From a virus: DNA of 59,205 nucleotides. Below are positions 1 to 59,205 of the stretch, piece after piece. The notes beneath the pieces were generated by a model. The model was given only the letters and a program-made list of their open reading frames with translations, did no database searches and was not told where the DNA came from. Position 1 is the first letter of the stretch. Each line of letters starts with the position of its first letter. The stretch covers positions 1 to 59,205 of IMG/VR virus record IMGVR_UViG_3300007076_000006. The stretch is one strand, 5' to 3'. A program made the translations under genes and the position numbers.

Positions 1-16
1 GGGGGGGGGGGGGGGG
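1..16. repeat. Poly-G tract at the window edge
   Basis: Sixteen consecutive G open the window, and three G close it, so a circular join would give about 19. The tract codes for proline on the minus strand. Such a tract can slip during replication or sequencing, which may be why the assembly was opened here. Confidence 0.9.
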
Positions 17-65
17 TAGCGGAGTAGCCGTCGGCCAGGAGCTGGGTTCGCAGGTCCATGTTCAT
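1..65 (-). CDS. N-terminal part of a zinc-ribbon protein split by the window ends
   Basis: A minus-strand gene starts with ATG at 65, overlapping the stop of the upstream gene (ATGA), with a GAGGAGAG ribosome site just before it. It reads MNMDLRTQLLADGYSAT and then a run of prolines encoded by the G tract at the window edge. If the molecule is circular, the frame continues exactly into the open frame ending at 59049, giving a protein of about 75 residues with two CxxC pairs. Seen: the in-frame junction. Inferred: circularity. The true length of the proline run is uncertain because it is a homopolymer. Confidence 0.7.
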   Translation of the reverse strand, partial: MNMDLRTQLLADGYSATPPPP

Positions 66-397
66 CTCTCCTCGTGGATCTCCGGCCGCGAGCCGATGGC
101 CGGGCGGCTGGGCGCCGGCCGCGGCGGCGGCTCGGGGAGTGCGCCCATCTGCCGCATCGCGAGCAGGTGCTTGCAGGCCCGGCCGCGGAACTTCGCGTCC
201 ATGCAGGTGCAGCGCTGGTAGCCGTCGGCGTACTCGCGGATCTCGTAGACCGCTCCTTCGCGCTGCCCCTCGAGCTTGCGCAGCCGCCAGGTCCGGCCGT
301 CGGCGGTCGGCGCCCGCGCCAGGCGGTAGCATTCGTCGTCGATCTCGACGGTGACGACGACGACGGGCGGCTCGCGCGGCACGGCGGGCTTTTCCAT
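62..397 (-). CDS. SWIM-type zinc-binding protein
   Basis: 111 residues. The motif CTCMDAKFRGRACKHLLAM (about residues 63-81) has the CxC...CxH spacing of a SWIM zinc finger, a domain that binds nucleic acid or partner proteins. The start follows a GAAAGG ribosome site. The proline-rich C-terminus ends in an ATGA overlap with the next gene. It belongs to the early leftward operon among other small zinc proteins. The SWIM call is a motif match; its role in the phage is unknown. Confidence 0.7.
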   Translation of the reverse strand: MEKPAVPREPPVVVVTVEIDDECYRLARAPTADGRTWRLRKLEGQREGAVYEIREYADGYQRCTCMDAKFRGRACKHLLAMRQMGALPEPPPRPAPSRPAIGSRPEIHEER

Positions 398-400
398 GGC

Positions 401-580
401 TCAGCACCTTTCGCCCTGACGATCGGTCCGCTTCTCCGGCTCGCGTATCAGCTCTTCGGCGGTGCCGTAGCGCGGCCGATCTTTCGCCTCCGGCTCGTGG
501 CCGCGGCAGTAACGGCGGCCGGCGCGAATGTCGGTGGCCGAGAGGCGGAAATGGCAGAGCTTGCAAAAGCGCGGCTTCAC
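401..580 (-). CDS. Small zinc-finger-like protein
   Basis: 59 residues. I chose the GTG at 580 because GGAG lies seven bases upstream; an upstream GTG at 622 would add 14 residues of poor quality. It has CKLC near the N-terminus and a later C/H pair (CRGH), so a zinc knuckle is plausible. The charged C-terminus has no recognisable domain. It sits three bases before the SWIM gene. Function unknown. Confidence 0.55.
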   Translation of the reverse strand: MKPRFCKLCHFRLSATDIRAGRRYCRGHEPEAKDRPRYGTAEELIREPEKRTDRQGERC

Positions 581-770
581 GGCTGACTCCAGGCGCGCAC
601 CGATAGCGCAGTGCGGGCGCACGTACTTCCGTTCCCGTCAATCAGGGTTGTGTTGCGGGGCGATTGTCCGGGCCGGCGTTTAACCTCTCACCGGCAGGAG
701 GGGGACCGTTTAACGTCGGGCCAAACCGAGGACGGGCCAGCGGATCGTCGTAGCTGATCCGCGAAGCCAG
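581..770. other. Non-coding leader with CGTTTAAC direct repeats
   Basis: No gene is visible between the tRNA-like element and the 401-580 gene. CGTTTAAC occurs twice on the plus strand, at 677-684 and 707-714, exactly 30 bp (about three helical turns) apart, which would suit a protein-binding pair. A 7-bp hairpin (740-746 with 756-762) follows the tRNA-like element. Function is inferred only. Confidence 0.4.
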
Positions 771-895
771 TGGGAGCGGAGAGACTCGAACTCTCTGCCG
801 GCGAAAAGCTCTGCACGGCACGCCGGCCGGGAAACGGTATCGAAGGGGCCAACCTCCGGTGCAGATTCGTGCTGCTACCCAGCAGCTTCGCTCCC
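771..895 (-). tRNA. Abnormal tRNA-like element with long insertion
   Basis: On the minus strand a perfect 7-bp acceptor pair (GGGAGCG with CGCTCCC) encloses a D-arm-like hairpin and a T-arm (GAGAG, loop TTCGAGT, CTCTC). The D-like arm can be drawn as a 6-bp stem with a 4-base loop, a shape known from tRNA-Sec. A 7-bp GCCGGCG/CGCCGGC hairpin could be a long variable arm. About 40 bases lie where the anticodon arm belongs; a CGGAG/CTTCG stem with an 8-base loop fits there. No 3' CCA is encoded. It abuts the next tRNA with no spacer. It may be a decayed tRNA, an exotic tRNA or a tRNA mimic. Confidence 0.4.
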
Positions 896-975
896 TGGAG
901 GGTGGGGAGGTGATCGAAACCTCATCCTTCGGCTGCTCTCACAGCCGGTGCTCTGCCATGCTGAGCTTCCCACCC
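896..975 (-). tRNA. tRNA with encoded CCA and oversized anticodon arm
   Basis: An 80-base minus-strand cloverleaf. It has a 7-bp acceptor GGGTGGG/CCCACCC, D stem GCTC/GAGC with a GG-containing loop, and T-arm GAGGT-TTCGATC-ACCTC. Discriminator T and an encoded CCA end at 896. The anticodon arm is 18 bases instead of 17: CGGCT/AGCCG closing an 8-base loop GTGAGAGC, or 6 bp with a 6-base loop. Taking the T as U33, the anticodon would be GAG or a four-base GAGA. The decoding identity is therefore unresolved. It lies directly upstream of the tRNA-like element, probably on one transcript. Confidence 0.6.
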
Positions 976-1060
976 AGAGCACCCCGACCGCTGCACAAAA
1001 CGGCCAGGGTGCGTTTCACCGGTCCCCAGCTCACGCGAGCTGGAGTCGCCTGCAATCTCG
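976..1060. other. Structured non-coding spacer upstream of the tRNA
   Basis: No gene is seen. It contains a 7-bp hairpin CCAGCTC/GAGCTGG with loop GCGT and further GC-rich stems, between a terminator and the tRNA 5' end. I could not fit a third cloverleaf here. Confidence 0.35.
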
Positions 1061-1121
1061 AAAAGGCCCGGCCGTCCACGGCGACTGTCGCGCATCAGGA
1101 GCCGCCGCTTCGGGCCGGGCC
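1061..1121 (-). terminator. Intrinsic terminator
   Basis: Reading leftward, GGCCCGGCC (1121-1113) pairs perfectly with GGCCGGGCC (1073-1065), with inner GC-rich pairing, and is followed at once by TTTT (1064-1061). It sits five bases past the stop of the 1126-1305 gene, so it should end or attenuate that transcript before the tRNA pair. Confidence 0.65.
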
Positions 1122-1125
1122 AAGC

Positions 1126-1305
1126 TCATCCCTTGCCGGCTTCGTACTCGAAAGAGAACGACTCGGCATTCAGGGCCACGTCGAGGAGCGCGCGGAGGCC
1201 TTTCAGCTCGCCCGCGGTGAGCGTCAGCTTCATTGGCCGATTGCCTGCTCCCGCGTCCAAGAGCACGTTCACCGTTTCGCTCTTCTTCTCGACGCGAATT
1301 TTCAT
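1126..1305 (-). CDS. Small hypothetical protein
   Basis: 59 residues, starting MKIRVEKKSETVNVLLDAG and ending FEYEAGKG. The alternating hydrophobic pattern in the first half suggests beta strands; the second half (LTAGELKGLRALLDVAL) looks helical. The GAGAGCCCA before the ATG gives a weak ribosome site. A terminator follows immediately. I recognise no family; its composition and codon pattern look like those of a real gene. Confidence 0.6.
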   Translation of the reverse strand: MKIRVEKKSETVNVLLDAGAGNRPMKLTLTAGELKGLRALLDVALNAESFSFEYEAGKG

Positions 1306-1370
1306 TGGGCTCTCCTCCGGCCGAGCGGACGGCTCGGCTCAGGCCAAGACTAGCGGCGGAAAATCCGTGT

Positions 1371-1670
1371 TCAAGCTTGATTTCCCGGCGTTTCGGGCTT
1401 TGCCCGCGTATGCGCTCGGGTGCGCTCGGGTGCGCTCGGGTGCGCTTTTACGCGGGAAGTTTTTTTCTCCTCGCGTTCGATTTCGAGATTACGAATCGCC
1501 TGATCGATGTCGTTCTCCGTCCATTTTGGGCCAGCCGCCTCTACCGGGTCGGCCAGGATCTGGCGTTCCATGAGGGTGTCCAGGTACCGAAGCGAAACGC
1601 GAAGCATGTCGGCGACTTCCTGACGATTGAATAGTCGGGGTCTTTGCTTCGCTCGTTGCTCATCAGGCAT
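1371..1670 (-). CDS. Excisionase/MerR-like helix-turn-helix protein
   Basis: 99 residues. Residues about 14-45 (LFNRQEVADMLRVSLRYLDT) match the winged HTH of small excisionase-like DNA-binding proteins, where a sheet-turn segment recognises DNA. The C-terminal 40 residues are basic and disordered. GAGGTGA precedes the ATG. A 10-bp tandem repeat lies inside the C-terminal coding part. Being in the early operon and not beside the integrase, it may be a regulator and not Xis. Confidence 0.55.
   Translation of the reverse strand: MPDEQRAKQRPRLFNRQEVADMLRVSLRYLDTLMERQILADPVEAAGPKWTENDIDQAIRNLEIEREEKKTSRVKAHPSAPERTRAHTRAKPETPGNQA
1411..1440. repeat. Three tandem 10-bp repeats within a CDS
   Basis: TGCGCTCGGG occurs three times head to tail and begins a fourth copy. 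Three units are 30 bp, so gain or loss of one unit would shift the frame of the HTH gene's basic tail. Confidence 0.8.
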
Positions 1671-1900
1671 CGTCCGCTCACCTCAGCGAGCGGGGTCCTT
1701 CCCGGTCCCTTGCTGATCGAAAATGCCGGGTTACTCTCCACCCGAGAAGTCCCGCCGCTTTCTACTCAGCAGGGCCCCGGGGCGGTGTGACCCCAGGAGC
1801 TGGCGGCTGCTGGATACCCTGGCGTGGTCCGCCCCTGCGGCCGAAGCCTCACGGAGACCATTCCGATCTGGGGCGCTGTCCAGGGATGCTCGCGCGTGGC
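1671..1900. other. Intergenic region, no recognised gene
   Basis: 230 bp between the Gp157 gene and the excisionase-like gene. Open frames here have the arginine/proline-rich composition of shadow frames in GC-rich DNA. A GGGCCCCGGGGC stretch could form a hairpin. The last 25 bp hold the ribosome site of the 1371-1670 gene. Nothing else is seen. Confidence 0.4.
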
Positions 1901-2413
1901 TCAGGTTATGCGGAGGTGCGTGCCTCTGGATTCCAACCGCGCGCCGGGCACCGCCTGGCCGGCCTCCAGGGCAGCGCGGATTTTGTCCGTGTCCGCCTCG
2001 ATGCGCTGTCGCTGAAACTCCGGAGGCAACTGATCGGGCGGCGTGCTGACGTTGACCGGCAGCTTGCCGCCGTTGCCCGCGACGCTGACCTTGTATCGGC
2101 GGGTCTCGATCTTCGCCTGGCCGGTGCGCTCCATGTAATCCTTCAGGCGCTGCTTCAAGTGCTTGGCAAAGTTCTCGCCCACGGCCACGCGCTTCTGGAG
2201 GCGCTCGACCTCGGAGCGCCGGGCCGCGGCCAGCAGCTCCTCCTGCCTCACAAGGGCACAGTATCCATCCACCTTGGCGTTCTGGTCGGCGGAGATCTCC
2301 GCGAAGAAGGCATCGAGCGCCTTCTCCGTTTCCGGATTTAACTCGCCGTCCGTCTCGTTGAGCAGGGCCATCAGGGCCTGCATCTCGTTGCCGATGTCGA
2401 TGAGCGTTGGCAT
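1901..2413 (-). CDS. Siphovirus Gp157-like protein
   Basis: 170 residues with the layout of the Gp157 family (PF05565). An N-terminal helical segment with a GELNPETEKALD motif is followed by a long coiled-coil middle (about 40-105). The end has the family signature of a PPEF...IEADTDKIRAALEAG sequence before VPGARLESR. Family members occur next to phage recombination genes and are linked to phage interference; the biochemical role is poorly defined. Here the gene follows the RAMP-like gene in the early operon. Confidence 0.8.
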   Translation of the reverse strand: MPTLIDIGNEMQALMALLNETDGELNPETEKALDAFFAEISADQNAKVDGYCALVRQEELLAAARRSEVERLQKRVAVGENFAKHLKQRLKDYMERTGQAKIETRRYKVSVAGNGGKLPVNVSTPPDQLPPEFQRQRIEADTDKIRAALEAGQAVPGARLESRGTHLRIT

Positions 2414-2482
2414 GGTCGCCTCCAGAAGAATGCCCCGCGGCCGTTGGTAGGTGCCGCACGCGCGGCCGGCCGCGGGGCGTGA

Positions 2483-3112
2483 TTAGCTTTCGATCTCCGC
2501 GTCAAAGTTGGTGATGAGAAAACGGCCATAGGTGGGGCGGAAGTCGGCCAGGCCCACGAGTCGCCCGGCGTTTGTGAGTACGTCCTGGAGGTCAGCCGGG
2601 CGAATGTATTCGGGCAGGAGGACAAGTAATTGGAATTCGGCTTTCCAGCCGGCCTTGATCGCTGGCCTCGTGCGGGTGATGCCGTTCCGCTGAACGGTGA
2701 CGCGGCACTTGTGCTCATAATCCCACTTGTCAATGCCGAGAGAGCTGAACTGGGTCAGGCTGACGACGCCAGCTTTGTAAAGGTCCATCGCGGACTTGCG
2801 GGGCGATCGCGGGTCCTGCCGGAACTTCGCTGCGTGGATGACGGATTGGCGGACGTACTCGCCGGGAATGCAAATCTTGCCGGCGTCGTCGCGGAAGACG
2901 TAGGACTCAATGTTATCGCTCTTCCGGGCCTTGCTGCCCTTTGCAGCACCGGCCTTCGCTTCGACCTCCTCCACGTTCCACCGGTGAAACAAAAGGTCCG
3001 CCACGCCCTGCAAGCGGAACGTCGCGGTGTAGGGCTTGGAAAATTCGATCGTGTCGAGGGCGCCGTTAGTTGGTGCTTCACCACCGATTGCTGCCGTTCG
3101 AGCAGATACCAT
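2483..3112 (-). CDS. Early phage protein, possible RAMP-like or ssDNA-binding fold
   Basis: 209 residues. I chose the ATG at 3112 because GGAAGGAGA lies directly upstream; a longer frame to 3187 runs into the pentamer array. The N-terminus (YTATFRLQGVADLLFHRW) looks like a ferredoxin-like first strand and helix. The middle has ICIPGEYVRQSVIHAAKF. The C-terminus has a glycine-containing segment GRLVGLADFRPTYGRF. I recall similar phage proteins beside recombination genes, and this last segment resembles RAMP/Cas7-like folds. That is recall, not a search. Its place before Gp157 suggests a DNA-metabolism role. Confidence 0.5.
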   Translation of the reverse strand: MVSARTAAIGGEAPTNGALDTIEFSKPYTATFRLQGVADLLFHRWNVEEVEAKAGAAKGSKARKSDNIESYVFRDDAGKICIPGEYVRQSVIHAAKFRQDPRSPRKSAMDLYKAGVVSLTQFSSLGIDKWDYEHKCRVTVQRNGITRTRPAIKAGWKAEFQLLVLLPEYIRPADLQDVLTNAGRLVGLADFRPTYGRFLITNFDAEIES

Positions 3113-3133
3113 AAGTTTCTCCTTCCACATGAA

Positions 3134-3391
3134 CCCCACCATGCCATGACGAACACCACCCGGCCGCGTCGTGCCTATCCACTCCAAGGCGGACCAAAAC
3201 TGTGCCTCGCCGAGCCAGGCCTATCCCCGTCTAGCCCAACCACGCCAGCGCCTTGCCGCGCCCAGCCAAACCTGACCTAACCTGGCCCCGCCATGCCGGG
3301 CCACATCCAGCCGCGTCGGACCAAACCAAGGCCGCATCGGACCAGAGCCAGCCTTGCCTAATCACGCCTAACCTGGCCACACCATGCCATT
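3134..3391. repeat. Pentamer-phased CC array (CCNNN)n
   Basis: Across about 260 bp of non-coding DNA, CC (sometimes TC or GC) recurs every five bases on the plus strand, for example CCAAA CCTGA CCTAA CCTGG. Roughly fifty units are nearly in register, with a few one-base slips. The three bases between the CC pairs vary, so it is a spacing repeat, not a sequence repeat. The transcribed RNA would carry GG every five bases. It lies between two early genes and contains the leader of the 2483-3112 gene. Confidence 0.8.
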
Positions 3392-3396
3392 CTCCG

Positions 3397-3783
3397 TTAC
3401 TTCGTGGGCTCGATGGATTCGCCCTTCTTGGAAGCCAGCTTGCGGAGCATCTCGGCGATACCGTCGAGCTGCCACGGGCAGGGCTTGGTCAGCTCGGCAG
3501 GGTTGGCTCGGTTCAGCCACACGATGGCGGCCTGGGCGATGAACTGGCTGGGCGAGTTAATCAGCCGCAGGGCAGTGACCGCATCGCACATGCCGGAGAC
3601 CAGGTCCTCCAGGAGCGAGGTCCGGCCGGCATCCGCGGCCGCCTGCTCGATTCGCGCGGCTGCCGTCGGCAGGTTGTTCAGCGCCTCGATACGATCGATC
3701 TTTTCACCAAAGGCCCCGCGAGACTCGCTGCGGCAGCGGGCAATGGCTTGCATGAGATCGCGGGGAGCTTTGAGCTGATCCAT
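3397..3783 (-). CDS. Hypothetical early protein
   Basis: 128 residues, first sizeable gene downstream of the leftward promoter at 3958-3986. CAGGAG lies before the ATG. It is mostly helical in appearance, with one SPSQFIAQAAIVWLNRANP segment and a C-terminal GIAEMLRKLASKKG. No membrane segment or zinc motif. No family recognised. Early position suggests takeover, recombination or regulation, but nothing in the sequence decides this. Confidence 0.6.
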   Translation of the reverse strand: MDQLKAPRDLMQAIARCRSESRGAFGEKIDRIEALNNLPTAAARIEQAAADAGRTSLLEDLVSGMCDAVTALRLINSPSQFIAQAAIVWLNRANPAELTKPCPWQLDGIAEMLRKLASKKGESIEPTK

Positions 3784-3906
3784 GATGGGCTCCTGGGTGC
3801 CGGTAAAGGCCCGAACGCCCCAGCCACCGTTTCGCCGTGGCGGGCCTCGCTAGCTGCCGTGTCTCGCTCCGGCTGCCCATGCGTTGCCGTGATTTAGCTC
3901 TCGGCC

Positions 3907-3951
3907 GGCTGGGGGCTTAGTTTTTGGTGAAGTGCTCTGCCCCATCGCACT
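3907..3951. repeat. 45-bp direct repeat, copy A
   Basis: Identical over 45 bp to 4801-4845. On the minus strand it contains an ATG (3945) opening a 15-codon frame MGQSTSPKTKPPAES, just after the leftward promoter. It marks the edge of the duplicated repressor module. Confidence 0.9.
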
Positions 3952-3957
3952 GAACCT

Positions 3958-3986
3958 AGCTTAGTGGCAGTTGCTAATATTGTCAA
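3958..3986 (-). promoter_or_regulatory. Leftward early promoter
   Basis: On the minus strand, TTGACA (3986-3981), a 17-bp spacer and TAAGCT (3963-3958) form a sigma-70-type promoter. Transcription would begin near 3951 and run into the early operon. A perfect inverted repeat overlaps the -35 box and spacer, so repressor binding should block it. Confidence 0.7.
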
Positions 3987-3990
3987 CTGC
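3967..3990. promoter_or_regulatory. Operator palindrome of repressor module A
   Basis: GCAGTTG at 3967-3973 is mirrored by CAACTGC at 3984-3990, with an AT-rich centre. A half-site GCAGTTGCTAC recurs at 4050-4060, inside the promoter of the XRE gene. The pair suggests that XRE-A controls both the early promoter and itself. Confidence 0.7.
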
Positions 3991-4037
3991 AAATAATAAT
4001 TTTCCGTCAAGTTCCTCGCCGCCCGTGCCGATACACA

Positions 4038-4066
4038 TTGACGGCATTGGCAGTTGCTACTATACT
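4038..4066 (+). promoter_or_regulatory. Promoter of XRE repressor A
   Basis: TTGACG (4038-4043), 17-bp spacer, TATACT (4061-4066). The expected start site falls at about 4073-4074, on the ATG itself, so the mRNA would be leaderless. The spacer holds a half-operator. Confidence 0.7.
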
Positions 4067-4073
4067 TCTGGGC

Positions 4074-4349
4074 ATGGACGCCGAGACAATGGCGCGAGCC
4101 GATTACTTCGGGAACCGGCTGCTGGCGGTCAGGAAGGGCGCCGGCATGACGCAGCAAGAGCTTGCCGACAAGGCCGGCCTTACCCAATGGTCGATTGCTC
4201 AAATCGAAAATGGCCATCGGGTACCCGGCTTTGAAACAGTGCTCGCCCTGGCTGAGGCCCTCGGCGTCCCACTTTCGGCCTTCGACCCATCAACCGAGGT
4301 GCCGAAGCCGAAACCGAAGAAGCGTAAGCCCCGCCGCAAGCCCGACTGA
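4074..4349 (+). CDS. XRE-family repressor A (CI-like candidate)
   Basis: 91 residues. An HTH of the XRE/Cro family covers residues about 12-66 (MTQQELADKAGLTQWSIAQIENG is the recognition core), followed by a basic KPKKRKPRRKPD tail and no dimerisation or protease-like domain. The ATG at 4074 coincides with the predicted transcription start. It lies divergent from the early leftward promoter, with shared operator sequences, which is the position of an immunity repressor. About half of its residues match repressor B. Confidence 0.85.
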   Translation: MDAETMARADYFGNRLLAVRKGAGMTQQELADKAGLTQWSIAQIENGHRVPGFETVLALAEALGVPLSAFDPSTEVPKPKPKKRKPRRKPD

Positions 4350-4354
4350 CCCTC

Positions 4355-4600
4355 ATGCTGGTGCAAACGATCCGCTTCCAATGTCGCGACGGCCATGCGT
4401 GGGAATCGGCCGTCCCTCGCTTCTGGGTTCGTCTCTCCGAGACGCGTTGCCCTGAGTGCGGCAAAATCGCCCGCGACTGGCGGCTCGGCGGGTGCTCGCC
4501 GCAAAGACCAGCGACGGCATCAAGAAGTTGCCTGGGCTCCCCGTGCGCCCCACTGACCTCACTTACGCGCGCCTGCACCGCCCCCACAATCCAGACCTAA
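4355..4600 (+). CDS. Possible zinc-ribbon small protein
   Basis: 81 residues, starting five bases after the stop of repressor A. The first 45 residues look real: FQCRDGHAW and CPECGK resemble a small zinc ribbon. The rest runs antisense through the truncated MerR-like copy and is of poor quality. The gene may be a fragment whose true end was lost when the module was duplicated. No good ribosome site; translational coupling would be needed. Confidence 0.35.
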   Translation: MLVQTIRFQCRDGHAWESAVPRFWVRLSETRCPECGKIARDWRLGGCSPQRPATASRSCLGSPCAPLTSLTRACTAPTIQT

Positions 4601-4800
4601 TCGTTTCAATGTCCGCTCGGTGTCGCCGCGGCCCGGCAGAATCTCGGCCTTCGCCTCTGTAGGCTTTGGCCGCCCCTGCTTCGGTAGCGCCAGCACTTCG
4701 GCCAGGCTCAGCCGGCGGTGGCCGCCCGGCAGCTCCCACCAGTCGAGGCGCCCGGCATTCATCCAGCGATAGATCTGCGACGGGTGGACGCCGAGCAGTT
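4559..4800 (-). pseudogene. Truncated copy of the MerR-like gene
   Basis: The C-terminal 67 residues (MNAGRLDWWELPGG onward) are about 90% identical to the end of the intact gene at 5248-5556. The upstream codons for LLGVHPSQIYRW are also recognisable up to about 4800. There the homology stops exactly at the 45-bp repeat copy B, which replaces the N-terminus. It is a remnant left by duplication or recombination of the repressor module. Confidence 0.75.
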
Positions 4801-4845
4801 GGCTGGGGGCTTAGTTTTTGGTGAAGTGCTCTGCCCCATCGCACT
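4801..4845. repeat. 45-bp direct repeat, copy B
   Basis: Perfect copy of 3907-3951, 894 bp away. Here the small MGQSTSPKTKPPA frame fuses into the truncated MerR-like sequence. The junction marks a recombination breakpoint. Confidence 0.9.
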
Positions 4846-4852
4846 AATCTAT

Positions 4853-4881
4853 TATATAACACGTCAGATATTAGGTGTCAA
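4853..4881 (-). promoter_or_regulatory. Leftward promoter of module B
   Basis: Minus-strand TTGACA (4881-4876), a 17-bp spacer and TATATA (4858-4853; TATAAT if the spacer is 19). A transcript from here would cross the MerR-like remnant and run antisense to repressor A. Confidence 0.65.
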
Positions 4882-4928
4882 GTCTTCCGTTAGGAATTAT
4901 TCAAGTTGCTGCGGATTGCTGGCCGATA

Positions 4929-4957
4929 TTGACTAAGCGTAATTTTTGACGTATCAT
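4929..4957 (+). promoter_or_regulatory. Promoter of XRE repressor B
   Basis: TTGACT (4929-4934), 17-bp spacer, TATCAT (4952-4957). The expected start is about 4964-4965, on the ATG at 4965, giving a leaderless message as in module A. Confidence 0.7.
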
Positions 4958-4964
4958 GCATGAC

Positions 4965-5243
4965 ATGAGCGAAAATTCCACGATGGCCACCGATTGGTTC
5001 GGGCCGCGGCTCAAAGCGATCCGAGAGAAGGCCGGCTTTACACAGCAAAAGCTGGCCAATGATGCCGGCGTTTCCCTCGCAGCCGTGCAGCGCTACGAAG
5101 GCGGGCGTGGCGAACCAGGTTTCGATATTCTCCTAGCGATCGCCAAGGTTCTTGGTGTCTCGCTCTCTGCATTCGACCCACCCGCCGATGAAGCCGAGCC
5201 TGAAAAACCCGCCAAGCGTAAGCCCCGCCGCAAGGCCGACTGA
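4965..5243 (+). CDS. XRE-family repressor B
   Basis: 92 residues. XRE HTH at about residues 15-70 (FTQQKLANDAGVSLAAVQRYEGG) with a basic KRKPRRKAD tail very like that of repressor A, while the recognition helix differs. The AT-rich upstream DNA lacks the GCAGTTG operator, so it probably recognises other sites. I chose the ATG at 4965, matching the predicted transcription start; an in-frame ATG at 4956 lies inside the -10 box. It converges with the MerR-like gene four bases downstream. Confidence 0.85.
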   Translation: MSENSTMATDWFGPRLKAIREKAGFTQQKLANDAGVSLAAVQRYEGGRGEPGFDILLAIAKVLGVSLSAFDPPADEAEPEKPAKRKPRRKAD

Positions 5244-5247
5244 CAGC

Positions 5248-5556
5248 TCACGTACGCGCGCCTGGGCCGCCCCCACAATCCAGGCCTAATCGTTTCAACG
5301 TCCGCTCCGTGTCGCCGCGGCCCGGCAAGATCCCGACCTTCACCTCTGTTGGCTTTGGCCGCCCCTGTTTCGGTAGCGCCAGCACATCGGCCAGGCTCAG
5401 CCGGCGGCGCCCGCCCGGCAGCTCCCACCAGTCGAGACGTCCGGCATTCATCCAGCGATAGATCTGCGACGGGTGGACCCCGAGCAGTTTGGCTGCCTTG
5501 CTCGGCTTGATGGGATCGGTCGGATAGGGCCGTGTTTCGGTGCGTGTCGCGTCCAT
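5248..5556 (-). CDS. MerR/excisionase-like DNA-binding protein
   Basis: 102 residues from the ATG at 5556. A GTG at 5583 is possible but includes the GGAGGA that could serve as ribosome site. Residues about 17-57 (PSKAAKLLGVHPSQIYRW followed by MNAGRLDWWELPGGRRRLS) form a typical helix-turn-helix with beta hairpin as in helix_turn_helix_17 proteins. The C-terminal half is conserved with the truncated copy. It may be the Xis or an anti-repressor; its position upstream of an integrase-distal operon does not decide this. Confidence 0.65.
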   Translation of the reverse strand: MDATRTETRPYPTDPIKPSKAAKLLGVHPSQIYRWMNAGRLDWWELPGGRRRLSLADVLALPKQGRPKPTEVKVGILPGRGDTERTLKRLGLDCGGGPGART

Positions 5557-5616
5557 GCCTAAATCTACGCGTCGTTCCTCCACTGCGGACGGCGTCGATC
5601 GCGGCGCGAAATCGCG

Positions 5617-6123
5617 CTAACCAGCGCGATCGCGTTCCTCCAGAATGCGCGAGAGCATCTCACCTTGCTCCGTGCGGCGGATGCCGCGGCCCGTGCGCAC
5701 CACGAAGGGCGGCGAATAGCTCGACAGTCGCGCCACCGCTTCACGGACCCGGCCGATGCAATACCCCGCGCGCTCGGTCAGCTTGGGGATCGGCGTGGAC
5801 TGCTCCGTGCAGGCCGCCGCCAGCACGGCCTGCTCGATGGCGTTGAGCGGCGGCAGAAGGTTGGGTGCCGGTGCGCTTGGCGGTTCGGCCGGGGCCGCGA
5901 AGATGGGAGTAGATGGCGGGGGATTCGCCGCGCTGGCCTGCGCGTTGTTTGGCGCGATGCGGCGGCGGGCGATGGTGAGGAAGACTTCCAGCTCGCCCAG
6001 CAGCAGGGCGAAGGTGTGTCCGGTGTACGGCACCTTCTCTTCGTCGAGCCCGACAAGGAAGGTTTGCAGCGCAGCGAGGGCCTTTTCCCGCAACGTGGGA
6101 TCGGCCAGGCGGTCGGTGAACAT
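5617..6123 (-). CDS. Hypothetical protein with C-terminal winged-helix-like segment
   Basis: 168 residues. Residues 1-55 are helical (REKALAALQTFLVGLDEE). A proline/alanine linker follows (about 60-95). The last 70 residues (NAIEQAVLAAACTEQSTPIPKLTERAGY... then FVVRTGRGIRRT) read like a winged helix, as in small transcription regulators. It lies between the MerR-like gene and the integrase terminator, on the same strand. No known family recognised. Confidence 0.6.
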   Translation of the reverse strand: MFTDRLADPTLREKALAALQTFLVGLDEEKVPYTGHTFALLLGELEVFLTIARRRIAPNNAQASAANPPPSTPIFAAPAEPPSAPAPNLLPPLNAIEQAVLAAACTEQSTPIPKLTERAGYCIGRVREAVARLSSYSPPFVVRTGRGIRRTEQGEMLSRILEERDRAG

Positions 6124-6145
6124 GACTCATACACCTTAGCGCAAT

Positions 6146-6182
6146 AAAAAACGCGGCCGGAGCGCTGAGGGCTCCTGCCGCG
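6146..6182 (-). terminator. Intrinsic terminator downstream of the integrase
   Basis: Minus strand: CGCGGC (6182-6177) and GCCGCG (6157-6152) enclose a further AGGAGC/GCTCC-type stem, followed by six T (6151-6146). It lies 58 bp past the integrase stop. Confidence 0.75.
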
Positions 6183-6239
6183 CGGTTGCTGTCGGCTATT
6201 GGACCTTTCCGGTTAGGCGAGTTGGTAGGTTGGTAGCGA

Positions 6240-7358
6240 TTATCCGATTCGGCGGGCGACGGCGGCCGCCTGCTTCAAATCGCGTTCCGCGTAAATCGTA
6301 GTGGTTTGCGCGTCCCGGTGCCCCAGGACGGCCCGGGCGGCATCCAGCCCCGCCTCGTGCTGGATCGCCGTCGCCGCCGCATGGCGCAGCTGACCGGGAC
6401 TCCAGTGTGCGCACTTTGCGCGCCGGCAGGCGTCGCGCACGCGGTGAGCGTAGCTGTGGGAGTCGTACGGCTTGCTTCCCGCTCGAGCTGGCCGGAAGAG
6501 ATAGCCGTCGCCGGCCATTGCCAGGAACGGCTGGAGAATGCGCTGGGCCCGCGGTCCGATCGCGACGGCCTTCGTGTGGCCGCGCCAGGCGGTCTTGTGC
6601 CGGCGCGGCCGGAACACCCAGATGGCGACGCCGTCCACGACCAGGCCGGGGCGATCGATCTCGGCGCCATTGAGGCGGCAGACGTCTTGCGGTCTCATCC
6701 CGGTCAGGACCTGGACGTGGACCATCGCGCGGAGCGGCGGGGAGAGCTTGCGATAAGCGGCCTTCACCGCCGCGATCGGCGGCGGAGCGACGTCGGGATA
6801 GTCCGGCGCCTTGGTCCGCCCTTGCTGGAGCCCGGACAGGGAAAGCAGCGCCTGCCACACGGCCGCGGGGACGAGCTGCTCGGCGACGCCCCATTTCCAG
6901 ATGCGGCGGATACGACCCACGTGCTGGTTGATCGTCTTGCGGGCCCAGCCTTCCTCGATCATCACCCCACGCACGGCCTTGAGTGCGACCGGCCCAAAGT
7001 CGCGCGCTGGCGTGGCGCCGTGCAAGCGGAGCAGCGGCCGCACCCCCTCGACGTAACAGCGAAATTCAGATGTCGGCCGGCCGTCGGCGTCGCGGTAGTG
7101 CTGCTCGGCGTACTCCAGGAATGTGGCGACCAGGTCGCGGACGGCCAGCGGCCCGGCTGATCCGGTACCCTGCTGCGGGGACAGCTCCCACTTCTCCTGG
7201 AGTTGCCGGTGCTTGGCCAGGCTTTCGGGGGAGCCGAAGATACCGAGCTGCACCTCGCGGTACTTGCCGTTGCCGAGCGGAATGCGCGTTCGCGCGCGGC
7301 GTTCGCCGTGGCGGTCGGTGTACTCGTAATAGGGAAGGGGGCGCTGGCGACGGCGCAT
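6240..7358 (-). CDS. int: Tyrosine recombinase (phage integrase)
   Basis: 372 residues. The ATG at 7358 has GGAGG eight bases upstream. An N-terminal arm-binding region (1-65), a SAM-like core-binding domain (about 70-180) and the catalytic domain (195-372) are visible. Catalytic candidates are R222 (TGMRPQDVCRL), K255, R325 (QLRHAAAT), H347 (LGHRD) and Y356 (TTTIYAERD). The usual His of the HxxR box is Gly322 (SPGQLRH), which is unusual. It catalyses site-specific integration; the tRNA-Lys fragment and arm-site-like repeats directly upstream fit attP. Confidence 0.9.
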   Translation of the reverse strand: MRRRQRPLPYYEYTDRHGERRARTRIPLGNGKYREVQLGIFGSPESLAKHRQLQEKWELSPQQGTGSAGPLAVRDLVATFLEYAEQHYRDADGRPTSEFRCYVEGVRPLLRLHGATPARDFGPVALKAVRGVMIEEGWARKTINQHVGRIRRIWKWGVAEQLVPAAVWQALLSLSGLQQGRTKAPDYPDVAPPPIAAVKAAYRKLSPPLRAMVHVQVLTGMRPQDVCRLNGAEIDRPGLVVDGVAIWVFRPRRHKTAWRGHTKAVAIGPRAQRILQPFLAMAGDGYLFRPARAGSKPYDSHSYAHRVRDACRRAKCAHWSPGQLRHAAATAIQHEAGLDAARAVLGHRDAQTTTIYAERDLKQAAAVARRIG

Positions 7359-7394
7359 GACTGTGGCCTCCATGCCGCAGGAACGCGACGGTCC

Positions 7395-7690
7395 CGAATC
7401 GTGGGAACCTTCCGTGTTAACCTGCGGTGAAGGCCACGCGCCGGCTGGGCGGCGGTAGGGACAAGCCCTTGGCCTGACGTGACTTCTGGAGTGCCCCCTG
7501 TAGGACTCGAACCTACAACCCGCTGATTAAGAGGCAAGGCAGTCGTCCGTTCGCCGCAGGGATGAGGCCGAAATGCTGTAAATTAGCCGGTTTGCTGCAT
7601 GTCAAAATCGGCCGGTTTCGCAATCGGCGAGGACTGTAGCAGGGATTCACGCTTCAATCCAGCCGAATCGTGGGAACCTTGTGGGAACCC
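7395..7690. other. Attachment region: integrase arm-site repeats
   Basis: A 17-bp sequence CGAATCGTGGGAACCTT occurs at 7395-7411 and again at 7664-7680, and GTGGGAACC a third time at 7681-7689. These flank the tRNA-like core, as arm-type integrase sites flank an attP core. GCCGGTTT also occurs twice between them. No gene is present here. Confidence 0.65.
7491..7533 (-). other. attP core: 3' part of a tRNA-Lys(CTT) gene
   Basis: The minus strand contains the anticodon loop CTCTTAA, the 3' anticodon stem, a T-arm GTAGG-TTCGAGT-CCTAC and the acceptor 3' strand AGGGGGC. Upstream of the loop, the bases no longer pair as a tRNA, so only the 3' half is present. This is the usual form of an attP that restores the host tRNA after integration. 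The fragment lies 130 bp upstream of the integrase start. Confidence 0.75.
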
Positions 7691-7693
7691 GAG

Positions 7694-7870
7694 CTAGGCA
7701 CGGCGGCCGTAGAACGCCTTCTTGCGCCGCTCCTGGGATTGAAGCACGGCCAGCGCTTTGGCGAGCGTTTCCTCCAGGGTGCGGCAGCCGGCCAGCGTTT
7801 GGAGCTTCACTAACGCCCGCATGGCCCGTGGCGACACCGTCACGGTGAACGAAACGACCTTCGCCTTCAT
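7694..7870 (-). CDS. Small ribbon-helix-helix-like protein
   Basis: 58 residues: MKAKVVSFTVTVSPRAMRAL followed by a helical stretch with LEETLAKALAVLQSQ. A short beta strand followed by two helices is the ribbon-helix-helix pattern of small repressors and antitoxins. It starts with ATG at 7870. It lies between an XRE gene and the attachment region on the same strand, so it may regulate the integrase. Confidence 0.6.
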   Translation of the reverse strand: MKAKVVSFTVTVSPRAMRALVKLQTLAGCRTLEETLAKALAVLQSQERRKKAFYGRRA

Positions 7871-7920
7871 GACGATTCCACTTCCTTTGATTGCGTGTCA
7901 GTCGCACCACCTCACTGAGG

Positions 7921-8157
7921 CTATTTGTAATCCTCGCACAGCTCGCCGGCAAATTTGCCCACCGACACCCCGAGGCCAGCGGCGAGCTTCAGCACGGTGC
8001 TCCACCGTGGATCTTCGGACTGCCCCTGCTCGATCTTGAACACGCGCTGCAATGTCAGGCCGGCACGATCGGCCAGCTCCTGCTGTGTCAGCCCCTCGGC
8101 TTCCCGCAGCTCTCGCAATCGCTCGCCGAATGACGGCGGTTTTTTCTTGCCTGCCAT
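7921..8157 (-). CDS. XRE-family regulator C
   Basis: 78 residues, essentially one XRE HTH domain (LRELREAEGLTQQELADRAG, then IEQGQSEDPRW). The start follows GAGGAAAGGGGG. Its promoter (8181-8209) contains an inverted repeat in the spacer, so it probably controls itself and perhaps the divergent promoter of the sigma-like gene. Likely a Cro-like or integrase-operon regulator. Confidence 0.85.
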   Translation of the reverse strand: MAGKKKPPSFGERLRELREAEGLTQQELADRAGLTLQRVFKIEQGQSEDPRWSTVLKLAAGLGVSVGKFAGELCEDYK

Positions 8158-8180
8158 GTCGCCCCCTTTCCTCTCTCCTA

Positions 8181-8209
8181 TCTGTACTATCCTTTTGCGG
8201 ATATGGCAA
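8181..8209 (-). promoter_or_regulatory. Promoter of XRE-C with operator in the spacer
   Basis: Minus-strand TTGCCA (8209-8204), 17-bp spacer, TACAGA (8186-8181). The spacer holds the inverted repeat TATCC (8188-8192) / GGATA (8199-8203). Autoregulation is inferred. Confidence 0.65.
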
Positions 8210-8243
8210 CCCGGAAAATTCGCAGATTTTCTTTGAAATCCGC

Positions 8244-8272
8244 TTGCTTGTATATCCCTTTTAGGTTATATT
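8244..8272 (+). promoter_or_regulatory. Rightward promoter of the sigma-like gene
   Basis: TTGCTT (8244-8249), 17-bp spacer, TATATT (8267-8272). The spacer contains TATCCCTTTTAGG, similar to the XRE-C operator, so both divergent promoters may be bound by one repressor. It leaves a leader of about 125 bases before the ATG at 8406. Confidence 0.6.
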
Positions 8273-8405
8273 TCAGTGTCCTTACTGAGGACGGTTGCTC
8301 TGTGACAATTCGGTACTTCCCGCCAAGCCTGAGACGGCGGCCCGTGAGCCAGTGAGGAGTCGGGTGAACAGGACAAACGCACCCCACTCTTTGAGGAGGT
8401 CTGTC

Positions 8406-8927
8406 ATGGACCTGCACGAGCTGTACGTCGCCTTGATCCTTCCCGCCCTTCGCGGTTCCTGTGTGAATCGGTTGCGGGGCTTCCGCGACTGGGAGGATCG
8501 CTTCCGACTGGCCGAAGACTGGGCCTGGTACAAGCTGGAGCGCTGGACGCGCGAAGGCAAGCCTTGTGAGCCGTGGCGGGTGGTGCAGACGGCCATCCTG
8601 ATGGCGGCCGGGAACCGGCAACTACCCGGCTCACGGCCGCGACGGATGCAGGGTGGCCCGGACGCACTGGACCATGCGGTGTCCGGGGCCGGGATGGGCG
8701 AGGTGGCTGACCGGGGCATCCCCCTGGAGTATGCCGCCGAGGTGGCGGAAGAATATGAGCTCTGGCTGAGCACGCTTCCGCCGCAGCGACGCCGCATCGC
8801 CCTGGACCTTGTCCACGGGATGCGGGCGAAGGCCATCGCGGAAAAGTACGCTCTCACGGAGGGACGCATCAGCCAAATCCGCACGGAGCTGCGGGTGAGC
8901 TGGTTCGAGCACTGGAACCGCGACTGA
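8406..8927 (+). CDS. Sigma-70-region-4-like regulator
   Basis: 173 residues, ATG preceded by GAGGAGG. The C-terminal part has an HTH similar to sigma region 4: LSTLPPQRRRIALDLVHG, then MRAKAIAEKYALTEGRISQI. The N-terminal half is helical and tryptophan-rich (DWEDRFRLAEDWAWYKLERW) and is not a clear region 2. It may recruit host RNA polymerase to late promoters. It is one of few plus-strand genes, divergent from XRE-C and convergent with the 8934-9188 gene. Confidence 0.65.
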   Translation: MDLHELYVALILPALRGSCVNRLRGFRDWEDRFRLAEDWAWYKLERWTREGKPCEPWRVVQTAILMAAGNRQLPGSRPRRMQGGPDALDHAVSGAGMGEVADRGIPLEYAAEVAEEYELWLSTLPPQRRRIALDLVHGMRAKAIAEKYALTEGRISQIRTELRVSWFEHWNRD

Positions 8928-8933
8928 CCGGGA

Positions 8934-9188
8934 TCAACCGGGGGCACGGAGGCCCTCGGTCCCTTTTTCGCGACGGGCGGCCAGTTCCTCCCAGCGCCGG
9001 CGGCTTGCCTCGGGATCTCCACTGCCGGGACCATCAGGGAGCACGGCGTCAAGGACGGCGTCGGCATAGGCGAGCTGCTCATCCATCGATGCGTCGGCCG
9101 GCGGGTGCGGGCCCACGAAGATCGCGGCCAGGGCGGCGATGGCGTCGTCTTCGGCGTCCAAGAGCTGCTCTTGCTGTTCGAGGGACAT
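8934..9188 (-). CDS. Hypothetical acidic small protein
   Basis: 84 residues, acidic and helical (LEQQEQLLDAEDDAIAALAA, DEQLAYADAVLDAVLPDG). No zinc or membrane motif. It is preceded, 91 bp upstream, by one of three copies of a conserved dyad element, so it has its own control. It ends six bases from the stop of the convergent sigma-like gene. Function unknown. Confidence 0.5.
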   Translation of the reverse strand: MSLEQQEQLLDAEDDAIAALAAIFVGPHPPADASMDEQLAYADAVLDAVLPDGPGSGDPEASRRRWEELAARREKGTEGLRAPG

Positions 9189-9278
9189 GGTCGATTCTCC
9201 AGCGAGGAAAGGGGCGGCCCGACGTGGGCCGCGCTGCCACTGGATAATGACCCGGCGCCGCGGCGGACTTTAGGCGCG

Positions 9279-9304
9279 ATTTCGCTTTTGAGGAGAAATG
9301 CGAA
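9279..9304 (-). promoter_or_regulatory. Conserved 26-bp dyad element, copy 1
   Basis: Minus strand: TTCGCATTT, eight variable bases, then AAAGCGAAAT. The arms TTCGC and GCGAA are inverted. The same element occurs at 43821-43846 and 49339-49364, always upstream of a minus-strand gene. It is probably an operator or phage-specific promoter element. Confidence 0.65.
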
Positions 9305-9334
9305 AACCCCGCCGCAGCAGGTGCCACGACGGGG
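9303..9334 (-). terminator. Intrinsic terminator of the late operon
   Basis: Minus strand: CCCCGTCG (9334-9327) pairs with CGGCGGGG (9314-9307), with one G-U pair and a 12-base loop, and is followed by TTTT (9306-9303). It lies 74 bp beyond the last gene of the long late leftward operon. Confidence 0.65.
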
Positions 9335-9407
9335 CCGGAACAGAGAAGAGGCTGAGGGGCCAGTATATAGGAAGTGGCTAGTGCGCGGAAAGTATCTACT
9401 TGGCACT

Positions 9408-10190
9408 TTACGCTTCTGCCGGCGGCCGCTCTTCGGTGCCGTACGGCCGCTGCCCCTGCTCTAGCACAAGCCCGCTGATTCCGCACTTGGCCCGGTTGCT
9501 GGTGATCAGGTAGTTGGCCAGCCAGCGGTGGGCGTCTACGTCGTCGTCGAACGATTTCACAGGCTCCCAGATGCGCGGCGGCCCGTTGCCCGGCTGACGC
9601 ACCCAGACGACCCAGGCCCGATTCAGAGATCGGTCGTGCGCGAGGGGCATGGTGCTGGCCTCAGTCACGGACGATGGGCGTGAAATGCGATAGAGGAACG
9701 GGGGGGGCAGCAGGCCGCGACGATAGGCGTCGTCGCCGATTTCTTCGCGGATGCGGCCGAGCATGCGGCGGCGGCTGACCCAGGAATCCGTCGGCGAGCT
9801 GGCCTTGCGGACGGCTTCCCACAGGCAGTTCAGGCGCTTGGCCTCGTACAGCATGTCGTCGAGCTGGTCCGCCCTCGACGGGTAGATGACGGCCTGGATG
9901 CGGAGATACTCCTGATGCTGGTCGTTGAAGATGACCAGCTCGCGGGTGATGCTTGCGGGCGGTAGCCAAGAGGCGTCGGCCAAGGGTGGCGCGTGCCGCA
10001 GGTAGGCGTAATGCCGGCGGACGTAGCGCAGCTCAGAGCAGAAGTCGGCGGCCCAATTCTCGTGAGGACCGACGATCTCCGCGGCCAGGGCGATCTCCTT
10101 GAGCGCCTGCCACGCTTCGGGCGGGGCCGACGTCGGCACGGTGGGTTCGGTCGGCGAGAGGATCAGGAGGATGAGGATGGCGTGCCACAT
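9408..10190 (-). CDS. Hypothetical exported protein
   Basis: 260 residues from the ATG at 10190; a longer upstream frame overlaps the preceding gene. The N-terminus MWHAILILLILSPTEPTVPTS looks like a signal peptide or anchor. The rest is mixed, with aromatic-rich segments (YVRRHYAYLRHAPPL) and a WVVWVRQPGNGPPRIWE stretch. A C8 tract (plus-strand G8 at 9700-9707) codes LLPPPF. Last gene of the late operon. Function not recognised. Confidence 0.55.
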   Translation of the reverse strand: MWHAILILLILSPTEPTVPTSAPPEAWQALKEIALAAEIVGPHENWAADFCSELRYVRRHYAYLRHAPPLADASWLPPASITRELVIFNDQHQEYLRIQAVIYPSRADQLDDMLYEAKRLNCLWEAVRKASSPTDSWVSRRRMLGRIREEIGDDAYRRGLLPPPFLYRISRPSSVTEASTMPLAHDRSLNRAWVVWVRQPGNGPPRIWEPVKSFDDDVDAHRWLANYLITSNRAKCGISGLVLEQGQRPYGTEERPPAEA

Positions 10191-10546
10191 AGTGGGGCCC
10201 TCGGCATCACGCTCAGGTCCAGGTACGCACCGGCGCCGATCTGGATGGCCCAGCCCAGCCGGCCGTGGGGTTTCGCTTGCGGGTTCTCGACCACGGCGGG
10301 GACGAATTTCTCGGCCGTCCTGTCCCAGCGCCCGCCGGGTGTTCCATTCGGGATGATGTGCCCGCCGACGGCTGCCCGGACGGCCTCCACCAGGTCCTCG
10401 GCCGGCTTCGCTGTTTCGGTCCAGGGCGCGGCGATGAGGTCGAAGTCGCGCGTCATGCTGCCGTGGATGCCGATGGCGTAGCCGCACGCGTAGGCGGCGT
10501 CGCGGATTTGCGGGAGGAGCTTCAGGTAGTAGATCGCGATGCTCAT
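10163..10546 (-). CDS. Phage protein with nucleotidyltransferase-like HGS...DFD motif
   Basis: 127 residues. The ATG at 10546 overlaps the upstream stop (TGATGA). Residues about 22-40 read GYAIGIHGSMTRDFDLIAAP, like a shortened nucleotidyltransferase signature (hGS...DxD), as in a phage-borne protein family I recall with HGS...DLDLIA. The spacing between GS and DxD is shorter than in MNT-type enzymes, so activity is doubtful. It overlaps the start of the next gene. Confidence 0.55.
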   Translation of the reverse strand: MSIAIYYLKLLPQIRDAAYACGYAIGIHGSMTRDFDLIAAPWTETAKPAEDLVEAVRAAVGGHIIPNGTPGGRWDRTAEKFVPAVVENPQAKPHGRLGWAIQIGAGAYLDLSVMPRAPLCGTPSSSS

Positions 10547-10890
10547 CACCAACATCCGTTCGTCACGGTGAAGTGCCCGCACTGATGCGCGTTGACAGAC
10601 GGCGAAAGCGAGAGTGTCTCGAACACGTCGCCCGTCCGGTTCCACCTGGCCTTGCCGCAGGGCCGATCGCGAACCGGGCCATCCCTCTGCTCGTCCCGTG
10701 TGGCTTCGTAGAAATCGAACATCAGCGCGAAGCAGTCACCTTCCCAGGCAGGGCCTCCGTCAAGAGGATTGGCGAAGAGCACCCAGAGCCAGCCATCGCA
10801 ATGTCCGGCCGGGCATTTGAGCTTGAGGCCCAGTCCCTTGCGGTCGGCCGTGTCGATCCACTGCGGATCGAAGTCGATCAGCCTGGGCAT
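10546..10890 (-). CDS. DUF6527-like small protein
   Basis: 114 residues from the ATG at 10890; the frame upstream overlaps another gene. It has CPAGHCDGWLWV near residue 25 and ends with a cysteine/histidine-containing segment HQCGHFTVTNGCW after LSLSPSV. This is like the C-terminus of DUF6527-type phage proteins (FSPS..., CHF...G). A metal-binding role is plausible. The match is from recall. Confidence 0.5.
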   Translation of the reverse strand: MPRLIDFDPQWIDTADRKGLGLKLKCPAGHCDGWLWVLFANPLDGGPAWEGDCFALMFDFYEATRDEQRDGPVRDRPCGKARWNRTGDVFETLSLSPSVNAHQCGHFTVTNGCW

Positions 10891-10918
10891 GATTCGCTCC
10901 GCGGTGCCATCACGGGCT

Positions 10919-11194
10919 TCATTTGCCGCCCCTCCGCTTCTTCTGCGGCCTCGGCCGTCCCTCTTCCGTCCGCCGCCGCGCCAGCTCGAGCTGCATCGCA
11001 TCCGCGGCTGCCCGGTCCTTCTCTGGCCCGCCGCAGCCGCACGTCCAGGACGGGCCCGTGACGGCCAGGAAGAGATAGAGCGGCCGGTCACACCGCGGGC
11101 AGTAGCCCTGCTGCGTCTCGCCGGCGTCAGCGCAGAGCCGTCGCCGGCGAAGGATGCCGGCCAGACGATCAGCGGTGAGTACACGCGCCCGCAC
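10919..11194 (-). CDS. Zinc-ribbon small protein
   Basis: 91 residues. CPRCDRPLYLFLAVTG and WTCGCGG give two cysteine pairs about 20 residues apart, a zinc ribbon. The C-terminus is strongly basic (RPRPQKKRRGGK), suggesting nucleic-acid binding. One of many small zinc proteins in this genome. Confidence 0.6.
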   Translation of the reverse strand: MRARVLTADRLAGILRRRRLCADAGETQQGYCPRCDRPLYLFLAVTGPSWTCGCGGPEKDRAAADAMQLELARRRTEEGRPRPQKKRRGGK

Positions 11195-11212
11195 CGACGT
11201 CCCCTTTCCGGC

Positions 11213-11551
11213 TCAGGCGATGCCCAGGCGCCGGCTCTCGCGATCGAGCGGTTCGTCGGCCGGATGCCACAGGCTCAATTTGCGGCTTGCTCGCCGCGCG
11301 AGGATGGCGATTTTCTCCCGGCCGGGTCGCGTCCCCGTGGGCTTTGGCGGCAGCGGCCGCCGGCCGAGCAAATCAAACTCGCCGGGCACGTGCCGCGGCT
11401 CGGCCGAGCGCTGGTTGCGCCGCGTGGGGTACTGCACCCGAATCTTGGGATCGTAGTAACACGTCCAGCAGAGCCCGCGCGGCCGCAGGATCAGGCACTT
11501 GCCGCAGTGCCGGCACGGGCGGGAGCGGAGAGTAGCTCGCTGGTCGGACAC
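11213..11551 (-). CDS. Zinc-ribbon small protein
   Basis: 112 residues from a GTG at 11551, with GAGGG about ten bases upstream. The open frame extends to 11929, but that part is a shadow of the next gene. CRHCGK near residue 13 and GLCWTCY near residue 28 form a zinc-binding pair. The rest is basic. No further family recognised. Confidence 0.6.
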   Translation of the reverse strand: MSDQRATLRSRPCRHCGKCLILRPRGLCWTCYYDPKIRVQYPTRRNQRSAEPRHVPGEFDLLGRRPLPPKPTGTRPGREKIAILARRASRKLSLWHPADEPLDRESRRLGIA

Positions 11552-11600
11552 GGCGATGGGTCCCTCGTTGCGGAGTCGGTCGTTAGCGGTTGGCGCCTGC

Positions 11601-11975
11601 TCAGGGAGTCGGCGGCGCAGCCGGCGGGGTCGGCGAGCTGCCCGTCTGGAAAAAGTTCTCAATCGCCTGTTCGAGCGACTTGCGCTTGGCCGCGAGCAAA
11701 TCCGTCGCGGCGGCCAGGTCGGCGGCGGCCTGGGTGTCCGCGGCCTGGGCCTGCGCCAGCGCGTTGCCCGTCGTCGCTTTGGTGGCCGTTTTGGTATCGG
11801 CGTCGGCCTTGGCGCTGATAGCGTCGCCGAACGCCTGGCCGAGTGGGTCGGGAAGCATGACGGTTGGCACGGTGTCGCTCCTTTCGGGGAGGATGAGATA
11901 AAGCAGCAATCCGCTGTCCGCGAACACAAACAGCAGGAGCAGCAGGCCCAGCATTTGATTGACGGCCTGCGTCAT
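11601..11975 (-). CDS. Membrane protein with periplasmic coiled coil
   Basis: 124 residues. One N-terminal membrane segment (about 8-29, LLLLLFVFADSGLLLYLIL) is followed by an alanine-rich helical region (55-110) and a proline-rich tail. The layout, a single N-terminal helix plus coiled coil, resembles spanins and other phage envelope proteins. Its start overlaps the PLD gene stop. Confidence 0.55.
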   Translation of the reverse strand: MTQAVNQMLGLLLLLFVFADSGLLLYLILPERSDTVPTVMLPDPLGQAFGDAISAKADADTKTATKATTGNALAQAQAADTQAAADLAAATDLLAAKRKSLEQAIENFFQTGSSPTPPAAPPTP

Positions 11976-12499
11976 GGCCCCGGTTCGCTCCAGGGCTTCG
12001 CGTGGGCCTTGTGGTGCTCCCAGTTATCGGCGTAGCGCTTGGCCAGGGCGGCGTTGACGATGAGCAACAGGTTCTCGGCGTTCGCCTCCGCCTGGCCGGT
12101 CCAGTTGAAACTGCCGGTCAGAACCGTGTGGCCGTCGATCATGAGGATCTTGTTGTGAGCGATCGGATGAGCCGCGTCGATCCACACGGGAATGCCCGCA
12201 ATCGCGCACGCGCCGGCCTCGGACGCCTTCTGCGTCCGGTTCGATTGGTCCAGGAGCAATTCCACACGCACGCCGCGCTTGTGAGCTGATATCAGCGCTG
12301 CGGCGATCGGCGCCGAACTGAACCCGTAACCTTGCACCAGGATGGTGCATTTTGCACCACCGATCGCGGCGACGGCCAGTTCGGTGCATCCCCCATGCGG
12401 CGAGTACGCCACTTGCCACCGGGTGCCGTCCTGAAAGCTGGCCAGGGCAACGGCAGCGGCCGCGGCGACGACGGCGGAGGTGGCAATACGCGCGGACAT
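11972..12499 (-). CDS. Exported phospholipase-D-superfamily nuclease (Nuc-like)
   Basis: 175 residues. An N-terminal signal-like segment (ATSAVVAAAAAVALASF) precedes a single HKD motif, H115-x-K117-x4-D122, in HNKILMIDGHTVLTGSFNWT. One-HKD proteins of this size act as dimers and cleave DNA (Nuc/BfiI type). With a signal sequence, the enzyme would act in the periplasm, perhaps degrading incoming competitor DNA or released host DNA. The family is certain from the motif; the role is inferred. Confidence 0.85.
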   Translation of the reverse strand: MSARIATSAVVAAAAAVALASFQDGTRWQVAYSPHGGCTELAVAAIGGAKCTILVQGYGFSSAPIAAALISAHKRGVRVELLLDQSNRTQKASEAGACAIAGIPVWIDAAHPIAHNKILMIDGHTVLTGSFNWTGQAEANAENLLLIVNAALAKRYADNWEHHKAHAKPWSEPGP

Positions 12500-12513
12500 G
12501 GTTCACCGAATGA

Positions 12514-12762
12514 TCAGTAGGAATCCAGGAGCACAACCAGGGCGTAGATCAGAGCCAGGATGCCGGGGATGACCAGCGCGCCGGCCATCAGTGGCCATTC
12601 CGCCGGGGACTGCTGGCCGCTGAAGTTCAGCAGCCGGCCGGCATAGGTATCGGTGATCTGCACGGCGGCGAGAATCGCCAGGAACGCGAAGACGAGTAGC
12701 ATCAAGCTGATCACGAGCCGCTTCAACAGACCCCCAAGACGCTTCTGCGTCGGGCACGTCAT
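12514..12762 (-). CDS. Small two-helix membrane protein (holin candidate)
   Basis: 82 residues from the ATG at 12762, which overlaps the previous stop. Two hydrophobic helices are visible (about 12-33, VISLMLLVFAFLAILAAV, and 52-78, MAGALVIPGILALIYALVVLL) with a polar loop between. Size and topology fit a class II holin, and it lies among small membrane proteins. No family-specific motif, so holin is only a guess. Confidence 0.55.
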   Translation of the reverse strand: MTCPTQKRLGGLLKRLVISLMLLVFAFLAILAAVQITDTYAGRLLNFSGQQSPAEWPLMAGALVIPGILALIYALVVLLDSY

Positions 12763-12899
12763 TGCCGAATGAAAAGCCGGGCCATAACGCCGACGGCGAT
12801 CGCCACTGCGACCAGGTGCCAGAACCGCCAACCTGGCCGCAGGACGAAGCGATCGTCGGGCGGCCAGGCCGGCGGCGGGTATTCGTGACGGCGGCTCAT
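12759..12899 (-). CDS. Very small membrane protein
   Basis: 46 residues. The ATG at 12899 overlaps the upstream stop (TAATG), and its TGA overlaps the ATG of the next gene, so it is tightly coupled. The N-terminus is proline-rich (MSRRHEYPPPAWPP). A single hydrophobic helix near the end (WHLVAVAIAVGVMARLFI) would anchor it. Confidence 0.6.
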   Translation of the reverse strand: MSRRHEYPPPAWPPDDRFVLRPGWRFWHLVAVAIAVGVMARLFIRQ

Positions 12900-13366
12900 T
12901 AGGGTTTGGCTGCGCCGGCCAGGTCAGCGCCGGGAGCCGGCACGGGCTGCGCGGACACGCCGGCGGGGTTGGTCAGGGCGGCAATCGCCTGCTGGAGTGC
13001 GCTGCCGACGATGCCGACGGCAGGCGCCGGAATGCCGGCCTTGGACAACCCTGCGGATACGGCCTGGAGTGCCGCGACGGCTGCATTGCCACTGTCGATC
13101 GCCAGCGGGCCCACCGCGCCGGTTGCCGGCAATTGCGGATCGGGCCAGATGCCCGTCTGATCGTGAAAGGCGCGGAGCAGCGCGTTGTACTGCACCTTTG
13201 CCTCTTCGTAGACCAGCACGGCCTTCTTTTGCAGACCGATATCCTTCATCAGGGAATCGAGCTGCATCGGAACGCCATCCACGACTTGCGCGTCGTCGAG
13301 GACCGCCACGGCCCCTTCATAGGCCGCATTGATCAGAATCGCCTTGATGAGATACTTGTCGGCCAC
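12899..13366 (-). CDS. Hypothetical protein
   Basis: 155 residues. The N-terminal 70 residues are mixed alpha/beta (KYLIKAILINAAYEGAVAVLDD). The second half is small-residue rich and hydrophobic (GIPAPAVGIVGSALQQAIAALT), ending in a proline-rich tail. Part of the block of membrane and envelope genes. Not recognised. Confidence 0.55.
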   Translation of the reverse strand: MADKYLIKAILINAAYEGAVAVLDDAQVVDGVPMQLDSLMKDIGLQKKAVLVYEEAKVQYNALLRAFHDQTGIWPDPQLPATGAVGPLAIDSGNAAVAALQAVSAGLSKAGIPAPAVGIVGSALQQAIAALTNPAGVSAQPVPAPGADLAGAAKP

Positions 13367-13414
13367 GGTTCACCTCATTGGGGAAAACTTTCGGATTGGT
13401 CCTGAAGTTTAAGC

Positions 13415-14350
13415 TCAGCGACGCAAGGCATAGGCCGGCACGAACTGCTGTGGCCGGCTGGCCGGGGCCGCGGGCATCGGCACCGTTTGGGGCTGCGGTC
13501 TGGCCTGGCCGGGCGGCGGAGCGACGTCGGGCCGCACCTGCCCCGGCGGCGTGAGCGGGATCTGCTGCTGGGGCGCCGTGCCAGGGTCAATTTGTTGCCG
13601 CGGGGCTCCACCGATCGGGATCTGCTGGAGCGGAGCAGGGCCGATCGGAATGACCTGCATGGGCGGTCCGCCGATCGGGATCACCTGCATAGGGGGGCCA
13701 CCGATGGGGATCTGCTGCATGGGTGGACCGCCAATCGGGATCTGCTGGAGCGGCGGCGACAGATGGGGGGCGGCTTGTTGCTGACCACTGCCGGGGATTA
13801 GCAGGATATGCACCTGCGGTGCGGGCGCCGGCACTGGCGCCGGGGCCGCCGGCTGCTGGATGATGATCGGCGGCTGCGCGGGGGCCGGAGCCGGAGCTTG
13901 GCGCTGGGCCTCGAGCGCCGCAATCCGCTGCTGGAGGACCTGGATCTGGATCGCTTCGCGCCAGCCGAACAGGCTCGTATGGCTCACGTGGGGGGCCGGC
14001 CGCGGCGGCTCGGCCGATACGGTACCTGCCAGTGCCCCGATTGCCAGGGCGGCGAACAGAAAGGGCAAGACGGCCCCCGCGGCAGTCTTGGCGATGCTCG
14101 CAGCCGACGCCGCCGGAGCGGCCAGCAGGGCCGTATCCTTGAGCTGCGTTCGCGCCTGGATGTACGTGCTGGCCATCTGCCACAGGGCGACGATGCTGAA
14201 CACGCCGGCGATCGCCGTCGCCAGGTGCGAAGAGATTTCGTTGGCCTTGTCCTGGCTGATGACGCCGATGCTCACGACGAAGACCATGATCTTGCCGATG
14301 AGCACGATGTAGGACTCGCTGGATTTCCAGCCGGGCTTCAGGTCGTTCAT
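13415..14350 (-). CDS. Membrane protein with tandem QQIPIGGPPM repeats
   Basis: 311 residues from the ATG at 14350. Two or three hydrophobic helices occupy the first 130 residues (IVLIGKIMVFVVSIGVI; GAVLPFLFAALAIGALAG). A coiled-coil-like segment (IQVLQQRIAALEAQRQ) and a proline/glutamine-rich tail follow, with five decapeptide repeats. The tail would be outside the membrane and extended. Possible roles are envelope interaction, superinfection exclusion or lysis; none is proven. Confidence 0.6.
   Translation of the reverse strand: MNDLKPGWKSSESYIVLIGKIMVFVVSIGVISQDKANEISSHLATAIAGVFSIVALWQMASTYIQARTQLKDTALLAAPAASAASIAKTAAGAVLPFLFAALAIGALAGTVSAEPPRPAPHVSHTSLFGWREAIQIQVLQQRIAALEAQRQAPAPAPAQPPIIIQQPAAPAPVPAPAPQVHILLIPGSGQQQAAPHLSPPLQQIPIGGPPMQQIPIGGPPMQVIPIGGPPMQVIPIGPAPLQQIPIGGAPRQQIDPGTAPQQQIPLTPPGQVRPDVAPPPGQARPQPQTVPMPAAPASRPQQFVPAYALRR
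13611..13760. repeat. Five tandem 30-bp coding repeats
   Basis: Five nearly identical 30-bp units beginning CCGATCGGGA (13611, 13641, 13671, 13701, 13731) encode the decapeptide QQIPIGGPPM and close variants. Being a multiple of three, copy number can change without a frameshift. Confidence 0.9.
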
Positions 14351-14364
14351 TCGAGCGCTCACTT

Positions 14365-14523
14365 TCAGCGGTTGCCCAAGAACATCGATCGAAGATCGCT
14401 CACGATTTGCCGCGCGTCGGCCGCCGTCTCCCGGAGCAAGCGAACCGGCTCGATGCACGCCGCCAGGCCGATGCACAGGCCCAGCAGAAAGCCGATCAGC
14501 GGGTTGCGGAGTACCGGTCGCAT
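14365..14523 (-). CDS. Small membrane protein or lipoprotein-like peptide
   Basis: 52 residues starting MRPVLRNPLIGFLLGLCIGL. A hydrophobic stretch to LAACIEP resembles a lipobox (LAAC), followed by a helical RETAADARQIVSDLRSMFLG. A small outer-membrane lipoprotein spanin would look like this. No clear ribosome site; it is probably coupled to the upstream gene. Confidence 0.5.
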   Translation of the reverse strand: MRPVLRNPLIGFLLGLCIGLAACIEPVRLLRETAADARQIVSDLRSMFLGNR

Positions 14524-14585
14524 GGGTTGCTTGCATGTGGGCGGTGTTGATCCGCCGCATGGTCATTTCGGCCTTGGCGTCCGCA

Positions 14586-14810
14586 TCACTCATTGCGGGC
14601 GATCGCCGCGTTGGAGAGGAACATCACCTCGTCGAGGGCATTGAGCGCCCGGGCCTGTTCCGGGCTGCACGGCGTCAGCTCGACGATCTTTTCGGCGAGC
14701 TTCAGGCACTCGCCGCGGATGGCGGCGTAGCGGTCCGTCTGGTCGCCCTTGGGGGCGTGGTAGACGAAACGGTTCGCAAGCTGCTCGGCGGTCGGCTTCT
14801 GGAACTGCAC
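14586..14810 (-). CDS. acb2: Acb2-like cyclic-nucleotide sponge (anti-CBASS)
   Basis: 74 residues from a GTG at 14810, preceded by AAAAGGGGAA at ideal spacing. The pattern VYHAPKGDQTDRYAAIR, then LAEKIVELTPCSPEQARAL and the C-terminal VMFLSNAAIARNE matches the Acb2/Vs.4 family of small helical phage proteins. These bind cyclic di- and trinucleotides as hexamers and block CBASS signalling. The ending with NxAIARN is the family's most recognisable part. Assignment is from motif recall and is fairly secure. It lies among late accessory genes. Confidence 0.8.
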   Translation of the reverse strand: MQFQKPTAEQLANRFVYHAPKGDQTDRYAAIRGECLKLAEKIVELTPCSPEQARALNALDEVMFLSNAAIARNE

Positions 14811-15210
14811 AGGTTTCCCCTTTTGTTGGAGAGGAGATTTCGGCCATTTCACGCGGCGCGCTCTCGCGCGCCGGACAGACCGGCGAGCCGCATTCCCCTC
14901 CCACGCACGGGCAAGGGACGCAGTCGCACGTCGCCTTCAGCTTCGCCGGCTGCCGATCCTCGCAGACGGCCGGTATTGGGAGTTGTGGTACCGGCATCGG
15001 AGCTGGTCCCAGCATCGGCGGCGGCAGGGTGGGAAGCGGTTGCGGCCCGATGATCCACGGAGGCGGACAGGGCGCTTCCGGTCGCTGCCGCTCGTCGTGG
15101 ATCCCGAGGCGGTAGCCCATGAGCGTACCGCCGACGGCCCCGGCGCCCAGGATGAGACCCAGCGCGAACATGCCGAACAGGGCGAGCCAGCCGCGGCCGG
15201 AATCGTTCAT
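14590..15210 (-). CDS. Membrane-anchored proline/cysteine-rich protein
   Basis: 206 residues if the frame is read to its stop. The N-terminal helix (LALFGMFALGLILGAGAVGG) anchors it, followed by proline-rich and cysteine-rich segments (CDCVPCPCVGGECGSPVC). The last 70 residues are an alternate-frame reading of the acb2-like gene, and this long overlap is unusual. The real product may end earlier through a sequence error or frameshift. An inner spanin-like role is possible. Confidence 0.5.
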   Translation of the reverse strand: MNDSGRGWLALFGMFALGLILGAGAVGGTLMGYRLGIHDERQRPEAPCPPPWIIGPQPLPTLPPPMLGPAPMPVPQLPIPAVCEDRQPAKLKATCDCVPCPCVGGECGSPVCPARESAPREMAEISSPTKGETCAVPEADRRAACEPFRLPRPQGRPDGPLRRHPRRVPEARRKDRRADAVQPGTGPGAQCPRRGDVPLQRGDRPQ

Positions 15211-15254
15211 CGCACAACTCCTTTGGGCTCAGACTGAGCCAGGTCGCTGGTCGG

Positions 15255-16166
15255 TCAGGACGGGGCCGCGCGGCGCTGTGGTGCCGGCTGCGGCAAAGGT
15301 CGCTGCGGGGCTTGCTGCGGGCCGAGCTGCCGCGGCTCCGCGCGGTTGGGCGGCGGTGCGCCAGCGTCGCCGCCGGCGAGCCAGCCGTAGCCGCTGCGGT
15401 CGAGGAAGGCGACGATGGTCTCGTGGCTGACGTAGATCCCCGCGCCGCCGCGCGCGACCTCGGCGAAGTTCGGCTTGGTGCCTGTCCCGCCGCGCGTCGC
15501 GTCCCGGGCCCGGGGCCCGCTGTAGCCGTGGCAGACGCCGACCAGGTGGCCGGCCTCGTTGATAAGCGCCCCGCCGCTGCGGCCGTGCCAGGGGCGCTCG
15601 CGCGTCTCGGTCATGCGGGTCAGGACCGTGGCCGGCCGCTCGGTCATTGGCCACTTCATTTCGTCATAGCCGACCGATAAGGCGACCTTGCACTGGCCTG
15701 CCGCGCGCGGGGCGATCGGGCAGACGTAAGGCAGGGGGCCGACGTCAAACTCGATCAGCACCAGGTCGTCATCGTCGGGACGCCCGATCGCGCGCACGCG
15801 GCTCTTGGCCGGCTGCGGTTTGTCCGGCGTCGGGTGGGGCACGTCAAAAGCCATCGGCTTGGTGCGGAGATCGCGGCCGTTGCCATCCCGGCCGTAGTGC
15901 CCGTGGGCGCACGTCAGGATGTAGCTCTTGCCCGGGGACGTGGCGACAACGGAGCCGCTGATACCGTGGCTGGGGATACGGATGACGGCCAGAGCGGCTT
16001 GCTGTTGCGCCGACGTCGCGGCGCAGAGGCTCGTCCCGGACGGCTCATCGAAGCTCGATGATTCGGCGACCCCCGGCGATTGCGCAGAGGCACGGGGGAC
16101 GTGACCCAAGCCGACTATGGCTGAGAGGAGGAAGAGAGAGAGGAGAGGGGATCGCTTGGAATGCAC
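15255..16166 (-). CDS. Exported trypsin-like serine protease
   Basis: 303 residues. Signal peptide at 1-29 (LLSLFLLSAIVGLGHVPRASA). The catalytic triad is H88 (TCAHGH), D134 (DDDDLVLIEF) and S197 (HGRSGGALI), the chymotrypsin/trypsin fold. The C-terminal 55 residues are proline/glutamine-rich. It should act outside the cytoplasm. In a host with a protein-rich envelope, such a protease could help in lysis or release. No peptidoglycan hydrolase was recognised in the window. Confidence 0.85.
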   Translation of the reverse strand: MHSKRSPLLSLFLLSAIVGLGHVPRASAQSPGVAESSSFDEPSGTSLCAATSAQQQAALAVIRIPSHGISGSVVATSPGKSYILTCAHGHYGRDGNGRDLRTKPMAFDVPHPTPDKPQPAKSRVRAIGRPDDDDLVLIEFDVGPLPYVCPIAPRAAGQCKVALSVGYDEMKWPMTERPATVLTRMTETRERPWHGRSGGALINEAGHLVGVCHGYSGPRARDATRGGTGTKPNFAEVARGGAGIYVSHETIVAFLDRSGYGWLAGGDAGAPPPNRAEPRQLGPQQAPQRPLPQPAPQRRAAPS

Positions 16167-16280
16167 CTCGGCCCCTTGGGCCTCACCTAGATCCCATTAT
16201 CCCAAATCCGGCATCGCGATTGCAAACGAAATTGGCGCGTTTCATTGAGCGACTCGCTGCGCATGTCTCGCTGCGCATGG

Positions 16281-16316
16281 AAACGGCCGGGGCAGCAGTG
16301 AGGCCCTGCCCCGGCC
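16281..16316 (-). terminator. Hairpin terminator
   Basis: A perfect 12-bp stem (16284-16295 with 16305-16316, CGGCCGGGGCAG type) with a 9-base loop, followed on the minus strand by TTTCC. It lies in the 190-bp gap after the 16357-16758 gene. The T-run is short, so it may only attenuate. Confidence 0.55.
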
Positions 16317-16356
16317 GCGCTCAAGCCCGGACGACGCTGTCCGGCCAACGTGGCTC

Positions 16357-16758
16357 CTACGGCTCGTCCTTGTTCCGCTTGGCCGCGACCTGGTCGGCGA
16401 GCTGCCGGACCGCGCGGGCCAACTCGCGGGTGCTCGCCCGCTCTTCCTTGATCGCGGTGACCAGGTCGGCCATAACGCCGTGCGCCTGCCGGGCGTCCTC
16501 GCGCATGCCGCGCAGCTCGGCCTGCTGGGCCTTGATGGCCTCTTCGTGCAGCCGGTTGCTGCTGTATAGAGTGTAAGCCAAGAGCGCGCAGACGACGCCG
16601 GCCAAACCGAGATTGGTGACCTGTTTGGCCCAGCCGGATAGGCCGAGGAAGCGGTCCGCGGCGGTGCCGTTTGAGCTGTAATCGCCGTAGTGATTGGCGG
16701 GGACCTTCGCGGAGCTGATGACCTGCTCGCGGTCCGTGTTGGCGTCGGTGCTCGCCAT
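16357..16758 (-). CDS. Membrane protein with coiled coil
   Basis: 133 residues. One membrane helix (about 45-66, VTNLGLAGVVCALLAYTLY) is followed by a long charged coiled coil (70-125, EEAIKAQQAELRGMREDARQ). The topology is N-terminus inside, coil outside, like spanins or tail-associated membrane proteins. Located between the adhesin and the exported protease. Confidence 0.55.
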   Translation of the reverse strand: MASTDANTDREQVISSAKVPANHYGDYSSNGTAADRFLGLSGWAKQVTNLGLAGVVCALLAYTLYSSNRLHEEAIKAQQAELRGMREDARQAHGVMADLVTAIKEERASTRELARAVRQLADQVAAKRNKDEP

Positions 16759-16794
16759 TGAGTACCTCCCGTGCTGCTCTGTTTGCGTTCGCGC

Positions 16795-19488
16795 TTAGAA
16801 AATCCGCCCCGGCTCCTGGTGCTGCGACGCCCCCACGTCCGGAAATCCCGTTTGCCCGGTGTAAGCGGCCTGCGTGGCCAGGAACTTGCCCCGGCCCTGC
16901 CCCCTGGCTTGGGCTGAGACGATTGTGAAATCCCCGTTGGCGGGATCGCGCCATGGGTTCGTGGGGATAGTGTAAGTGATGCTTCCTTCGATCTCGCTCG
17001 GCACCCCAGCGATATTCGCGTTGCTGTTGGCATCCGCGCCCGAGCCGAATCCGCAATTGGAAACGGAAATCGGATTGGTGCCGGCAGAACGATTAACGCC
17101 GTTGATGTTCCTGCAAAAGTTAGAGTTGCGGACAAAAACGCTGCCGGCCGAGCTTTCGATGCCATCCTTGCCGTTGTTGTAAAATTCGCAGTTTTCCACA
17201 AACGCATGGCCGCCGCTGGAACTAACGAGAATCCCGTCACGGCCATTCGTGTCGAAAATGCAGCCGATAAAAGTGTGCGTCGTGTTAGCCGTAACGATCA
17301 CAGCGTCGGTATTCGATCCGGCGTTGTCGTGGAAAGTGCAATCGAGCAAAGTCACGGCCCGCGCAGTTCCGGCCAAAGTAAAGGCCGGGACTCCGGCATT
17401 GTTGTTTTTGTTGGCAAGATAGAATTCGCACGACTCGAATTTCGCAGAGAGAGCGCTCAAAGACACCAGCGACCCAGCCGAATCATGGAAGACGCAGCGC
17501 CGAAAGACGGAGGCCGTGCCGGCTATGAGTAACGTGGCGCTTCCGGTGCTGCCGTTGTTGGAAAACTCGATGTCTTCGTACACTCCTTGCGCCAGTGTAG
17601 TAATGGTGTAGGAGGCCCCAACCGTGCCGCCGTCCACCTTTGCTCGCCCCCCGTCCCGGGGCGTTGTGGTATATCCTGCCGAGATGGCAGGCCCGTTGAC
17701 GGCAGCGGCGGCAGCCCCCGTCATGGTATAAGTTGTGCCTGTCTTCCAATTGATCGAGATGAAATTGCCGCTCACGTCCGTGAATAGACTCAGGCCGCCC
17801 AAGTTGTATGGGAAAAAGCTCGTACCATTTGGCCCCTTGAGCGCGCCGCCGCAAGTCGCCGTGATGCCGCTGGCGGCCGTCGCCGTCTGAACGCCCATTA
17901 GCGATCCATTGGCATTGCCAACATCTATGCTTGCCCCGCCCGCGTTGATAGCCAGGATGCGAGAAATCTGCGTGGCAATCGTTCCGCCATCGGCCATGAA
18001 TGCAACCAGTTCGCCTACAGAGCGGCCGGAGAATGGCGTGCCGGCTGCCGCAGTCCAACGATCACTCGTACCACCAGCGCCGCCGCCTTGGGTGTAAGCG
18101 CCGTTCGTGGACACGAGCGGCGAGGCCTCGGTCGTGTGGCCGCTGCGTGTGTTGGAACCATTCGCGGCATCGAGATAGATTTCGAGGTAGGAAACCGCCA
18201 TAGGTATCACCGCTGGAATTGCTGAAAGTTCGTTGGAAAGCGGGCCTTCGCCGGTACCATCAACCGCAGAAACCTTGTAGTAGTAGCGCGTCCCGTTTGT
18301 GAGTCCTGGGCCATCTCGAAAAAAGATGCTGGTCAAGCCCTGGATTGTTAACGCTTCGCCGCCCGGCGCAATCCCTCGGTAAACCTTGTAGGTTGTCGCA
18401 CCGCCAGGATTTGCCCAGCCAAGCAGAATCTGTCCGTTGCCTGGCACGGCGCTTTGCAAGACCGGGGCGCCAAGAACCGGAACCACCGATTGCTCATTGG
18501 ACAGCGGGCCTTCCCCGCCCCCGTTGGTCGCGGTGACCTTGTAGAAATAGGTCGTGCCGTTCGTAAGACCGGTGTCGGTGTAGCTGTGCGTCGTCCCATC
18601 AAGCGTCTTCGGGAGTCCGGGGGCCAGCAAGGTTTCGGTGCCGCTGCTCGTGCTGCGGTAGACACTGTATGTCGTGGCCTCCCGAAGCTCCGTCCAGGTG
18701 AGCGTTGCTTGAGCCGAACCGGCCACGACAGAGTTGAGCGTCGGCGCGACGGGGACGACTGGAACAACGGCCGTGATCGTGACGTTCTCGCCGCCAGCCT
18801 GGACGAGCGTTTGGATGGCAGACGAAAAGCTGCTGACCGAAGAATCAAAGCTGGCAAAAGTACCGCTGATGGCATGATGCTCACCCACAAGAACCGGAAT
18901 GCCGCCGAGGATGGCGAACGACGGTCCACCACTGTCGCCGCCTTCGTATTCAAACTCGTCCGGGTTGAAACCGACGGCATGATCGTTGACGTACTCAAAT
19001 TCCTGCTTGTAACCACTTGTCGGCTGGTTATAGAGAACATCGACGTTGTTCCGGCCAAACCGCTGATCGGCCATGATGCCGCCATAGGCCACCCCGAACC
19101 CGACGCCGACCACCTCCAGTCCAAGCTCACCGGCATAACCAGACCCAATCGGAAACCGTTTCACCCAAGAGGGAGCAGGGGTCGAGAGGCGGCCCAAGCA
19201 CACGTCCGCCTGGGCGTCGACCTGCTGGAACGATACGGCTGCCGGCATGTCAACAAAGTCGGCCGGATCGGTGCTGCGCCAAAAGCGCACCCCACTGACG
19301 CCACCGCCGGGAAAATGGTTGGCGGTGATGAAGTACGTGTCGCTGATAAGACAGCACCAGCCGACCGGGTTGCCGTTGAAGATGCCGCGGCCGACCCCAG
19401 ACCAATCGTAAGCCTGCCAGCCGAACGCCTTGTCGCCGCCGACGTAAAAGCGGTCGTGGCGTTGCGGAGTGTAACCGAGGACCTGCAC
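16795..19488 (-). CDS. Adhesin/tail-spike-like protein: protease + two FN3 + beta-helix
   Basis: 897 residues. Residues 1-240 form a trypsin-like protease with H58 (TANHF), D95 (DVCLGRL) and S186 (GGDSGGPSF). Two fibronectin type III domains follow (about 245-335 and 340-425; TYFYKVTATNGGGEGPLSN and RYYYKVSAVDGTGEGPLSN). From about 440 to the end is a right-handed parallel beta-helix with repeated short rungs (CEFYNNGKDGI, CIFDTNGRDGI). It could bind and cut a surface protein during adsorption. The third part has lower GC than its neighbours. No signal peptide is evident. Confidence 0.8.
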   Translation of the reverse strand: MQVLGYTPQRHDRFYVGGDKAFGWQAYDWSGVGRGIFNGNPVGWCCLISDTYFITANHFPGGGVSGVRFWRSTDPADFVDMPAAVSFQQVDAQADVCLGRLSTPAPSWVKRFPIGSGYAGELGLEVVGVGFGVAYGGIMADQRFGRNNVDVLYNQPTSGYKQEFEYVNDHAVGFNPDEFEYEGGDSGGPSFAILGGIPVLVGEHHAISGTFASFDSSVSSFSSAIQTLVQAGGENVTITAVVPVVPVAPTLNSVVAGSAQATLTWTELREATTYSVYRSTSSGTETLLAPGLPKTLDGTTHSYTDTGLTNGTTYFYKVTATNGGGEGPLSNEQSVVPVLGAPVLQSAVPGNGQILLGWANPGGATTYKVYRGIAPGGEALTIQGLTSIFFRDGPGLTNGTRYYYKVSAVDGTGEGPLSNELSAIPAVIPMAVSYLEIYLDAANGSNTRSGHTTEASPLVSTNGAYTQGGGAGGTSDRWTAAAGTPFSGRSVGELVAFMADGGTIATQISRILAINAGGASIDVGNANGSLMGVQTATAASGITATCGGALKGPNGTSFFPYNLGGLSLFTDVSGNFISINWKTGTTYTMTGAAAAAVNGPAISAGYTTTPRDGGRAKVDGGTVGASYTITTLAQGVYEDIEFSNNGSTGSATLLIAGTASVFRRCVFHDSAGSLVSLSALSAKFESCEFYLANKNNNAGVPAFTLAGTARAVTLLDCTFHDNAGSNTDAVIVTANTTHTFIGCIFDTNGRDGILVSSSGGHAFVENCEFYNNGKDGIESSAGSVFVRNSNFCRNINGVNRSAGTNPISVSNCGFGSGADANSNANIAGVPSEIEGSITYTIPTNPWRDPANGDFTIVSAQARGQGRGKFLATQAAYTGQTGFPDVGASQHQEPGRIF

Positions 19489-19504
19489 ACATCACCCCAC
19501 CCGC

Positions 19505-19945
19505 TCATTTGAACGCGGCGTCCACCGTCACGTCGCTGGCAGTTGGGGCCGTGTTGCCGCCGTCGGCCTGCTCGACGCAGGCCCGGATCGCGATGCCGTT
19601 GGCGAAGACCACACCGGTGGGGACGGCCAGGAGTGTGCCCGATGCGAGAGCCGGCAGCTTGTAGCGCAGCACGGGGGTATCCCCGGAGGTTGCGGCGCTC
19701 CCCTTGTCGTACACCTTGAGCCAGCGGTCGGCGTTGGCCTGGTTCGACGCGAAGAGGTGATAGAGCTGCCCGGCGCTGGCCTTGATCGGGGTGACGCCGG
19801 TATTCTGCACGTCGAGGTTGCTGTAGGGCGTGCAGCCGCCGGAGGTGCCGGCTGAGGGATTGACCGGTAGCGGATTCGCGTCGCTGATCGTCTTGGTGTT
19901 CGGATCGGCCGAGCTGGGCTGCCCGTAATGCACGTAGTTCGACAT
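19505..19945 (-). CDS. Hypothetical virion protein
   Basis: 146 residues, beta-rich (YHLFASNQANADRWLKVYDK; LPALASGTLLAVPTGVVFANGIAIRACVEQADGG). The composition and the position between the adhesin and the methyltransferase suggest a tail or capsid accessory protein. Similar short structural proteins occur in other phages, from memory. No catalytic motif. Confidence 0.55.
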   Translation of the reverse strand: MSNYVHYGQPSSADPNTKTISDANPLPVNPSAGTSGGCTPYSNLDVQNTGVTPIKASAGQLYHLFASNQANADRWLKVYDKGSAATSGDTPVLRYKLPALASGTLLAVPTGVVFANGIAIRACVEQADGGNTAPTASDVTVDAAFK

Positions 19946-20047
19946 GCGGCGGCTCCTTCGCTGGGGATGCTGCGCGGCAGCGGAGTCAGCCGTCTATCGT
20001 CGCAGAGGGGCGGCGGGGCGTGCCAGCATGGCAGGGCGGCTCAGAGA

Positions 20048-20719
20048 TCAAACCCTCTTCGCCATGAACGCCTGGCCCAGATCCCACAGCCGAATATCGA
20101 GGATGGAAAAGCCGATGCGTTCCAGCTCGTAGCGCAGGGCCAGTGGTGAGAAAAGTTGCAGGTGCGCACGCTGATAGCCGGCCGTTTGCACGCCGGGCGT
20201 CGGGCGTGGCGTCTGGAGCTGAAGCAGCCCTCCGTGGGCCAGGGCCTCCCGCATTTCCACCAGCATTTGCCGCCAGCCGGGCACGTGCTCGATCACTTCC
20301 CGGCAGTTGAGCGCTTGGTACCGCTGGGGGAAGAGGTTGGCGCGGAAAACAGGGGCAATGGTCGTGTGCGGTCCCAGATTCGCCTCGGGGAACACGTCGA
20401 ACCCGTGAACCCGCCAGCCATCGTCCTGCATGGCCGTCAGCATCAGGCCGTCGCAGTGGCCCACGTCGACGAAGTCGCGACCGGCGCACTGGGGCTTGTA
20501 GTCGCGGAACCACTCGACGTTGCTGCGGAGCTGCTCCAGCCGCGCCTCGCGCGATTCGGCCTGGGCATGATGCGTCATGTAAAAGGGGTTGTACATCGCG
20601 GGATCGTACAAGGCGTTCGAGCTGTCGGAGAAACAGCACCAACAGCGCTCCCAGACAGTCTCGTCTGCGCCGATCCACAATGGTAAGCAACCGTCCGTCC
20701 CGCATACGCGACAGCGCAT
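20048..20719 (-). CDS. SAM-dependent methyltransferase
   Basis: 223 residues from the ATG at 20719 (TGATG overlap). An N-terminal zinc ribbon (CRVCGTDGCLP, then CWCCF) precedes a class I methyltransferase fold: motif I FVDVGHCDGLML, then VHGFDVFPE and NCREVIEHVPGWRQML, as in methyltransferases acting on small molecules or sugars. It is coupled to an oxygenase and a glycosyltransferase-like gene, so a common pathway of glycan or protein decoration is likely. Confidence 0.75.
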   Translation of the reverse strand: MRCRVCGTDGCLPLWIGADETVWERCWCCFSDSSNALYDPAMYNPFYMTHHAQAESREARLEQLRSNVEWFRDYKPQCAGRDFVDVGHCDGLMLTAMQDDGWRVHGFDVFPEANLGPHTTIAPVFRANLFPQRYQALNCREVIEHVPGWRQMLVEMREALAHGGLLQLQTPRPTPGVQTAGYQRAHLQLFSPLALRYELERIGFSILDIRLWDLGQAFMAKRV

Positions 20720-21402
20720 CAGTCCCTCCGGGGCACGTAGAGGGCGCGGCAGCGACAAGCCCAAGGCCTGGGCGGCGCCAGATAGTAGACCGCCAGTGAG
20801 GCGCGGGGGCAGTTTCCGTCTACCGGCAAGACCCCGTGATAAGCCGTCTCACCGGCTTCCCAGATCACGACCCTGCCAAATTCCGGATCGATGGTGCGGA
20901 CAACGGTCCGGCCGCTGTCGTCGAGTAATGCCAGCTCGCCGCCCTGGGGATCGGGCTCAGGCGAAAGGAAGGCGATCAAGTTGACGCGGCGTTCCAGGCC
21001 GGAGGGGTGCAGCGCATAGTCCAGGTGCGGTTGCAACCAGCCACCCGGTTCCATCAGGTGGACCCCGCCGCCGTAACGCTTCGGGTCGGTTTCAAGATCG
21101 GCGATGCCGGTCAGCTCGCGGAGACGCCCGAGAAAAGACTGACCGATGAAGGTCTGATAAATCCCAGCGATCCACTGCCCCAGGGCGCCGAGATCCTCGG
21201 TCGCCCATTTGAGCCGCTCGCAGTCGTTGTCATACTTGATCCACTTCGCCCAGGTACCCGGCAGCTCGGGCGCGTGCCTGGCGCGCAGCCAGTCGCCGAT
21301 CACTTCCCGCCACGCGGCGTTCCAGAGGTTCGCCGTGCCGGAGTCGTCCAGGGCGTTGCCTATCCAGTGACGGAAAGGCCCTGCCTGTTCTCTGACTTCC
21401 AC
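20719..21402 (-). CDS. 2-oxoglutarate/Fe(II) dioxygenase
   Basis: 227 residues. I chose the GTG at 21402 because CGGAG lies eight bases upstream; this overlaps the preceding gene by 43 bp. The HxD...H...R set is visible: H126 and D128 (LQPHLDYA), H189 (TAYHGVLP) and R200 (RASLAVYYL), the prolyl-4-hydroxylase-like double-stranded beta helix. It hydroxylates an unknown substrate using 2-oxoglutarate and oxygen. Genomic coupling suggests it acts with the flanking methyltransferase and glycosyltransferase. Confidence 0.85.
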   Translation of the reverse strand: MEVREQAGPFRHWIGNALDDSGTANLWNAAWREVIGDWLRARHAPELPGTWAKWIKYDNDCERLKWATEDLGALGQWIAGIYQTFIGQSFLGRLRELTGIADLETDPKRYGGGVHLMEPGGWLQPHLDYALHPSGLERRVNLIAFLSPEPDPQGGELALLDDSGRTVVRTIDPEFGRVVIWEAGETAYHGVLPVDGNCPRASLAVYYLAPPRPWACRCRALYVPRRD

Positions 21403-22433
21403 TTTTCGTACTCCGGTTCGACGACGTCGCGGAGATAACCCATCGAGTACATGTTGAGCCGCGGCACGGTGCCCTCGTGGAACAGGCAGGCGGCTTCCTC
21501 GGGTCGAAAATGCACGCCGGGCCACGCCTCGGTTCCCCACCAGGCCTGATCAATCCGTTTCCAGTCGCGGGTGAACACGTCCCGGTTGCGAGCCCAGAAA
21601 AAGGTCCCGGAATAGTGCCAGCTCGAGCTGCTGCCCTGGAACCCGGCTCCAATCTTCTTGAACGACCCGGCCAGTGCGTGCGCCTGTAGTGCCAGCTCGA
21701 CCAGCGGCAGATAATCCAGGTTGACCTCGTAGAGCATGTGCGCCCACGGGTGGCACGTGACGCCGGGATTGACCGGCCGAGTGACTCCCTTGGCGTGGCC
21801 GTAGAACGTGGCGTGTCCGGGCTCCAACGTGGCGACCTTCTCCCACAGAGATCCCCAGGTGGCGACCTCGCGAAGGTGAGCCACGTTGTCGATGACGACC
21901 CATTGCACCGTATCGCCGGCGACGGCTCGCACGTACTCCTGGACCGCCTCGGGCGGATCGCAGCTATGGTCGCGCACGACGGCGATCACGCGGACCCCGT
22001 TGAAGACGTGGAATCGCTGCAAGAGCTGGTCGAGATTCCGCTGCCAGACGCCGTTACCCCGGATCGGCATGACGTGGAAGAGCAGGTGCCGGACGGCGAT
22101 CGGCGAGGGCGCGCGGTCGGCGCACGACGGGCAGTCAGTCAGCACACAGGTTGTGTGCTTGGCACAGGCGAACACTTTTTTCTCGACGTGGCCGGAGCAG
22201 GTCGGACATAGGCGACGCTCCCCTGTTTCGGCGCCGAGGTGCCGGCAGGGCGACCTTTGTTTCGCAAGCGAGATTCCCGGATTAAACTTACTCCCCCCGT
22301 GTACCGCCGGATCGCCCGGAGCGCGAAGATAGGAGTACCGTTCATCGTAAAGCGCACGATAGCACAAGCCGCATTCGTCCGGCTGCGGCGTTCGATGACG
22401 GCTCAGGCAACTTCGCACTCTATTCATACGCAT
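21360..22433 (-). CDS. Glycosyltransferase-like protein with N-terminal cysteine-rich domain
   Basis: 357 residues. Residues 15-110 are cysteine-rich (CRHLGAETGERRLCPTCSG, FACAKHTTCVLTDCPSC), a zinc-binding layout I associate with planctomycete glycosyltransferase genes. The main domain (115-357) has HLLFHVMPIRGNGVWQ, YGHAKGVTR, WHYSGTFFWARNRDVF and WWGTEAWPG, like proteins predicted to transfer sugars. A DxD is not obvious. Starts at ATG 22433; an in-frame ATG at 22427 is better spaced from GGTGG. Glycosyltransferase is an inference. Confidence 0.6.
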   Translation of the reverse strand: MRMNRVRSCLSRHRTPQPDECGLCYRALYDERYSYLRAPGDPAVHGGSKFNPGISLAKQRSPCRHLGAETGERRLCPTCSGHVEKKVFACAKHTTCVLTDCPSCADRAPSPIAVRHLLFHVMPIRGNGVWQRNLDQLLQRFHVFNGVRVIAVVRDHSCDPPEAVQEYVRAVAGDTVQWVVIDNVAHLREVATWGSLWEKVATLEPGHATFYGHAKGVTRPVNPGVTCHPWAHMLYEVNLDYLPLVELALQAHALAGSFKKIGAGFQGSSSSWHYSGTFFWARNRDVFTRDWKRIDQAWWGTEAWPGVHFRPEEAACLFHEGTVPRLNMYSMGYLRDVVEPEYEKWKSENRQGLSVTG

Positions 22434-23367
22434 CCACCGTTACGGTTGCCGGGCCAGCGCCACCGCAACAGGTATCGCCACCGGGAGGCGTGATGTTGCC
22501 GGACCACTGGATGTGGAATGGGTTGCAGCAACTGATAATGGAGAATGATCCGCTGAGAACAGCGTCGGCCCAATCGAGATGGAACAATGCCGTTCCGTCA
22601 TCCTGGAAAAAGTTGATGCGCGTCGTCATGACACCACACAGCCCCGCGCCGCCTCCGGTACCGCCTTTAACGAGTAACCTGTTGAACGGATCAACGCCTG
22701 GATCGCAGCTCCCTGTTCCGCCAAAAAGAACGCATTCCACTCGGACGGATGCCCTGACGTTGCACTGCGATTGAAGATGAACTGGGGAGGGGTTGCACCA
22801 CTGGAGGGCGTTCGCTCCCGTAGCAAATTTCGGTATCGCGAAAGTGCCACTACCAAACGATGGATAGGTTGTGCAGCCCGTAACCGACCAGGTCACGTTA
22901 AGCGTGTCTGCGATCGAGCAAATCGGTGAGACGCCTGATCCACAAGTTAAATCAGACTTCGGCCCAGCACCGCTTCCCGACCCGCTGCCACTTCCCGACC
23001 CAGACCCGCTGCCACTTCCAGACCCCGATCCCGACCCGCTCTGAGCACAGCACGGCTGCCCAAAGGCAAACGTTGGCCGCCCCCGACAATCGAGGATGCG
23101 TCGGGCGAGCGTGCGGCCGACGTGCCCGGCGCCCGACCCGCTGCCGCTTCCGCTGCCCGCGGGGAGACAGCAGCTCGCGGCGAATGCCTGACGGCCGCGG
23201 CAATCGAGGATGCGTCTGGCCAGGTGCAGGTTGTGCGGAAGTCCCGCTGGGTTGCCGTAGGCCAGACCGCTGCCGCTCAGCTCCCCGCAGCAGTTGGCCG
23301 CGTACACCTGGCGGCTTCGGCCGTCGAGCAGTCGCCGGGCAAAGTGGCGCCGAATCGGCAGCGTCAT
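22420..23367 (-). CDS. Tail protein with ARRILDCRGR modules and SG linkers
   Basis: 315 residues. Three related modules near the N-terminus (RRLLDGRSRQVYAANCC; ARRILDCRGRQAFAASCC; ARRILDCRGRPTFAFGQPCC) are separated by serine-glycine linkers, the longest being about 28 residues of SG repeats. The C-terminal 180 residues are beta-rich with scattered cysteines. The modules may be metal- or ligand-binding beads on flexible linkers at the tail tip. I know no named domain for them. Confidence 0.6.
   Translation of the reverse strand: MTLPIRRHFARRLLDGRSRQVYAANCCGELSGSGLAYGNPAGLPHNLHLARRILDCRGRQAFAASCCLPAGSGSGSGSGAGHVGRTLARRILDCRGRPTFAFGQPCCAQSGSGSGSGSGSGSGSGSGSGSGSGAGPKSDLTCGSGVSPICSIADTLNVTWSVTGCTTYPSFGSGTFAIPKFATGANALQWCNPSPVHLQSQCNVRASVRVECVLFGGTGSCDPGVDPFNRLLVKGGTGGGAGLCGVMTTRINFFQDDGTALFHLDWADAVLSGSFSIISCCNPFHIQWSGNITPPGGDTCCGGAGPATVTVDAYE
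22965..23043. repeat. Degenerate hexanucleotide repeat encoding SG linkers
   Basis: About thirteen 6-bp units coding Ser-Gly lie in the tail gene, with a shorter run at 23133-23163. Units vary at third positions, so the linker is kept at the protein level. Confidence 0.8.
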
Positions 23368-25211
23368 GGGTTAAGGTCCACAACCCAGATTGCAATATCA
23401 TCGAGCCATTTCTCGGCGACCGGGTCCCACTTCTGGAGGAACGCATCGTAGAACCCGCTGGCGTCGGGGCCGCTCACCAGGCGGACGACCTGGGCCACCT
23501 CGTGATGGATCGCAACGTTCGGGCCTGGGCCGCCCGGCTGCACGAAAGCGGTGTCGTCGAAAATGATCTTCGTGACGGTGGCAGGAACGACGTCCGGCAG
23601 CACCAGGCCGACCGTGGCGCCGTTGGAATGAGAGGCAGGCGTCGTCCCGTTGTAGCCCCTGAGCACCACAAAGAGCGTCCCGGCGACGCCCGTCACGAGC
23701 ATCTGCTCGCTGTCAATCAGGATGACGAAGCGATCCACGGTCGGGAATAGAGCCGCGCTGTTGACCGTCAGTGACAGGGCCGTGCTGGTGATCCCACCGT
23801 TGAGCGTATTGGTGATCGCCGGGATAACCCGGCAGGCCCGGCTGTACTGGTTGTGCTTGGCCGCCGTGGTGCCGGCCACAGCCCGCGTCACCGTCCAGCT
23901 CGTGGTGCCGGCGCCGGCAGTGACCGTCATCTGCTCGCTGTCGATCTTGATATCGAAGCTGCCGACGGCGGGGAATTCGGCCGCGCTGTTCACCGTTACC
24001 GTCGTGGCGACTTCGTCGATCGCCGTGATGGCCACCGTGCAGTTCTTGGTGTCCTGGACCGTCAGGCCGGGCCCGCAGCAGTAGTCGAAAACCCATTCCG
24101 CGACGACCTCGTAGACGGCCATGCCGGAGTCGTGGGGCATCGGCGCTTTCGGAAGATCGTGGTATTGAGCGCGGACCACGGTGAACGTGCCGGCCCCAGA
24201 CCCGGCGCCGGCGGTCACCTTCATCACCTCGCCCTGAATCCAGATGTAGAACGGTGTGATCTGGGGGAATGAGGAACGGTTTGCGATTGGGACTGACGTG
24301 GCGGTTGCCGTGATTCCGCTGCTGAGCGTTGAGGAGCCCGCCCCCAGCTTGGTCCGTCGCCAGATCAGAGCGTAGGTGTTGTTCGGGACGTTGAGGTTGA
24401 GGTTCCGCTCGAAAGCTGGTTCGGCAACGAATGACCCCGTTCGGCCGCCGGCCTTGTTGGTCCAGTTCCCGAAGATAGAAATATCTTGCTCAGTCCAGGC
24501 ATAGCCGCCGACCAGTGTCACCGTGGCGCCGTTGGAATGGTCGGTCAACTGTGTGCCCGACTGGGCCCGGGTGATCGTCCAAGTTGTGGTCCCGGCTCCG
24601 GCCGTTACCTGCAAGACCTCGTCGTTGATCTTGATGAGGAAGTTGTTCCGGCCGGGGAAAGCCGAGGCGCTGTTGACCACCAGCGACGTGGCGGTGCCGG
24701 AGACGACGCCATTGAGCGTCGTTGTCGGTGCGCCTGCTGAAGTCACTTGCACGGGCACCGGGGGCTCGTGGCAGCAGTAGTCGAAGATCCATTCGCGATC
24801 GGCGTTGCTACGCAGGTAGCCCTTCCAGGCCAGCACAATAGCCCCCACCGGCACGTCCTTCTCGCCATCGCGCTCGTAAGCCGAAAGGCTGCTCAGCGTG
24901 CCGATCTGGCCGTTGGGCCGTTCGATCCAGCCTCCGTTCACGTCCTCTATCATTTCCGTCCAGGCGTAAGTGCCCGCGCCGTCCGTGGCGTCGATCCGAA
25001 TCGGAATGGGCCTGTCAACTGTCCCGATGATGTGGATGCCCGTGGCGGAATCGATCGCTTGCAGGTTGCCGCCCACGGTGAGCCGGGAAAGCCGCTCCAC
25101 TTCGCGGAGCGCGCGGAGCAGCTCGCGAACGCCTTCCGCGGCGAAGGGCACGTCGCCCATCGCGCCGAGCAAGGCGTTGGCGATACGGTCGAGGTTGAAG
25201 GAGACGGCCAT
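23364..25211 (-). CDS. Repeat-containing tail structural protein
   Basis: 615 residues. After an N-terminal helical segment, at least four copies of a 60-70 residue module occur. Each has a hydrophobic strand ending in NSA..FP, then FxIxIDxExMxVTAGAG, then a WTVTRA.GT...H.NGA segment. Such modules are common in large phage tail or fibre proteins. The end (VWVVDLNP) lies next to the SG-linker protein with an ATGA overlap. Likely distal tail or fibre; no enzyme motif. Confidence 0.7.
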   Translation of the reverse strand: MAVSFNLDRIANALLGAMGDVPFAAEGVRELLRALREVERLSRLTVGGNLQAIDSATGIHIIGTVDRPIPIRIDATDGAGTYAWTEMIEDVNGGWIERPNGQIGTLSSLSAYERDGEKDVPVGAIVLAWKGYLRSNADREWIFDYCCHEPPVPVQVTSAGAPTTTLNGVVSGTATSLVVNSASAFPGRNNFLIKINDEVLQVTAGAGTTTWTITRAQSGTQLTDHSNGATVTLVGGYAWTEQDISIFGNWTNKAGGRTGSFVAEPAFERNLNLNVPNNTYALIWRRTKLGAGSSTLSSGITATATSVPIANRSSFPQITPFYIWIQGEVMKVTAGAGSGAGTFTVVRAQYHDLPKAPMPHDSGMAVYEVVAEWVFDYCCGPGLTVQDTKNCTVAITAIDEVATTVTVNSAAEFPAVGSFDIKIDSEQMTVTAGAGTTSWTVTRAVAGTTAAKHNQYSRACRVIPAITNTLNGGITSTALSLTVNSAALFPTVDRFVILIDSEQMLVTGVAGTLFVVLRGYNGTTPASHSNGATVGLVLPDVVPATVTKIIFDDTAFVQPGGPGPNVAIHHEVAQVVRLVSGPDASGFYDAFLQKWDPVAEKWLDDIAIWVVDLNP

Positions 25212-25344
25212 GCGGACAGCCTACCGCAGCGGCGGGATGAGCTGCGAGCATGGCAGGAGCAGGCTGGCGGAAAAGGCTTGCGGGGCGGCGGCGTCAGCTG
25301 GAAAATCACGGGTCAAAGATCTGCCAGCACATAGGAGAAAGCCC
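25212..25344. other. Divergent intergenic region of a moron
   Basis: 133 bp between a minus-strand tail gene and the plus-strand lipoprotein gene. It must hold a plus-strand promoter, but the best candidate (TTGCGG near 25274 with GAAAAT about 20 bp later) is weak. TAGGAGAAA before 25345 is a good ribosome site. Confidence 0.35.
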
Positions 25345-25833
25345 ATGTCTCGATCATCCTTCTTGATCCTGTGCATCTACGCTTTCGCAATGGGATGCGG
25401 CACAGGGAAGCCGACCGGGCCGGGGGCAAGTCCCGAAGAACCCATTAGTCAGGGCAACTTTTTCGGCGCCTATGAATTCAATGAGGCAGCGGCGGACGCT
25501 CGCTTCTTGAATAAATCGGTCACCATTGCCGTCCTCGTCTCGAAGATCGGCAAGAGCCAGGATGGGAGATATTACGTTGGTGCCCACAAGTGGTCGGCAG
25601 TTCCCGGCGGTGAACCCAACCTGTTGTGCTTCTGGGAGGAATCGAAGGCGACGGAAATTGCTTCCCTTAAACCAGGTTCGAAGATCTCTGTCACCGGAGT
25701 ATGCAAAGGCAAAAGTGCAGATTCCTCACGAAACCCACCATATCGGATCGCCCTCGAAAAATGCTCTTTTCGTTCCTACAGCGATGAAGAGTGGCAGGCA
25801 TTGATGCAAAAAGACGTGAAGCCGACTAAATGA
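25345..25833 (+). CDS. Lipoprotein with tRNA_anti-like OB fold (moron)
   Basis: 162 residues. A lipoprotein signal (FLILCIYAFAMGC, lipobox AMGC) is followed by an OB-fold-like domain as in tRNA_anti-like lipoproteins of environmental bacteria: LNKSVTIAVLVSKIGK, then YYVGAHKW and LKPGSKISVTGVCKGKS. It lies on the opposite strand inside the tail operon with its own ribosome site and lower GC, features of a lysogeny-expressed moron. It might alter the lysogen's envelope; superinfection exclusion is a guess. Confidence 0.7.
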   Translation: MSRSSFLILCIYAFAMGCGTGKPTGPGASPEEPISQGNFFGAYEFNEAAADARFLNKSVTIAVLVSKIGKSQDGRYYVGAHKWSAVPGGEPNLLCFWEESKATEIASLKPGSKISVTGVCKGKSADSSRNPPYRIALEKCSFRSYSDEEWQALMQKDVKPTK

Positions 25834-25834
25834 G

Positions 25835-26797
25835 TTAGACGGCCGCGAACAGAAGGGCAAACGCATAGGTCTGAAACTTCGGGTTGCCGGAATCCACGGG
25901 AGGGTTGCCAGGCGTGAAGGCATGGGTGAGATACCAGTTCCAGTCAAGGCCTGGGTCATTATTCCAACCAGCATTGGCTCCGCCTTGCTTCGGGTTGAAA
26001 TAGGTGATGTGCAAAATCACGTCGAAGGTTGCCGCAACATCCCCATCCGCAGCCGCTTGATCTGCGTCGGTTGGGTCCATGCGCGGCTCCAAATCGTAGT
26101 CCTCGAAAAGCAGTGTTTGAGCAGGGTAGCCGGCAAAGGGTTGGCTGTTGATCTTGTTCAGCCCAGCATCCAGGTTGGCCGCGTCTCCATTGGCGTCGAG
26201 AAGATAAGCGGCCGGCACCTGTACCCAGACCCAGTGCAGCCGCTTTCGAGTGACAGGGACGCCTCCCCGACCGGGGAAGACATTCCCATTAAACGGACCC
26301 TCGACGTAGCGCCATTCGAATCCTTCTCTGCTGAGAAATTCACTGTGGGGCTTTTGGCGGTTGATGACATAACGTTGCCACTCTCCCCCGATCTCCCCGT
26401 CTTCGCGAAGCTTGTAGGGAAGCTGCTCAAAGCTGTAGGTCAGCCGCGCAATGTCATAATCCGTGTTGTCGCCTGAGACCGGGTTGCCCGAATGGCCAGT
26501 GAAATGGACGCCCTCGAACCCCACTAGCCGCGTGGCCCGCAGTGATGATTTGTGCGGGTGCTGCCAGGGCAACTTGCGATGCATCCGGTTGCCGTTCCGG
26601 AGCGACCAGCCTAGCGCGTCCTTGATGTGGTTGAAACGGTTCGGCCACGGCGTTTGATACGTGTGCGCCAGAATCATCCCCGGCCCGTGCGCAGCGCTTC
26701 CGTGCCCAACCCACGAGCGGTTGCTGATGTATTCCGCGTAGGGCACAGTGATCTGTGTGCCGTAGCGGTTCGCAGGGACGTTCAGCTTGCCAGCCAT
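25835..26797 (-). CDS. Distal tail protein candidate
   Basis: 320 residues, rich in aromatic residues and beta segments (RLHWVWVQVPAAYLLDANGD; TFDVILHITYFNPKQGG; LDWNWYLTHAFTPGNPP). It directly follows the tape-measure-like gene, the position of a distal tail or baseplate protein. No catalytic motif. The assignment rests on position. Confidence 0.55.
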   Translation of the reverse strand: MAGKLNVPANRYGTQITVPYAEYISNRSWVGHGSAAHGPGMILAHTYQTPWPNRFNHIKDALGWSLRNGNRMHRKLPWQHPHKSSLRATRLVGFEGVHFTGHSGNPVSGDNTDYDIARLTYSFEQLPYKLREDGEIGGEWQRYVINRQKPHSEFLSREGFEWRYVEGPFNGNVFPGRGGVPVTRKRLHWVWVQVPAAYLLDANGDAANLDAGLNKINSQPFAGYPAQTLLFEDYDLEPRMDPTDADQAAADGDVAATFDVILHITYFNPKQGGANAGWNNDPGLDWNWYLTHAFTPGNPPVDSGNPKFQTYAFALLFAAV

Positions 26798-26809
26798 CTT
26801 CGGTTGATC

Positions 26810-27565
26810 TCATCCGTTGAGTGAACCAGACATCGCGCGCAGAGCCGCTATTCTTGAATGCGGGTCGTCTGCTCCCTTTTCCCTCAAGATCGCGAGAATC
26901 TGTTGGGCGGCATCTGCCGTCTTTTCCGCCGGATCTGTGGCACCGCCGACAGCCTTCAAGGCCGCGATGTTCTGTTGCTTGGCGTACTCCAGGGCGCCGC
27001 TGTATGAGGCGTCGAAGCCGGACGCGCCGACGGAGGACGCGCTACGCTTGTAATTGGGATCGTTGGAGAACATCTTGCCGGTGGTTTCGAGTGGGCCCTC
27101 CAACACTCCAAGCTTTCTCATGCTGTTGCGCCATTTGGCGCCGAGGTCATTCGAGACGCCCACCAGGGCCAGGGCATCCCCCGCAAGCTCTGTGGTTGCG
27201 CGCGGCAGATCGGCCGCTTCCGCGAGAATCTTGCCGGCCCATGATTGTTTGACCGCGAGCGCTGTATCGCCGAGGGCACGCACAGCGTCAGTCGCCGCCC
27301 TGAGCACCGGGACCAGGAAGCTTCCGAATACCGCCGTCGTGTCTCGTAGCGCCTGATCGAATTGTGCGGCAGCCGCTGGGCTACCTGCCCGACCAAGAGC
27401 CAGCGCGCCCCCCAAACTGGCGGCACCGGCCAAAGGCAAGCCCAGCCCACCGAGCAATCCGCCGGCCCCACTAAGCGAGCTGCCCAATTGCTTCGTAAAC
27501 TTACCGATCGCACCGCTATCCTTGGGCACTAGATCGACGGTGACTTTGACGTTCTTCTCGGCCAT
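26810..27565 (-). CDS. Short tape-measure-like tail protein
   Basis: 251 residues. It begins MAEKNVKVTVDLVPKDSG, then has long glycine/alanine-rich hydrophobic helices (GAGGLLGGLGLPLAGAASLG; VLRAATDAVRALGDTALAV), as in tape measure proteins. It sits right after the tail chaperones. At this length, it would span only about 40 nm (taking 0.15 nm per residue), so the tail would be very short. It could instead be a fragment or another tail core protein. Confidence 0.6.
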   Translation of the reverse strand: MAEKNVKVTVDLVPKDSGAIGKFTKQLGSSLSGAGGLLGGLGLPLAGAASLGGALALGRAGSPAAAAQFDQALRDTTAVFGSFLVPVLRAATDAVRALGDTALAVKQSWAGKILAEAADLPRATTELAGDALALVGVSNDLGAKWRNSMRKLGVLEGPLETTGKMFSNDPNYKRSASSVGASGFDASYSGALEYAKQQNIAALKAVGGATDPAEKTADAAQQILAILREKGADDPHSRIAALRAMSGSLNG

Positions 27566-27568
27566 CGG

Positions 27569-27946
27569 CTAATCGCCTTCCCCGCGAGTTTGCAGCCGCG
27601 CGAGCCCCGGGTTCTTGACGAGGTACGCTTGCCAGCGGGCTTCGATCTGATCCTCGGTAAAAAGCTTGAACTGTCGCAGCCGACCCTTGAACATCTCGGC
27701 AAAGCTCACGCCCCACTCGCGCCGCACGGCAACCTTGCCGGGCTGGCCGGGGATCTCACGCGGCTTGTCCGGCACCGGCCAGTAGACGCCCTGCTCCGCA
27801 TGTTCGTCGTCACCCGGCCGGAAATAGATGTTGAGCAGCTCCCAGTCATCCAGCTCGGCTATCTGGGCCAGCGTGAGCTGCCAGGGCGGCCGGACCAGGA
27901 GAGCCTTGACCTGGCTCTCGGTCAGCCGGTCGGCGTCTTCTCCCCC
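27569..27946 (-). CDS. Tail chaperone extension reached by -1 frameshift (GT-like)
   Basis: This frame has no start codon of its own near its beginning and is open from within the end of the 27922-28374 gene. It reads GESGGEDADRLTESQVKALL and then RPPWQLTLAQIAELDDWELL, ending NPGLARLQTRGEGD. It lies one base back (-1) from the upstream frame, and a run of five G gives a slip site. By analogy with lambda G/GT, ribosomes would make a fusion of about 268 residues. A GTG at 27775 offers a poorer independent start. Confidence 0.65.
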   Translation of the reverse strand, partial: GGEDADRLTESQVKALLVRPPWQLTLAQIAELDDWELLNIYFRPGDDEHAEQGVYWPVPDKPREIPGQPGKVAVRREWGVSFAEMFKGRLRQFKLFTEDQIEARWQAYLVKNPGLARLQTRGEGD

Positions 27947-28374
27947 GGATTCGCCGGGGGCGTCGAATTTGGGACCGGCGTCAACACGGCGTCGAGCGCG
28001 GCGTTGAAGTCGGCTGGGTTTTCGTCGTACAGCGCCTCGGCCGGGTTTTCGTCAGGTTCATCGGCCGTCAGCGTCGGGTGGTTGCGTAGCAAGATCAGCA
28101 GGAGCATTTGCAGCCGGCCGGGGCGGTTGCGAAGGGCTTCCTGGCAAATGCCGCCGTCCCAGGCGAACCGGCCCGCCGCACTCGAAAGGAAGATCTCGCG
28201 GAGCTGCCCCTGATAATCCTCGACGGGCAGATCGTCCTTGGCGTCGATCACTTCCTTGCGCGCCTGCTGCTTGAGCCAGCGGACAAACTCGGCCTTGTCC
28301 TTCTGCCGGGGCGGCACGACGGCCCAGACTTTGTCGGCGGCGGATACGTCGAATCGTGGGGAAACTTCGCTCAT
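27922..28374 (-). CDS. Tail assembly chaperone (G-like)
   Basis: 150 residues. The ATG overlaps the upstream stop. Helical, charged protein (RQKDKAEFVRWLKQQARKE; GQLREIFLSSAAGRFAWDGG) between the major tail protein and the tape-measure candidate, the conserved place of tail chaperones. It ends NPGEKTPTG after the slippery G run, and the -1 frame continues for about 126 residues. The assignment is by position and frameshift, not by sequence similarity. Confidence 0.65.
   Translation of the reverse strand: MSEVSPRFDVSAADKVWAVVPPRQKDKAEFVRWLKQQARKEVIDAKDDLPVEDYQGQLREIFLSSAAGRFAWDGGICQEALRNRPGRLQMLLLILLRNHPTLTADEPDENPAEALYDENPADFNAALDAVLTPVPNSTPPANPGEKTPTG
27940..27948 (-). promoter_or_regulatory. 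Likely -1 programmed frameshift site
   Basis: Minus-strand codons CCG GGG GAG contain five consecutive G. A slip of one base back lets the P-site tRNA re-pair perfectly with GGG and continues in the long open -1 frame. The zero-frame stop is 16 bases further. Confidence 0.6.
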
Positions 28375-28910
28375 CCGGGTCTTGCCTCCACTTCGTGCTC
28401 TTTGATGATCTCGCCCTTGGCATCGAACAGCCGCGGCGGCTGGTAATGCCAGTCGCAGTAGTACCGCACGTTGAGCAGATCGGCCTGCTCGTATTGCTTT
28501 ACGCCGGCGACCACAAGGGCCGGTTTGTCCAATTCGTCAGCCACCTGCCAGACGGCCCAGCGCGAGCACGTCCGCTGGTCGCATGGCACGTTCATCAGGC
28601 CAAGCGGTCGTCCTACACGTCGCCGGCCGGCCAGGAGTGTGGGCGCTTGCACCGGTGGCGCGTCGGGGTCTGCGGCGGGGGGCGTCTTGGGCGTCGCCGG
28701 CCTGGTCGGAAGCCACTTGAGCTGGGTTCGGCCGGCAACGACTTCGGGCGGCGAAACGATCCGACCATCGGGATCGGTGCGCCACGCCTTGTACTCGCCG
28801 GTCGCGAGGTTGGCCCAGAACGCCTTGCGGATGGGCTGCCCGGTCGCCAGGTCCACCAGGACGCCAGCCACGCCGCTCTTGGCGTCGATGATCGCTGACG
28901 GCGCGGACAT
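28371..28910 (-). CDS. Hypothetical tail-region protein
   Basis: 179 residues. The first 60 residues look like a beta sandwich (KSGVAGVLVDLATGQPIRKA), followed by a proline-rich linker and a C-terminal part with cysteines and histidines (CDQRTCSRWAVWQVADE; VRYYCDWHYQPP). It overlaps the stop of the major tail candidate. Not recognised; perhaps a tail accessory protein. Confidence 0.5.
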   Translation of the reverse strand: MSAPSAIIDAKSGVAGVLVDLATGQPIRKAFWANLATGEYKAWRTDPDGRIVSPPEVVAGRTQLKWLPTRPATPKTPPAADPDAPPVQAPTLLAGRRRVGRPLGLMNVPCDQRTCSRWAVWQVADELDKPALVVAGVKQYEQADLLNVRYYCDWHYQPPRLFDAKGEIIKEHEVEARPG

Positions 28911-29311
28911 CAGTTCTGGCCCTGGGGCAGCGTGAAGGCTCCGTTGGATTTGAAGCTGCCGATGTCAAAGCCAACGGTCTGCCGCACGGGGTTGGAGTGG
29001 CGGGCCGAGAGGATGCGGACAATCGGCATGCTGTAAAAGTTGCCGTCGGCCACGTTGGGGTAGAGCTTGACTGGCCCACCGTCAGCACGGCAATAAATGC
29101 CGGGCGGATCGACGGTGTAATTCGCGCTGTCCCAGTCACCACGGGCAGAGCAGTCCAGGACCTCGACGCCCGTCAGGCCAGTTTCCTTGCCGTTGTCCTC
29201 GAAGGTGGTGGTATCCAGGTCGTCGGCCTTGTGGTCAACGCTGTACTCCTTGAGCTTCAGGTTGACCGCGACCCACTGGATGCGACCCTGTTTGCCGGCA
29301 CGCTTAGCCAT
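28910..29311 (-). CDS. Major tail protein candidate
   Basis: 133 residues, beta-rich, with VNLKLKEYSVDHKADDLDTT, a GVEVLDCSARGDWDSANYTV region and a C-terminal strand set. Small size, the conserved position just before the chaperone pair, and the DxxTFED motif near the N-terminus fit tail tube proteins of short-tube siphoviruses. No direct family match made. Confidence 0.55.
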   Translation of the reverse strand: MAKRAGKQGRIQWVAVNLKLKEYSVDHKADDLDTTTFEDNGKETGLTGVEVLDCSARGDWDSANYTVDPPGIYCRADGGPVKLYPNVADGNFYSMPIVRILSARHSNPVRQTVGFDIGSFKSNGAFTLPQGQN

Positions 29312-29359
29312 GACACCATCTCCCCGACGTTACTTCGCGGACCCGACCACGAGCTGCTT

Positions 29360-29695
29360 TCATTCGGGGACGAAGACATACTTGGGCTCGCCGATCTTGT
29401 CGCCCTCGCGGCGGTACTTGGCGCGCTTGCCAGGCTTGTCGCCGGCGGCGGGTACCGGCAGCTCGATCTCGGCCACTTCGCGGGGCTGGTGCACGCCCTG
29501 GCCATCGTGCGGGCCGCCGACGATGGGCACGGCCGGATTGTCCAGCATCAGCTCGTGGCGTGGATTGCCGTCACGATGCTGGTAGGGATGAGCCCCTTCA
29601 AGCTTGGGGTTCTCTTCCTTCGCCTTCTCGCGCAGCGCGGCGAATTCCTTGTCGCTGACCGCCGTCGCTTGCTTGTTCTTGTGCACCAGGGGCAT
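29360..29695 (-). CDS. Hypothetical structural-region protein
   Basis: 111 residues, charged, with an HDGQGVHQPREVAEIELPVP segment and a basic C-terminal half ending KYVFVPE. No membrane or zinc motif. Located between two probable tail genes. Function unknown. Confidence 0.5.
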   Translation of the reverse strand: MPLVHKNKQATAVSDKEFAALREKAKEENPKLEGAHPYQHRDGNPRHELMLDNPAVPIVGGPHDGQGVHQPREVAEIELPVPAAGDKPGKRAKYRREGDKIGEPKYVFVPE

Positions 29696-29709
29696 CGCTC
29701 CCGCCTTTC

Positions 29710-30354
29710 TCAGCTATCGGCGCCCAGCGCCGTGATCTGCACGGCGACCGCGACGGCGCCATCGTTGTTGACGATCTTGAGCAGCTTGTGCGTGGCGTCC
29801 ACCGGCGTTCCCGTGGCGTCGTCACTGGCGAACCCGAACCACGCACCGTTCTTGACCTGGTACTGCGACGTCGCCCCGGCCAGGCCAGTGGCATTCCCCT
29901 GCACGACCCAGTCATTCCCGCCGGCGTTGCCGCACAGAATGGAGACGGCAGCCGTGCCGTTGACCGAATCGTCCGCGGCCGAAAGCACCCGGATGAGAAA
30001 GCCCTTGATGCGCGCGAAGGTCGCCGTCGGGTTGTTGGCCAGGTTGACGAACGCCGCCGAAAGGTCGATGGTCAGGTTTGCCCCGCCGGCGATGGAGTAG
30101 ATGCGCCGCATGCCCTGGTTCACGGCATTCGCGCCGGCCCCAGCGGCCTGGTTATAGTTCGAGGTTTTGGTAACGCCGTCTTGCAGGATCATCCCTTGAT
30201 CGTTTGCCGCTGCATTGGCCAACGTCTGCGAGGCGTTCCATTTGAACTGTGCGGCGGCCGTGGCGTTGATCGTGGTGAGCGGCGCGACCCAACGGACCAA
30301 AGCCATCAGGCCGAGGAAGACGCCCACAATCGCCAGGATGCTTCCAGTTCCCAT
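29710..30354 (-). CDS. Hypothetical virion protein with hydrophobic N-terminus
   Basis: 214 residues. Residues 5-28 are a membrane-like helix (ILAIVGVFLGLMALVRWVAPL). The rest is beta-rich and small-residue rich (GGANLTIDLSAAFVNLANNP; AVSILCGNAGGNDWVVQGNA), like capsid or tail decoration proteins. The helix could insert into the host membrane or be buried. Not recognised. Confidence 0.5.
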   Translation of the reverse strand: MGTGSILAIVGVFLGLMALVRWVAPLTTINATAAAQFKWNASQTLANAAANDQGMILQDGVTKTSNYNQAAGAGANAVNQGMRRIYSIAGGANLTIDLSAAFVNLANNPTATFARIKGFLIRVLSAADDSVNGTAAVSILCGNAGGNDWVVQGNATGLAGATSQYQVKNGAWFGFASDDATGTPVDATHKLLKIVNNDGAVAVAVQITALGADS

Positions 30355-30369
30355 TGTCCGCCTCGCTGT

Positions 30370-30885
30370 CTAATTGCTGGTGGGCTGAGCCGGCTTGGGC
30401 GCGGGCTCCATCGTGATACACCAGATCACAAACGCACTGACCGCCCACTGAAACGCCGGCCGACTCGCCAGGTCGCTGTCGAGGATGATCCGCGGCGACA
30501 CTTCCGCGTTGTAGAACTCGGCCACTCCCGGCAGGACCTGGAGCCGCCGGAAGTGGTTAAGGATCAACCGCCGCCAACTCAGGTACGCCTTGCGGGCCTT
30601 GCTGTCGGCATTGTCGAGCGTGGTCCGATCGAGGATGTAGCCGCGCACCGGGTAGGCGACTTCGATCTCCTCGAAATTGCCGTCGCGTTCTTCTTCCTGC
30701 TCGCCGTCGATGGTGCAAACGATGCACGGCATCTGCTTTTCCTGTGCCGGCGGGATATTGCGGGCGAACACCTGGTTGCCGATGTTGCCCGGCGGCGAGG
30801 TTCCCTGGAGGTTCAGGCCGATGATCTCGGCGACGACCGCCTCCAGGCAGCGCTCGTGCAGCGTCAGGCTCTGGTCGATCGGCAC
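30370..30885 (-). CDS. Tail completion/minor tail protein candidate
   Basis: 171 residues from a GTG at 30885 with GGAGGGG upstream. It starts PIDQSLTLHERCLEAVVAEI, continues with a basic-aromatic core, and has MPCIVCTIDGEQEEERDGNF. Its place directly after the gpG-like gene and its size resemble gpU-like tail terminators. Inferred from gene order. Confidence 0.5.
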   Translation of the reverse strand: MPIDQSLTLHERCLEAVVAEIIGLNLQGTSPPGNIGNQVFARNIPPAQEKQMPCIVCTIDGEQEEERDGNFEEIEVAYPVRGYILDRTTLDNADSKARKAYLSWRRLILNHFRRLQVLPGVAEFYNAEVSPRIILDSDLASRPAFQWAVSAFVIWCITMEPAPKPAQPTSN

Positions 30886-30886
30886 G

Positions 30887-31366
30887 CTACAACCCCTCCA
30901 CCACAGCCCGCGCCGCATGCTCCGTGATGATCTGCTCGATCTGCTGGGCCAGCGGATCGCCGATCCCGATGAACGGCCGGGCCGGGATCGTCGGCGTGCC
31001 GTCCTGCTGGTAGCCTGCGTAGGCCAGATTCGTGCCGTACTCCAGCCGGACGTCGGTCAGCGTTTCGACGTGCCCGGCCCCCTTGCCCGTGACGCTCGCC
31101 ATCAGGGCGCCGCTGTCGCGTAGCGGCTGGGGCGTCCCGCCGGCCGCGCGGCCGCGCTTGTCTCGCTTGCGTCGCCGGCTGCTCGCCTTCAAGGGCTTCC
31201 ACGGCTCGCCGTCAGGGCCGTGCGAGCCGGTGAAGTTTTCCTTTTCCTTGCTGGCGATGAGCTGGCGGATCACCTGGAGCGGCTGCCGGAACGATATTCG
31301 CCGGCCGAGGCTGGCCAGGCGATCGCCGAGCTGCTCGAACGTCATGGTCTCGACGTAGCCGGCCAT
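30887..31366 (-). CDS. Mu gpG-like virion morphogenesis protein
   Basis: 159 residues. The N-terminal MTFEQLGDRLASLGRRIS, middle IASKEKENFTGSHGPDG and EPWKPLK, then PLRDSGALMASV and LEYGTNLAYAGYQQDGTPTI with PARPFIGI are the conserved blocks of the phage virion morphogenesis/tail S family (PF05069). Members act in head-tail joining. Order capsid, two small genes, gpG agrees with Mu-like head modules. Confidence 0.85.
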   Translation of the reverse strand: MAGYVETMTFEQLGDRLASLGRRISFRQPLQVIRQLIASKEKENFTGSHGPDGEPWKPLKASSRRRKRDKRGRAAGGTPQPLRDSGALMASVTGKGAGHVETLTDVRLEYGTNLAYAGYQQDGTPTIPARPFIGIGDPLAQQIEQIITEHAARAVVEGL

Positions 31367-31369
31367 CGC

Positions 31370-31873
31370 TCACCACTCCGTTCCACAGTCGCCGCTCCGC
31401 GACAGCGGCACCGGAGATCCCGGGGCATTGGGCCCGTCCGTCCGACAGCTCCCCGGCTGACCGAGCCGGAAGATGTCATTCGTCGTGCTCAGGCTGCCGT
31501 GGCCCACCTCGCCCTGGGCATTGACCGGGTCCGCGATAGCGCCGCCGGCGTCCAGCGTCAGGATTTGGCCGAGCTTTTTCCGCCAGTAATCCAGCTCCGT
31601 CCGCCACTCGCCAACCTCGTCCTTGTCCCCGGCGCCGTCGATCAGGGCCTGGTAACGGGCCAGGAACCGCTGGAAGGTCGCCCCGCGGTCCCAGGTGCCG
31701 ATCTGGGCTGCCGAGTAGCCGCACAGGATGAAGTGGTCCAGGATCGCATCGTAGGCCGCCTGGTTGGCGTCGGTGACGACCGCGGCCCAGAAGGCGTCAA
31801 GGTCGCCGACGCCCTTGTGCAGGGCCGCGGCGACCGATGCGGTCACCTGTGCGTCGGTGACGAAACCTGCCAA
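31370..31873 (-). CDS. Head-tail connector candidate
   Basis: 167 residues. Helical N-terminal half (TDAQVTASVAAALHKGVGDL, then AILDHFILCGYSAAQIGTWD) of the type seen in head-completion proteins between capsid and gpG genes of Mu-like modules. The C-terminal 40 residues are glycine/serine-rich and probably disordered. Assigned by position. Confidence 0.5.
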   Translation of the reverse strand: MAGFVTDAQVTASVAAALHKGVGDLDAFWAAVVTDANQAAYDAILDHFILCGYSAAQIGTWDRGATFQRFLARYQALIDGAGDKDEVGEWRTELDYWRKKLGQILTLDAGGAIADPVNAQGEVGHGSLSTTNDIFRLGQPGSCRTDGPNAPGSPVPLSRSGDCGTEW

Positions 31874-31886
31874 GCCTCACCGCCTT

Positions 31887-32231
31887 TCAGCGCCGCTTGC
31901 CGGATCGGCCGGCGCCAACCGGCTCGGCCAGCTCGGGCTCAGCCGTCTTCTCGGCGGCGGCCTGTTCAAGCTGCACGACGCGCTCGCTCAGGGCGTGAAC
32001 GGTTCGTTCCAGGGCGTTGACGCGGTCCATCAGCGACGCGCCGAAGTCGCGGGTGGGGATATTCGTGGCCCGCGGCTTTTCCGGCACGAAGTCCTTGGGA
32101 GCCATCGGATGATCGGGATGCTCGTGGCCGCAGCGCTCGCACTTGACGACGCCGGTCGAGACGCCGTTGGCGATCCGGCTCCCGATGCACAGCGGGCCGT
32201 GACACTTTTCGCAATCGCCAAGCGGGTTCAT
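31887..32231 (-). CDS. Zinc-finger and coiled-coil protein in the head module
   Basis: 114 residues. CEKCHGPLC and CERCGHEH form a zinc site (residues 7-37), followed by a coiled coil with a heptad pattern (MDRVNALERTVHALSERVVQ). Two genes from the gpG-like gene, right after the capsid gene. It may bridge or scaffold. No known family. Confidence 0.55.
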   Translation of the reverse strand: MNPLGDCEKCHGPLCIGSRIANGVSTGVVKCERCGHEHPDHPMAPKDFVPEKPRATNIPTRDFGASLMDRVNALERTVHALSERVVQLEQAAAEKTAEPELAEPVGAGRSGKRR

Positions 32232-32279
32232 CGTGATCTCCGTTGCTGACGCTTCGCAAGCCGGCTAGTTCGCGGTGAA

Positions 32280-33233
32280 TTACACCACGCCGTCGAGGTA
32301 GCCCGAGCAGGCGAGGTCCGCGAAGCCCTTGTAGTAGTTTTCGGTCTGGCCAATGAGGCTCAGGGTCAGGGCCTGCCGCGCGATGTGCTCGATCAGCGTG
32401 GAGCACACGATGAGCAGCGTCTTGTCGGTGAACTTGGTCTGGCCGTGCGGGTAATAGTTCTGGTCGGTGGCCAGGTTCTTGGGGAACGTGAACTGGCGGA
32501 ACCGCGCGTTGACGGTGCCGAGCGCGGTCTGCATTTCCTGGACGGTCGGCGTGTTGGCCCACTTGACCAGGATCGCATCCCACCAGAAGCCGAAGGCCGC
32601 GGCGCCGCGAAGGTCGCTCCACCATTTCACCATGCGGGTTTTGCGTGCCTCGGGCGTGCCCGCGTCGGTGTCGAAGTTCGGCCCCTCGCGCATCTGCCAG
32701 AGCAGCGGCTTGACCATCTTGTTGGCGATGACCAGGGCAACTGCCGCGTGGGTGACACCGTCGCTGGCAGCCGCCGGAGCGCTGACGATGTTGTTGCCGG
32801 TGCCAACGGTGTGCGAGGCGGCGAAGAAGTTGGAGCCGTCGAAGCAGGGCGTGGTCTGGCCTGCCGCCAGGTTGATGAGCGACTGGATCGTGCGGTACTC
32901 CTGCGCGCCCCGCGCCATCGCGGCGGCTTGCTTCTTGAAGCCGTCGATCTGGTCGTCCTCGAGGTCCTCAAAGAGGCACTCGAATTCGGCCGTGTACGTC
33001 AGGTTCGGGACGCGGTAGTTCGTCTCGCCGAGCTTGGCGTACTGGCGGTAGCCCTTCCACTGGTGGAGCATGGGCGGCGGGAAGAGCCAGGGGTAGTTTT
33101 CGACCCGGCCCTTGGAGTCGACGAGGGTCAAGGCCGGCTCGATCGGCGCCTGTTCCGGCACCTGATCGTAGGCGTTCACGAAGGCGACGTTGAGCGCCTG
33201 GGTGTAGATGTCGATTTTGTCGGTCAGAGCCAT
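32280..33233 (-). CDS. Major capsid protein (Mu gpT-like)
   Basis: 317 residues. Typical features of the Mu gpT-like HK97-fold capsid family: ALTLVDSKGRVENYPWLFPP, ETNYRVPNLTYTAEFECLFED near residue 90, then FFAASHTVGTGNNIV and WDAILVKWANTPTVQ. The N-arm is long and helical. It follows the protease/scaffold gene. The call rests on motif memory and strong gene order. Confidence 0.85.
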   Translation of the reverse strand: MALTDKIDIYTQALNVAFVNAYDQVPEQAPIEPALTLVDSKGRVENYPWLFPPPMLHQWKGYRQYAKLGETNYRVPNLTYTAEFECLFEDLEDDQIDGFKKQAAAMARGAQEYRTIQSLINLAAGQTTPCFDGSNFFAASHTVGTGNNIVSAPAAASDGVTHAAVALVIANKMVKPLLWQMREGPNFDTDAGTPEARKTRMVKWWSDLRGAAAFGFWWDAILVKWANTPTVQEMQTALGTVNARFRQFTFPKNLATDQNYYPHGQTKFTDKTLLIVCSTLIEHIARQALTLSLIGQTENYYKGFADLACSGYLDGVV

Positions 33234-33286
33234 CGCCGGTCTCGCACCGCTCCCCGGCGGTCGTCCCCTGGGTTCGCAGCGGCAAT

Positions 33287-33306
33287 CCCGACCGGGGAAG
33301 GTCGGG
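33287..33306. other. Hairpin upstream of the capsid gene
   Basis: A 7-bp perfect inverted repeat CCCGACC/GGTCGGG in the 146-bp gap before the capsid start. There is no T-run, so it is more likely an mRNA-stabilising or attenuating hairpin than a terminator. Confidence 0.45.
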
Positions 33307-33379
33307 GCTTCGGGTGGCCTACCCTAGCCGCTGTTTTTCGTGCCCGTCTGCTGACACCTCGCCTGCTGGCGAATGGTCG

Positions 33380-34822
33380 TTAGAAGTCCGCGCTCGCCGC
33401 GATCAGGCCGGCGCCGCCGCCGCCCTGCAACAAGATGCTGTGCGCCGCCGCCGACAAGGTCACGGTGCTCGCCAGCGAGACGAGCGTGCTCGTATGGCCC
33501 GTGCCGGTCGTGAGGCCGGTTGCCGCCGCGGCGGCCGCACCATCGACAACCACCTTGAAACTGCCCACGGTCACCGTCACGGTCGGCGCCGCCCGCATGG
33601 GCGTCGGCAGCGAGAAGACGTAGCCCTGCGTGTTGGTGCCGGTCGGGGCGCCGTTGGCGACCTGGATGCCGGCCGCCGGCTCGTTGAGCTGGAAGAAATA
33701 GCGCTGGCACAGGGCCAGCTCGAACTCGACGTCGCGATGCTCGAAGGCGGTCTCGGCGGCGCCCACTTCGAGCTGGATGCCGTTGATGATGATCGAGTCG
33801 TCGCTACCCGCGGTGCCGGCCGGGGTCCACTGGAAGATGACGCCAAGCTGCGTGCAGCCCGCCGGCACGGTGCCGGTGAAGCTGTACCGCGTCATCGTGG
33901 ACGTCAGCGCCTGCGTCGTGTTGATCACGTGCGCCTGGCCGGCCCAGGAAGCGGTGAACAAGTTCGCGGCGGTGTCGTTGGTCCCCGTGCCGCTTTCGAG
34001 CTGCACGGTGAGATTGCCGCCGGAGTAATTCGCCCCGGTACGGGCCCAGAAGCTCAGGGTAACCTTTTGGCCCTGGCAGCGAATGCTGTCGGCGGTCTCC
34101 AGCACCTGGCACATGTTGAAGGCCGCAGTGTTGGCGTTGCCGCTCTTGCGCTGCCACTTGAGGGAGTTGGCGAAGCCGGGCACGGTCGTATCCGCCACCT
34201 GGCTCCAGTTGATCGTCGAGGAAGCACCGCCCTTGAACGCAAAACGGTCCGGGCCGTAGGTGACCGTGCTGGCAATGTCGGCCGCCTGGGACGTGCCGCG
34301 CTGGAACGGATTGACCGTGAAGTCGCCGCCGTCGATCAGGTTGCGAGGATTGGCCAGGGCGCTCGGCGCGATGTTGACCTGATCCACGCCCGACCAGAAC
34401 GGCCGGATCAAAACCAGCGTCGAGCTGAGGACCTGGTCCACCCAGCCGACGAGCACGGCGTTGACGGAACTGTAGCCGACCGTCTGGTTGTCCACGACGT
34501 AGACGGCTTTGCCCTCGTCGCCGGCGACGGCCGCGGCGATCGCCATGGCGAACCGCCAGGGGCGTTCGATCTTCACCGGCCGGCCGGCCGTGTCGCCGCC
34601 GAAGACCTGGACGCGGTCGGTCTCGGCGAGGATGCCGTCGAACTTGAGCCCGGCGGTGTCGGCCGCGTGATCGACGGTGCCGCCCGCGATCTGGGTGCCC
34701 GCGAGAGCCATCATTTGGCCGGGATAGTAGATCGTCGCGGTGGCAAACTGCGTGGTGCGCTCGATCTTGTCGTCGCCCCAGGGCACGGTCGCCATCGGGA
34801 CCCGGGCGGTTGCATTCGCCAT
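33380..34822 (-). CDS. Capsid decoration protein fused to a fibre/carbohydrate-binding-like domain
   Basis: 480 residues. Residues 1-150 resemble small Mu-type head decoration proteins (TATIYYPGQMMALAGTQIAG; VDQVLSSTLVLIRPFW). From about 165 the sequence changes to a beta-sandwich found in phage fibres (NLIDGGDFTVNPFQRGTSQ, YGPDRFAF, VTLSFWARTGANYSGG, IIINGIQLEVGAAETAFEHR). A glycine-rich end follows. It lies between scaffold and capsid genes, so it probably displays a sugar-binding domain on the head surface. Confidence 0.65.
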   Translation of the reverse strand: MANATARVPMATVPWGDDKIERTTQFATATIYYPGQMMALAGTQIAGGTVDHAADTAGLKFDGILAETDRVQVFGGDTAGRPVKIERPWRFAMAIAAAVAGDEGKAVYVVDNQTVGYSSVNAVLVGWVDQVLSSTLVLIRPFWSGVDQVNIAPSALANPRNLIDGGDFTVNPFQRGTSQAADIASTVTYGPDRFAFKGGASSTINWSQVADTTVPGFANSLKWQRKSGNANTAAFNMCQVLETADSIRCQGQKVTLSFWARTGANYSGGNLTVQLESGTGTNDTAANLFTASWAGQAHVINTTQALTSTMTRYSFTGTVPAGCTQLGVIFQWTPAGTAGSDDSIIINGIQLEVGAAETAFEHRDVEFELALCQRYFFQLNEPAAGIQVANGAPTGTNTQGYVFSLPTPMRAAPTVTVTVGSFKVVVDGAAAAAATGLTTGTGHTSTLVSLASTVTLSAAAHSILLQGGGGAGLIAASADF

Positions 34823-34888
34823 GACTGTTTCCTCGCTGCGTGAGTGCTTGCTGGAACGACGCGGACGCTACGCGCTACCGCCCCGGTG

Positions 34889-36649
34889 TCAGATCTTCAA
34901 AAACGCCTTCGCCGTCAGGCCCGGCTCGCGCTGGGCGGCGGACTTGTACGCCTTGACGATGTCGTCCTTGCTCGTGCCGGTCTTCCGGAAGGTTTCCGCG
35001 AACTGCTCGTAGTGCTGCTCGACGGCGGCCACCTCGGCATTTTCGGAGAACGCGGTCGCCGTGCCGCCCGGGCCGGTCTTGCCGATCTCGTGGAACTTGG
35101 CGATCGCCGGCCGCTTTTCCAGGATGGCGAGCTGCTTGTCCAGCTCGGTCAGGCCGTCGGAGAACTTCTGGACGCCGTCGGCCCGGTAGAGCTGGTCCTT
35201 GAGCCCGGCGTCGATCTCGGCCGGCAGGACCTTGCCCTGCTTGATGAGCACGTCGAGGCGGGCGTCGATCGACTTTTTCTTTTCCGCCTCTTGGAACTTC
35301 TGCACGTCCTGCCGGGCCGCGCCCAGCGTGTCCGTGATCGGCTTGAGCATGAGCTGGAACGCCTGGTGGGTCGTGCGGTCGATCTCCAGCGTCTTCTGCT
35401 CGCCGCCCTCGCTGTAGTGCATGACGATCTTCTTGGGATCGGTCGAGGGCGTGGCCATCGGCGGCTCGCTCAGCTTGGCGCCGGGCGGGTAGGCCTTGGT
35501 GGTGTCGGGGGGAGTTTCGCCCATCTTTGCCTCCGGTGTCTTGGGCGGTTCGGGAGGGACCTTCTCTTCCGCCATTTCCTGCATGCCGCTCTTGTAGACG
35601 CGGATGATCTCGGCCAGCTCGGGGTCGTCCATCTTCTCCAGGATGTCCGTGGCAAAGCCGTACTCCTGGAGCATCTGGATCATCTCGTCGCGGCTGACGC
35701 CCGCCGGCGGCGCGTCGGCGTACTCGCCGTCAGGCTTGGGCTGCTCGTCGGCGAACTTCTTCCAGGTCGCCTTGGCCTTGTCGCTGAACTTGGCCAGCTT
35801 GTTCCGCTTGGCCTTGGGCTTCGCCGGCGGGGTGGCGGTCGTCGTCATGGGTCGGACCTCGCTGAAACAGAGAAAGGTTCCGGCGGACTCGCGCCGGCGA
35901 ATTTCCTTGGGAGCGAGCGTTGCGCGGCGGGCCGGCCGCTCGCTGTAGTCGGCCAGGGGGAGATCGGCCAGCGTCTTGATCTGCGGCAGCTCGCCGCCCA
36001 GCAGAGCGACGCGGCGCAGTGCCTTGCCGTGGTGCTGGCCGTCAGGCCCCTCGAAATCGTCGTACACCTCGGCCGAAACCGAGTTGTACGCGCGGCCATT
36101 GATGAGCCGGGCAATCGTCTGCGGCACGTCGGCGAAGTCGGCCAACTGGGTGTACCGTTTGCCGGTGCCCTCGCAATACGCGCAGGCAGTCGAATTCTCG
36201 GCGTGGCAGGCCAAGCATGGCTCATCGTGGAATTCGTTGTGCAGGCCAACGACGCGCCCGGCCGACGGATAGCCGCTGTTTTCGAGGAACGACTGGTCTT
36301 CCTCGTGCCCGGTGACGACGGGTGGCTTGAGGAACGCCTTGAGAGCGACGGCGTTCTCGGCCATGCGATTGAGATCGGCGACCGTGTACGTCTTCCCCTC
36401 GCGGTGCTCGCCGGCCTGGAAGATTTCCACGTCCTTGACCGTGGCGAGCTTGGGGCCGCTTTTTTCATTTTTGGCGGCGGACTCGGCGTATTCCTGCATC
36501 GCGGCCGCGACGGCCTGGGCGCGATCGGGGCCGTCTTCGGCGTGGGCGAAGTAGCCCTTGCCCTCGGCCTTCATCCAGTTGCAGAGTGCGAACGGGGATT
36601 CGGCCTTGTCGCCGACCGCCTTGGCACAGGCTTCGATGTCCGCTGGCAT
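34889..36649 (-). CDS. Mu gpI-like protease and scaffold
   Basis: 586 residues from the ATG at 36649. The N-terminal 250 residues include IFQAGEHREGKTYTVADLNR and AYNSVSAEVYDDFEG, like Mu-type prohead proteases. They also contain a cysteine-rich insert CLACHAENSTACAYCEG, an unusual zinc-like loop. From about residue 270 (MTTTATPPAKPKAKRNK) to the end is a charged, helical scaffold. An internal start there, as in Mu gpI/gpZ, is possible. It processes the prohead and guides capsid assembly. Confidence 0.75.
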   Translation of the reverse strand: MPADIEACAKAVGDKAESPFALCNWMKAEGKGYFAHAEDGPDRAQAVAAAMQEYAESAAKNEKSGPKLATVKDVEIFQAGEHREGKTYTVADLNRMAENAVALKAFLKPPVVTGHEEDQSFLENSGYPSAGRVVGLHNEFHDEPCLACHAENSTACAYCEGTGKRYTQLADFADVPQTIARLINGRAYNSVSAEVYDDFEGPDGQHHGKALRRVALLGGELPQIKTLADLPLADYSERPARRATLAPKEIRRRESAGTFLCFSEVRPMTTTATPPAKPKAKRNKLAKFSDKAKATWKKFADEQPKPDGEYADAPPAGVSRDEMIQMLQEYGFATDILEKMDDPELAEIIRVYKSGMQEMAEEKVPPEPPKTPEAKMGETPPDTTKAYPPGAKLSEPPMATPSTDPKKIVMHYSEGGEQKTLEIDRTTHQAFQLMLKPITDTLGAARQDVQKFQEAEKKKSIDARLDVLIKQGKVLPAEIDAGLKDQLYRADGVQKFSDGLTELDKQLAILEKRPAIAKFHEIGKTGPGGTATAFSENAEVAAVEQHYEQFAETFRKTGTSKDDIVKAYKSAAQREPGLTAKAFLKI

Positions 36650-36684
36650 GGCCTGATCGTAAACCAGGCTGTCAAGAGGTTTCC

Positions 36685-36712
36685 TGCATAGCAGGCGCAA
36701 GCCGATATAAAA
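36685..36712 (+). promoter_or_regulatory. Probable promoter of a moron gene
   Basis: TATAAA at 36706-36711 makes a good -10; the -35 is poor (CCTGCA region, 17 bp upstream). A small CCTGC/GCAGG hairpin precedes it. It would give a leader of about 33 bases before the ATG at 36751. Confidence 0.45.
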
Positions 36713-36750
36713 TGCGTTCGGAGATCAAGCAACCTTCAGGAGCCACGATC

Positions 36751-37272
36751 ATGGGAAGAGAGATTCGCCGCGTGCCGCCCGATTGGGACCATCCACTCTG
36801 CACGACGGCAAATGCTCCGCATCCGTCGCACGTCGGCAAATTCATGTTGCTTTACGACAACGATTATGAGACCGCTGCGGAGGAATGGCTGCGTGAGTTG
36901 GATCTGTGGAAGAAAGGCGAGCATCCGCGCCAATCGAAGAGTTGCAAGTATTTCTGGGAGTACAGCTCGCCACCCGACGAATCTTTTCATCGGAAGCGAA
37001 AATGGACGGTAGGCGAAGCCACGCACTACCAGATTTATGAGACCGTGAGCGAAGGAACGCCGGTCAGCCCCGTCTTCGCGTCGCTTGAGGACATGATCGA
37101 ATGGATGATCCGGCCCGTCGATCGCGCCTCAGTCTACAACTGCGGGTTACAGGAATGGCAGACGATGCAAGGCATGACTCGCGAACAGGCGGAGCGTTTT
37201 TGCAAGGACGGCGGAGCCTTCTCTTTGGTCAATTCCCCAGAGGCAGGTCCCGTTGTTGGCCATCGTGCCTGA
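36751..37272 (+). CDS. Conserved phage protein on the opposite strand (moron)
   Basis: 173 residues, starting MGREIRRVPPDWDHP with CAGGAG upstream. The pattern of a GREIRRVP start, a repeated YD..YE.AAEEWL, FWEYSSPPDESF and EATHYQIYETVSEGTPVSPV matches a hypothetical family I recall from many phages. It stands alone on the plus strand between the gpF-like and protease genes, with its own promoter. Function unknown; expression during lysogeny is likely. Confidence 0.65.
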   Translation: MGREIRRVPPDWDHPLCTTANAPHPSHVGKFMLLYDNDYETAAEEWLRELDLWKKGEHPRQSKSCKYFWEYSSPPDESFHRKRKWTVGEATHYQIYETVSEGTPVSPVFASLEDMIEWMIRPVDRASVYNCGLQEWQTMQGMTREQAERFCKDGGAFSLVNSPEAGPVVGHRA

Positions 37273-37290
37273 GTAAGAGGCTGAACTTTT

Positions 37291-38481
37291 TCACGCCGCC
37301 CAGTCCGGCTGGACGCGCGCCCCGGCGTGTTGGAGCGCCAGCCATTCAGTGTGGAAGATGGGGATGAAATCGCACCTACACTGGAAGCCGTCGAAGTGCC
37401 CCGCGACGGAATCCCGTACGCGGCTGAACTCCACCGAGCTGGGATAATACTTGTCGAAGTGTGCGGCGTGGGCCGGCCGTTGCCGCCCGTCGCTGATGCC
37501 GACGTATCGCCAGACCGGGAACGAATCCGCGACCTCGGCCAGCTCCTGCTGCGCCCCATCGCGGTAGCTCTCCATCATGTTGGTTCGGAACACGTTCTCC
37601 GCATAGGCCCCGCTTACCTGCTTGCCGCCCTCCGTCTGCGTGATCCCGGCCTCTTGCAGCAGATTCAGGATCGCGCGCGGTGTCGCCCGGACGTCCTTCC
37701 CCGTCCGCAGCACGTCTTCAATCGCCCCCTTGATCCGGTCGAGCACAACCTCGTCGGCGTTTACCGCCAGCGTGAACGCCTCGCGGTTGGCCTCCTGGGT
37801 GAACTGGCTCGCGTTCACGCCGGGCATGCTGATCTTGCGGCGGAAGTATTCCAGGGCCTTCGCCGGGGCGAACGGTTCCAGCGGCGTGTCGTCGAATACT
37901 TCAAACGGCGTCGGGTCGGAGAACTTGAACACGCCCTCCGCGTGCTGCTCGTAGCGCTGGAGCCGGAGCCGGATGCGCGCGCGTCCCAGGAGCTGGGCCG
38001 TTGCGTTGGTCGCCGCGATGGCGTCGGCGAGCTGCTGCCGTTCCGTCATGGTGTAGATCTGCCGGGCGGCGAGCACGCGGCCGCCGCCCGAGCTGAGCAG
38101 CCGGCGCAGGGCCTGGCGAGTGATCGTGGCGAGCACGGCGGCTCCCTGGCGCTTGGCGGCCGCCAGGAGCTGTTCGGCCTTGGCGCCGTCCTGGCCGCCC
38201 AGGGCGACCTCGCCGCCGTCGGCGACCTGGGCGTCGAGGCGGTGCTCGATCTGGCGGGCGGTGCCCGTGCGGGAGCTGGCGCCGGGCGGAAGTGCGGGCG
38301 CTCGTACCGGCGACGGCGCTGCATGCTTGCGGATGACGCCCCCGCCGGAAACCAGCAGGCGCTTGGCCGGCACGGTGAAGATGCCGGGCGTGTCCGTGAC
38401 GGAGTACCGGCGCACGACGCCACCGCGCACGGGGAAGGGTCGCGCGCCAGGTGAGTCGCGGCGGATGACGCCCCCGTTCAT
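37291..38481 (-). CDS. Mu gpF-like head morphogenesis protein
   Basis: 396 residues from the ATG at 38481, which overlaps the upstream stop (ATGA). The C-terminal 150 residues contain the family pattern (PF04233): ENVFRTNMMESYRDGAQ, ADSFPVWRYVGISDGRQR with PAHAAH, and SVAGHFDGFQCRCDFIP. These are minor head proteins. The N-terminus has three GGVIRR-type repeats, unlike Mu. It sits between portal and protease genes. Confidence 0.85.
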   Translation of the reverse strand: MNGGVIRRDSPGARPFPVRGGVVRRYSVTDTPGIFTVPAKRLLVSGGGVIRKHAAPSPVRAPALPPGASSRTGTARQIEHRLDAQVADGGEVALGGQDGAKAEQLLAAAKRQGAAVLATITRQALRRLLSSGGGRVLAARQIYTMTERQQLADAIAATNATAQLLGRARIRLRLQRYEQHAEGVFKFSDPTPFEVFDDTPLEPFAPAKALEYFRRKISMPGVNASQFTQEANREAFTLAVNADEVVLDRIKGAIEDVLRTGKDVRATPRAILNLLQEAGITQTEGGKQVSGAYAENVFRTNMMESYRDGAQQELAEVADSFPVWRYVGISDGRQRPAHAAHFDKYYPSSVEFSRVRDSVAGHFDGFQCRCDFIPIFHTEWLALQHAGARVQPDWAA

Positions 38482-38606
38482 CCCTTGCACTTCCTGGCCT
38501 CCATCTTCTTGTGGCATTTCGGGCACCGACGCGGCCGGTGATTGAAAAGCCCGGAGTAGCGGCAGGTTCCGCACATCGCCCAATGGGTGGCTGCTCTCTG
38601 CTTCAT
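38478..38606 (-). CDS. Zinc-ribbon microprotein
   Basis: 42 residues: MKQRAATHWAMCGTCRYSGL then PRRCPKCHKKMEARKCKG. Two CxxC pairs 18 residues apart form a zinc ribbon. It is coupled to the gpF-like gene by an ATGA overlap, so a head-assembly partner is possible. Confidence 0.6.
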   Translation of the reverse strand: MKQRAATHWAMCGTCRYSGLFNHRPRRCPKCHKKMEARKCKG

Positions 38607-38608
38607 CA

Positions 38609-38887
38609 CTACTTCACGAGCTTGTAGCTTTCCTGCCGGATTAGCTCCGCCAGCCGACGGGCGCCCTTCGCGTCCAATCGAAGCTTGGGCGTCGGCGGGT
38701 CGAATACCAGCAGGACCGTGCTGCCGTCGTTGCCCACCGAAACGTTGCCGCCTTTGGGTGGAAGCGGGACAAGGGGCGGAGCCGGATCGACTACCGGCGG
38801 AGGTAGCATCACCGAGCCGCCCTGGGGAGGCGACGGCGGCGGGTCGCCTGGATTCGCAATGGGTCGATAACCGTCGCGATTCTGCAT
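38609..38887 (-). CDS. Hypothetical proline-rich small protein
   Basis: 92 residues from the ATG at 38887. Proline-rich first half (GDPPPSPPQGGSVMLPPPVV), then a short beta/alpha segment (STVLLVFDPPTPKLRLDAKG and ARRLAELIRQESYKLVK). Two bases separate it from the zinc microprotein. Not recognised. Confidence 0.5.
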   Translation of the reverse strand: MQNRDGYRPIANPGDPPPSPPQGGSVMLPPPVVDPAPPLVPLPPKGGNVSVGNDGSTVLLVFDPPTPKLRLDAKGARRLAELIRQESYKLVK

Positions 38888-38906
38888 GATCGGTCGCTCC
38901 TGTGGT

Positions 38907-40478
38907 TCAGGCCGCACACACGCCCGCCTTGTCCCGCGCGAAGTATTCGTCCACTCGCTGCGCATCCCACGCCCCAGCCCCGTTGCTGGCCGCGTCGTTC
39001 CAGAAGATCAGCCAGCCGGTTCCCTCGAGCTGGGCCGAAACCGCGTCGATCTCGACGTCGGGGATCTGCTGGGCTTGCGCCTCGCGGCCGTTCCAGGCGG
39101 CCGCCGTGTCCTTGGCCAGCTTCTCTGCTTCTGGATTCTCCGCGAAGTTGAGCGAGCTGCCGCCCGGCCCCGGCGCGCCAGGGGCGGTGGTCGCTGCTAC
39201 GGGCTGGAGCGTGTCTTCGGGGCTGAGCGGCTCCGGCCGGCCGTAGCGGCGGTACAAGTCCTTATTCGACAACGGGAGCCCCAAATCGCGGTGCAGGCCC
39301 ACGTCCACAGCCAGGCTGGATTGCAGCTCGGAGTCATCCACGCCGCCCAGGCTCATCTGCGGGTACTCGACGCCGGCGAAGTTGAGGTCCGTCGCGTCGG
39401 GCAGGATCTGCGTGTTGACGACACTCTCGACGCAGGCTTTCAGGTGCCATTTGCGCACGTCGGCCGTCGATTTGTGAATTTGCGAATTTCCGCGACCTTC
39501 GGTAGTCGAACCCTCCAAAGCTTGGAGGATGGCACCGCTGATGCCCAGGAAGACCTCGTGCTTGAGATCGTCGATAGCGGCCTTGAAGTCGGCTGTGCCG
39601 CGCTGGGCCAGGTCGATCGCCTCGACCTTCGCGCCTTCCGGGATCGAGATCCACGTTGATGCCTTGGCCGCGGCAAGCGACGCCTCGAGCTGGGACTTCT
39701 GCTCGCCTGACTCTATGAACGTGCCCTTGAGCATCGGACCGGCGGCGTATTTCTCCAGGAAGATCGCTCGCAGCTTCCAGGCCGTGTCAATCGCCCAGTA
39801 AGCCCGGTACGCCGCGCGCAGGTCGCTCATGCCGCCTGGCGCATCGAAGATCGAGAGATGCCGCCAGATGACGAAGCTGGCCGGATCGAACTCCTTGCCC
39901 GCGTTGGCGCCAATGCCGACCAGCGACACGATGTTGTTGAACTCATCGACCTTGAGCAGGAAGAGCTTGTCCGGGTCCTTGCTCTTGAGCTTGGCGAGGA
40001 TCACCTTGCCGGCCCAACGTCGGGAGTGCTGCTCCGGCGCCCACACTTTCTCCGCGATCGAATAGCCATCGATCAAACCGGGCAGGATGACCGTCTCGAC
40101 GATCGCGGGCACGCCGGACAGCCCGTAGTCGCCGCCGGTAACGCGCCGGAGTAAATGCTCGCCGAACTCGGCCGGCGGCTTGTCTCGCGGTTCATCACCG
40201 CCGGGGTTGACGCTCAGGTCGAGCGCTGCCACGGACAGGATCTTGTCGAGCAGCGCCGCCTTGATGTTGGGGTCCTTAAGCATCAGCCGGTACGCCAGCC
40301 GCTGTTGCTGGGTCTCGCCGGTGAGCGAATCCACCCAGGGCAAGAACCAAGCACGGCCGGTGACTTCCGACGGGCGTACCTTGGCGCGCTCCGCCTGCAA
40401 TTCGGCGCCGGCGGTGCCGACGCGCCAGGACCCGAGCCAGGAAGTGCCGATCGACCTCAGCCAGTTCAGGACGCCCAT
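38907..40478 (-). CDS. Portal protein (DUF935, Mu gp29-like)
   Basis: 523 residues. Family features: an N-terminal basic helix, RLAYRLMLKDPNIKAALLDK, then ILPGLIDGYSIAEKVW, FVIWRHLSIFDAPGGMSDLR and FLEKYAAGPMLKG near the centre, and DDLKHEVFLGISGAILQALE before the C-terminal clip. DUF935 proteins are portals of Mu-like phages. It lies directly after the large terminase. Confidence 0.9.
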   Translation of the reverse strand: MGVLNWLRSIGTSWLGSWRVGTAGAELQAERAKVRPSEVTGRAWFLPWVDSLTGETQQQRLAYRLMLKDPNIKAALLDKILSVAALDLSVNPGGDEPRDKPPAEFGEHLLRRVTGGDYGLSGVPAIVETVILPGLIDGYSIAEKVWAPEQHSRRWAGKVILAKLKSKDPDKLFLLKVDEFNNIVSLVGIGANAGKEFDPASFVIWRHLSIFDAPGGMSDLRAAYRAYWAIDTAWKLRAIFLEKYAAGPMLKGTFIESGEQKSQLEASLAAAKASTWISIPEGAKVEAIDLAQRGTADFKAAIDDLKHEVFLGISGAILQALEGSTTEGRGNSQIHKSTADVRKWHLKACVESVVNTQILPDATDLNFAGVEYPQMSLGGVDDSELQSSLAVDVGLHRDLGLPLSNKDLYRRYGRPEPLSPEDTLQPVAATTAPGAPGPGGSSLNFAENPEAEKLAKDTAAAWNGREAQAQQIPDVEIDAVSAQLEGTGWLIFWNDAASNGAGAWDAQRVDEYFARDKAGVCAA

Positions 40479-40495
40479 CGTTTACTCCTTGCTCC

Positions 40496-42121
40496 TTACC
40501 AGTCGGGATCTCGGCCACCGCCGTACCGCCCGACTTCGGGATCGTTGAACACGCCGCGAGGCGCTGCCGCTGCCGGCTTGCTGGCCGTCATCTCGTAACT
40601 CGCGTCGTTCCGGGCAAAGCACAGCACCAGCGCGTCGGCAAAGTCAGGCGACTTCACGCCGCGGCGCCGCATCTCGTCCTTCGACTCGATCTTGATCTTG
40701 CCCGTGTCCGTCTGGCGGTGCGTCGGCAGCGACAGCTCGGCGATAAGCTGCGGATGGTTGGGGATCGAGATCATCTCCTCGGGCCGGTGCCGGACGCCGC
40801 GCGTCTTGTATTCGTAGGTCTTCTCGAATCGCACCCGTAGCTTCCACCACAGCTCCGCCCGCAGGTTGACGAACTTTTCCTTGGAAGAGCGACCATCAGG
40901 CCAGTGCGCGTCGCTGGGGGTGTCACCGGTGCTGATTGCCACCGGGATGAATCCCAGGGGCCGCTCCGAGGTATTCCATGTCCCCTTGATGCCAGCGCCC
41001 ACGCCGATGCAGTCATAGCAGACGACGTCCAGGCCAAGACGCTGGGCCTCATCACGAGCCCGCCAGGCACTCTCCGTCGTGTTGCCCTGGGCCCAGTCCG
41101 CCGGCGGACGCACCACGGGGCCACGTCGCGAGATCAGCACATTGCGGTTGCGACCCTCGTCGGCCACGTCGAAGCCGCCGATGTTTTTGCCCGTGGCCGG
41201 GAGCTGCACATCCACTGCCGCGCGCACCCAGGCGGCCGGGATGGTGACGCCCTCGATCGACGCGGTGTAGTCGATCTCGACTTCCTGGGCGAGGCCGGCC
41301 GGGTCGCTGGCATACTTAACTTCCTTCTGGTACCGGAACCATTCTTCGTCTTTGCGAGGGTCGTCCCGCCAGTGCAACGTGAAGACCTTGACGCGGCCGC
41401 CGTGTCGCTTGATGGCAAACGGGTTGCCCGGCCCGTTGGGCGTGCTGACGTCGATCCGGCAGCGCGTCGTCTGGGATAGGGCCCGGTCCACCATCTGCGG
41501 TCGCTCCAGGTAGGCAGCCTCGTCGACAAAGTAGATGCTCGCGCGACCGCCGCGGCCGATGTTGTCGCCGCCCTCGCCCGTGATCGTCGCGCCGTTGGCC
41601 GGGTTGATCAGCTTCGCGTGGCAGCTATGGTCCTGCCAGCGCCAGCCAGGCGGGAACATCCAGCCCGGCATGTACTCGAGCATCAGGCGGATCTTCTCGA
41701 AGATCGACTTCGGGTCACCCTTCTCGTCCACGTACTCCAGCTTGCGGCTGCCGAATCCAACCTGATAGCCCTTTCGAAACAGCCAGCCGTGCAGGGCGTA
41801 GGCACAGCAGAGCCAGCTTGCTCCCACGTCCCGGCCCTTCTCGACCAGGCCGTCCTCTTGAGCCTTCTCCCGTTCCCGGATCCAGCCGAGGAATTCGGCC
41901 TGCTTGGGGAACAGATCGAACGGAAGCATCGTCACCGGCTCGCGCGGGTCGTACGTCCAGACCCACGCGTTTACCCAGTGGAGGATGTCCCGTTCGCAGA
42001 CAGCCAACTCCAACGCCTGCTTGGCCGGGTCCTCACCGATTCGCTGCCGCCTGTCCAAGCGACTCACGATAGAGTCGGACAAGCTCTTCGGGGGACAGCT
42101 TGCGGAGGGCATCGAGCTCAT
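40496..42121 (-). CDS. terL: Terminase large subunit
   Basis: 541 residues from the ATG at 42121. Variant Walker A at about 94-103 (EKGRDVGAS), Walker B IYFVDEA at 195-201, and nuclease acidic residues near D318 (GGFDVADEG), D370 and D493/D496 (DFADALVL). It cuts and pumps DNA into the prohead. The start is uncertain: a GTG at 42067 would shorten the 89-bp overlap with the small subunit gene. The divergent G-R-D-V-G-A-S loop, without the final GKT/S, is a common terminase variant. Confidence 0.9.
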   Translation of the reverse strand: MSSMPSASCPPKSLSDSIVSRLDRRQRIGEDPAKQALELAVCERDILHWVNAWVWTYDPREPVTMLPFDLFPKQAEFLGWIREREKAQEDGLVEKGRDVGASWLCCAYALHGWLFRKGYQVGFGSRKLEYVDEKGDPKSIFEKIRLMLEYMPGWMFPPGWRWQDHSCHAKLINPANGATITGEGGDNIGRGGRASIYFVDEAAYLERPQMVDRALSQTTRCRIDVSTPNGPGNPFAIKRHGGRVKVFTLHWRDDPRKDEEWFRYQKEVKYASDPAGLAQEVEIDYTASIEGVTIPAAWVRAAVDVQLPATGKNIGGFDVADEGRNRNVLISRRGPVVRPPADWAQGNTTESAWRARDEAQRLGLDVVCYDCIGVGAGIKGTWNTSERPLGFIPVAISTGDTPSDAHWPDGRSSKEKFVNLRAELWWKLRVRFEKTYEYKTRGVRHRPEEMISIPNHPQLIAELSLPTHRQTDTGKIKIESKDEMRRRGVKSPDFADALVLCFARNDASYEMTASKPAAAAPRGVFNDPEVGRYGGGRDPDW

Positions 42122-42491
42122 GACTCACCGAGATCGGGGCGCCGTTGGCACCAGTCACTTCCTTGCGGACGGTGTAGCCGCGGTCCTTGCCCAGGGTGAT
42201 CAGCACCAAGCGGTACGCCTTGAAGAGCCCGGCCTTCACGTCCTTGGCAAGCTGCACCTCGGCGATGTCCACCAGCGAGGCCCGGGCCTCCTGAGCGATC
42301 GCTCGGAGCTCCGGGTATCGTTCCAGGTAGTTCCGGACCGTCTTTTCATCGCAGTGCAGCCGGCGGGCTGTGGGAGAGAGCAGGCCACGGCAAGCTTCGA
42401 GCGCGTGGGCGAGCTGGTCTTTGGTGAACCGTTCTTTCCCTTGCGGCGCCGCCTGCTGGGATGCCTGCACCCACGCCGCGAGCCCGATCAT
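42033..42491 (-). CDS. terS: Terminase small subunit
   Basis: 152 residues. An HTH (FTKDQLAHALEACRGLLS, then LHCDEKTVRNYLERYPELR) followed by a helical oligomerisation region (DIAEVQLAKDVKAGLFKAYR) and a GYTVRKEVTGANG segment is the layout of small terminases. It recognises the phage DNA and overlaps terL. Confidence 0.75.
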   Translation of the reverse strand: MIGLAAWVQASQQAAPQGKERFTKDQLAHALEACRGLLSPTARRLHCDEKTVRNYLERYPELRAIAQEARASLVDIAEVQLAKDVKAGLFKAYRLVLITLGKDRGYTVRKEVTGANGAPISVSHELDALRKLSPEELVRLYRESLGQAAANR

Positions 42492-42524
42492 GCGATTACC
42501 CGGAAAAATCGGAACTTGGGTCCG

Positions 42525-43166
42525 TTACGGAGCCTCGAACTCTCCCCCGCAGTGCGGGCACTTCAGCTTGGCCGTGAGGTCGGCCGAGCCCTTGGTGCCC
42601 GAGCTGCCGCCGCCCTGGTCGTCGTCGGGGATCAGTCCTTGATCCTCGGCCAGCTCGGACAGCATCTTGTCGATATCCTCGTCGTTGCCGGTATCGACGT
42701 CGGCCAGCAGGTCCTTGAGATTGCCGTCATCCCAGTCGGACAGATCCGCCGTGCGCTTGTCGATGATGGCGATCTGGTTCTCTTTCGCCTTGGTGTACTT
42801 CTCCGGCACGACGGCGATGTACGCCCGGTTTTCGGCCAGAACGGCAGCCAGCGTACCGTTGCCGCAGACCACGGTCCATGGCTCGGTGCGAGTGCTCGCC
42901 ACGATCGGCTTGTACTGGCCGTTGGCACGCAGACTGGCCCGGATGCCCGCGATGCTCTTCTCGTCGTGCTTGTTTGGGTTACACGGGTGGAACGTGACTT
43001 GAGCGACCGGCACGGCCAACGGGCGGAGCCGCTCGGCAATGTATGACAGGTCCGGCGGAGCTTCAGCAGCGGCCGCGGTCTTCTTGCGGCCGGCTACCGG
43101 CTTGGTCGAGGCCTTGGCCGGCTTGCTCTCCGGGATCGGCGTCAGACCCGCTTTCTTCTTCGCCAT
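42525..43166 (-). CDS. ParB/Srx-domain protein with C-terminal zinc ribbon
   Basis: 213 residues. Basic N-terminus; residues 40-125 match the ParB/Sulfiredoxin nuclease-like fold (FHPCNPNKHDEKSIAGIRAS; NGQYKPIVAS; VVCGNGTLAAVLAE). The C-terminus has CPHCGGEFEA as half a zinc ribbon. Similar proteins occur next to terminase genes in many phages, sometimes fused to a methyltransferase. It may bind or cut DNA at packaging. Confidence 0.75.
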   Translation of the reverse strand: MAKKKAGLTPIPESKPAKASTKPVAGRKKTAAAAEAPPDLSYIAERLRPLAVPVAQVTFHPCNPNKHDEKSIAGIRASLRANGQYKPIVASTRTEPWTVVCGNGTLAAVLAENRAYIAVVPEKYTKAKENQIAIIDKRTADLSDWDDGNLKDLLADVDTGNDEDIDKMLSELAEDQGLIPDDDQGGGSSGTKGSADLTAKLKCPHCGGEFEAP

Positions 43167-43170
43167 GGTC

Positions 43171-43764
43171 CTACATCTCCATGCACTCGCGCAGACGTTC
43201 AGGCCTCACATGCAGATAGGTCTGCGTCGTGGCCAGGCTCGCGTGGCCCAGCAGGTCCTGGAGCGCCCGCAGATCGACGCCCTTCTCGCACTTGTCGCTC
43301 GCGAAAAAGTGCCTGAACTTGTGCGGGGTCAACATCCGCGGCTTGTCGGCGTCGACCAGGCCGGCGGCACGGGCGAGCCGTTTGATCAGGTACTGCACGG
43401 CCCTGGTGGTCAACCGGCCGCCACGGGGAGAAGGAAACACGAAGCCATCTCTACGCGGCCCCAACCAACCACGCAGCGGCCCCACGAGGAACTTGGGGAG
43501 CGGCAAGATCCTGTCCTTGTTGCCCTTGCCCTGCCTGACGGCAAGAAACCGTCCGGTGAAGTCCAGGTGTGCGGCCTCGAGCTTCACGATCTCAGACACG
43601 CGGAGACCCATAAAACGGGCAAGCATCAGCATCAGCCGGTCCCGCTCATGCTTGGTAGCACGCAGGATCTTGTCCAGGTCGCCGAAGTCGGGGATCGTAG
43701 GCAGCTTGCGCGGCGTTCGGCGCTTGGTCCGCTTCTTGCCTCGTCGTTTTGGCCAGCGACTCAT
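43171..43764 (-). CDS. Minimal Xer-like tyrosine recombinase
   Basis: 197 residues, catalytic domain only: R55 (MGLRVSEIV), K80/K83 (RQGKGNKDR), H148 and R151 (TPHKFRHFF), H174 (LLGHAS), Y183 (TQTYLHV). The core-binding domain is missing, replaced by a 20-residue basic tail. All catalytic residues are present, in contrast to the altered HxxR box of the integrase. It may resolve multimers or invert DNA. A dyad element and an 8-bp palindrome lie upstream. Confidence 0.85.
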   Translation of the reverse strand: MSRWPKRRGKKRTKRRTPRKLPTIPDFGDLDKILRATKHERDRLMLMLARFMGLRVSEIVKLEAAHLDFTGRFLAVRQGKGNKDRILPLPKFLVGPLRGWLGPRRDGFVFPSPRGGRLTTRAVQYLIKRLARAAGLVDADKPRMLTPHKFRHFFASDKCEKGVDLRALQDLLGHASLATTQTYLHVRPERLRECMEM

Positions 43765-43820
43765 GGGCGCATCGTAGCCGAGGAGGGATGAGGGCCGCGA
43801 GGATGGCAGGCGCGGGGGCT

Positions 43821-43846
43821 ATTTCGCTTTTGGCGTGAAATGCGAA
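43821..43846 (-). promoter_or_regulatory. Conserved 26-bp dyad element, copy 2
   Basis: Minus strand: TTCGCATTTCACGCCAAAAG then CGAAAT. Same arms (TTCGC/GCGAA) and spacing as copies 1 and 3. It lies 57 bp upstream of the Xer-like gene. Confidence 0.65.
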
Positions 43847-43875
43847 CAAAGGTGAGGGGGAGAGGGAGGAGGGAG

Positions 43876-43902
43876 AAGGGTATTCAGAATCAGTATACCC
43901 TT
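43876..43902. repeat. Inverted repeat upstream of the recombinase gene
   Basis: AAGGGTAT (43876-43883) is a perfect inverse of ATACCCTT (43895-43902), with an 11-base centre. It is more AT-rich than its surroundings. It may be a recombination core for the Xer-like enzyme or the hairpin ending the 43901-44101 gene; there is no T-run. Confidence 0.5.
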
Positions 43903-44101
43903 ACCTCCCGAAGAACCGGGCTGCCTTCTTCCCGCAGCCGTTACACGGGTCAGCGCCGCGGCTGCGCAATTTCCAGCCGCACCACTCGCAATACGTTCGC
44001 CGGGCAACCATCAACGGGCCGCAGGTTTTGCAGTGCCGCGGGTCGGGCACGCCCAGCTCGTCCTTGTGCCGCCCGCAGCCGCGGCAGAATGATCCGGGCA
44101 T
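43901..44101 (-). CDS. Double zinc-ribbon small protein
   Basis: 66 residues. Four cysteine pairs (FCRGCGRH, HCKTCG, YCEWCGW, CNGCGK) make two zinc ribbons. Such proteins usually bind nucleic acid or partners. It is separated from the recombinase gene by the palindrome and dyad element, so it may be the last gene of the upstream operon. Confidence 0.65.
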   Translation of the reverse strand: MPGSFCRGCGRHKDELGVPDPRHCKTCGPLMVARRTYCEWCGWKLRSRGADPCNGCGKKAARFFGR

Positions 44102-44130
44102 CGGGCCTCACTCTCTCACAGTCGCTTCAA

Positions 44131-44406
44131 TCACCGCACCGCCCTCCTGAGCCGTTCGACGTCCGCCTCCGCCTTGGCCAGCTCTTCCTGGCGTATCTGC
44201 TCGCCCCTGGCTTGCTCTGCCTCCGCGCGTATGCGACGCATCGCCAGCGTGCCTTTGCTGGTCAAACGCAGCTCCCAGCAAAGCAGTCCGGCCCGGCATA
44301 GCTCATCGGCCGCGGCCGCGTCGGCTGTGCTCGGTTCCAGGCCGGCGAGATCGGGGTCGGCGACGAATCGCTGCCAGAGCGCTGTCGCGGCAGGGGAGAG
44401 GGCCAT
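44131..44406 (-). CDS. Hypothetical protein, winged-helix-like
   Basis: 91 residues from the ATG at 44406. The middle (ADELCRAGLLCWELRLTSKG) resembles the third helix and wing of a winged helix (ELxxxGLIxxxxxxxxLTxKG). The C-terminus is a coiled coil (EQIRQEELAKAEADVERLRR). Four bases downstream of the HerA-like gene. Confidence 0.55.
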   Translation of the reverse strand: MALSPAATALWQRFVADPDLAGLEPSTADAAAADELCRAGLLCWELRLTSKGTLAMRRIRAEAEQARGEQIRQEELAKAEADVERLRRAVR

Positions 44407-44410
44407 CGAA

Positions 44411-45967
44411 CTATTTCTCCACAATCTTGACCTTGGCTCCCGGTGCCTTGCGGTATCCGCCTTCCTCGACGGTCAGAAACCCTTCCTCGGCGAACGAGCG
44501 GCAGAAGTTGCTCACCGTGGCATTCGCCCAGTTGCCGCCGCGGCGGACCAGCTCCTTGAAGGCATCGCCGGGCTTCCGGGCCTCGTCGAAGAAGCCCTCG
44601 GCGATCAGCCGGGCAAATTTCCCCTTGGCATCCATGCCGCTGATCTGGAGCACCGGCCGCTCCACCTCGACAAGCAGCTCGGGTTGCTGGTGGAGCACGC
44701 GCAAGATGGCCGGCTCCTTGGGCAGGTCGGCCAGCAGCCGGGCCTTGAGCCGTTGGTAAAGGGCGTCCTCGTCGACTCCGGGAGCCGGATGCGTGCCCTT
44801 ATGGTTGTCCGTGGCCTGAGTGACACGATCGACAGCAGCCTGGGCGGCCACGCCTCGCTGCATGAATTCCAGGACCTGGTCGAGCTTCTTTTCCTGCGCG
44901 GGTGTCATGACGTCGGCTTCCTTCGGTTTGGGCTTGGAGTGAGGTTGGGGGTGAGGGACAGCAGGCGGTGGAACTGGAGCCGCCGGCGCCGGCCGGTGGA
45001 CCGTAACGCGCTCGCCGCGAGCAATTTGCTCCGCGTCGCTGGCCGCCATCCACGCCGGCTGCACGTACGTCTTGATCGAATGGCGGCCCCAGCAGGCATA
45101 GAACTGGCCCAGCTCGAGCGTGGCGACGTCGGCCGACTTCGGCTTGGCGATCCCGGCCGGGATGCTGGCCAGCGTCCGCTTTAGCTCGTTCAGCTCGCGT
45201 TGCACGCCGAGGATCCACACGCTCGCCGCCTGGCGGATGACCGTGTCGACGCCGGCGATATCCTGCGAGTCACAGAGCAGGTAATTGCCCAGCACGCCGC
45301 CCTTGCGGGCCATGGCGATGGCTTCTCCGGTCGCGGGGGCGACCCGGCCGCGCGGGGCAAACTCCCATGCCTCCGGGAAGACGGTCAGCACGCCGCGCTC
45401 GTGCTGGTTGATCCGCTCCAGCGCGGCCCGGATGACCAGGGCCTGGAGCTGCGGGCCGACGGTGGCCAGGTCCATCACGTTCAGGCCGGGCTGGAGATCG
45501 AGCACGTCGGCCGCGGCCAGCGCCCGCATCTCCGGCAGCACCAGGTCGAGGTACTCGCCGATCAGCATGTAGACGTCGGCCGTGCCGCCCTTGGCCTTGG
45601 CCTTGAGTCGATCGACGTTGCGGCGGACGTCCGCCAGCGACTTCGCGCCCTTGGCGGCATTGACAATCCAGAGCCGCTCGTACTTGAGCGATCGCTGACC
45701 CAGGGCGGATGCGAGGATCGTCTCGACCAGCCGCCAGTGGATCGGCTGCTCGCCCTCGCGCGGCAGGTACGGCTGGATCCGTCGGCCCTCGAACTGCTCG
45801 CCGCGTTTGGTGACAAAGGCGAGCGCGCGGCACCCGGAGCGGCCGACGATGGCGCGAAGCGTAGTGGTTTTTCCCGAGAGCTGAGTCTGCCCGGTAACGA
45901 ACGTGTGGGCCAGCGGGATCTCCACGGGCTTGCCGGTGCCGATCTCATAACCGAGATGGATGGGCAT
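44411..45967 (-). CDS. HerA/FtsK-like ATPase
   Basis: 518 residues from the ATG at 45967. Walker A GQTQLSGKT at about 26-34, a Walker-B-like LTVFPEAWEFAPR near residue 215, and sensor-like NYLLCDSQDIAG. This is the HerA/FtsK/VirB4 arrangement of DNA-pumping ATPases. The C-terminal 170 residues add a proline-rich linker and a winged helix (TVSNFCRSFAEEGFLTVEEG), like the gamma domain of FtsK. It may move DNA for resolution, segregation or defence. No NurA partner is seen. Confidence 0.75.
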   Translation of the reverse strand: MPIHLGYEIGTGKPVEIPLAHTFVTGQTQLSGKTTTLRAIVGRSGCRALAFVTKRGEQFEGRRIQPYLPREGEQPIHWRLVETILASALGQRSLKYERLWIVNAAKGAKSLADVRRNVDRLKAKAKGGTADVYMLIGEYLDLVLPEMRALAAADVLDLQPGLNVMDLATVGPQLQALVIRAALERINQHERGVLTVFPEAWEFAPRGRVAPATGEAIAMARKGGVLGNYLLCDSQDIAGVDTVIRQAASVWILGVQRELNELKRTLASIPAGIAKPKSADVATLELGQFYACWGRHSIKTYVQPAWMAASDAEQIARGERVTVHRPAPAAPVPPPAVPHPQPHSKPKPKEADVMTPAQEKKLDQVLEFMQRGVAAQAAVDRVTQATDNHKGTHPAPGVDEDALYQRLKARLLADLPKEPAILRVLHQQPELLVEVERPVLQISGMDAKGKFARLIAEGFFDEARKPGDAFKELVRRGGNWANATVSNFCRSFAEEGFLTVEEGGYRKAPGAKVKIVEK

Positions 45968-46410
45968 CAGTTGCCTCCAGGATGTTCCAGCCACCGGAGC
46001 GCCCGCCGGCTTTCACGACACGGGCACAGCAGATCGTACTCGGTGATTCGCTCGCCGATCTTGCCAAGGTGCTCCGGCTTGATGCCCAGGGCGTGGGAGA
46101 GATAAGCGACGGCGTTGAGCCGCTCCAGGCCGCAGGCCTCTCCGGCGTGGGCCTGGGCCTCATGCTGATCGATGACGGCGACGAGATGGTCGCGGACCTT
46201 TTGCATGGGCGACAGTTCGTCGGCCTTGGCAACGGGCGCCTCTGTCGGACGGACTCCGTGAATCGGCACGAAGTTCAGGGCCACTGAATGACTGGCCCCA
46301 TTGCATTGCGCGCAGCCCCAGTGACGGCAATCCGCCGGATCTTGACGGGCGGGGCTGCCGCAGTTGGCGCACACATAGCCGGGAATAATCGGCCAATCCT
46401 GGATGTTCAT
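45967..46410 (-). CDS. Zinc-ribbon protein
   Basis: 147 residues. CANCGSPA and CRHWGCAQCNG near the start, and CPCRESRR near the end, suggest two metal sites around a helical core (QKVRDHLVAVIDQHEAQAHA). Start overlaps the HerA-like stop region (shared base at 45967). Not recognised further. Confidence 0.55.
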   Translation of the reverse strand: MNIQDWPIIPGYVCANCGSPARQDPADCRHWGCAQCNGASHSVALNFVPIHGVRPTEAPVAKADELSPMQKVRDHLVAVIDQHEAQAHAGEACGLERLNAVAYLSHALGIKPEHLGKIGERITEYDLLCPCRESRRALRWLEHPGGN

Positions 46411-46422
46411 GGGACGCTCCTT

Positions 46423-47076
46423 TCATTTCGGCGATTCGATGCCCGCCAGCTCAACGGTCAGCCGATGGTGAACCGCCTTGCATTGTTTGCGCTGGCGGGC
46501 CGCAAGACTCTCGGCCTCGGGCTGACTCGCAGCGACTACCTGGCCCGTATGGTGCAGGGCGGGATCGGGCACATTGGCCACTCCGCACCAAACATCCCAG
46601 AGCTTCATGGCGCGATGCAGCTTCGCCTCGGGCCCCAGTCCCGCCTCCTCCAGCGCGTCGGCCAGGATCAGCCGGCGGGTCAAATCAGTCGGCTCCTCCT
46701 CGACGGCGCGGCGAAGGCCCGCGATCGTCGTGGTGGGATTTCGCAGCTCGGCATACCGGGCAGTCGCCCAGGCGCGCCAGAGCTTGGTATCGCGCACCGT
46801 GGCATCGTCGGGCTGCGTGCTACAGAGCCGGTAGGTACCGGTGGCCAGCCAGGCGCCCTCTCGGCGGCCACGCTTGCCCGTGAAGCATATGTGGACGGCA
46901 CCCGCAGCGCCCTCGCGCCGGTACACGTGGATCGTTTCGTTCACGGCCGGCGTGTCGCTGAGCAGGTCGAGGGCGTCAAAGCTGCCGCAGTCAGTGCTGA
47001 CAACGCGCAGGAATAACGGGGCACGCTGGAGCTGGAGTACCACGCCCTTGGCCGGACCGTCGGCGAATTCGATCAT
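46423..47076 (-). CDS. Protein with TIGR02996-like segment
   Basis: 217 residues from the ATG at 47076. Residues about 133-165 (LRRAVEEEPTDLTRRLILAD, then ALEEAGLGPEA) match the repeat-companion domain TIGR02996, which is largely confined to planctomycetes and some other large-genome bacteria. The first 100 residues form a beta domain (FADGPAKGVVLQLQRAPLFL). This supports a planctomycete host. Function unknown. Confidence 0.65.
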   Translation of the reverse strand: MIEFADGPAKGVVLQLQRAPLFLRVVSTDCGSFDALDLLSDTPAVNETIHVYRREGAAGAVHICFTGKRGRREGAWLATGTYRLCSTQPDDATVRDTKLWRAWATARYAELRNPTTTIAGLRRAVEEEPTDLTRRLILADALEEAGLGPEAKLHRAMKLWDVWCGVANVPDPALHHTGQVVAASQPEAESLAARQRKQCKAVHHRLTVELAGIESPK

Positions 47077-48014
47077 CGGGCCTCCGGAAACTCGCTCCAC
47101 TCGCGGCCGTCCAGCAGCCGGCCAGCGGCCTTCTTGCCGACGCAGTAGACCGTTGCGAACCGATGGTCGTGATGACGCCCGATACCGCGGGGCAGTTTGG
47201 GTAAGTCCTGATAGCCGCCATCCAATGAAAGCGCGCCGTGCCTTTGGTCATGCGGCGAGCCTTGCGGCGCCCACTCGCCCCATTGCTTGAAGAAGAACGG
47301 CACGCCGGCGGCCTGGCACTGGTCCCGGATCGACCTGGCCCAGTCTGGGTGCATCGGCCGGGCGTTGGGGCCGGATTCGCCGCCGACAATGACCCAGTGA
47401 AGGCCACTCCAAAACACAGAACCGCGGCAAGGCAAAGGGAACTGAACCGGCCCCAGTAAGGGCTCACACGACAGGAAACGCACCGCCGCCGGCGTCTGGA
47501 GCAGTAGCGAAATCCGCGTGTCGGCCTCCTGCTGGCGCTCGACGCTGACACCGAGCCAGACGTTGCGCGGGGGATACGCTTCCGTGCCGAGTCGCCTGCT
47601 GTTCCATGCCTTGTGGCCACGAGATCTCATGTATTCAAGCATTCGTGCGGCACGCTTCGTGAGCAGTTGAAAGATGTGGCCCCGCTGAGCATCTTCACAG
47701 GCGCCCATCGCCGCGAACACACCGTCAATGAAAGAATCCGGCACGTCCTCATGGAATAGGTCGCTCATCGAGTTGACGAACACGCGGCACGGCTGCCGCC
47801 AGTGCAGTGGCGCATCGAGCCGGTCGGGCATCAGTTGCAATTCCTTGAACGGCTTGGCGTACTGCTCCGGAACCTTCTTGCCCTCCCGGTGCGCCGCGTG
47901 CCGCATATCGTGCAGCGCGAAGGCGTAGCAATTGCGGCAGCCCTCGCTGACGCGCGTGCAGCCAACGGTGGGATTCCAGACCTTGTCGGTCCACTCGATA
48001 GCCGTGCTACTCAT
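47073..48014 (-). CDS. DUF5131 (phage Gp37/Gp68) family protein
   Basis: 313 residues. Classic start TAIEWTDKVWNPTVGCTRVS followed by EGCRNCYA, then FVNSMSDLFHEDVPDSFIDG, IFQLLTKRA, WLGVSVERQ, RFLSCEPLLGP, WVIVGGESGPNARPM and FFFKQWGEW are all family blocks (PF07505). The cysteine pattern suggests a metal or iron-sulphur site as in radical-SAM enzymes. The reaction is not established. Its TGA overlaps the next start. Confidence 0.9.
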   Translation of the reverse strand: MSSTAIEWTDKVWNPTVGCTRVSEGCRNCYAFALHDMRHAAHREGKKVPEQYAKPFKELQLMPDRLDAPLHWRQPCRVFVNSMSDLFHEDVPDSFIDGVFAAMGACEDAQRGHIFQLLTKRAARMLEYMRSRGHKAWNSRRLGTEAYPPRNVWLGVSVERQQEADTRISLLLQTPAAVRFLSCEPLLGPVQFPLPCRGSVFWSGLHWVIVGGESGPNARPMHPDWARSIRDQCQAAGVPFFFKQWGEWAPQGSPHDQRHGALSLDGGYQDLPKLPRGIGRHHDHRFATVYCVGKKAAGRLLDGREWSEFPEAR

Positions 48015-48058
48015 GCTTGCCTCCCCGATACAATCGCACGCACTTCACGCGGAGGCAG

Positions 48059-48439
48059 CTACTCCTCGCTGCCCCCCCCATTTTTCTCGGCCGCGATGCG
48101 CTTGGGCTCGCTCTTGGCCCGCGTCACACGGATCTCGTCCACCAGGTCCTGGAGCGCCTCAGCGATCTGCCGCGCGGCCGCACTGTCGCCGGCCGCCGGC
48201 GGGGCCTGTTGCTTGCCCATGACGCCGACCAGCTCGAAGTACATCTTCATGGCCTTCAAGTCGCCGGCCTGGGCCTGGCTCTTGAGCTTCTCGACCATGT
48301 CGGTCAGATCCTTTTCCTTCACCGCGCCGAACACGGCGACGGCGAGCTGCCGGCGCATGGCCTCGACCGGGTTGACCGGCGGTGTCATAGCCCGGGCATC
48401 GTCCAGTTTCAGAGGCTGATTTTTGCCGTTGGTACGCAT
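48059..48439 (-). CDS. Hypothetical protein ending in a poly-glycine tract
   Basis: 126 residues from the ATG at 48439. Helical throughout (PVEAMRRQLAVAVFGAVKEK; MVEKLKSQAQAGDLKAMKMY). The end reads EKNGGGSEE, where GGG is encoded by eight G in a row. The same AAAAATGGGGGGGGCAGCG-like DNA ends the sigma factor gene. Resembles small phage proteins beside terminase or regulator genes; not named. Confidence 0.55.
   Translation of the reverse strand: MRTNGKNQPLKLDDARAMTPPVNPVEAMRRQLAVAVFGAVKEKDLTDMVEKLKSQAQAGDLKAMKMYFELVGVMGKQQAPPAAGDSAAARQIAEALQDLVDEIRVTRAKSEPKRIAAEKNGGGSEE
48072..48079. repeat. C8 homopolymer at a gene end
   Basis: Eight C on the plus strand inside the last codons of the 48059-48439 gene. 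Its flanks (CGCTG before, ATTTTT after) match those of the tract at 49390-49397. Confidence 0.9.
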
Positions 48440-49323
48440 CGCGCTCGTTCCTCCAGGATTTGCAGGGCCCGCTGGCCCAGGTAATAAAGATCCCGACTCC
48501 TGCCCTTTCCACGCCCCGTGACGTGGGCCCCACGCTTGATCGCAGCCAACAGACCCTGGCGCATGAGCGAGGCCGTGTACGTGCCACCGGGCCCGTTGCA
48601 ACTGGCCAGCAGTGCTAGCGTGCCATTGCCGCCCATTCGGTCGGTCCGCATGCCGATCGCCGCGGCCAGCTCGAGCCGCGTCATCGGGATACCCCGCGTG
48701 GCCAGGACGTTGAGGATCTGCACCTCGCGCGGCCGAAGGTTGGCGGGCCAGCCGTTCTCGACGGCATAGCGCCGGTAAGCCTCGCTGCGAACCTCAGCTA
48801 GGTTCGCCAGGCCGGCTGTCTCGAGCTGCCGGCGGGCCCCCTCCCGCGTGCGCTCCTTGCACGTGCGGCAGCTATCCACCGCGCCGCCCGTCCGGAGCTG
48901 CGGCACGCCCAACGTTCCGCGCCACCGGCGCACCTCCTTGCGACCGAGGTTGATGGCCCGGCCGATGCACCGGTTGCAGTAGCCTTGCCGGGCCATGCGG
49001 CAGAGCGTTCGCTTGCCGGCCGGCGTGATCTTGTTCCCCTTCTTGGCCACGCCGAGGCGACGAGCCGCGTTCCAGATGGTCCGGACGGCCTTGCCCAACT
49101 CGGCCGCGATCTCCGCCGCCGGCCGCTTGCCGTAGTGCTCGCGAATATACGCCTCCTGGTCAGGACGAAGCCGATGCCGGGAGGCCAGGCCGTGGGCAGT
49201 GGCGTACGATTTGACGGCCAAGGGCGTGCGGCGGACGACGTTCGCGATCCACTGCACCGGCAGCTTGCCGTAGTGGGTGCGGACGAAGTCGATCTGCCGT
49301 TTGTGCCATCGCTGGCCGTTCAT
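48409..49323 (-). CDS. Multi-HTH DNA-binding protein
   Basis: 304 residues. Two successive helix-turn-helix units at the N-terminus (IDFVRTHYGKLPVQWIANVV; AYIREHYGKRPAAEIAAELG) resemble Myb/GcrA-like repeats. A cysteine pair CRTCKERTREG follows, then a C-terminal winged helix (ARGIPMTRLELAAAIGMRTD). It starts 16 bp downstream of dyad element copy 3. Probably a middle-gene transcription regulator. Confidence 0.65.
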   Translation of the reverse strand: MNGQRWHKRQIDFVRTHYGKLPVQWIANVVRRTPLAVKSYATAHGLASRHRLRPDQEAYIREHYGKRPAAEIAAELGKAVRTIWNAARRLGVAKKGNKITPAGKRTLCRMARQGYCNRCIGRAINLGRKEVRRWRGTLGVPQLRTGGAVDSCRTCKERTREGARRQLETAGLANLAEVRSEAYRRYAVENGWPANLRPREVQILNVLATRGIPMTRLELAAAIGMRTDRMGGNGTLALLASCNGPGGTYTASLMRQGLLAAIKRGAHVTGRGKGRSRDLYYLGQRALQILEERARCVPTAKISL

Positions 49324-49338
49324 GGATCCCCAGCCCCT

Positions 49339-49364
49339 ATTTCGCTTTTCGCGTCAATTGCGAA
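49339..49364 (-). promoter_or_regulatory. Conserved 26-bp dyad element, copy 3
   Basis: Minus strand: TTCGCAATTGACGCGAAAAG then CGAAAT, with the same arms as copies 1 and 2. It lies 16 bp upstream of the multi-HTH gene and just past the sigma factor stop. Confidence 0.65.
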
Positions 49365-49372
49365 CTAGCCGA

Positions 49373-50236
49373 TCAGATCTCCCCCGCTGCCCCCCCCATT
49401 TTTGAAGCGGCTGCGACTTCCTGGAGCCTGGCCATCGCCAGGGCTTCGATTTGCCGGATCCGCTCCTTGCTCACCCGCAGCATCCGACCGCACGCTTCGA
49501 GTGTCCGCGGCGGCCCGGTGAGGCCAAACCGAAGCTGGATAACCTGGCGGTAGCGGGGCGGCAGTCGGCGAAGCAGCGCCGCGAGGCGTGCATCCCGCTC
49601 CAAGCGCTCCGCCTCCTGGTCGGGCCCGGCGCCGTCATCGATCAGCCAGGACGATCCCGCCTCACTGTGCGAGCTGGCTTCCAGATGGGCGACGTGGGCG
49701 ACCCGTTCCCCGGCCGCCGCCAGGCGGGGATGGTTCGGCTTCTGGCCCTTTGAGACCCGGACCAGGTCGTCGCGCACGTGAAAGGGGATGGCAATGACCG
49801 AGCTGTCGCCGCGACAGACGTGCCGCATGATGACGTTGGTGGCGTAGGTCGAGAACTTCCAGCCCAGCGAGGCGTCAAAGTTGATGGCGGCCCAGCAGAG
49901 CGCCCAGTAGCCGACCGATACCGCCTCGTCCCGATCGTCGTACCAGAAGCGGATGCCGCTGCGGCGCCAGAGCTGGTTGACGGCCATGAACACAAGCCGG
50001 TAATTGTCGCCGGCGAGCTGCGCCTGCTCCGCGGTGAGCACCGGTGCCGTCGGCTCCATCGGCAAACCGCAGCATGGCGGCCAGCCGCGCTTGAGGCAGC
50101 GCGCGGTCTCGGCCGGTGGGGTTGTACGCTCGCCCTGGCAGACGCCGCAACGGAGGCGCATGGCCATCCAGGGAGCGGGGCCGCGACGGCGGCGACGAGA
50201 GCGGGGCGCATTGGCCCGGGGGAGAACACGGGTCAT
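49373..50236 (-). CDS. Phage RNA polymerase sigma-70 factor
   Basis: 287 residues from the ATG at 50236. A basic, cysteine-containing N-terminus (CGVCQGER, CCGLP) precedes region 2 (about 75-142; DDRDEAVSVGYWALCWAAIN and KFSTYATNVIMRHV). Region 4 follows (about 225-275; LPPRYRQVIQLRFGLTGPPR and LRVSKERIRQIEALAMARL). All parts needed to bind core polymerase and -10/-35 DNA are present. It would direct host polymerase to phage promoters. It ends in a G8 tract coding MGGA. Confidence 0.85.
   Translation of the reverse strand: MTRVLPRANAPRSRRRRRGPAPWMAMRLRCGVCQGERTTPPAETARCLKRGWPPCCGLPMEPTAPVLTAEQAQLAGDNYRLVFMAVNQLWRRSGIRFWYDDRDEAVSVGYWALCWAAINFDASLGWKFSTYATNVIMRHVCRGDSSVIAIPFHVRDDLVRVSKGQKPNHPRLAAAGERVAHVAHLEASSHSEAGSSWLIDDGAGPDQEAERLERDARLAALLRRLPPRYRQVIQLRFGLTGPPRTLEACGRMLRVSKERIRQIEALAMARLQEVAAASKMGGAAGEI
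49390..49397. repeat. C8 homopolymer at a gene end
   Basis: Eight C on the plus strand in the last codons of the sigma factor gene, in the same sequence context (CGCTG-C8-ATTTTT) as 48072-48079. Confidence 0.9.
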
Positions 50237-50249
50237 CGGGGAAACTCCT

Positions 50250-52886
50250 TCACTTAGCCTTGGCCGCCTTCGGCCGCGGCATGACCTTGTTCCGCACGAG
50301 CCGGGCGATGCAGTTGCCGCAGAGGTAGGCGTCCTCACCTTCCGGCACGTTGGGGTACAGGCCGCGGATGTTCGCCGGCAGCTTGCTCAGCAGCACCAGG
50401 TCCTCGTCTTCGGCGAGGCCGGGCTCCTCGGCGATCTCGCCGCCTTGAGCGCCGCAGTCCCAGCAGGAATTGTCCGACGGCAGGTCGAGCTGAAGCTGGC
50501 CTTTGATCCAGCCCATTGCCTTCTCACGCAACTCGACCGCCCGTTCGCCGCTGATTCCCTTGGGGAGCGGGATAGTGCCGCCAAGGTTGAGGACCTGGCC
50601 GACCGTGCGAAGCCCGCCGGCTGCCAGGCGGTCCATTTCCGATCTGACCGCCGGGCCCTGGCTCAGATAGAGCACGCCCAGGTCGGCCTCCAGCAGCGGC
50701 AGGCAGGCCGTGCACAGGTCCTTCGCGGGCGAGGTCCAGGAGCACGGCTGGCCCGTACGCTCGAAACAGTTGCGACAATCCTGCTCGGTACAGCCGCAGA
50801 GCTGGCACTTGCCGGAAGGCGCTTCGCCGTTCAGGTCCTTCACCATGCGGCGGAGCCGTTTCTTGACGACCGGATCTGTGGTGCGGTCGGCCTGCTGCTG
50901 AATGACATCGGCCGCGGATGCCGCAGACCACGCCTCATCGTCCTCGCCGCCATCGACCTCCTTCGAGACAGGGTGCAGCTTGCGGCGATTCGCTACCTCG
51001 CGCTTGCCGCGGCGGGGATCGGGCTCGTGGACCGGCTTCTGGTGGCCGTTGGTTTCAGCCTTGGCCGCGGCGGCGCGAAGGTCCTGGGCCGTGCGGATCT
51101 GCTTTTTGCCAGCCTTCCCGTTCGTCTTGCCGCGGGCCTTCTCCTTACGGACCTCGGATAGCACCTTCTTCCGGTCGATGCCGAGAAACTCCCAGAACGC
51201 CTTGCTCTCCTTGCCGCCGTAGTAGGCGTCGCCGTCGGCCGAGGAGCCGCCCAGTAATTCCGCCATCAGGCCGACGAGCTGCGCCGGGTCGAGGGTCAGG
51301 GCCAGCTCGGTGATCGGGCTACGGTTCTCGCCTGCGTGCCCCGTCTTCGGTTTCTCGAGCTGCCGGCGGACAACGATCAGCCGGTTGGTTTCATCCCAGC
51401 AGCGGCCGACCAGGGCGACGACGCAACGGCGCAAAAGCTGTCCGCCCTGCGAGCCGTCCATCATGCAGCCCACGCTGAGCATGTTGCTGCGAGCGATCTG
51501 CTCAGCCTTCGCCGCGGCCAGGCCCATGCACCGCCGGGCCGCTTCCTTCTTCAGGATGTCCTCGGTCCGCCGCTTGGCTTGCTCCGCCTTCCATCGCGAA
51601 TCGCTGCCGCTGCTCGAGCTGGCACGGCTGCCGATCTTCTTCCGCAGCGCCGCCTCGCCGACTTTCTTCGGGATCAGCTTGTGCAGGCCGCCCTTGGCGT
51701 CGAAGGCCAGGACGACCTGGTCGGCCAGGTCCTTCCCGACGATCTGGCCGTAGGTCCGGCTCTTGCGGTCGTCGTAGCACTTCTTGGCCAGGTCGAGGTA
51801 GGGCGCGTTGTAGCTCACCTCGCCCCACTGATCGAACAGCTTCTCGCTCTCCTTGCGGGACAGCACGGCCTTGCCGGAGTCCCTGGCCTGCGCGACCTGG
51901 CGCTTGCCCCACGCCTCGACCTTCTGCTGGTAGCACGTGGGATCCGTGCAGACGTCGGCCCGCGCGTCGGGGAACTCCGCGCGGTTGTTGCCCGTTCTTT
52001 TCGGGCAGGACGTGCAAGCGCCCGCACTCGGCAGCAGCGAGGCCTCCGCCGGGTTGAAGGGCGCCTGCTTTAGCTCGACCATGAACCGTCGCTCGATCTG
52101 GCTTTTGACGTGGCGGTACGAGGGCAGCGCGCCGTCGTTGAATCGATCTTTCTCCAGCGCCACTTTCGCCGCCTCGGCGCGGAGCTTGTCGCTGGGGACA
52201 CGGGCCACGAGGCCCGCGACGCTGACGGCCAGCTCGCCGGCCTGGACGGCTTCGCGCGCCTTCGCCGGGAGCCGGCGGAGCCGGAGCAGGTCCCGGATGT
52301 TGTTGACCGATTTGCCCACCCGCGCAGCCACCTCCTCGATCGGGACATGGTGCTCTTCGATGAGCCGGGCGTATCCCTCCGCCTTCTCGATCGGCGAGGT
52401 ATCCTCGCGCTGCTCGTTCTCGACTACCGCGATTTCGAGCATGTCGCGATCGCTTAGTTCGCGCACGATGCAGGGCACGTCGGGCTTGCCCGCCAGCGCG
52501 GCAGCGCGCCGACGCCGTTCGCCCGCGGCTACCTCGTAGGTCGCCGGGCCGATTGGCCGATCGGGCTTGCCGTTGCTGCCCCGCAGCCTTTCCTGGACCG
52601 GCCGTACCAGCAGCGGCTCCAGCACGCCCTTCGCCTTGATGCTCTCGGCCAACTCCTGGAGCTTGACCGGATCGAAGTGCTTGCGCGGGTTGCCGGCCCA
52701 GGGCTGCACCTTGTCGATCGCGATCAGCAGGAAGGGGACGCTGGGGTCGCTGTGCGTCACGTTCGGCAGGGCCGCGTTGTCGCGGCTCATCTGGATCCCA
52801 CGGACGTCCGGCGCCTGGGCCGCCGTCTCCAGCGTGACGCCGGCCGGCTTGGCCTTGGGTGAATCACTCACTGCTGCAACGCTCAT
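50250..52886 (-). CDS. Very long ParB-family protein
   Basis: 878 residues. The ParB/Srx domain is at about 50-145 (IDKVQPWAGNPRKHFDPVKL; YEVAAGERRRRAAALAG; VENEQREDTSPIEKAEGYAR), followed by the KorB/HTH region (IEEVAARVGKSVNNIRDLL). Unlike chromosomal ParB (about 300 residues), it continues for 600 residues. That part has several cysteine clusters (CTSCPKRTG; CQLCGCTEQDCRNC; CWDCGAQGG) and basic linkers. No ParA is present in the window, so it may act in replication or regulation, not partition. Confidence 0.8.
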   Translation of the reverse strand: MSVAAVSDSPKAKPAGVTLETAAQAPDVRGIQMSRDNAALPNVTHSDPSVPFLLIAIDKVQPWAGNPRKHFDPVKLQELAESIKAKGVLEPLLVRPVQERLRGSNGKPDRPIGPATYEVAAGERRRRAAALAGKPDVPCIVRELSDRDMLEIAVVENEQREDTSPIEKAEGYARLIEEHHVPIEEVAARVGKSVNNIRDLLRLRRLPAKAREAVQAGELAVSVAGLVARVPSDKLRAEAAKVALEKDRFNDGALPSYRHVKSQIERRFMVELKQAPFNPAEASLLPSAGACTSCPKRTGNNRAEFPDARADVCTDPTCYQQKVEAWGKRQVAQARDSGKAVLSRKESEKLFDQWGEVSYNAPYLDLAKKCYDDRKSRTYGQIVGKDLADQVVLAFDAKGGLHKLIPKKVGEAALRKKIGSRASSSSGSDSRWKAEQAKRRTEDILKKEAARRCMGLAAAKAEQIARSNMLSVGCMMDGSQGGQLLRRCVVALVGRCWDETNRLIVVRRQLEKPKTGHAGENRSPITELALTLDPAQLVGLMAELLGGSSADGDAYYGGKESKAFWEFLGIDRKKVLSEVRKEKARGKTNGKAGKKQIRTAQDLRAAAAKAETNGHQKPVHEPDPRRGKREVANRRKLHPVSKEVDGGEDDEAWSAASAADVIQQQADRTTDPVVKKRLRRMVKDLNGEAPSGKCQLCGCTEQDCRNCFERTGQPCSWTSPAKDLCTACLPLLEADLGVLYLSQGPAVRSEMDRLAAGGLRTVGQVLNLGGTIPLPKGISGERAVELREKAMGWIKGQLQLDLPSDNSCWDCGAQGGEIAEEPGLAEDEDLVLLSKLPANIRGLYPNVPEGEDAYLCGNCIARLVRNKVMPRPKAAKAK

Positions 52887-53208
52887 CGCTCAAAGCCTCC
52901 GAAAAGAGAATGGGGGGGGGTAGCGCGCTAACGCCGGCCGTCCGGCGGCGCCGTACGGGCAGCTCGGGGCTGGCCCGCAGCGACTTGGCCCCGCGCTTGA
53001 TCGCCACGTGGTAGCCGGCCTTTCGCAGCTTGCGGGCCGCGTTCTCCACCTTTCGTTGCTGCCCGCAAAACGTCAGCCGGACGGGCACGGTGCGCGAAAC
53101 GGGCCCGGCCACGGAGTAGAGCCAGCCGCGCCAGGCCGGCCAGTAGAGCGTGATCTGGCGCGAGCGGTCGAAGCTGGGGATCGTCGCGCGAATGATCGTG
53201 AGGCCCAT
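52864..53208 (-). CDS. Hypothetical basic protein crossing a poly-C tract
   Basis: 114 residues as read. Beta-rich start (GLTIIRATIPSFDRSRQITL), then a basic helix (VENAARKLRKAGYHVAIKRG). The frame passes through nine C (LPPPI) and ends 22 bases inside parB. One base more or less would end it at a TGA three bases before the parB ATG, a more usual arrangement. The tract may therefore vary in length or be mis-called. Confidence 0.5.
   Translation of the reverse strand: MGLTIIRATIPSFDRSRQITLYWPAWRGWLYSVAGPVSRTVPVRLTFCGQQRKVENAARKLRKAGYHVAIKRGAKSLRASPELPVRRRRTAGVSALPPPILFSEALSDERCSSE
52912..52920. repeat. G9 homopolymer at a gene end
   Basis: Nine G followed by TAGCG on the plus strand. The window-edge poly-G is followed by the same TAGCG. 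Both encode proline runs at or near the ends of minus-strand genes. Confidence 0.9.
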
Positions 53209-53214
53209 GTCGAT

Positions 53215-53421
53215 TCAGGCTGTCGCCTCGCCCGCCTCCCACGTCCGCTTGCACAGATCGCAACGCATCGGCTGATGGCCCGATCGACCCTCGGGGCCGT
53301 CATCGATCATGAAATGCACGCCGCCGGGCTGCCTACAGAAGCGACAGGGCTCGTTGGGCAGGTGGCCCCACTCGCCGGTCTCGGCGCTGTACTTGGGCGG
53401 TGAATTGCCGGGAAGCGTCAT
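53215..53421 (-). CDS. Zinc-ribbon small protein
   Basis: 68 residues from the ATG at 53421, overlapping the upstream stop (ATGA). CRFCRQPGGVHFMIDDG and MRCDLCKRTWEAGE give a four-cysteine zinc ribbon with a GVHFM histidine. Member of the small zinc protein set in the early operon. Confidence 0.65.
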   Translation of the reverse strand: MTLPGNSPPKYSAETGEWGHLPNEPCRFCRQPGGVHFMIDDGPEGRSGHQPMRCDLCKRTWEAGEATA

Positions 53422-53633
53422 TCGTCCTCCTCGAGCTGCCGCTCCAGTTCCTGGGCAATGGGCGGGTGGCTCAGATAAACTTCGATCGATTCCCGCAGAT
53501 CGGCAAAAAGCCACTCCTGGCCGAGCAGCCAGTCGAGGCACTTCAGCGGCACAGCATCCAGCGGCTGGCCCTTGTGCTTGCCGAATGGCAGCACGATCTT
53601 CTGGATCCGGTTGATGTCCGCGCTGGACGCCAT
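53418..53633 (-). CDS. DUF3820-like small protein
   Basis: 71 residues. VLPFGKHKGQPLDAVPLKCL then DWLLGQEWLFADLRESIEVY matches the DUF3820 pattern (FGKHKG..L..VP..YL.WL), also found at the C-terminus of exonuclease-X-like proteins. Probably DNA-related. Ends in an ATGA overlap with the zinc-ribbon gene. Confidence 0.75.
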   Translation of the reverse strand: MASSADINRIQKIVLPFGKHKGQPLDAVPLKCLDWLLGQEWLFADLRESIEVYLSHPPIAQELERQLEEDE

Positions 53634-53650
53634 GGCTCGGTTTCCGTGGC

Positions 53651-54415
53651 TCAGTTTTGTCGGAGCAACGCCGGTATCGGGCAGCCTTCCCAGTGGAACG
53701 ACCGCTGGGCGATCGCCATGTCCGTGACAAACCAGCCGCGGCGCGTGGGCAGCAGATCGACCGACCATGCGCCGTCGCCGGCGAAGACGACGGCCGCGCG
53801 CTCGGCCAGGGGCAAAAACTGGCGCATGTCCAGGGCATGCGCGCCGGCGACGATCTCCTCGAAATTGGCCGGCACGTCGCGCTTCGCCTCTTCGGCGAAG
53901 CGGTCCTCTGGCTTGGCCACCGGGAAGCCGTCGCGGATCGCATTGATCGGCCAGTAGGGATGCCAGCAGAGGACGTTGCCGTCCTTCACGAAGCAACGAG
54001 CTTCCGGGACGAGCGGCATGTCGCCGTACGCCGGCAGCACGCAAAGCGGCTCCGTCGGCAGCAACTCGCGCACGACCCAGACGTTCGACGGCAAGCCGAT
54101 GAAATCGACCGTCTCGGACCACTCGACCAGGCGTGCAATGTGGTTGGGGAGCGTACCCGTGGCCAGGTCGAGATAGCACGTGCGCTTCCACTGGTGCTTG
54201 CCGCTGCCCTGGCCGGTGCGGAGAAAGCACGGCGAGCCGCCTATCTTGCCGATCGCGACGTTCAGGTCGGCCAGGAAGCCGCCCCAACCAGCCGGCGTGT
54301 TGCCCTCGAGTAGCTCGATCAGGTTCACCTCGGTCCGGACGATCTCCGTGCGCGGGACCGGCAGGCCGGCGGCTTGCAGCTTGGGGAACCAGTACGACAG
54401 GCAATTGCGGTCCAT
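53651..54415 (-). CDS. ATP-grasp (R2K-like) protein
   Basis: 254 residues. CFLRTGQGSGKHQWKRTC is like the nucleotide-binding loop of phage ATP-grasp proteins. VWVVRELLPTEPLCVLPAYG, EARCFVKDGNVLCWHPYWP and GAWSVDLLPTRRGWFVTDMA follow in the order of that fold (R2K clade). The last segment supplies the Mg-binding acidic residues. Such enzymes ligate a carboxylate to an amine; the phage substrate is unknown, perhaps protein or nucleic-acid modification. Confidence 0.75.
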   Translation of the reverse strand: MDRNCLSYWFPKLQAAGLPVPRTEIVRTEVNLIELLEGNTPAGWGGFLADLNVAIGKIGGSPCFLRTGQGSGKHQWKRTCYLDLATGTLPNHIARLVEWSETVDFIGLPSNVWVVRELLPTEPLCVLPAYGDMPLVPEARCFVKDGNVLCWHPYWPINAIRDGFPVAKPEDRFAEEAKRDVPANFEEIVAGAHALDMRQFLPLAERAAVVFAGDGAWSVDLLPTRRGWFVTDMAIAQRSFHWEGCPIPALLRQN

Positions 54416-55174
54416 TTACTCGGCCTCCTCGGTGCGCTCCGTTTCGGGCGCGGCGCCCTCGATGGGCTGCGGGGGATGCGCGGCGTTCCATTTCTCCCAG
54501 AACTTGCCGAGCGCCTCCTCCAGGCCCTCAGCCGTCTTCGTGGCGATGCCGTCGATATCGGTCAGCGGTACCTCGCCGGCCCGGTAGTCCTCGAGCTGGC
54601 CGACGCTCTTGATGCCGGCCGTGGCGAGGGCGGACATGGCCCGCGACGGCAGGCCCACGTGCCACTCGGAAAAACTGTTGTCGAGATCGGCCAGCGGGAT
54701 CTCTCGCCACGGCTCCGCCGGCGGCTCGGCCTTCGCCTCGGCTGCCGGCCTCCCATCGGCGGCTGGTGCGGGCGCAGCCGTATGCTCTCTGGCGATTCCG
54801 TCGCCTTGGCTTGGGCTGGCCGCTTCTTGGGCGGCTTGCGTTCTTTGGTCTTCGCCATGGGGATACTTCCTCCGGTACTCGGCCTCGCAGTAAAGGCACA
54901 GCTCGATGAAGGCGCTGCCCGTCCAGTGTTTACCGCACGCGCAGAGCCGGTCCTGGCACTTCCAGCAGCAGCGCTTGGCGTCCAGCGGCTTGTGGCAGTG
55001 CTGGCAGCTCCGCTCGGTCGCCAGCAGCGCCAGGATCTCGGACTTGGCCGCGACGATCGCCGGCCGCAGCTCCGCGGGGATTTGGGCCCGCGGTTGCACC
55101 CACAGAGCGCTGCCCTCGGCCCAGACGGACAGGCCCCGGCGGCGCAAATCGGCTAGCAGCTCGGCGGCGCTCAT
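54416..55174 (-). CDS. TubC-docking-like, zinc-ribbon and HhH protein
   Basis: 252 residues from the ATG at 55174 (overlap with the upstream gene). Residues 1-50 (AAELLADLRRRGLSVWAEGS; LRPAIVAAKSEILALLA) match the TubC N-terminal docking fold common in planctomycete mobile genes. A zinc region follows (CQHCHKPLDAKRCCWKCQ; CACGKHW). The last 90 residues include a helix-hairpin-helix-like segment (ALATAGIKSVGQLEDYRAGE). A DNA-binding accessory of replication is likely. Confidence 0.65.
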   Translation of the reverse strand: MSAAELLADLRRRGLSVWAEGSALWVQPRAQIPAELRPAIVAAKSEILALLATERSCQHCHKPLDAKRCCWKCQDRLCACGKHWTGSAFIELCLYCEAEYRRKYPHGEDQRTQAAQEAASPSQGDGIAREHTAAPAPAADGRPAAEAKAEPPAEPWREIPLADLDNSFSEWHVGLPSRAMSALATAGIKSVGQLEDYRAGEVPLTDIDGIATKTAEGLEEALGKFWEKWNAAHPPQPIEGAAPETERTEEAE

Positions 55175-55452
55175 CCTCCCTCCCGCGGCACGTCGAAGAC
55201 GGCATGCCAGCCACGCTCGGCCAGGCGGCCCAGCTCGGTCCCCGGCGGGGCGATCGATGCCTGGATGGCACGGGCGAACCGCTCGGCGATCTTCGCCGAG
55301 GCGCCCTTGTGGCCGGGGTGGCGCAGGGCGAGCTGGAGGCTGCCCAGGACGCACCAGGCCGTCATCGGGTCCATCGTCAGCTCGACGATGGGTAGCTGAT
55401 CGAGGGCGGCGAGGGCTTGGGAGATCTGGATTGAGTCGGGGCCGTTTGGCAT
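55171..55452 (-). CDS. Hypothetical protein
   Basis: 93 residues. Helical, with PMTAWCVLGSLQLALRHPGH, a pattern I recall from short phage and planctomycete hypotheticals (MTAW.LL..LQLA.RHP). It sits between the primase-helicase and the TubC-like gene with an overlap at its stop. Confidence 0.6.
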   Translation of the reverse strand: MPNGPDSIQISQALAALDQLPIVELTMDPMTAWCVLGSLQLALRHPGHKGASAKIAERFARAIQASIAPPGTELGRLAERGWHAVFDVPREGG

Positions 55453-55470
55453 GACCAGGGCTCCTGGATG

Positions 55471-57360
55471 TCAGAACTTGTCTGCATCCCCGTTGCCTGG
55501 CGAGGCCCCGTTTTCGCCTGCCGGTTTGGCAGGCTGGTTTCCGTTTTCTGTGTTTCCTCTATATAGAGGAAAAACGGAAACGGAATCCCCCGAGGGACGC
55601 CAGTAGGTGTACGGGGAGCCACGTTTGCCGGCCCCGCCGCGGAACCATCGGCCGGTATCTACGCCGGTCGCCAGCACGTCGATAAGCCGCTTTTTGGTCG
55701 GGCACGACTCGCCCGGCCAAGAGTCCTGAATCTCGTCGATCGATATCCCGGGCGTGAGCGTGGGCAGAATGCCGGACAGGATCACCGACAGGTCCTGCTT
55801 TACCATGGTCTGCCGGTCGCCGTGGGTGACGTATTCCTCGTCTTGCAGTTCCAGGACGATCTCGTCAGGCGTCTCCGAGTAGCGCCCATAGCCAGTCAGC
55901 ACGCGGCGCCGGTCCTTGCGGTTGACCGCGTCATAGCGCCGCAGCTCGATGATCGTGTCCACGAAGGCGGGCAGCGCCCCCGACCCGCGCGCGGCCGTCG
56001 CCTCCTGCCCATCGCCCTTGCGAACGTGGTGCACCAGTTGCAGGGCGGCCCGCTCGCTGACCAGGTGCAGGGGCATGCAGGCCTCCTGCACAACCGCCGC
56101 GTCGTTCTCATCCCGCACCGGCCACAGGGCCGAGAGCGTGTCGAAGATGACCAGGTCGTACTTGGAGCGGTCGGTCAGCTCCCGGACGAAGCGGAGAAAA
56201 TCGAGCCAGTTTTCCATCCGCGGCTTGGTCTTGAAAGGGCGGATGGCGAAATGGACGTTGTCGGCGATACCCACCTTGTCGCGGCGTTCGGCCCAGTGCG
56301 ACTCGCTCTCCTCGGTGATGTAGAGGACCTGGCTGGTGCGGACCGTCATCCCACAGAATTCGCCGCCACGCGAGAGGGCCCGGAGCAGGTACAAGAGTAG
56401 CGTGGTCTTGCCGGCCTTCCAGAGGGCCGAGAAGAGGGTGATGGATCCTCGCGCGAGGATGCCGCGCCACAACCAGTCGCCGTCGGGATTATTCTGCCGG
56501 AGTAGCGATGCCGGGATCGGGTCGGGAAAGGGCTTGCCAAAACAGGCGACGGCCTTGAGCAGCTCCATGAGCTGCTCGGCGGAACCGCCAGCCTTGAGCC
56601 AGTCGACGATGTCGCCCTTGGCCTCCAGGCCCGGGAGCTCAAGGATACGCACGGAGGCCGATAGCGGGAGCAGGGCCTTGGCGACGAGCCGCGCATGCTC
56701 CTGTCCTGGCGTATCATTGTCGGGCAAGAGCACCACGTTGCGGCCGGCCAGGGCCTGGTTGTAATCCGCGGACCATTTCTTGGCGCCGCCGACATTACAC
56801 GTCGCCACGAGCCCGAGCTGACGAAGCGCCTCCACTTTCCCTTCGCCCTCGGGTATCCACACCAGGGCCCCGGGATCCGCCGCCCACAACTCCGGCAGGC
56901 GGTAGAGGACCCGTGAGACCCCGTCGATATTGTTCACCCACTTGTCCGGCCCCGCCGGCCGGCGCTGAAAGAAGCTCTTCTTCTTGCCGTCGGGCGCCGG
57001 CTCGACCCGGCACGACTGGTAGAGCAAGACGCCGGCCTCGTCGCGGTAGTCGTAGGTCGCGACGATCTTCGGCCTGGGCTTCTGCGTCGCCGGCTGCTGC
57101 GGAGCGAGCGCGTCCCCGGTGCGAAGGATTTCGGCCCAGGTCAGGGCCAGCCGCTCCAGGATGCGCGGCGTCGCCTCCTTGCCGCAGACGCGGCAGAGGA
57201 GCAGTAAGTTGCCGTCCTGGGCGACGTCGATCTCCAGGGATGGGTGGGCATCCTCGTGGGCCGGGCAGAGCGCCTTGAAGCTCTCGCGCATCCCGGCCTT
57301 GGTGCGCACGCGCTGGACGCCTTCCAGCTTGCTCAGCAATAGCTCGATGCCCGCAGCCAT
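55471..57360 (-). CDS. Primase-helicase fusion
   Basis: 629 residues. A CHC2-like zinc finger uses C32, H35, C56 and C59. A TOPRIM domain has E171/E173 (PEGEGKVEAL) and the DND at 214-216 (LLPDNDTPG). A RepA/DnaB-like ATPase has Walker A at 312-320 (ALWKAGKTT), Walker B near 403-407 (LVIFD) and a later LVHHVRKGDG. The end is a winged-helix-like region. It primes and unwinds DNA at the phage fork. It starts just after a G10 tract that may serve as ribosome site. Confidence 0.85.
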   Translation of the reverse strand: MAAGIELLLSKLEGVQRVRTKAGMRESFKALCPAHEDAHPSLEIDVAQDGNLLLLCRVCGKEATPRILERLALTWAEILRTGDALAPQQPATQKPRPKIVATYDYRDEAGVLLYQSCRVEPAPDGKKKSFFQRRPAGPDKWVNNIDGVSRVLYRLPELWAADPGALVWIPEGEGKVEALRQLGLVATCNVGGAKKWSADYNQALAGRNVVLLPDNDTPGQEHARLVAKALLPLSASVRILELPGLEAKGDIVDWLKAGGSAEQLMELLKAVACFGKPFPDPIPASLLRQNNPDGDWLWRGILARGSITLFSALWKAGKTTLLLYLLRALSRGGEFCGMTVRTSQVLYITEESESHWAERRDKVGIADNVHFAIRPFKTKPRMENWLDFLRFVRELTDRSKYDLVIFDTLSALWPVRDENDAAVVQEACMPLHLVSERAALQLVHHVRKGDGQEATAARGSGALPAFVDTIIELRRYDAVNRKDRRRVLTGYGRYSETPDEIVLELQDEEYVTHGDRQTMVKQDLSVILSGILPTLTPGISIDEIQDSWPGESCPTKKRLIDVLATGVDTGRWFRGGAGKRGSPYTYWRPSGDSVSVFPLYRGNTENGNQPAKPAGENGASPGNGDADKF

Positions 57361-57368
57361 CTTCCATG

Positions 57369-57378
57369 CCCCCCCCCC
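57369..57378. repeat. C10 homopolymer between rad52-like and primase genes
   Basis: Ten C on the plus strand, so ten G in the mRNA, directly after the TAG of the Rad52-like gene and eight bases before the primase ATG. It may act as a ribosome-binding G-run whose length could tune translation. Confidence 0.85.
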
Positions 57379-58337
57379 TACGCCGAGGCCTTGCCTCTGG
57401 CCGGGGCTGCCTTGTCGAGTTTCTCGATCGCCACGCGGTATTCGGCCACGGTCAGGCCGTGGGCGGCCTTCTTGTTGAAATTCTTCTTGAGCGCCTCCTG
57501 GAGCTGCTTGCCCGTGAACCCCTTGCGGGCGCTCAAGGCAAAGAGGTACTGCATGAGGCGCTCGTCGATCGTCGCCTTCGCGTCGTGCTTGGAATCGTCA
57601 GGCTTCTGGAGCCCGCATTCGCGGTCGAATTTCTTGACCGATTCAACCGCCAGGGCGATGGCCGGGGTATCCCACGCGGCGATGTCCTTGGGCCGGCCCT
57701 TGCCGTCGCCGGCTTCGCGCACGTACGTGAGCAGCGCCCCGGGCACGCACAATCCCTTCTTCACGAGCTGCGCCTCGAAGTCCTGTAAGCGCTTGAGCAG
57801 CTCCGGGCCCGTCGCCGGCAGCGCCTTGGTCGGCGTTTTCGGGGACGCCGCCTTGCCGCCGCCGCTGGGCAGCGCGTAGGCCGGCAGCTTCGGCGGGGTG
57901 ACGAAGTGGCGCTTCTGCGCGTCCCAGTCGCACCACTGGTTGGGCAGGCGGTAGAGGTAGCGGCCGATCCCGAACTTGACCGCCGCGCGCTTGAGAGCGT
58001 CGGAGAACGCCGCCTTCATCCGGTCGCCGCCGTCGGGCTGCTCGCTGGGGCCGCCCACGTCCGTTTTGGTGATCCACTGGTCGCCCAGGAGCAGGCGGAG
58101 ACTGCACACCACCGAGCCGTCGGGCAGCGCCTGGTAGTCGTCCTGCCAGCCGCTGACGCCGAGGACGTCGTCGAGGCGGTCCTGGATGACCCGCGCATCG
58201 ACATAGGCCAGCGCCATGGCACGGTTGCCGCTTATCACCTGCGGCTTCCATTTCACTTCGCTGGGGCTAAACGGCTCGCTCAGGCGCTTGGTCAGCTCCA
58301 CGATCGTCGGGGCAACCGATTGTGCCGGCTCGCTCAT
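57378..58337 (-). CDS. Rad52/Rad22-family single-strand annealing protein
   Basis: 319 residues. The N-terminal 150 residues carry the family blocks (PF04098): LSEPFSPSEVKWKPQVISGN, AYVDARVIQDRLDDVLGVSG, SLRLLLG, DRMKAAFSDALKRAAVKFGI and GRYLYRLP. A proline linker and a helical C-terminal domain follow. It anneals single strands in phage recombination and end joining. No matching exonuclease was recognised nearby. Confidence 0.85.
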   Translation of the reverse strand: MSEPAQSVAPTIVELTKRLSEPFSPSEVKWKPQVISGNRAMALAYVDARVIQDRLDDVLGVSGWQDDYQALPDGSVVCSLRLLLGDQWITKTDVGGPSEQPDGGDRMKAAFSDALKRAAVKFGIGRYLYRLPNQWCDWDAQKRHFVTPPKLPAYALPSGGGKAASPKTPTKALPATGPELLKRLQDFEAQLVKKGLCVPGALLTYVREAGDGKGRPKDIAAWDTPAIALAVESVKKFDRECGLQKPDDSKHDAKATIDERLMQYLFALSARKGFTGKQLQEALKKNFNKKAAHGLTVAEYRVAIEKLDKAAPARGKASA

Positions 58338-58566
58338 TGGCTTCTCCTCGCTCCTCAGCTTTGACCTGATCCATTGCCTCGTCCCAGACCATCAGCAGCC
58401 CGCGCTCCCGGCACACGTCGAAGCATTCGCCGCAGAGCGCGTCCAATTCTCGTTTGAAAGGCCCAGAGGATCCCCGCCACGCTCGGATCAGGCGGCGGCA
58501 CTCGCGCAGCAAGCGCTGCGCATCCATTTGCCGCAAATCGCTCTGGTAGGCCTCGCTGGCGCTCAT
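58267..58566 (-). CDS. Hypothetical helical protein
   Basis: 99 residues. Helical with cysteines (LLRECRRLIRAW; ALCGECFDVCRERGL), so it could bind metal. The last 23 residues overlap the Rad52-like start in another frame. No family recognised. Confidence 0.5.
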   Translation of the reverse strand: MSASEAYQSDLRQMDAQRLLRECRRLIRAWRGSSGPFKRELDALCGECFDVCRERGLLMVWDEAMDQVKAEERGEANERAGTIGCPDDRGADQAPERAV

Positions 58567-58807
58567 GGGGGACGTCCTCGATCAGAGCCATCTGGCACAG
58601 CGCTGCCTGGTTGGCGTACATGCCCGCGGCTGCCCGCAGGATGCGAATCTCCTGGCGCTGCCGCTCGGCCAGGTCCCGGGCCTCGGCAAGCTGCCGGTGG
58701 AGGGCCGCGTTCTCGCGGACGATGCCGAGCAGCTCGGTGCAAACCTGCGCCTCGGCCCGGCGCCGCTGCCGGTTGGCCCGGCCAAACTCATGGTGCTTGC
58801 TGGCCAT
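58355..58807 (-). CDS. Hypothetical coiled-coil protein with long overlap
   Basis: 150 residues as read. The first 80 residues form a convincing coiled coil (ENAALHRQLAEARDLAERQR) and end MYANQAALCQMALIEDVP. The remaining part is the alternate frame of the next gene, a 200-bp overlap that is suspicious. A frameshift or sequence error near 58560 may have removed the true stop. Confidence 0.5.
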   Translation of the reverse strand: MASKHHEFGRANRQRRRAEAQVCTELLGIVRENAALHRQLAEARDLAERQRQEIRILRAAAGMYANQAALCQMALIEDVPHERQRGLPERFAANGCAALAARVPPPDPSVAGILWAFQTRIGRALRRMLRRVPGARAADGLGRGNGSGQS

Positions 58808-59031
58808 CAGGCGCCGCCTCCTTCTCCGCCTACGTCCATCCAGGCGGCCCAAACCGATTCGTCGCGAAGATCCTCGGCCGCCGGCTCGGGACCGTTGAGG
58901 ATGATCCGGCCGCGGCAGTCCGGGCACGGCTGCGCCAGGAAGCCCGCTGCCTTCAACTTCCCGTCGGGCATGACCAGGACCCCGAATTCGCCGGTCGCTC
59001 GATAGCCCCGCTTGCAGATCCGGCAACGCAT
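58807..59031 (-). CDS. Zinc-ribbon small protein
   Basis: 74 residues from the ATG at 59031, preceded by GGAGGGCGGC. CRICKRGYRATG and CPDCRGRI form a four-cysteine ribbon 33 residues apart. Its TGA overlaps the next ATG. Likely nucleic-acid binding. Confidence 0.65.
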   Translation of the reverse strand: MRCRICKRGYRATGEFGVLVMPDGKLKAAGFLAQPCPDCRGRIILNGPEPAAEDLRDESVWAAWMDVGGEGGGA

Positions 59032-59048
59032 GTCGCCGCCCTCCGTGG

Positions 59049-59205
59049 TTAGAATTCCTCCGCGAATCGGCAGACCGGGCAACGCGCGATCGCGCGGTAG
59101 CTGTCCGGTCTCGTGAACGGCTCGTACATCAGCCCGCGATGTCCGCAGCGGCCGCAGACCGCCTCGGCGCATACCTCGGCGTCGATCTGGGCCGCCCCGC
59201 ATGGG
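59049..59205 (-). CDS. C-terminal part of a zinc-ribbon protein split by the window ends
   Basis: The frame enters from the window edge and reads CGAAQIDAEVCAEAVCGRCG, then HRGLMYEPF and CPVCRFAEEF before TAA at 59049. CGRCG and CPVC form a zinc ribbon. Read across a circular junction, it joins in frame to the start at 65 through the proline run. Within this window alone, it has no start codon. Confidence 0.7.
   Translation of the reverse strand, partial: PCGAAQIDAEVCAEAVCGRCGHRGLMYEPFTRPDSYRAIARCPVCRFAEEF

What the first reader, a model, noticed from the sequence alone, without database searches (positions are those of the whole stretch)
3134..3391. Pentamer-phased CC array between two early genes
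About fifty successive 5-bp units start with CC (or TC/GC) while the other three bases vary, over 260 bp with almost no slips. This is a spacing code, not an ordinary tandem repeat. The transcript would have GG every five bases, suited to runs of two-layer G-quadruplexes, to spaced protein contacts at half-turn intervals, or to annealing-protein loading. A shorter, less regular stretch lies at about 3815-3895. It immediately precedes a gene that may encode a nucleic-acid-binding protein.
Basis: seen in the sequence. Interest (0 to 1): 0.85.

Follow-up and report, generated by a model that had tools for sequence, protein, structure and literature searches.

The report
VIPR guide-RNA array in a phage
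The odd five-base-phased stretch is the guide-RNA array of a recently described virus-encoded RNA-guided DNA-recognition system (VIPR), with its RAMP-family Vipr protein encoded immediately downstream, so it is a real and striking feature but a new member of a kind first reported in 2026.

Summary
In detail: CC recurs at 5-base steps over window 3133-3388 (lag-5 count 27 against 10.1 in 2000 shuffles, none reaching 27). The second stretch (3815-3895) is not real. The array is non-coding, lies between two minus-strand genes and is transcribed in their direction. A blind search for the same spacing found about 100 phage contigs with such arrays. Their NN bases are almost random and uncorrelated, and the arrays lie next to homologues of window gene 2483-3112. 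That family matches the solved SUSP1 Vipr protein (profile E 1.3e-42), and its predicted fold matches Cas7/Csm3 RAMP subunits. PMC13142463 (2026) describes exactly this pair as VIPR: Vipr plus vrRNAs of alternating GGY/NN that recognise DNA by a one-base-skip code. The G-quadruplex, half-turn and annealing-protein ideas are not supported; the guess of a nucleic-acid-binding neighbour is right. No target was found. A feature not in that paper's main text: the window's Vipr clade interrupts arrays with hexamers (YNNNGG), most others with the tetramer CAGG.

The parts
3133..3388 (-). vrRNA array: 49 YNNGG (GGY/NN) pentamers, transcribed on the minus strand between two genes; three +1 slips split it into stretches of about 13, 10, 16 and 11 units
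   Evidence: consensus identical to the vrRNA consensus in PMC13142463
2483..3112 (-). vipr gene (209 aa; ATG at 3112), a RAMP-family protein, phrog_4652
   Evidence: profile of 78 array-linked homologues hits PDB 36pp SUSP1 Vipr at E 1.3e-42; single-sequence phmmer E 7.8e-5; predicted fold (mean pLDDT 91.8) matches Csm3/Cas7 chains at E about 1e-7, probability 1.00
3117..3124 (-). Shine-Dalgarno-like AAGGAGAA in front of the vipr start codon
   Evidence: read directly from the sequence
3194..3199 (-). six-base unit (TTTTGG in the RNA), a phase slip
3245..3250 (-). six-base unit (CGCTGG in the RNA), a phase slip
3326..3331 (-). six-base unit (CCTTGG in the RNA), a phase slip
3397..3783 (-). 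128-aa gene of unknown family; its stop codon lies 9 nt before the array; possible but untested accessory (vap) gene
   Evidence: no Pfam, PHROG or PADLOC match; no homologue next to the other arrays on hand except the near-identical contig L125

Best explanation
The stretch is the vrRNA (guide) array of a VIPR system. It is transcribed with the early minus-strand genes as YNNGG repeats and bound by the Vipr protein encoded about 20 nt downstream. By analogy with the characterised SUSP1 system, Vipr subunits hold the GGY triplets, and the NN pairs together read a DNA target with one skipped base between pairs, silencing genes of competing phages or prophages. Shown here: array, consensus, strand, randomness of NN, linkage to the Vipr family, RAMP fold. 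Inferred from the paper: RNA processing, RNP formation, skip code, silencing. Unknown: the targets and any accessory protein.
For: Consensus CCNNR = GGY/NN in RNA, the same as vrRNA. Across 153 arrays in 103 viral contigs, NN is close to uniform and neighbouring units are no more alike than in shuffled arrays. Arrays read G-sense with both neighbours in 82 intergenic cases against 5 C-sense. Stop codons occur in all frames at close to the shuffled rate, so the class is not coding. Vipr-family genes occur in 78 of 100 degenerate-array viral stretches against 4 of 20 others, and in 4 of 6 against 0 of 113 bacterial-genome stretches; three more lie elsewhere in the same viral records, a fourth record has a partial match at its end, and one more is in a genome. 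Gene and array share orientation in 155 of 157 pairs. Vipr match to PDB 36pp and Cas7/Csm3 fold. Unbroken stretches are most often 9-12 units long; the paper reports 9-16 repeats per vrRNA.
Against: No target found: six viral-collection scans with the one-base-skip code gave one 9-pair match that does not extend (10 of 16), at chance level. A wider local test of skip lengths on 412 stretches showed no excess for one skip, though on a small corpus that need not hold targets. No 3' tail like that of SUSP1 vrRNAs was identified, and RNA folding of the region is unremarkable (z -1.25). The window array is less regular (CC in 78% of units) than many, so some units may be decayed. Expression was not tested.
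Confidence: 0.95

Rival explanations
1. A G-quadruplex or R-loop element: GG every five bases forms two-layer quadruplexes in the transcript or the non-template strand and regulates the operon.
For: The transcribed strand is G-rich in nearly all cases, and GGN3 repeats fit the two-layer motif.
Against: A quadruplex does not need a pyrimidine after GG, yet 94% of window units have it; it does not explain the linkage to a RAMP protein; a characterised homologous system uses the repeats as guides.
Confidence: 0.02
2. A protein-binding scaffold only: Vipr coats its own mRNA as an autoregulatory or sequestering filament, and NN carries no information.
For: The array lies in the same operon as vipr; no target was found for the window.
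Against: In the SUSP1 system NN positions alone set target specificity; NN is hypervariable between phages.
Confidence: 0.03
3. A decayed or non-functional vrRNA array left in an inactive prophage.
For: CC is kept in 78% of window units, less than in many arrays.
Against: The vipr frame is intact with a good ribosome-binding site; the pattern is still strongly kept (47 of 49 units keep the C at position 2, 46 of 49 the purine); an identical array is in a second contig, L125.
Confidence: 0.1

Closest known systems
VIPR system of Escherichia phage SUSP1 (PMC13142463; Vipr structure PDB 36pp)
   Same: GGY/NN vrRNA repeats next to a RAMP-fold Vipr gene in a phage; profile match over nearly the whole protein
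   Different: Window Vipr is distant (single-sequence phmmer E 7.8e-5); SUSP1 vrRNAs are separate ~100-nt units with a structured 3' tail, whereas the window has one continuous array broken only by three hexamers; no vap1-like gene recognised
VIPR locus in phage DSL-LC04 (OR003939), not annotated as such
   Same: 64% identical Vipr with arrays directly upstream of it
   Different: Two arrays with a 36-nt gap between them; the gene is annotated only as 'helix-turn-helix transcriptional regulator'
Class 1 CRISPR Cas7/Csm3 backbone proteins
   Same: Predicted RAMP fold and glycine-rich C-terminal region
   Different: Single small protein with no CRISPR repeats or other cas genes beside it; 5-nt phased RNA instead of spacer and repeat

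Membership tests
VIPR | Vipr protein: homologue of SUSP1 Vipr | tested here: met
   Profile E 1.3e-42 to PDB 36pp; window protein alone E 7.8e-5
VIPR | RAMP fold (RRM core, G-loop) | tested here: met
   AlphaFold2 model pLDDT 91.8; best Foldseek hits are type VII and type III-A Cas7/Csm3 chains, E about 1e-7; conserved G183, G187, R192, P193, G196
VIPR | vrRNA of YNNGG repeats, GGY conserved and NN variable, next to vipr | tested here: met
   the array ends about 20 nt before the vipr start codon
VIPR | 9-16 repeats per vrRNA | tested here: inconclusive
   Slips divide the window array into about 13, 10, 16 and 11 units, but transcript ends are unknown
VIPR | structured 3' tail on each vrRNA (type II) | tested here: inconclusive
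   No interrupting tail seen; folding z -1.25; the paper says other types have other architectures
VIPR | vap accessory gene | tested here: inconclusive
   Neighbours are a 128-aa unknown gene and a Gp157/Mu-Gam-like gene; neither is a recognised vap
VIPR | targets in other phages matching the one-base-skip code | tested here: inconclusive
   No convincing match
VIPR | vrRNA expressed and bound by Vipr; NN-dependent DNA binding | not testable with these tools
   Needs experiments; shown for SUSP1 in PMC13142463
CRISPR-Cas | repeat-spacer array with cas operon | tested here: not met
   Only short, imperfect direct repeats at the locus; no cas-gene match among its neighbours

The most novel reading that the evidence does not exclude
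The window's Vipr clade (with L039, L043, L080, L076) uses a distinct array grammar: continuous, apparently tail-less arrays punctuated by variable hexamers (YNNNGG), where most other clades use a fixed tetramer CAGG about every 10 units. The punctuation would mark guide boundaries or alter the register in which the target is read, making this a sub-architecture not set out in the main text of the VIPR paper.
Probability: 0.3. Interest if true: 0.6.

Novelty: new member of a known kind. Interest (0 to 1): 0.5.

Why it matters
VIPR is a newly reported form of RNA-guided DNA recognition, proposed as older than CRISPR. This window adds a divergent, unannotated example, and the same blind search shows such arrays in about 100 viral contigs, in mycobacteriophages and in MAGs of several phyla, including an archaeal one. 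The punctuation difference between clades is a testable hint about how guides are delimited in continuous arrays.

Tried and rejected
Ordinary tandem repeat: rejected, Tandem Repeats Finder finds nothing there and neighbouring units are uncorrelated across the class. Coding repeat: rejected for the class. Planctomycete intergenic repeat (my first guess): literature search gave nothing relevant. RNase P / tRNA RCCA mimicry and Rho or CsrA decoys: considered while reading LittleE's T-arm-like hairpins; dropped once the Vipr match appeared. Known RNA families including hammerhead: none near the window array, none at the gathering score near the arrays of 14 related loci. Genome-collection scan: dominated by simple tandem repeats, only about 6-7 of 119 stretches are true arrays. 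Target decoding: no result.

Full report
OBSERVATION. The 5-base phasing at 3133-3388 is genuine: lag-5 CC count 27 against 10.05 +- 2.8 in shuffles, none of 2000 reaching 27. An HMM with free NN finds one array in the window, 49 whole units and three slips, all +1. Position 5 is a purine in 46 of 49 units (P 7e-14), so the unit is CCNNR. The flanking genes at 2483-3112 and 3397-3783 both lie on the minus strand, so the mRNA carries YNNGG, that is GGY followed by two free bases. The array begins 9 nt after the stop codon of the 128-aa gene and ends about 20 nt before the ATG of the 209-aa gene, which has its own AAGGAGAA.

HOW COMMON. Over 5119 CC-units, position 3 is nearly uniform, position 4 mildly C/T-rich, position 5 is 71% G and 24% A. 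Units at lags 1-24 are no more alike than after shuffling within arrays, which argues against recent tandem duplication as the source. The arrays are read G-sense with both flanking genes in 82 intergenic cases against 5, typically starting within 20 nt of a stop codon, and stop codons occur in them at close to the shuffled rate (341 against 375, and 469 against 598 on the other strand). A similar scan of bacterial and archaeal genomes gave mostly simple tandem repeats. Cultured mycobacteriophages (Saal, ByChance, LittleE) and phage DSL-LC04 have them. The scans were cut off, so these are not prevalence figures.

THE PARTNER PROTEIN. Starting from the window gene 2483-3112, an iterative HMM search over all fetched ORFs found 93 homologues in 92 loci. 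By a stricter definition of a degenerate array, 78 of 100 viral stretches with one hold a homologue against 4 of 20 without; in bacterial-genome stretches 4 of 6 against 0 of 113 (Fisher P about 1e-6 each). Searching the whole records of array loci lacking one found it in three more viral records, a partial match at the end of a fourth, and one genome. Homologue and array have the same orientation in 155 of 157 pairs, with the array downstream in 101 and upstream in 45. All 78 aligned members match phrog_4652, 'unknown function'. No Pfam family covers them.

IDENTITY. The profile's only significant PDB match is 36pp, 'SUSP1 Vipr protein', E 1.3e-42 over almost the full length; the window protein alone reaches E 7.8e-5. 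AlphaFold2 gives a confident model (pLDDT 91.8) whose best PDB neighbours are Cas7-like chains of type VII and type III-A CRISPR complexes. PMC13142463 (bioRxiv 10.64898/2026.04.26.720920) reports VIPR: a RAMP-family Vipr protein and vrRNAs of 9-16 YNNGG repeats, in which the NN pairs recognise double-stranded DNA with a one-base skip, mainly against competing phages. I reached the consensus, the strand, the NN randomness and the protein partner before finding that paper; they agree with it.

WHAT IS PARTICULAR HERE. Arrays slip in a clade-specific way. In most loci the slip is -1, and 161 of 218 tetramers are CAGG; across the loci on hand they recur at a median of 10 units. In the window and its close relatives L039, L043, L080 and L076 the slip is +1, a variable hexamer usually ending in GG (20 hexamers, 1 tetramer; L084, 53% identical, has the tetramer). 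I do not know whether this is in the paper's supplement, which could not be read here. Attempts to find targets failed: exact 9- or 10-pair patterns gave one non-extending match. That is weak evidence, since mismatches could not be allowed in the collection scans and the host is unknown.

CONTEXT. The window is a 59-kb tailed-phage contig with integrase, terminase, portal and tail genes. The gene after vipr is a Gp157 / Mu Gam-like protein. No accessory vap gene could be assigned.

VERDICT. A new, divergent member of the VIPR kind. Membership rests on homology, fold and vrRNA consensus, all met here; expression, binding and targets are untested for this locus.

Noticed in passing
L029 5129-5200 and L081 566-640, 1241-1320 (records of about 105 kb): Array stretches of 14-16 units with no gene of the Vipr profile anywhere in the record: either a divergent Vipr or orphan vrRNAs using another element's protein.
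   Followed up: partly
L246 2790-3200 (Mycobacterium phage LittleE): Short hairpins resembling tRNA T-arms (TTCGANT loops) lie between the pentamer blocks; they could be the vrRNA tails of that clade.
   Followed up: no
L008 639-1200: Several vrRNA-like blocks separated by a conserved ~45-nt hairpin-bearing spacer, a clear repeated tail architecture next to a Vipr 60% identical to the window's.
   Followed up: no
L245 2923-3167 against L247 2972-3162: Arrays of related mycobacteriophages Saal and ByChance differ by loss or gain of a whole block ending in the tetramer, while the remaining units are nearly all identical: blocks, not letters, turn over.
   Followed up: no
window 4038-4762 and 4956-5583: The HTH repressor gene and the facing small gene appear twice in tandem with clear similarity, a duplicated regulatory cassette.
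   Followed up: no
window 13607-13753: Tandem repeats of 30/60 nt (multiples of three) inside a large ORF (13415-14593).
   Followed up: no
window 1411-1446: Perfect 10-nt tandem repeat (TGCGCTCGGG x 3.6) at the 3' end of a small gene resembling excisionase/transcriptional regulators.
   Followed up: no
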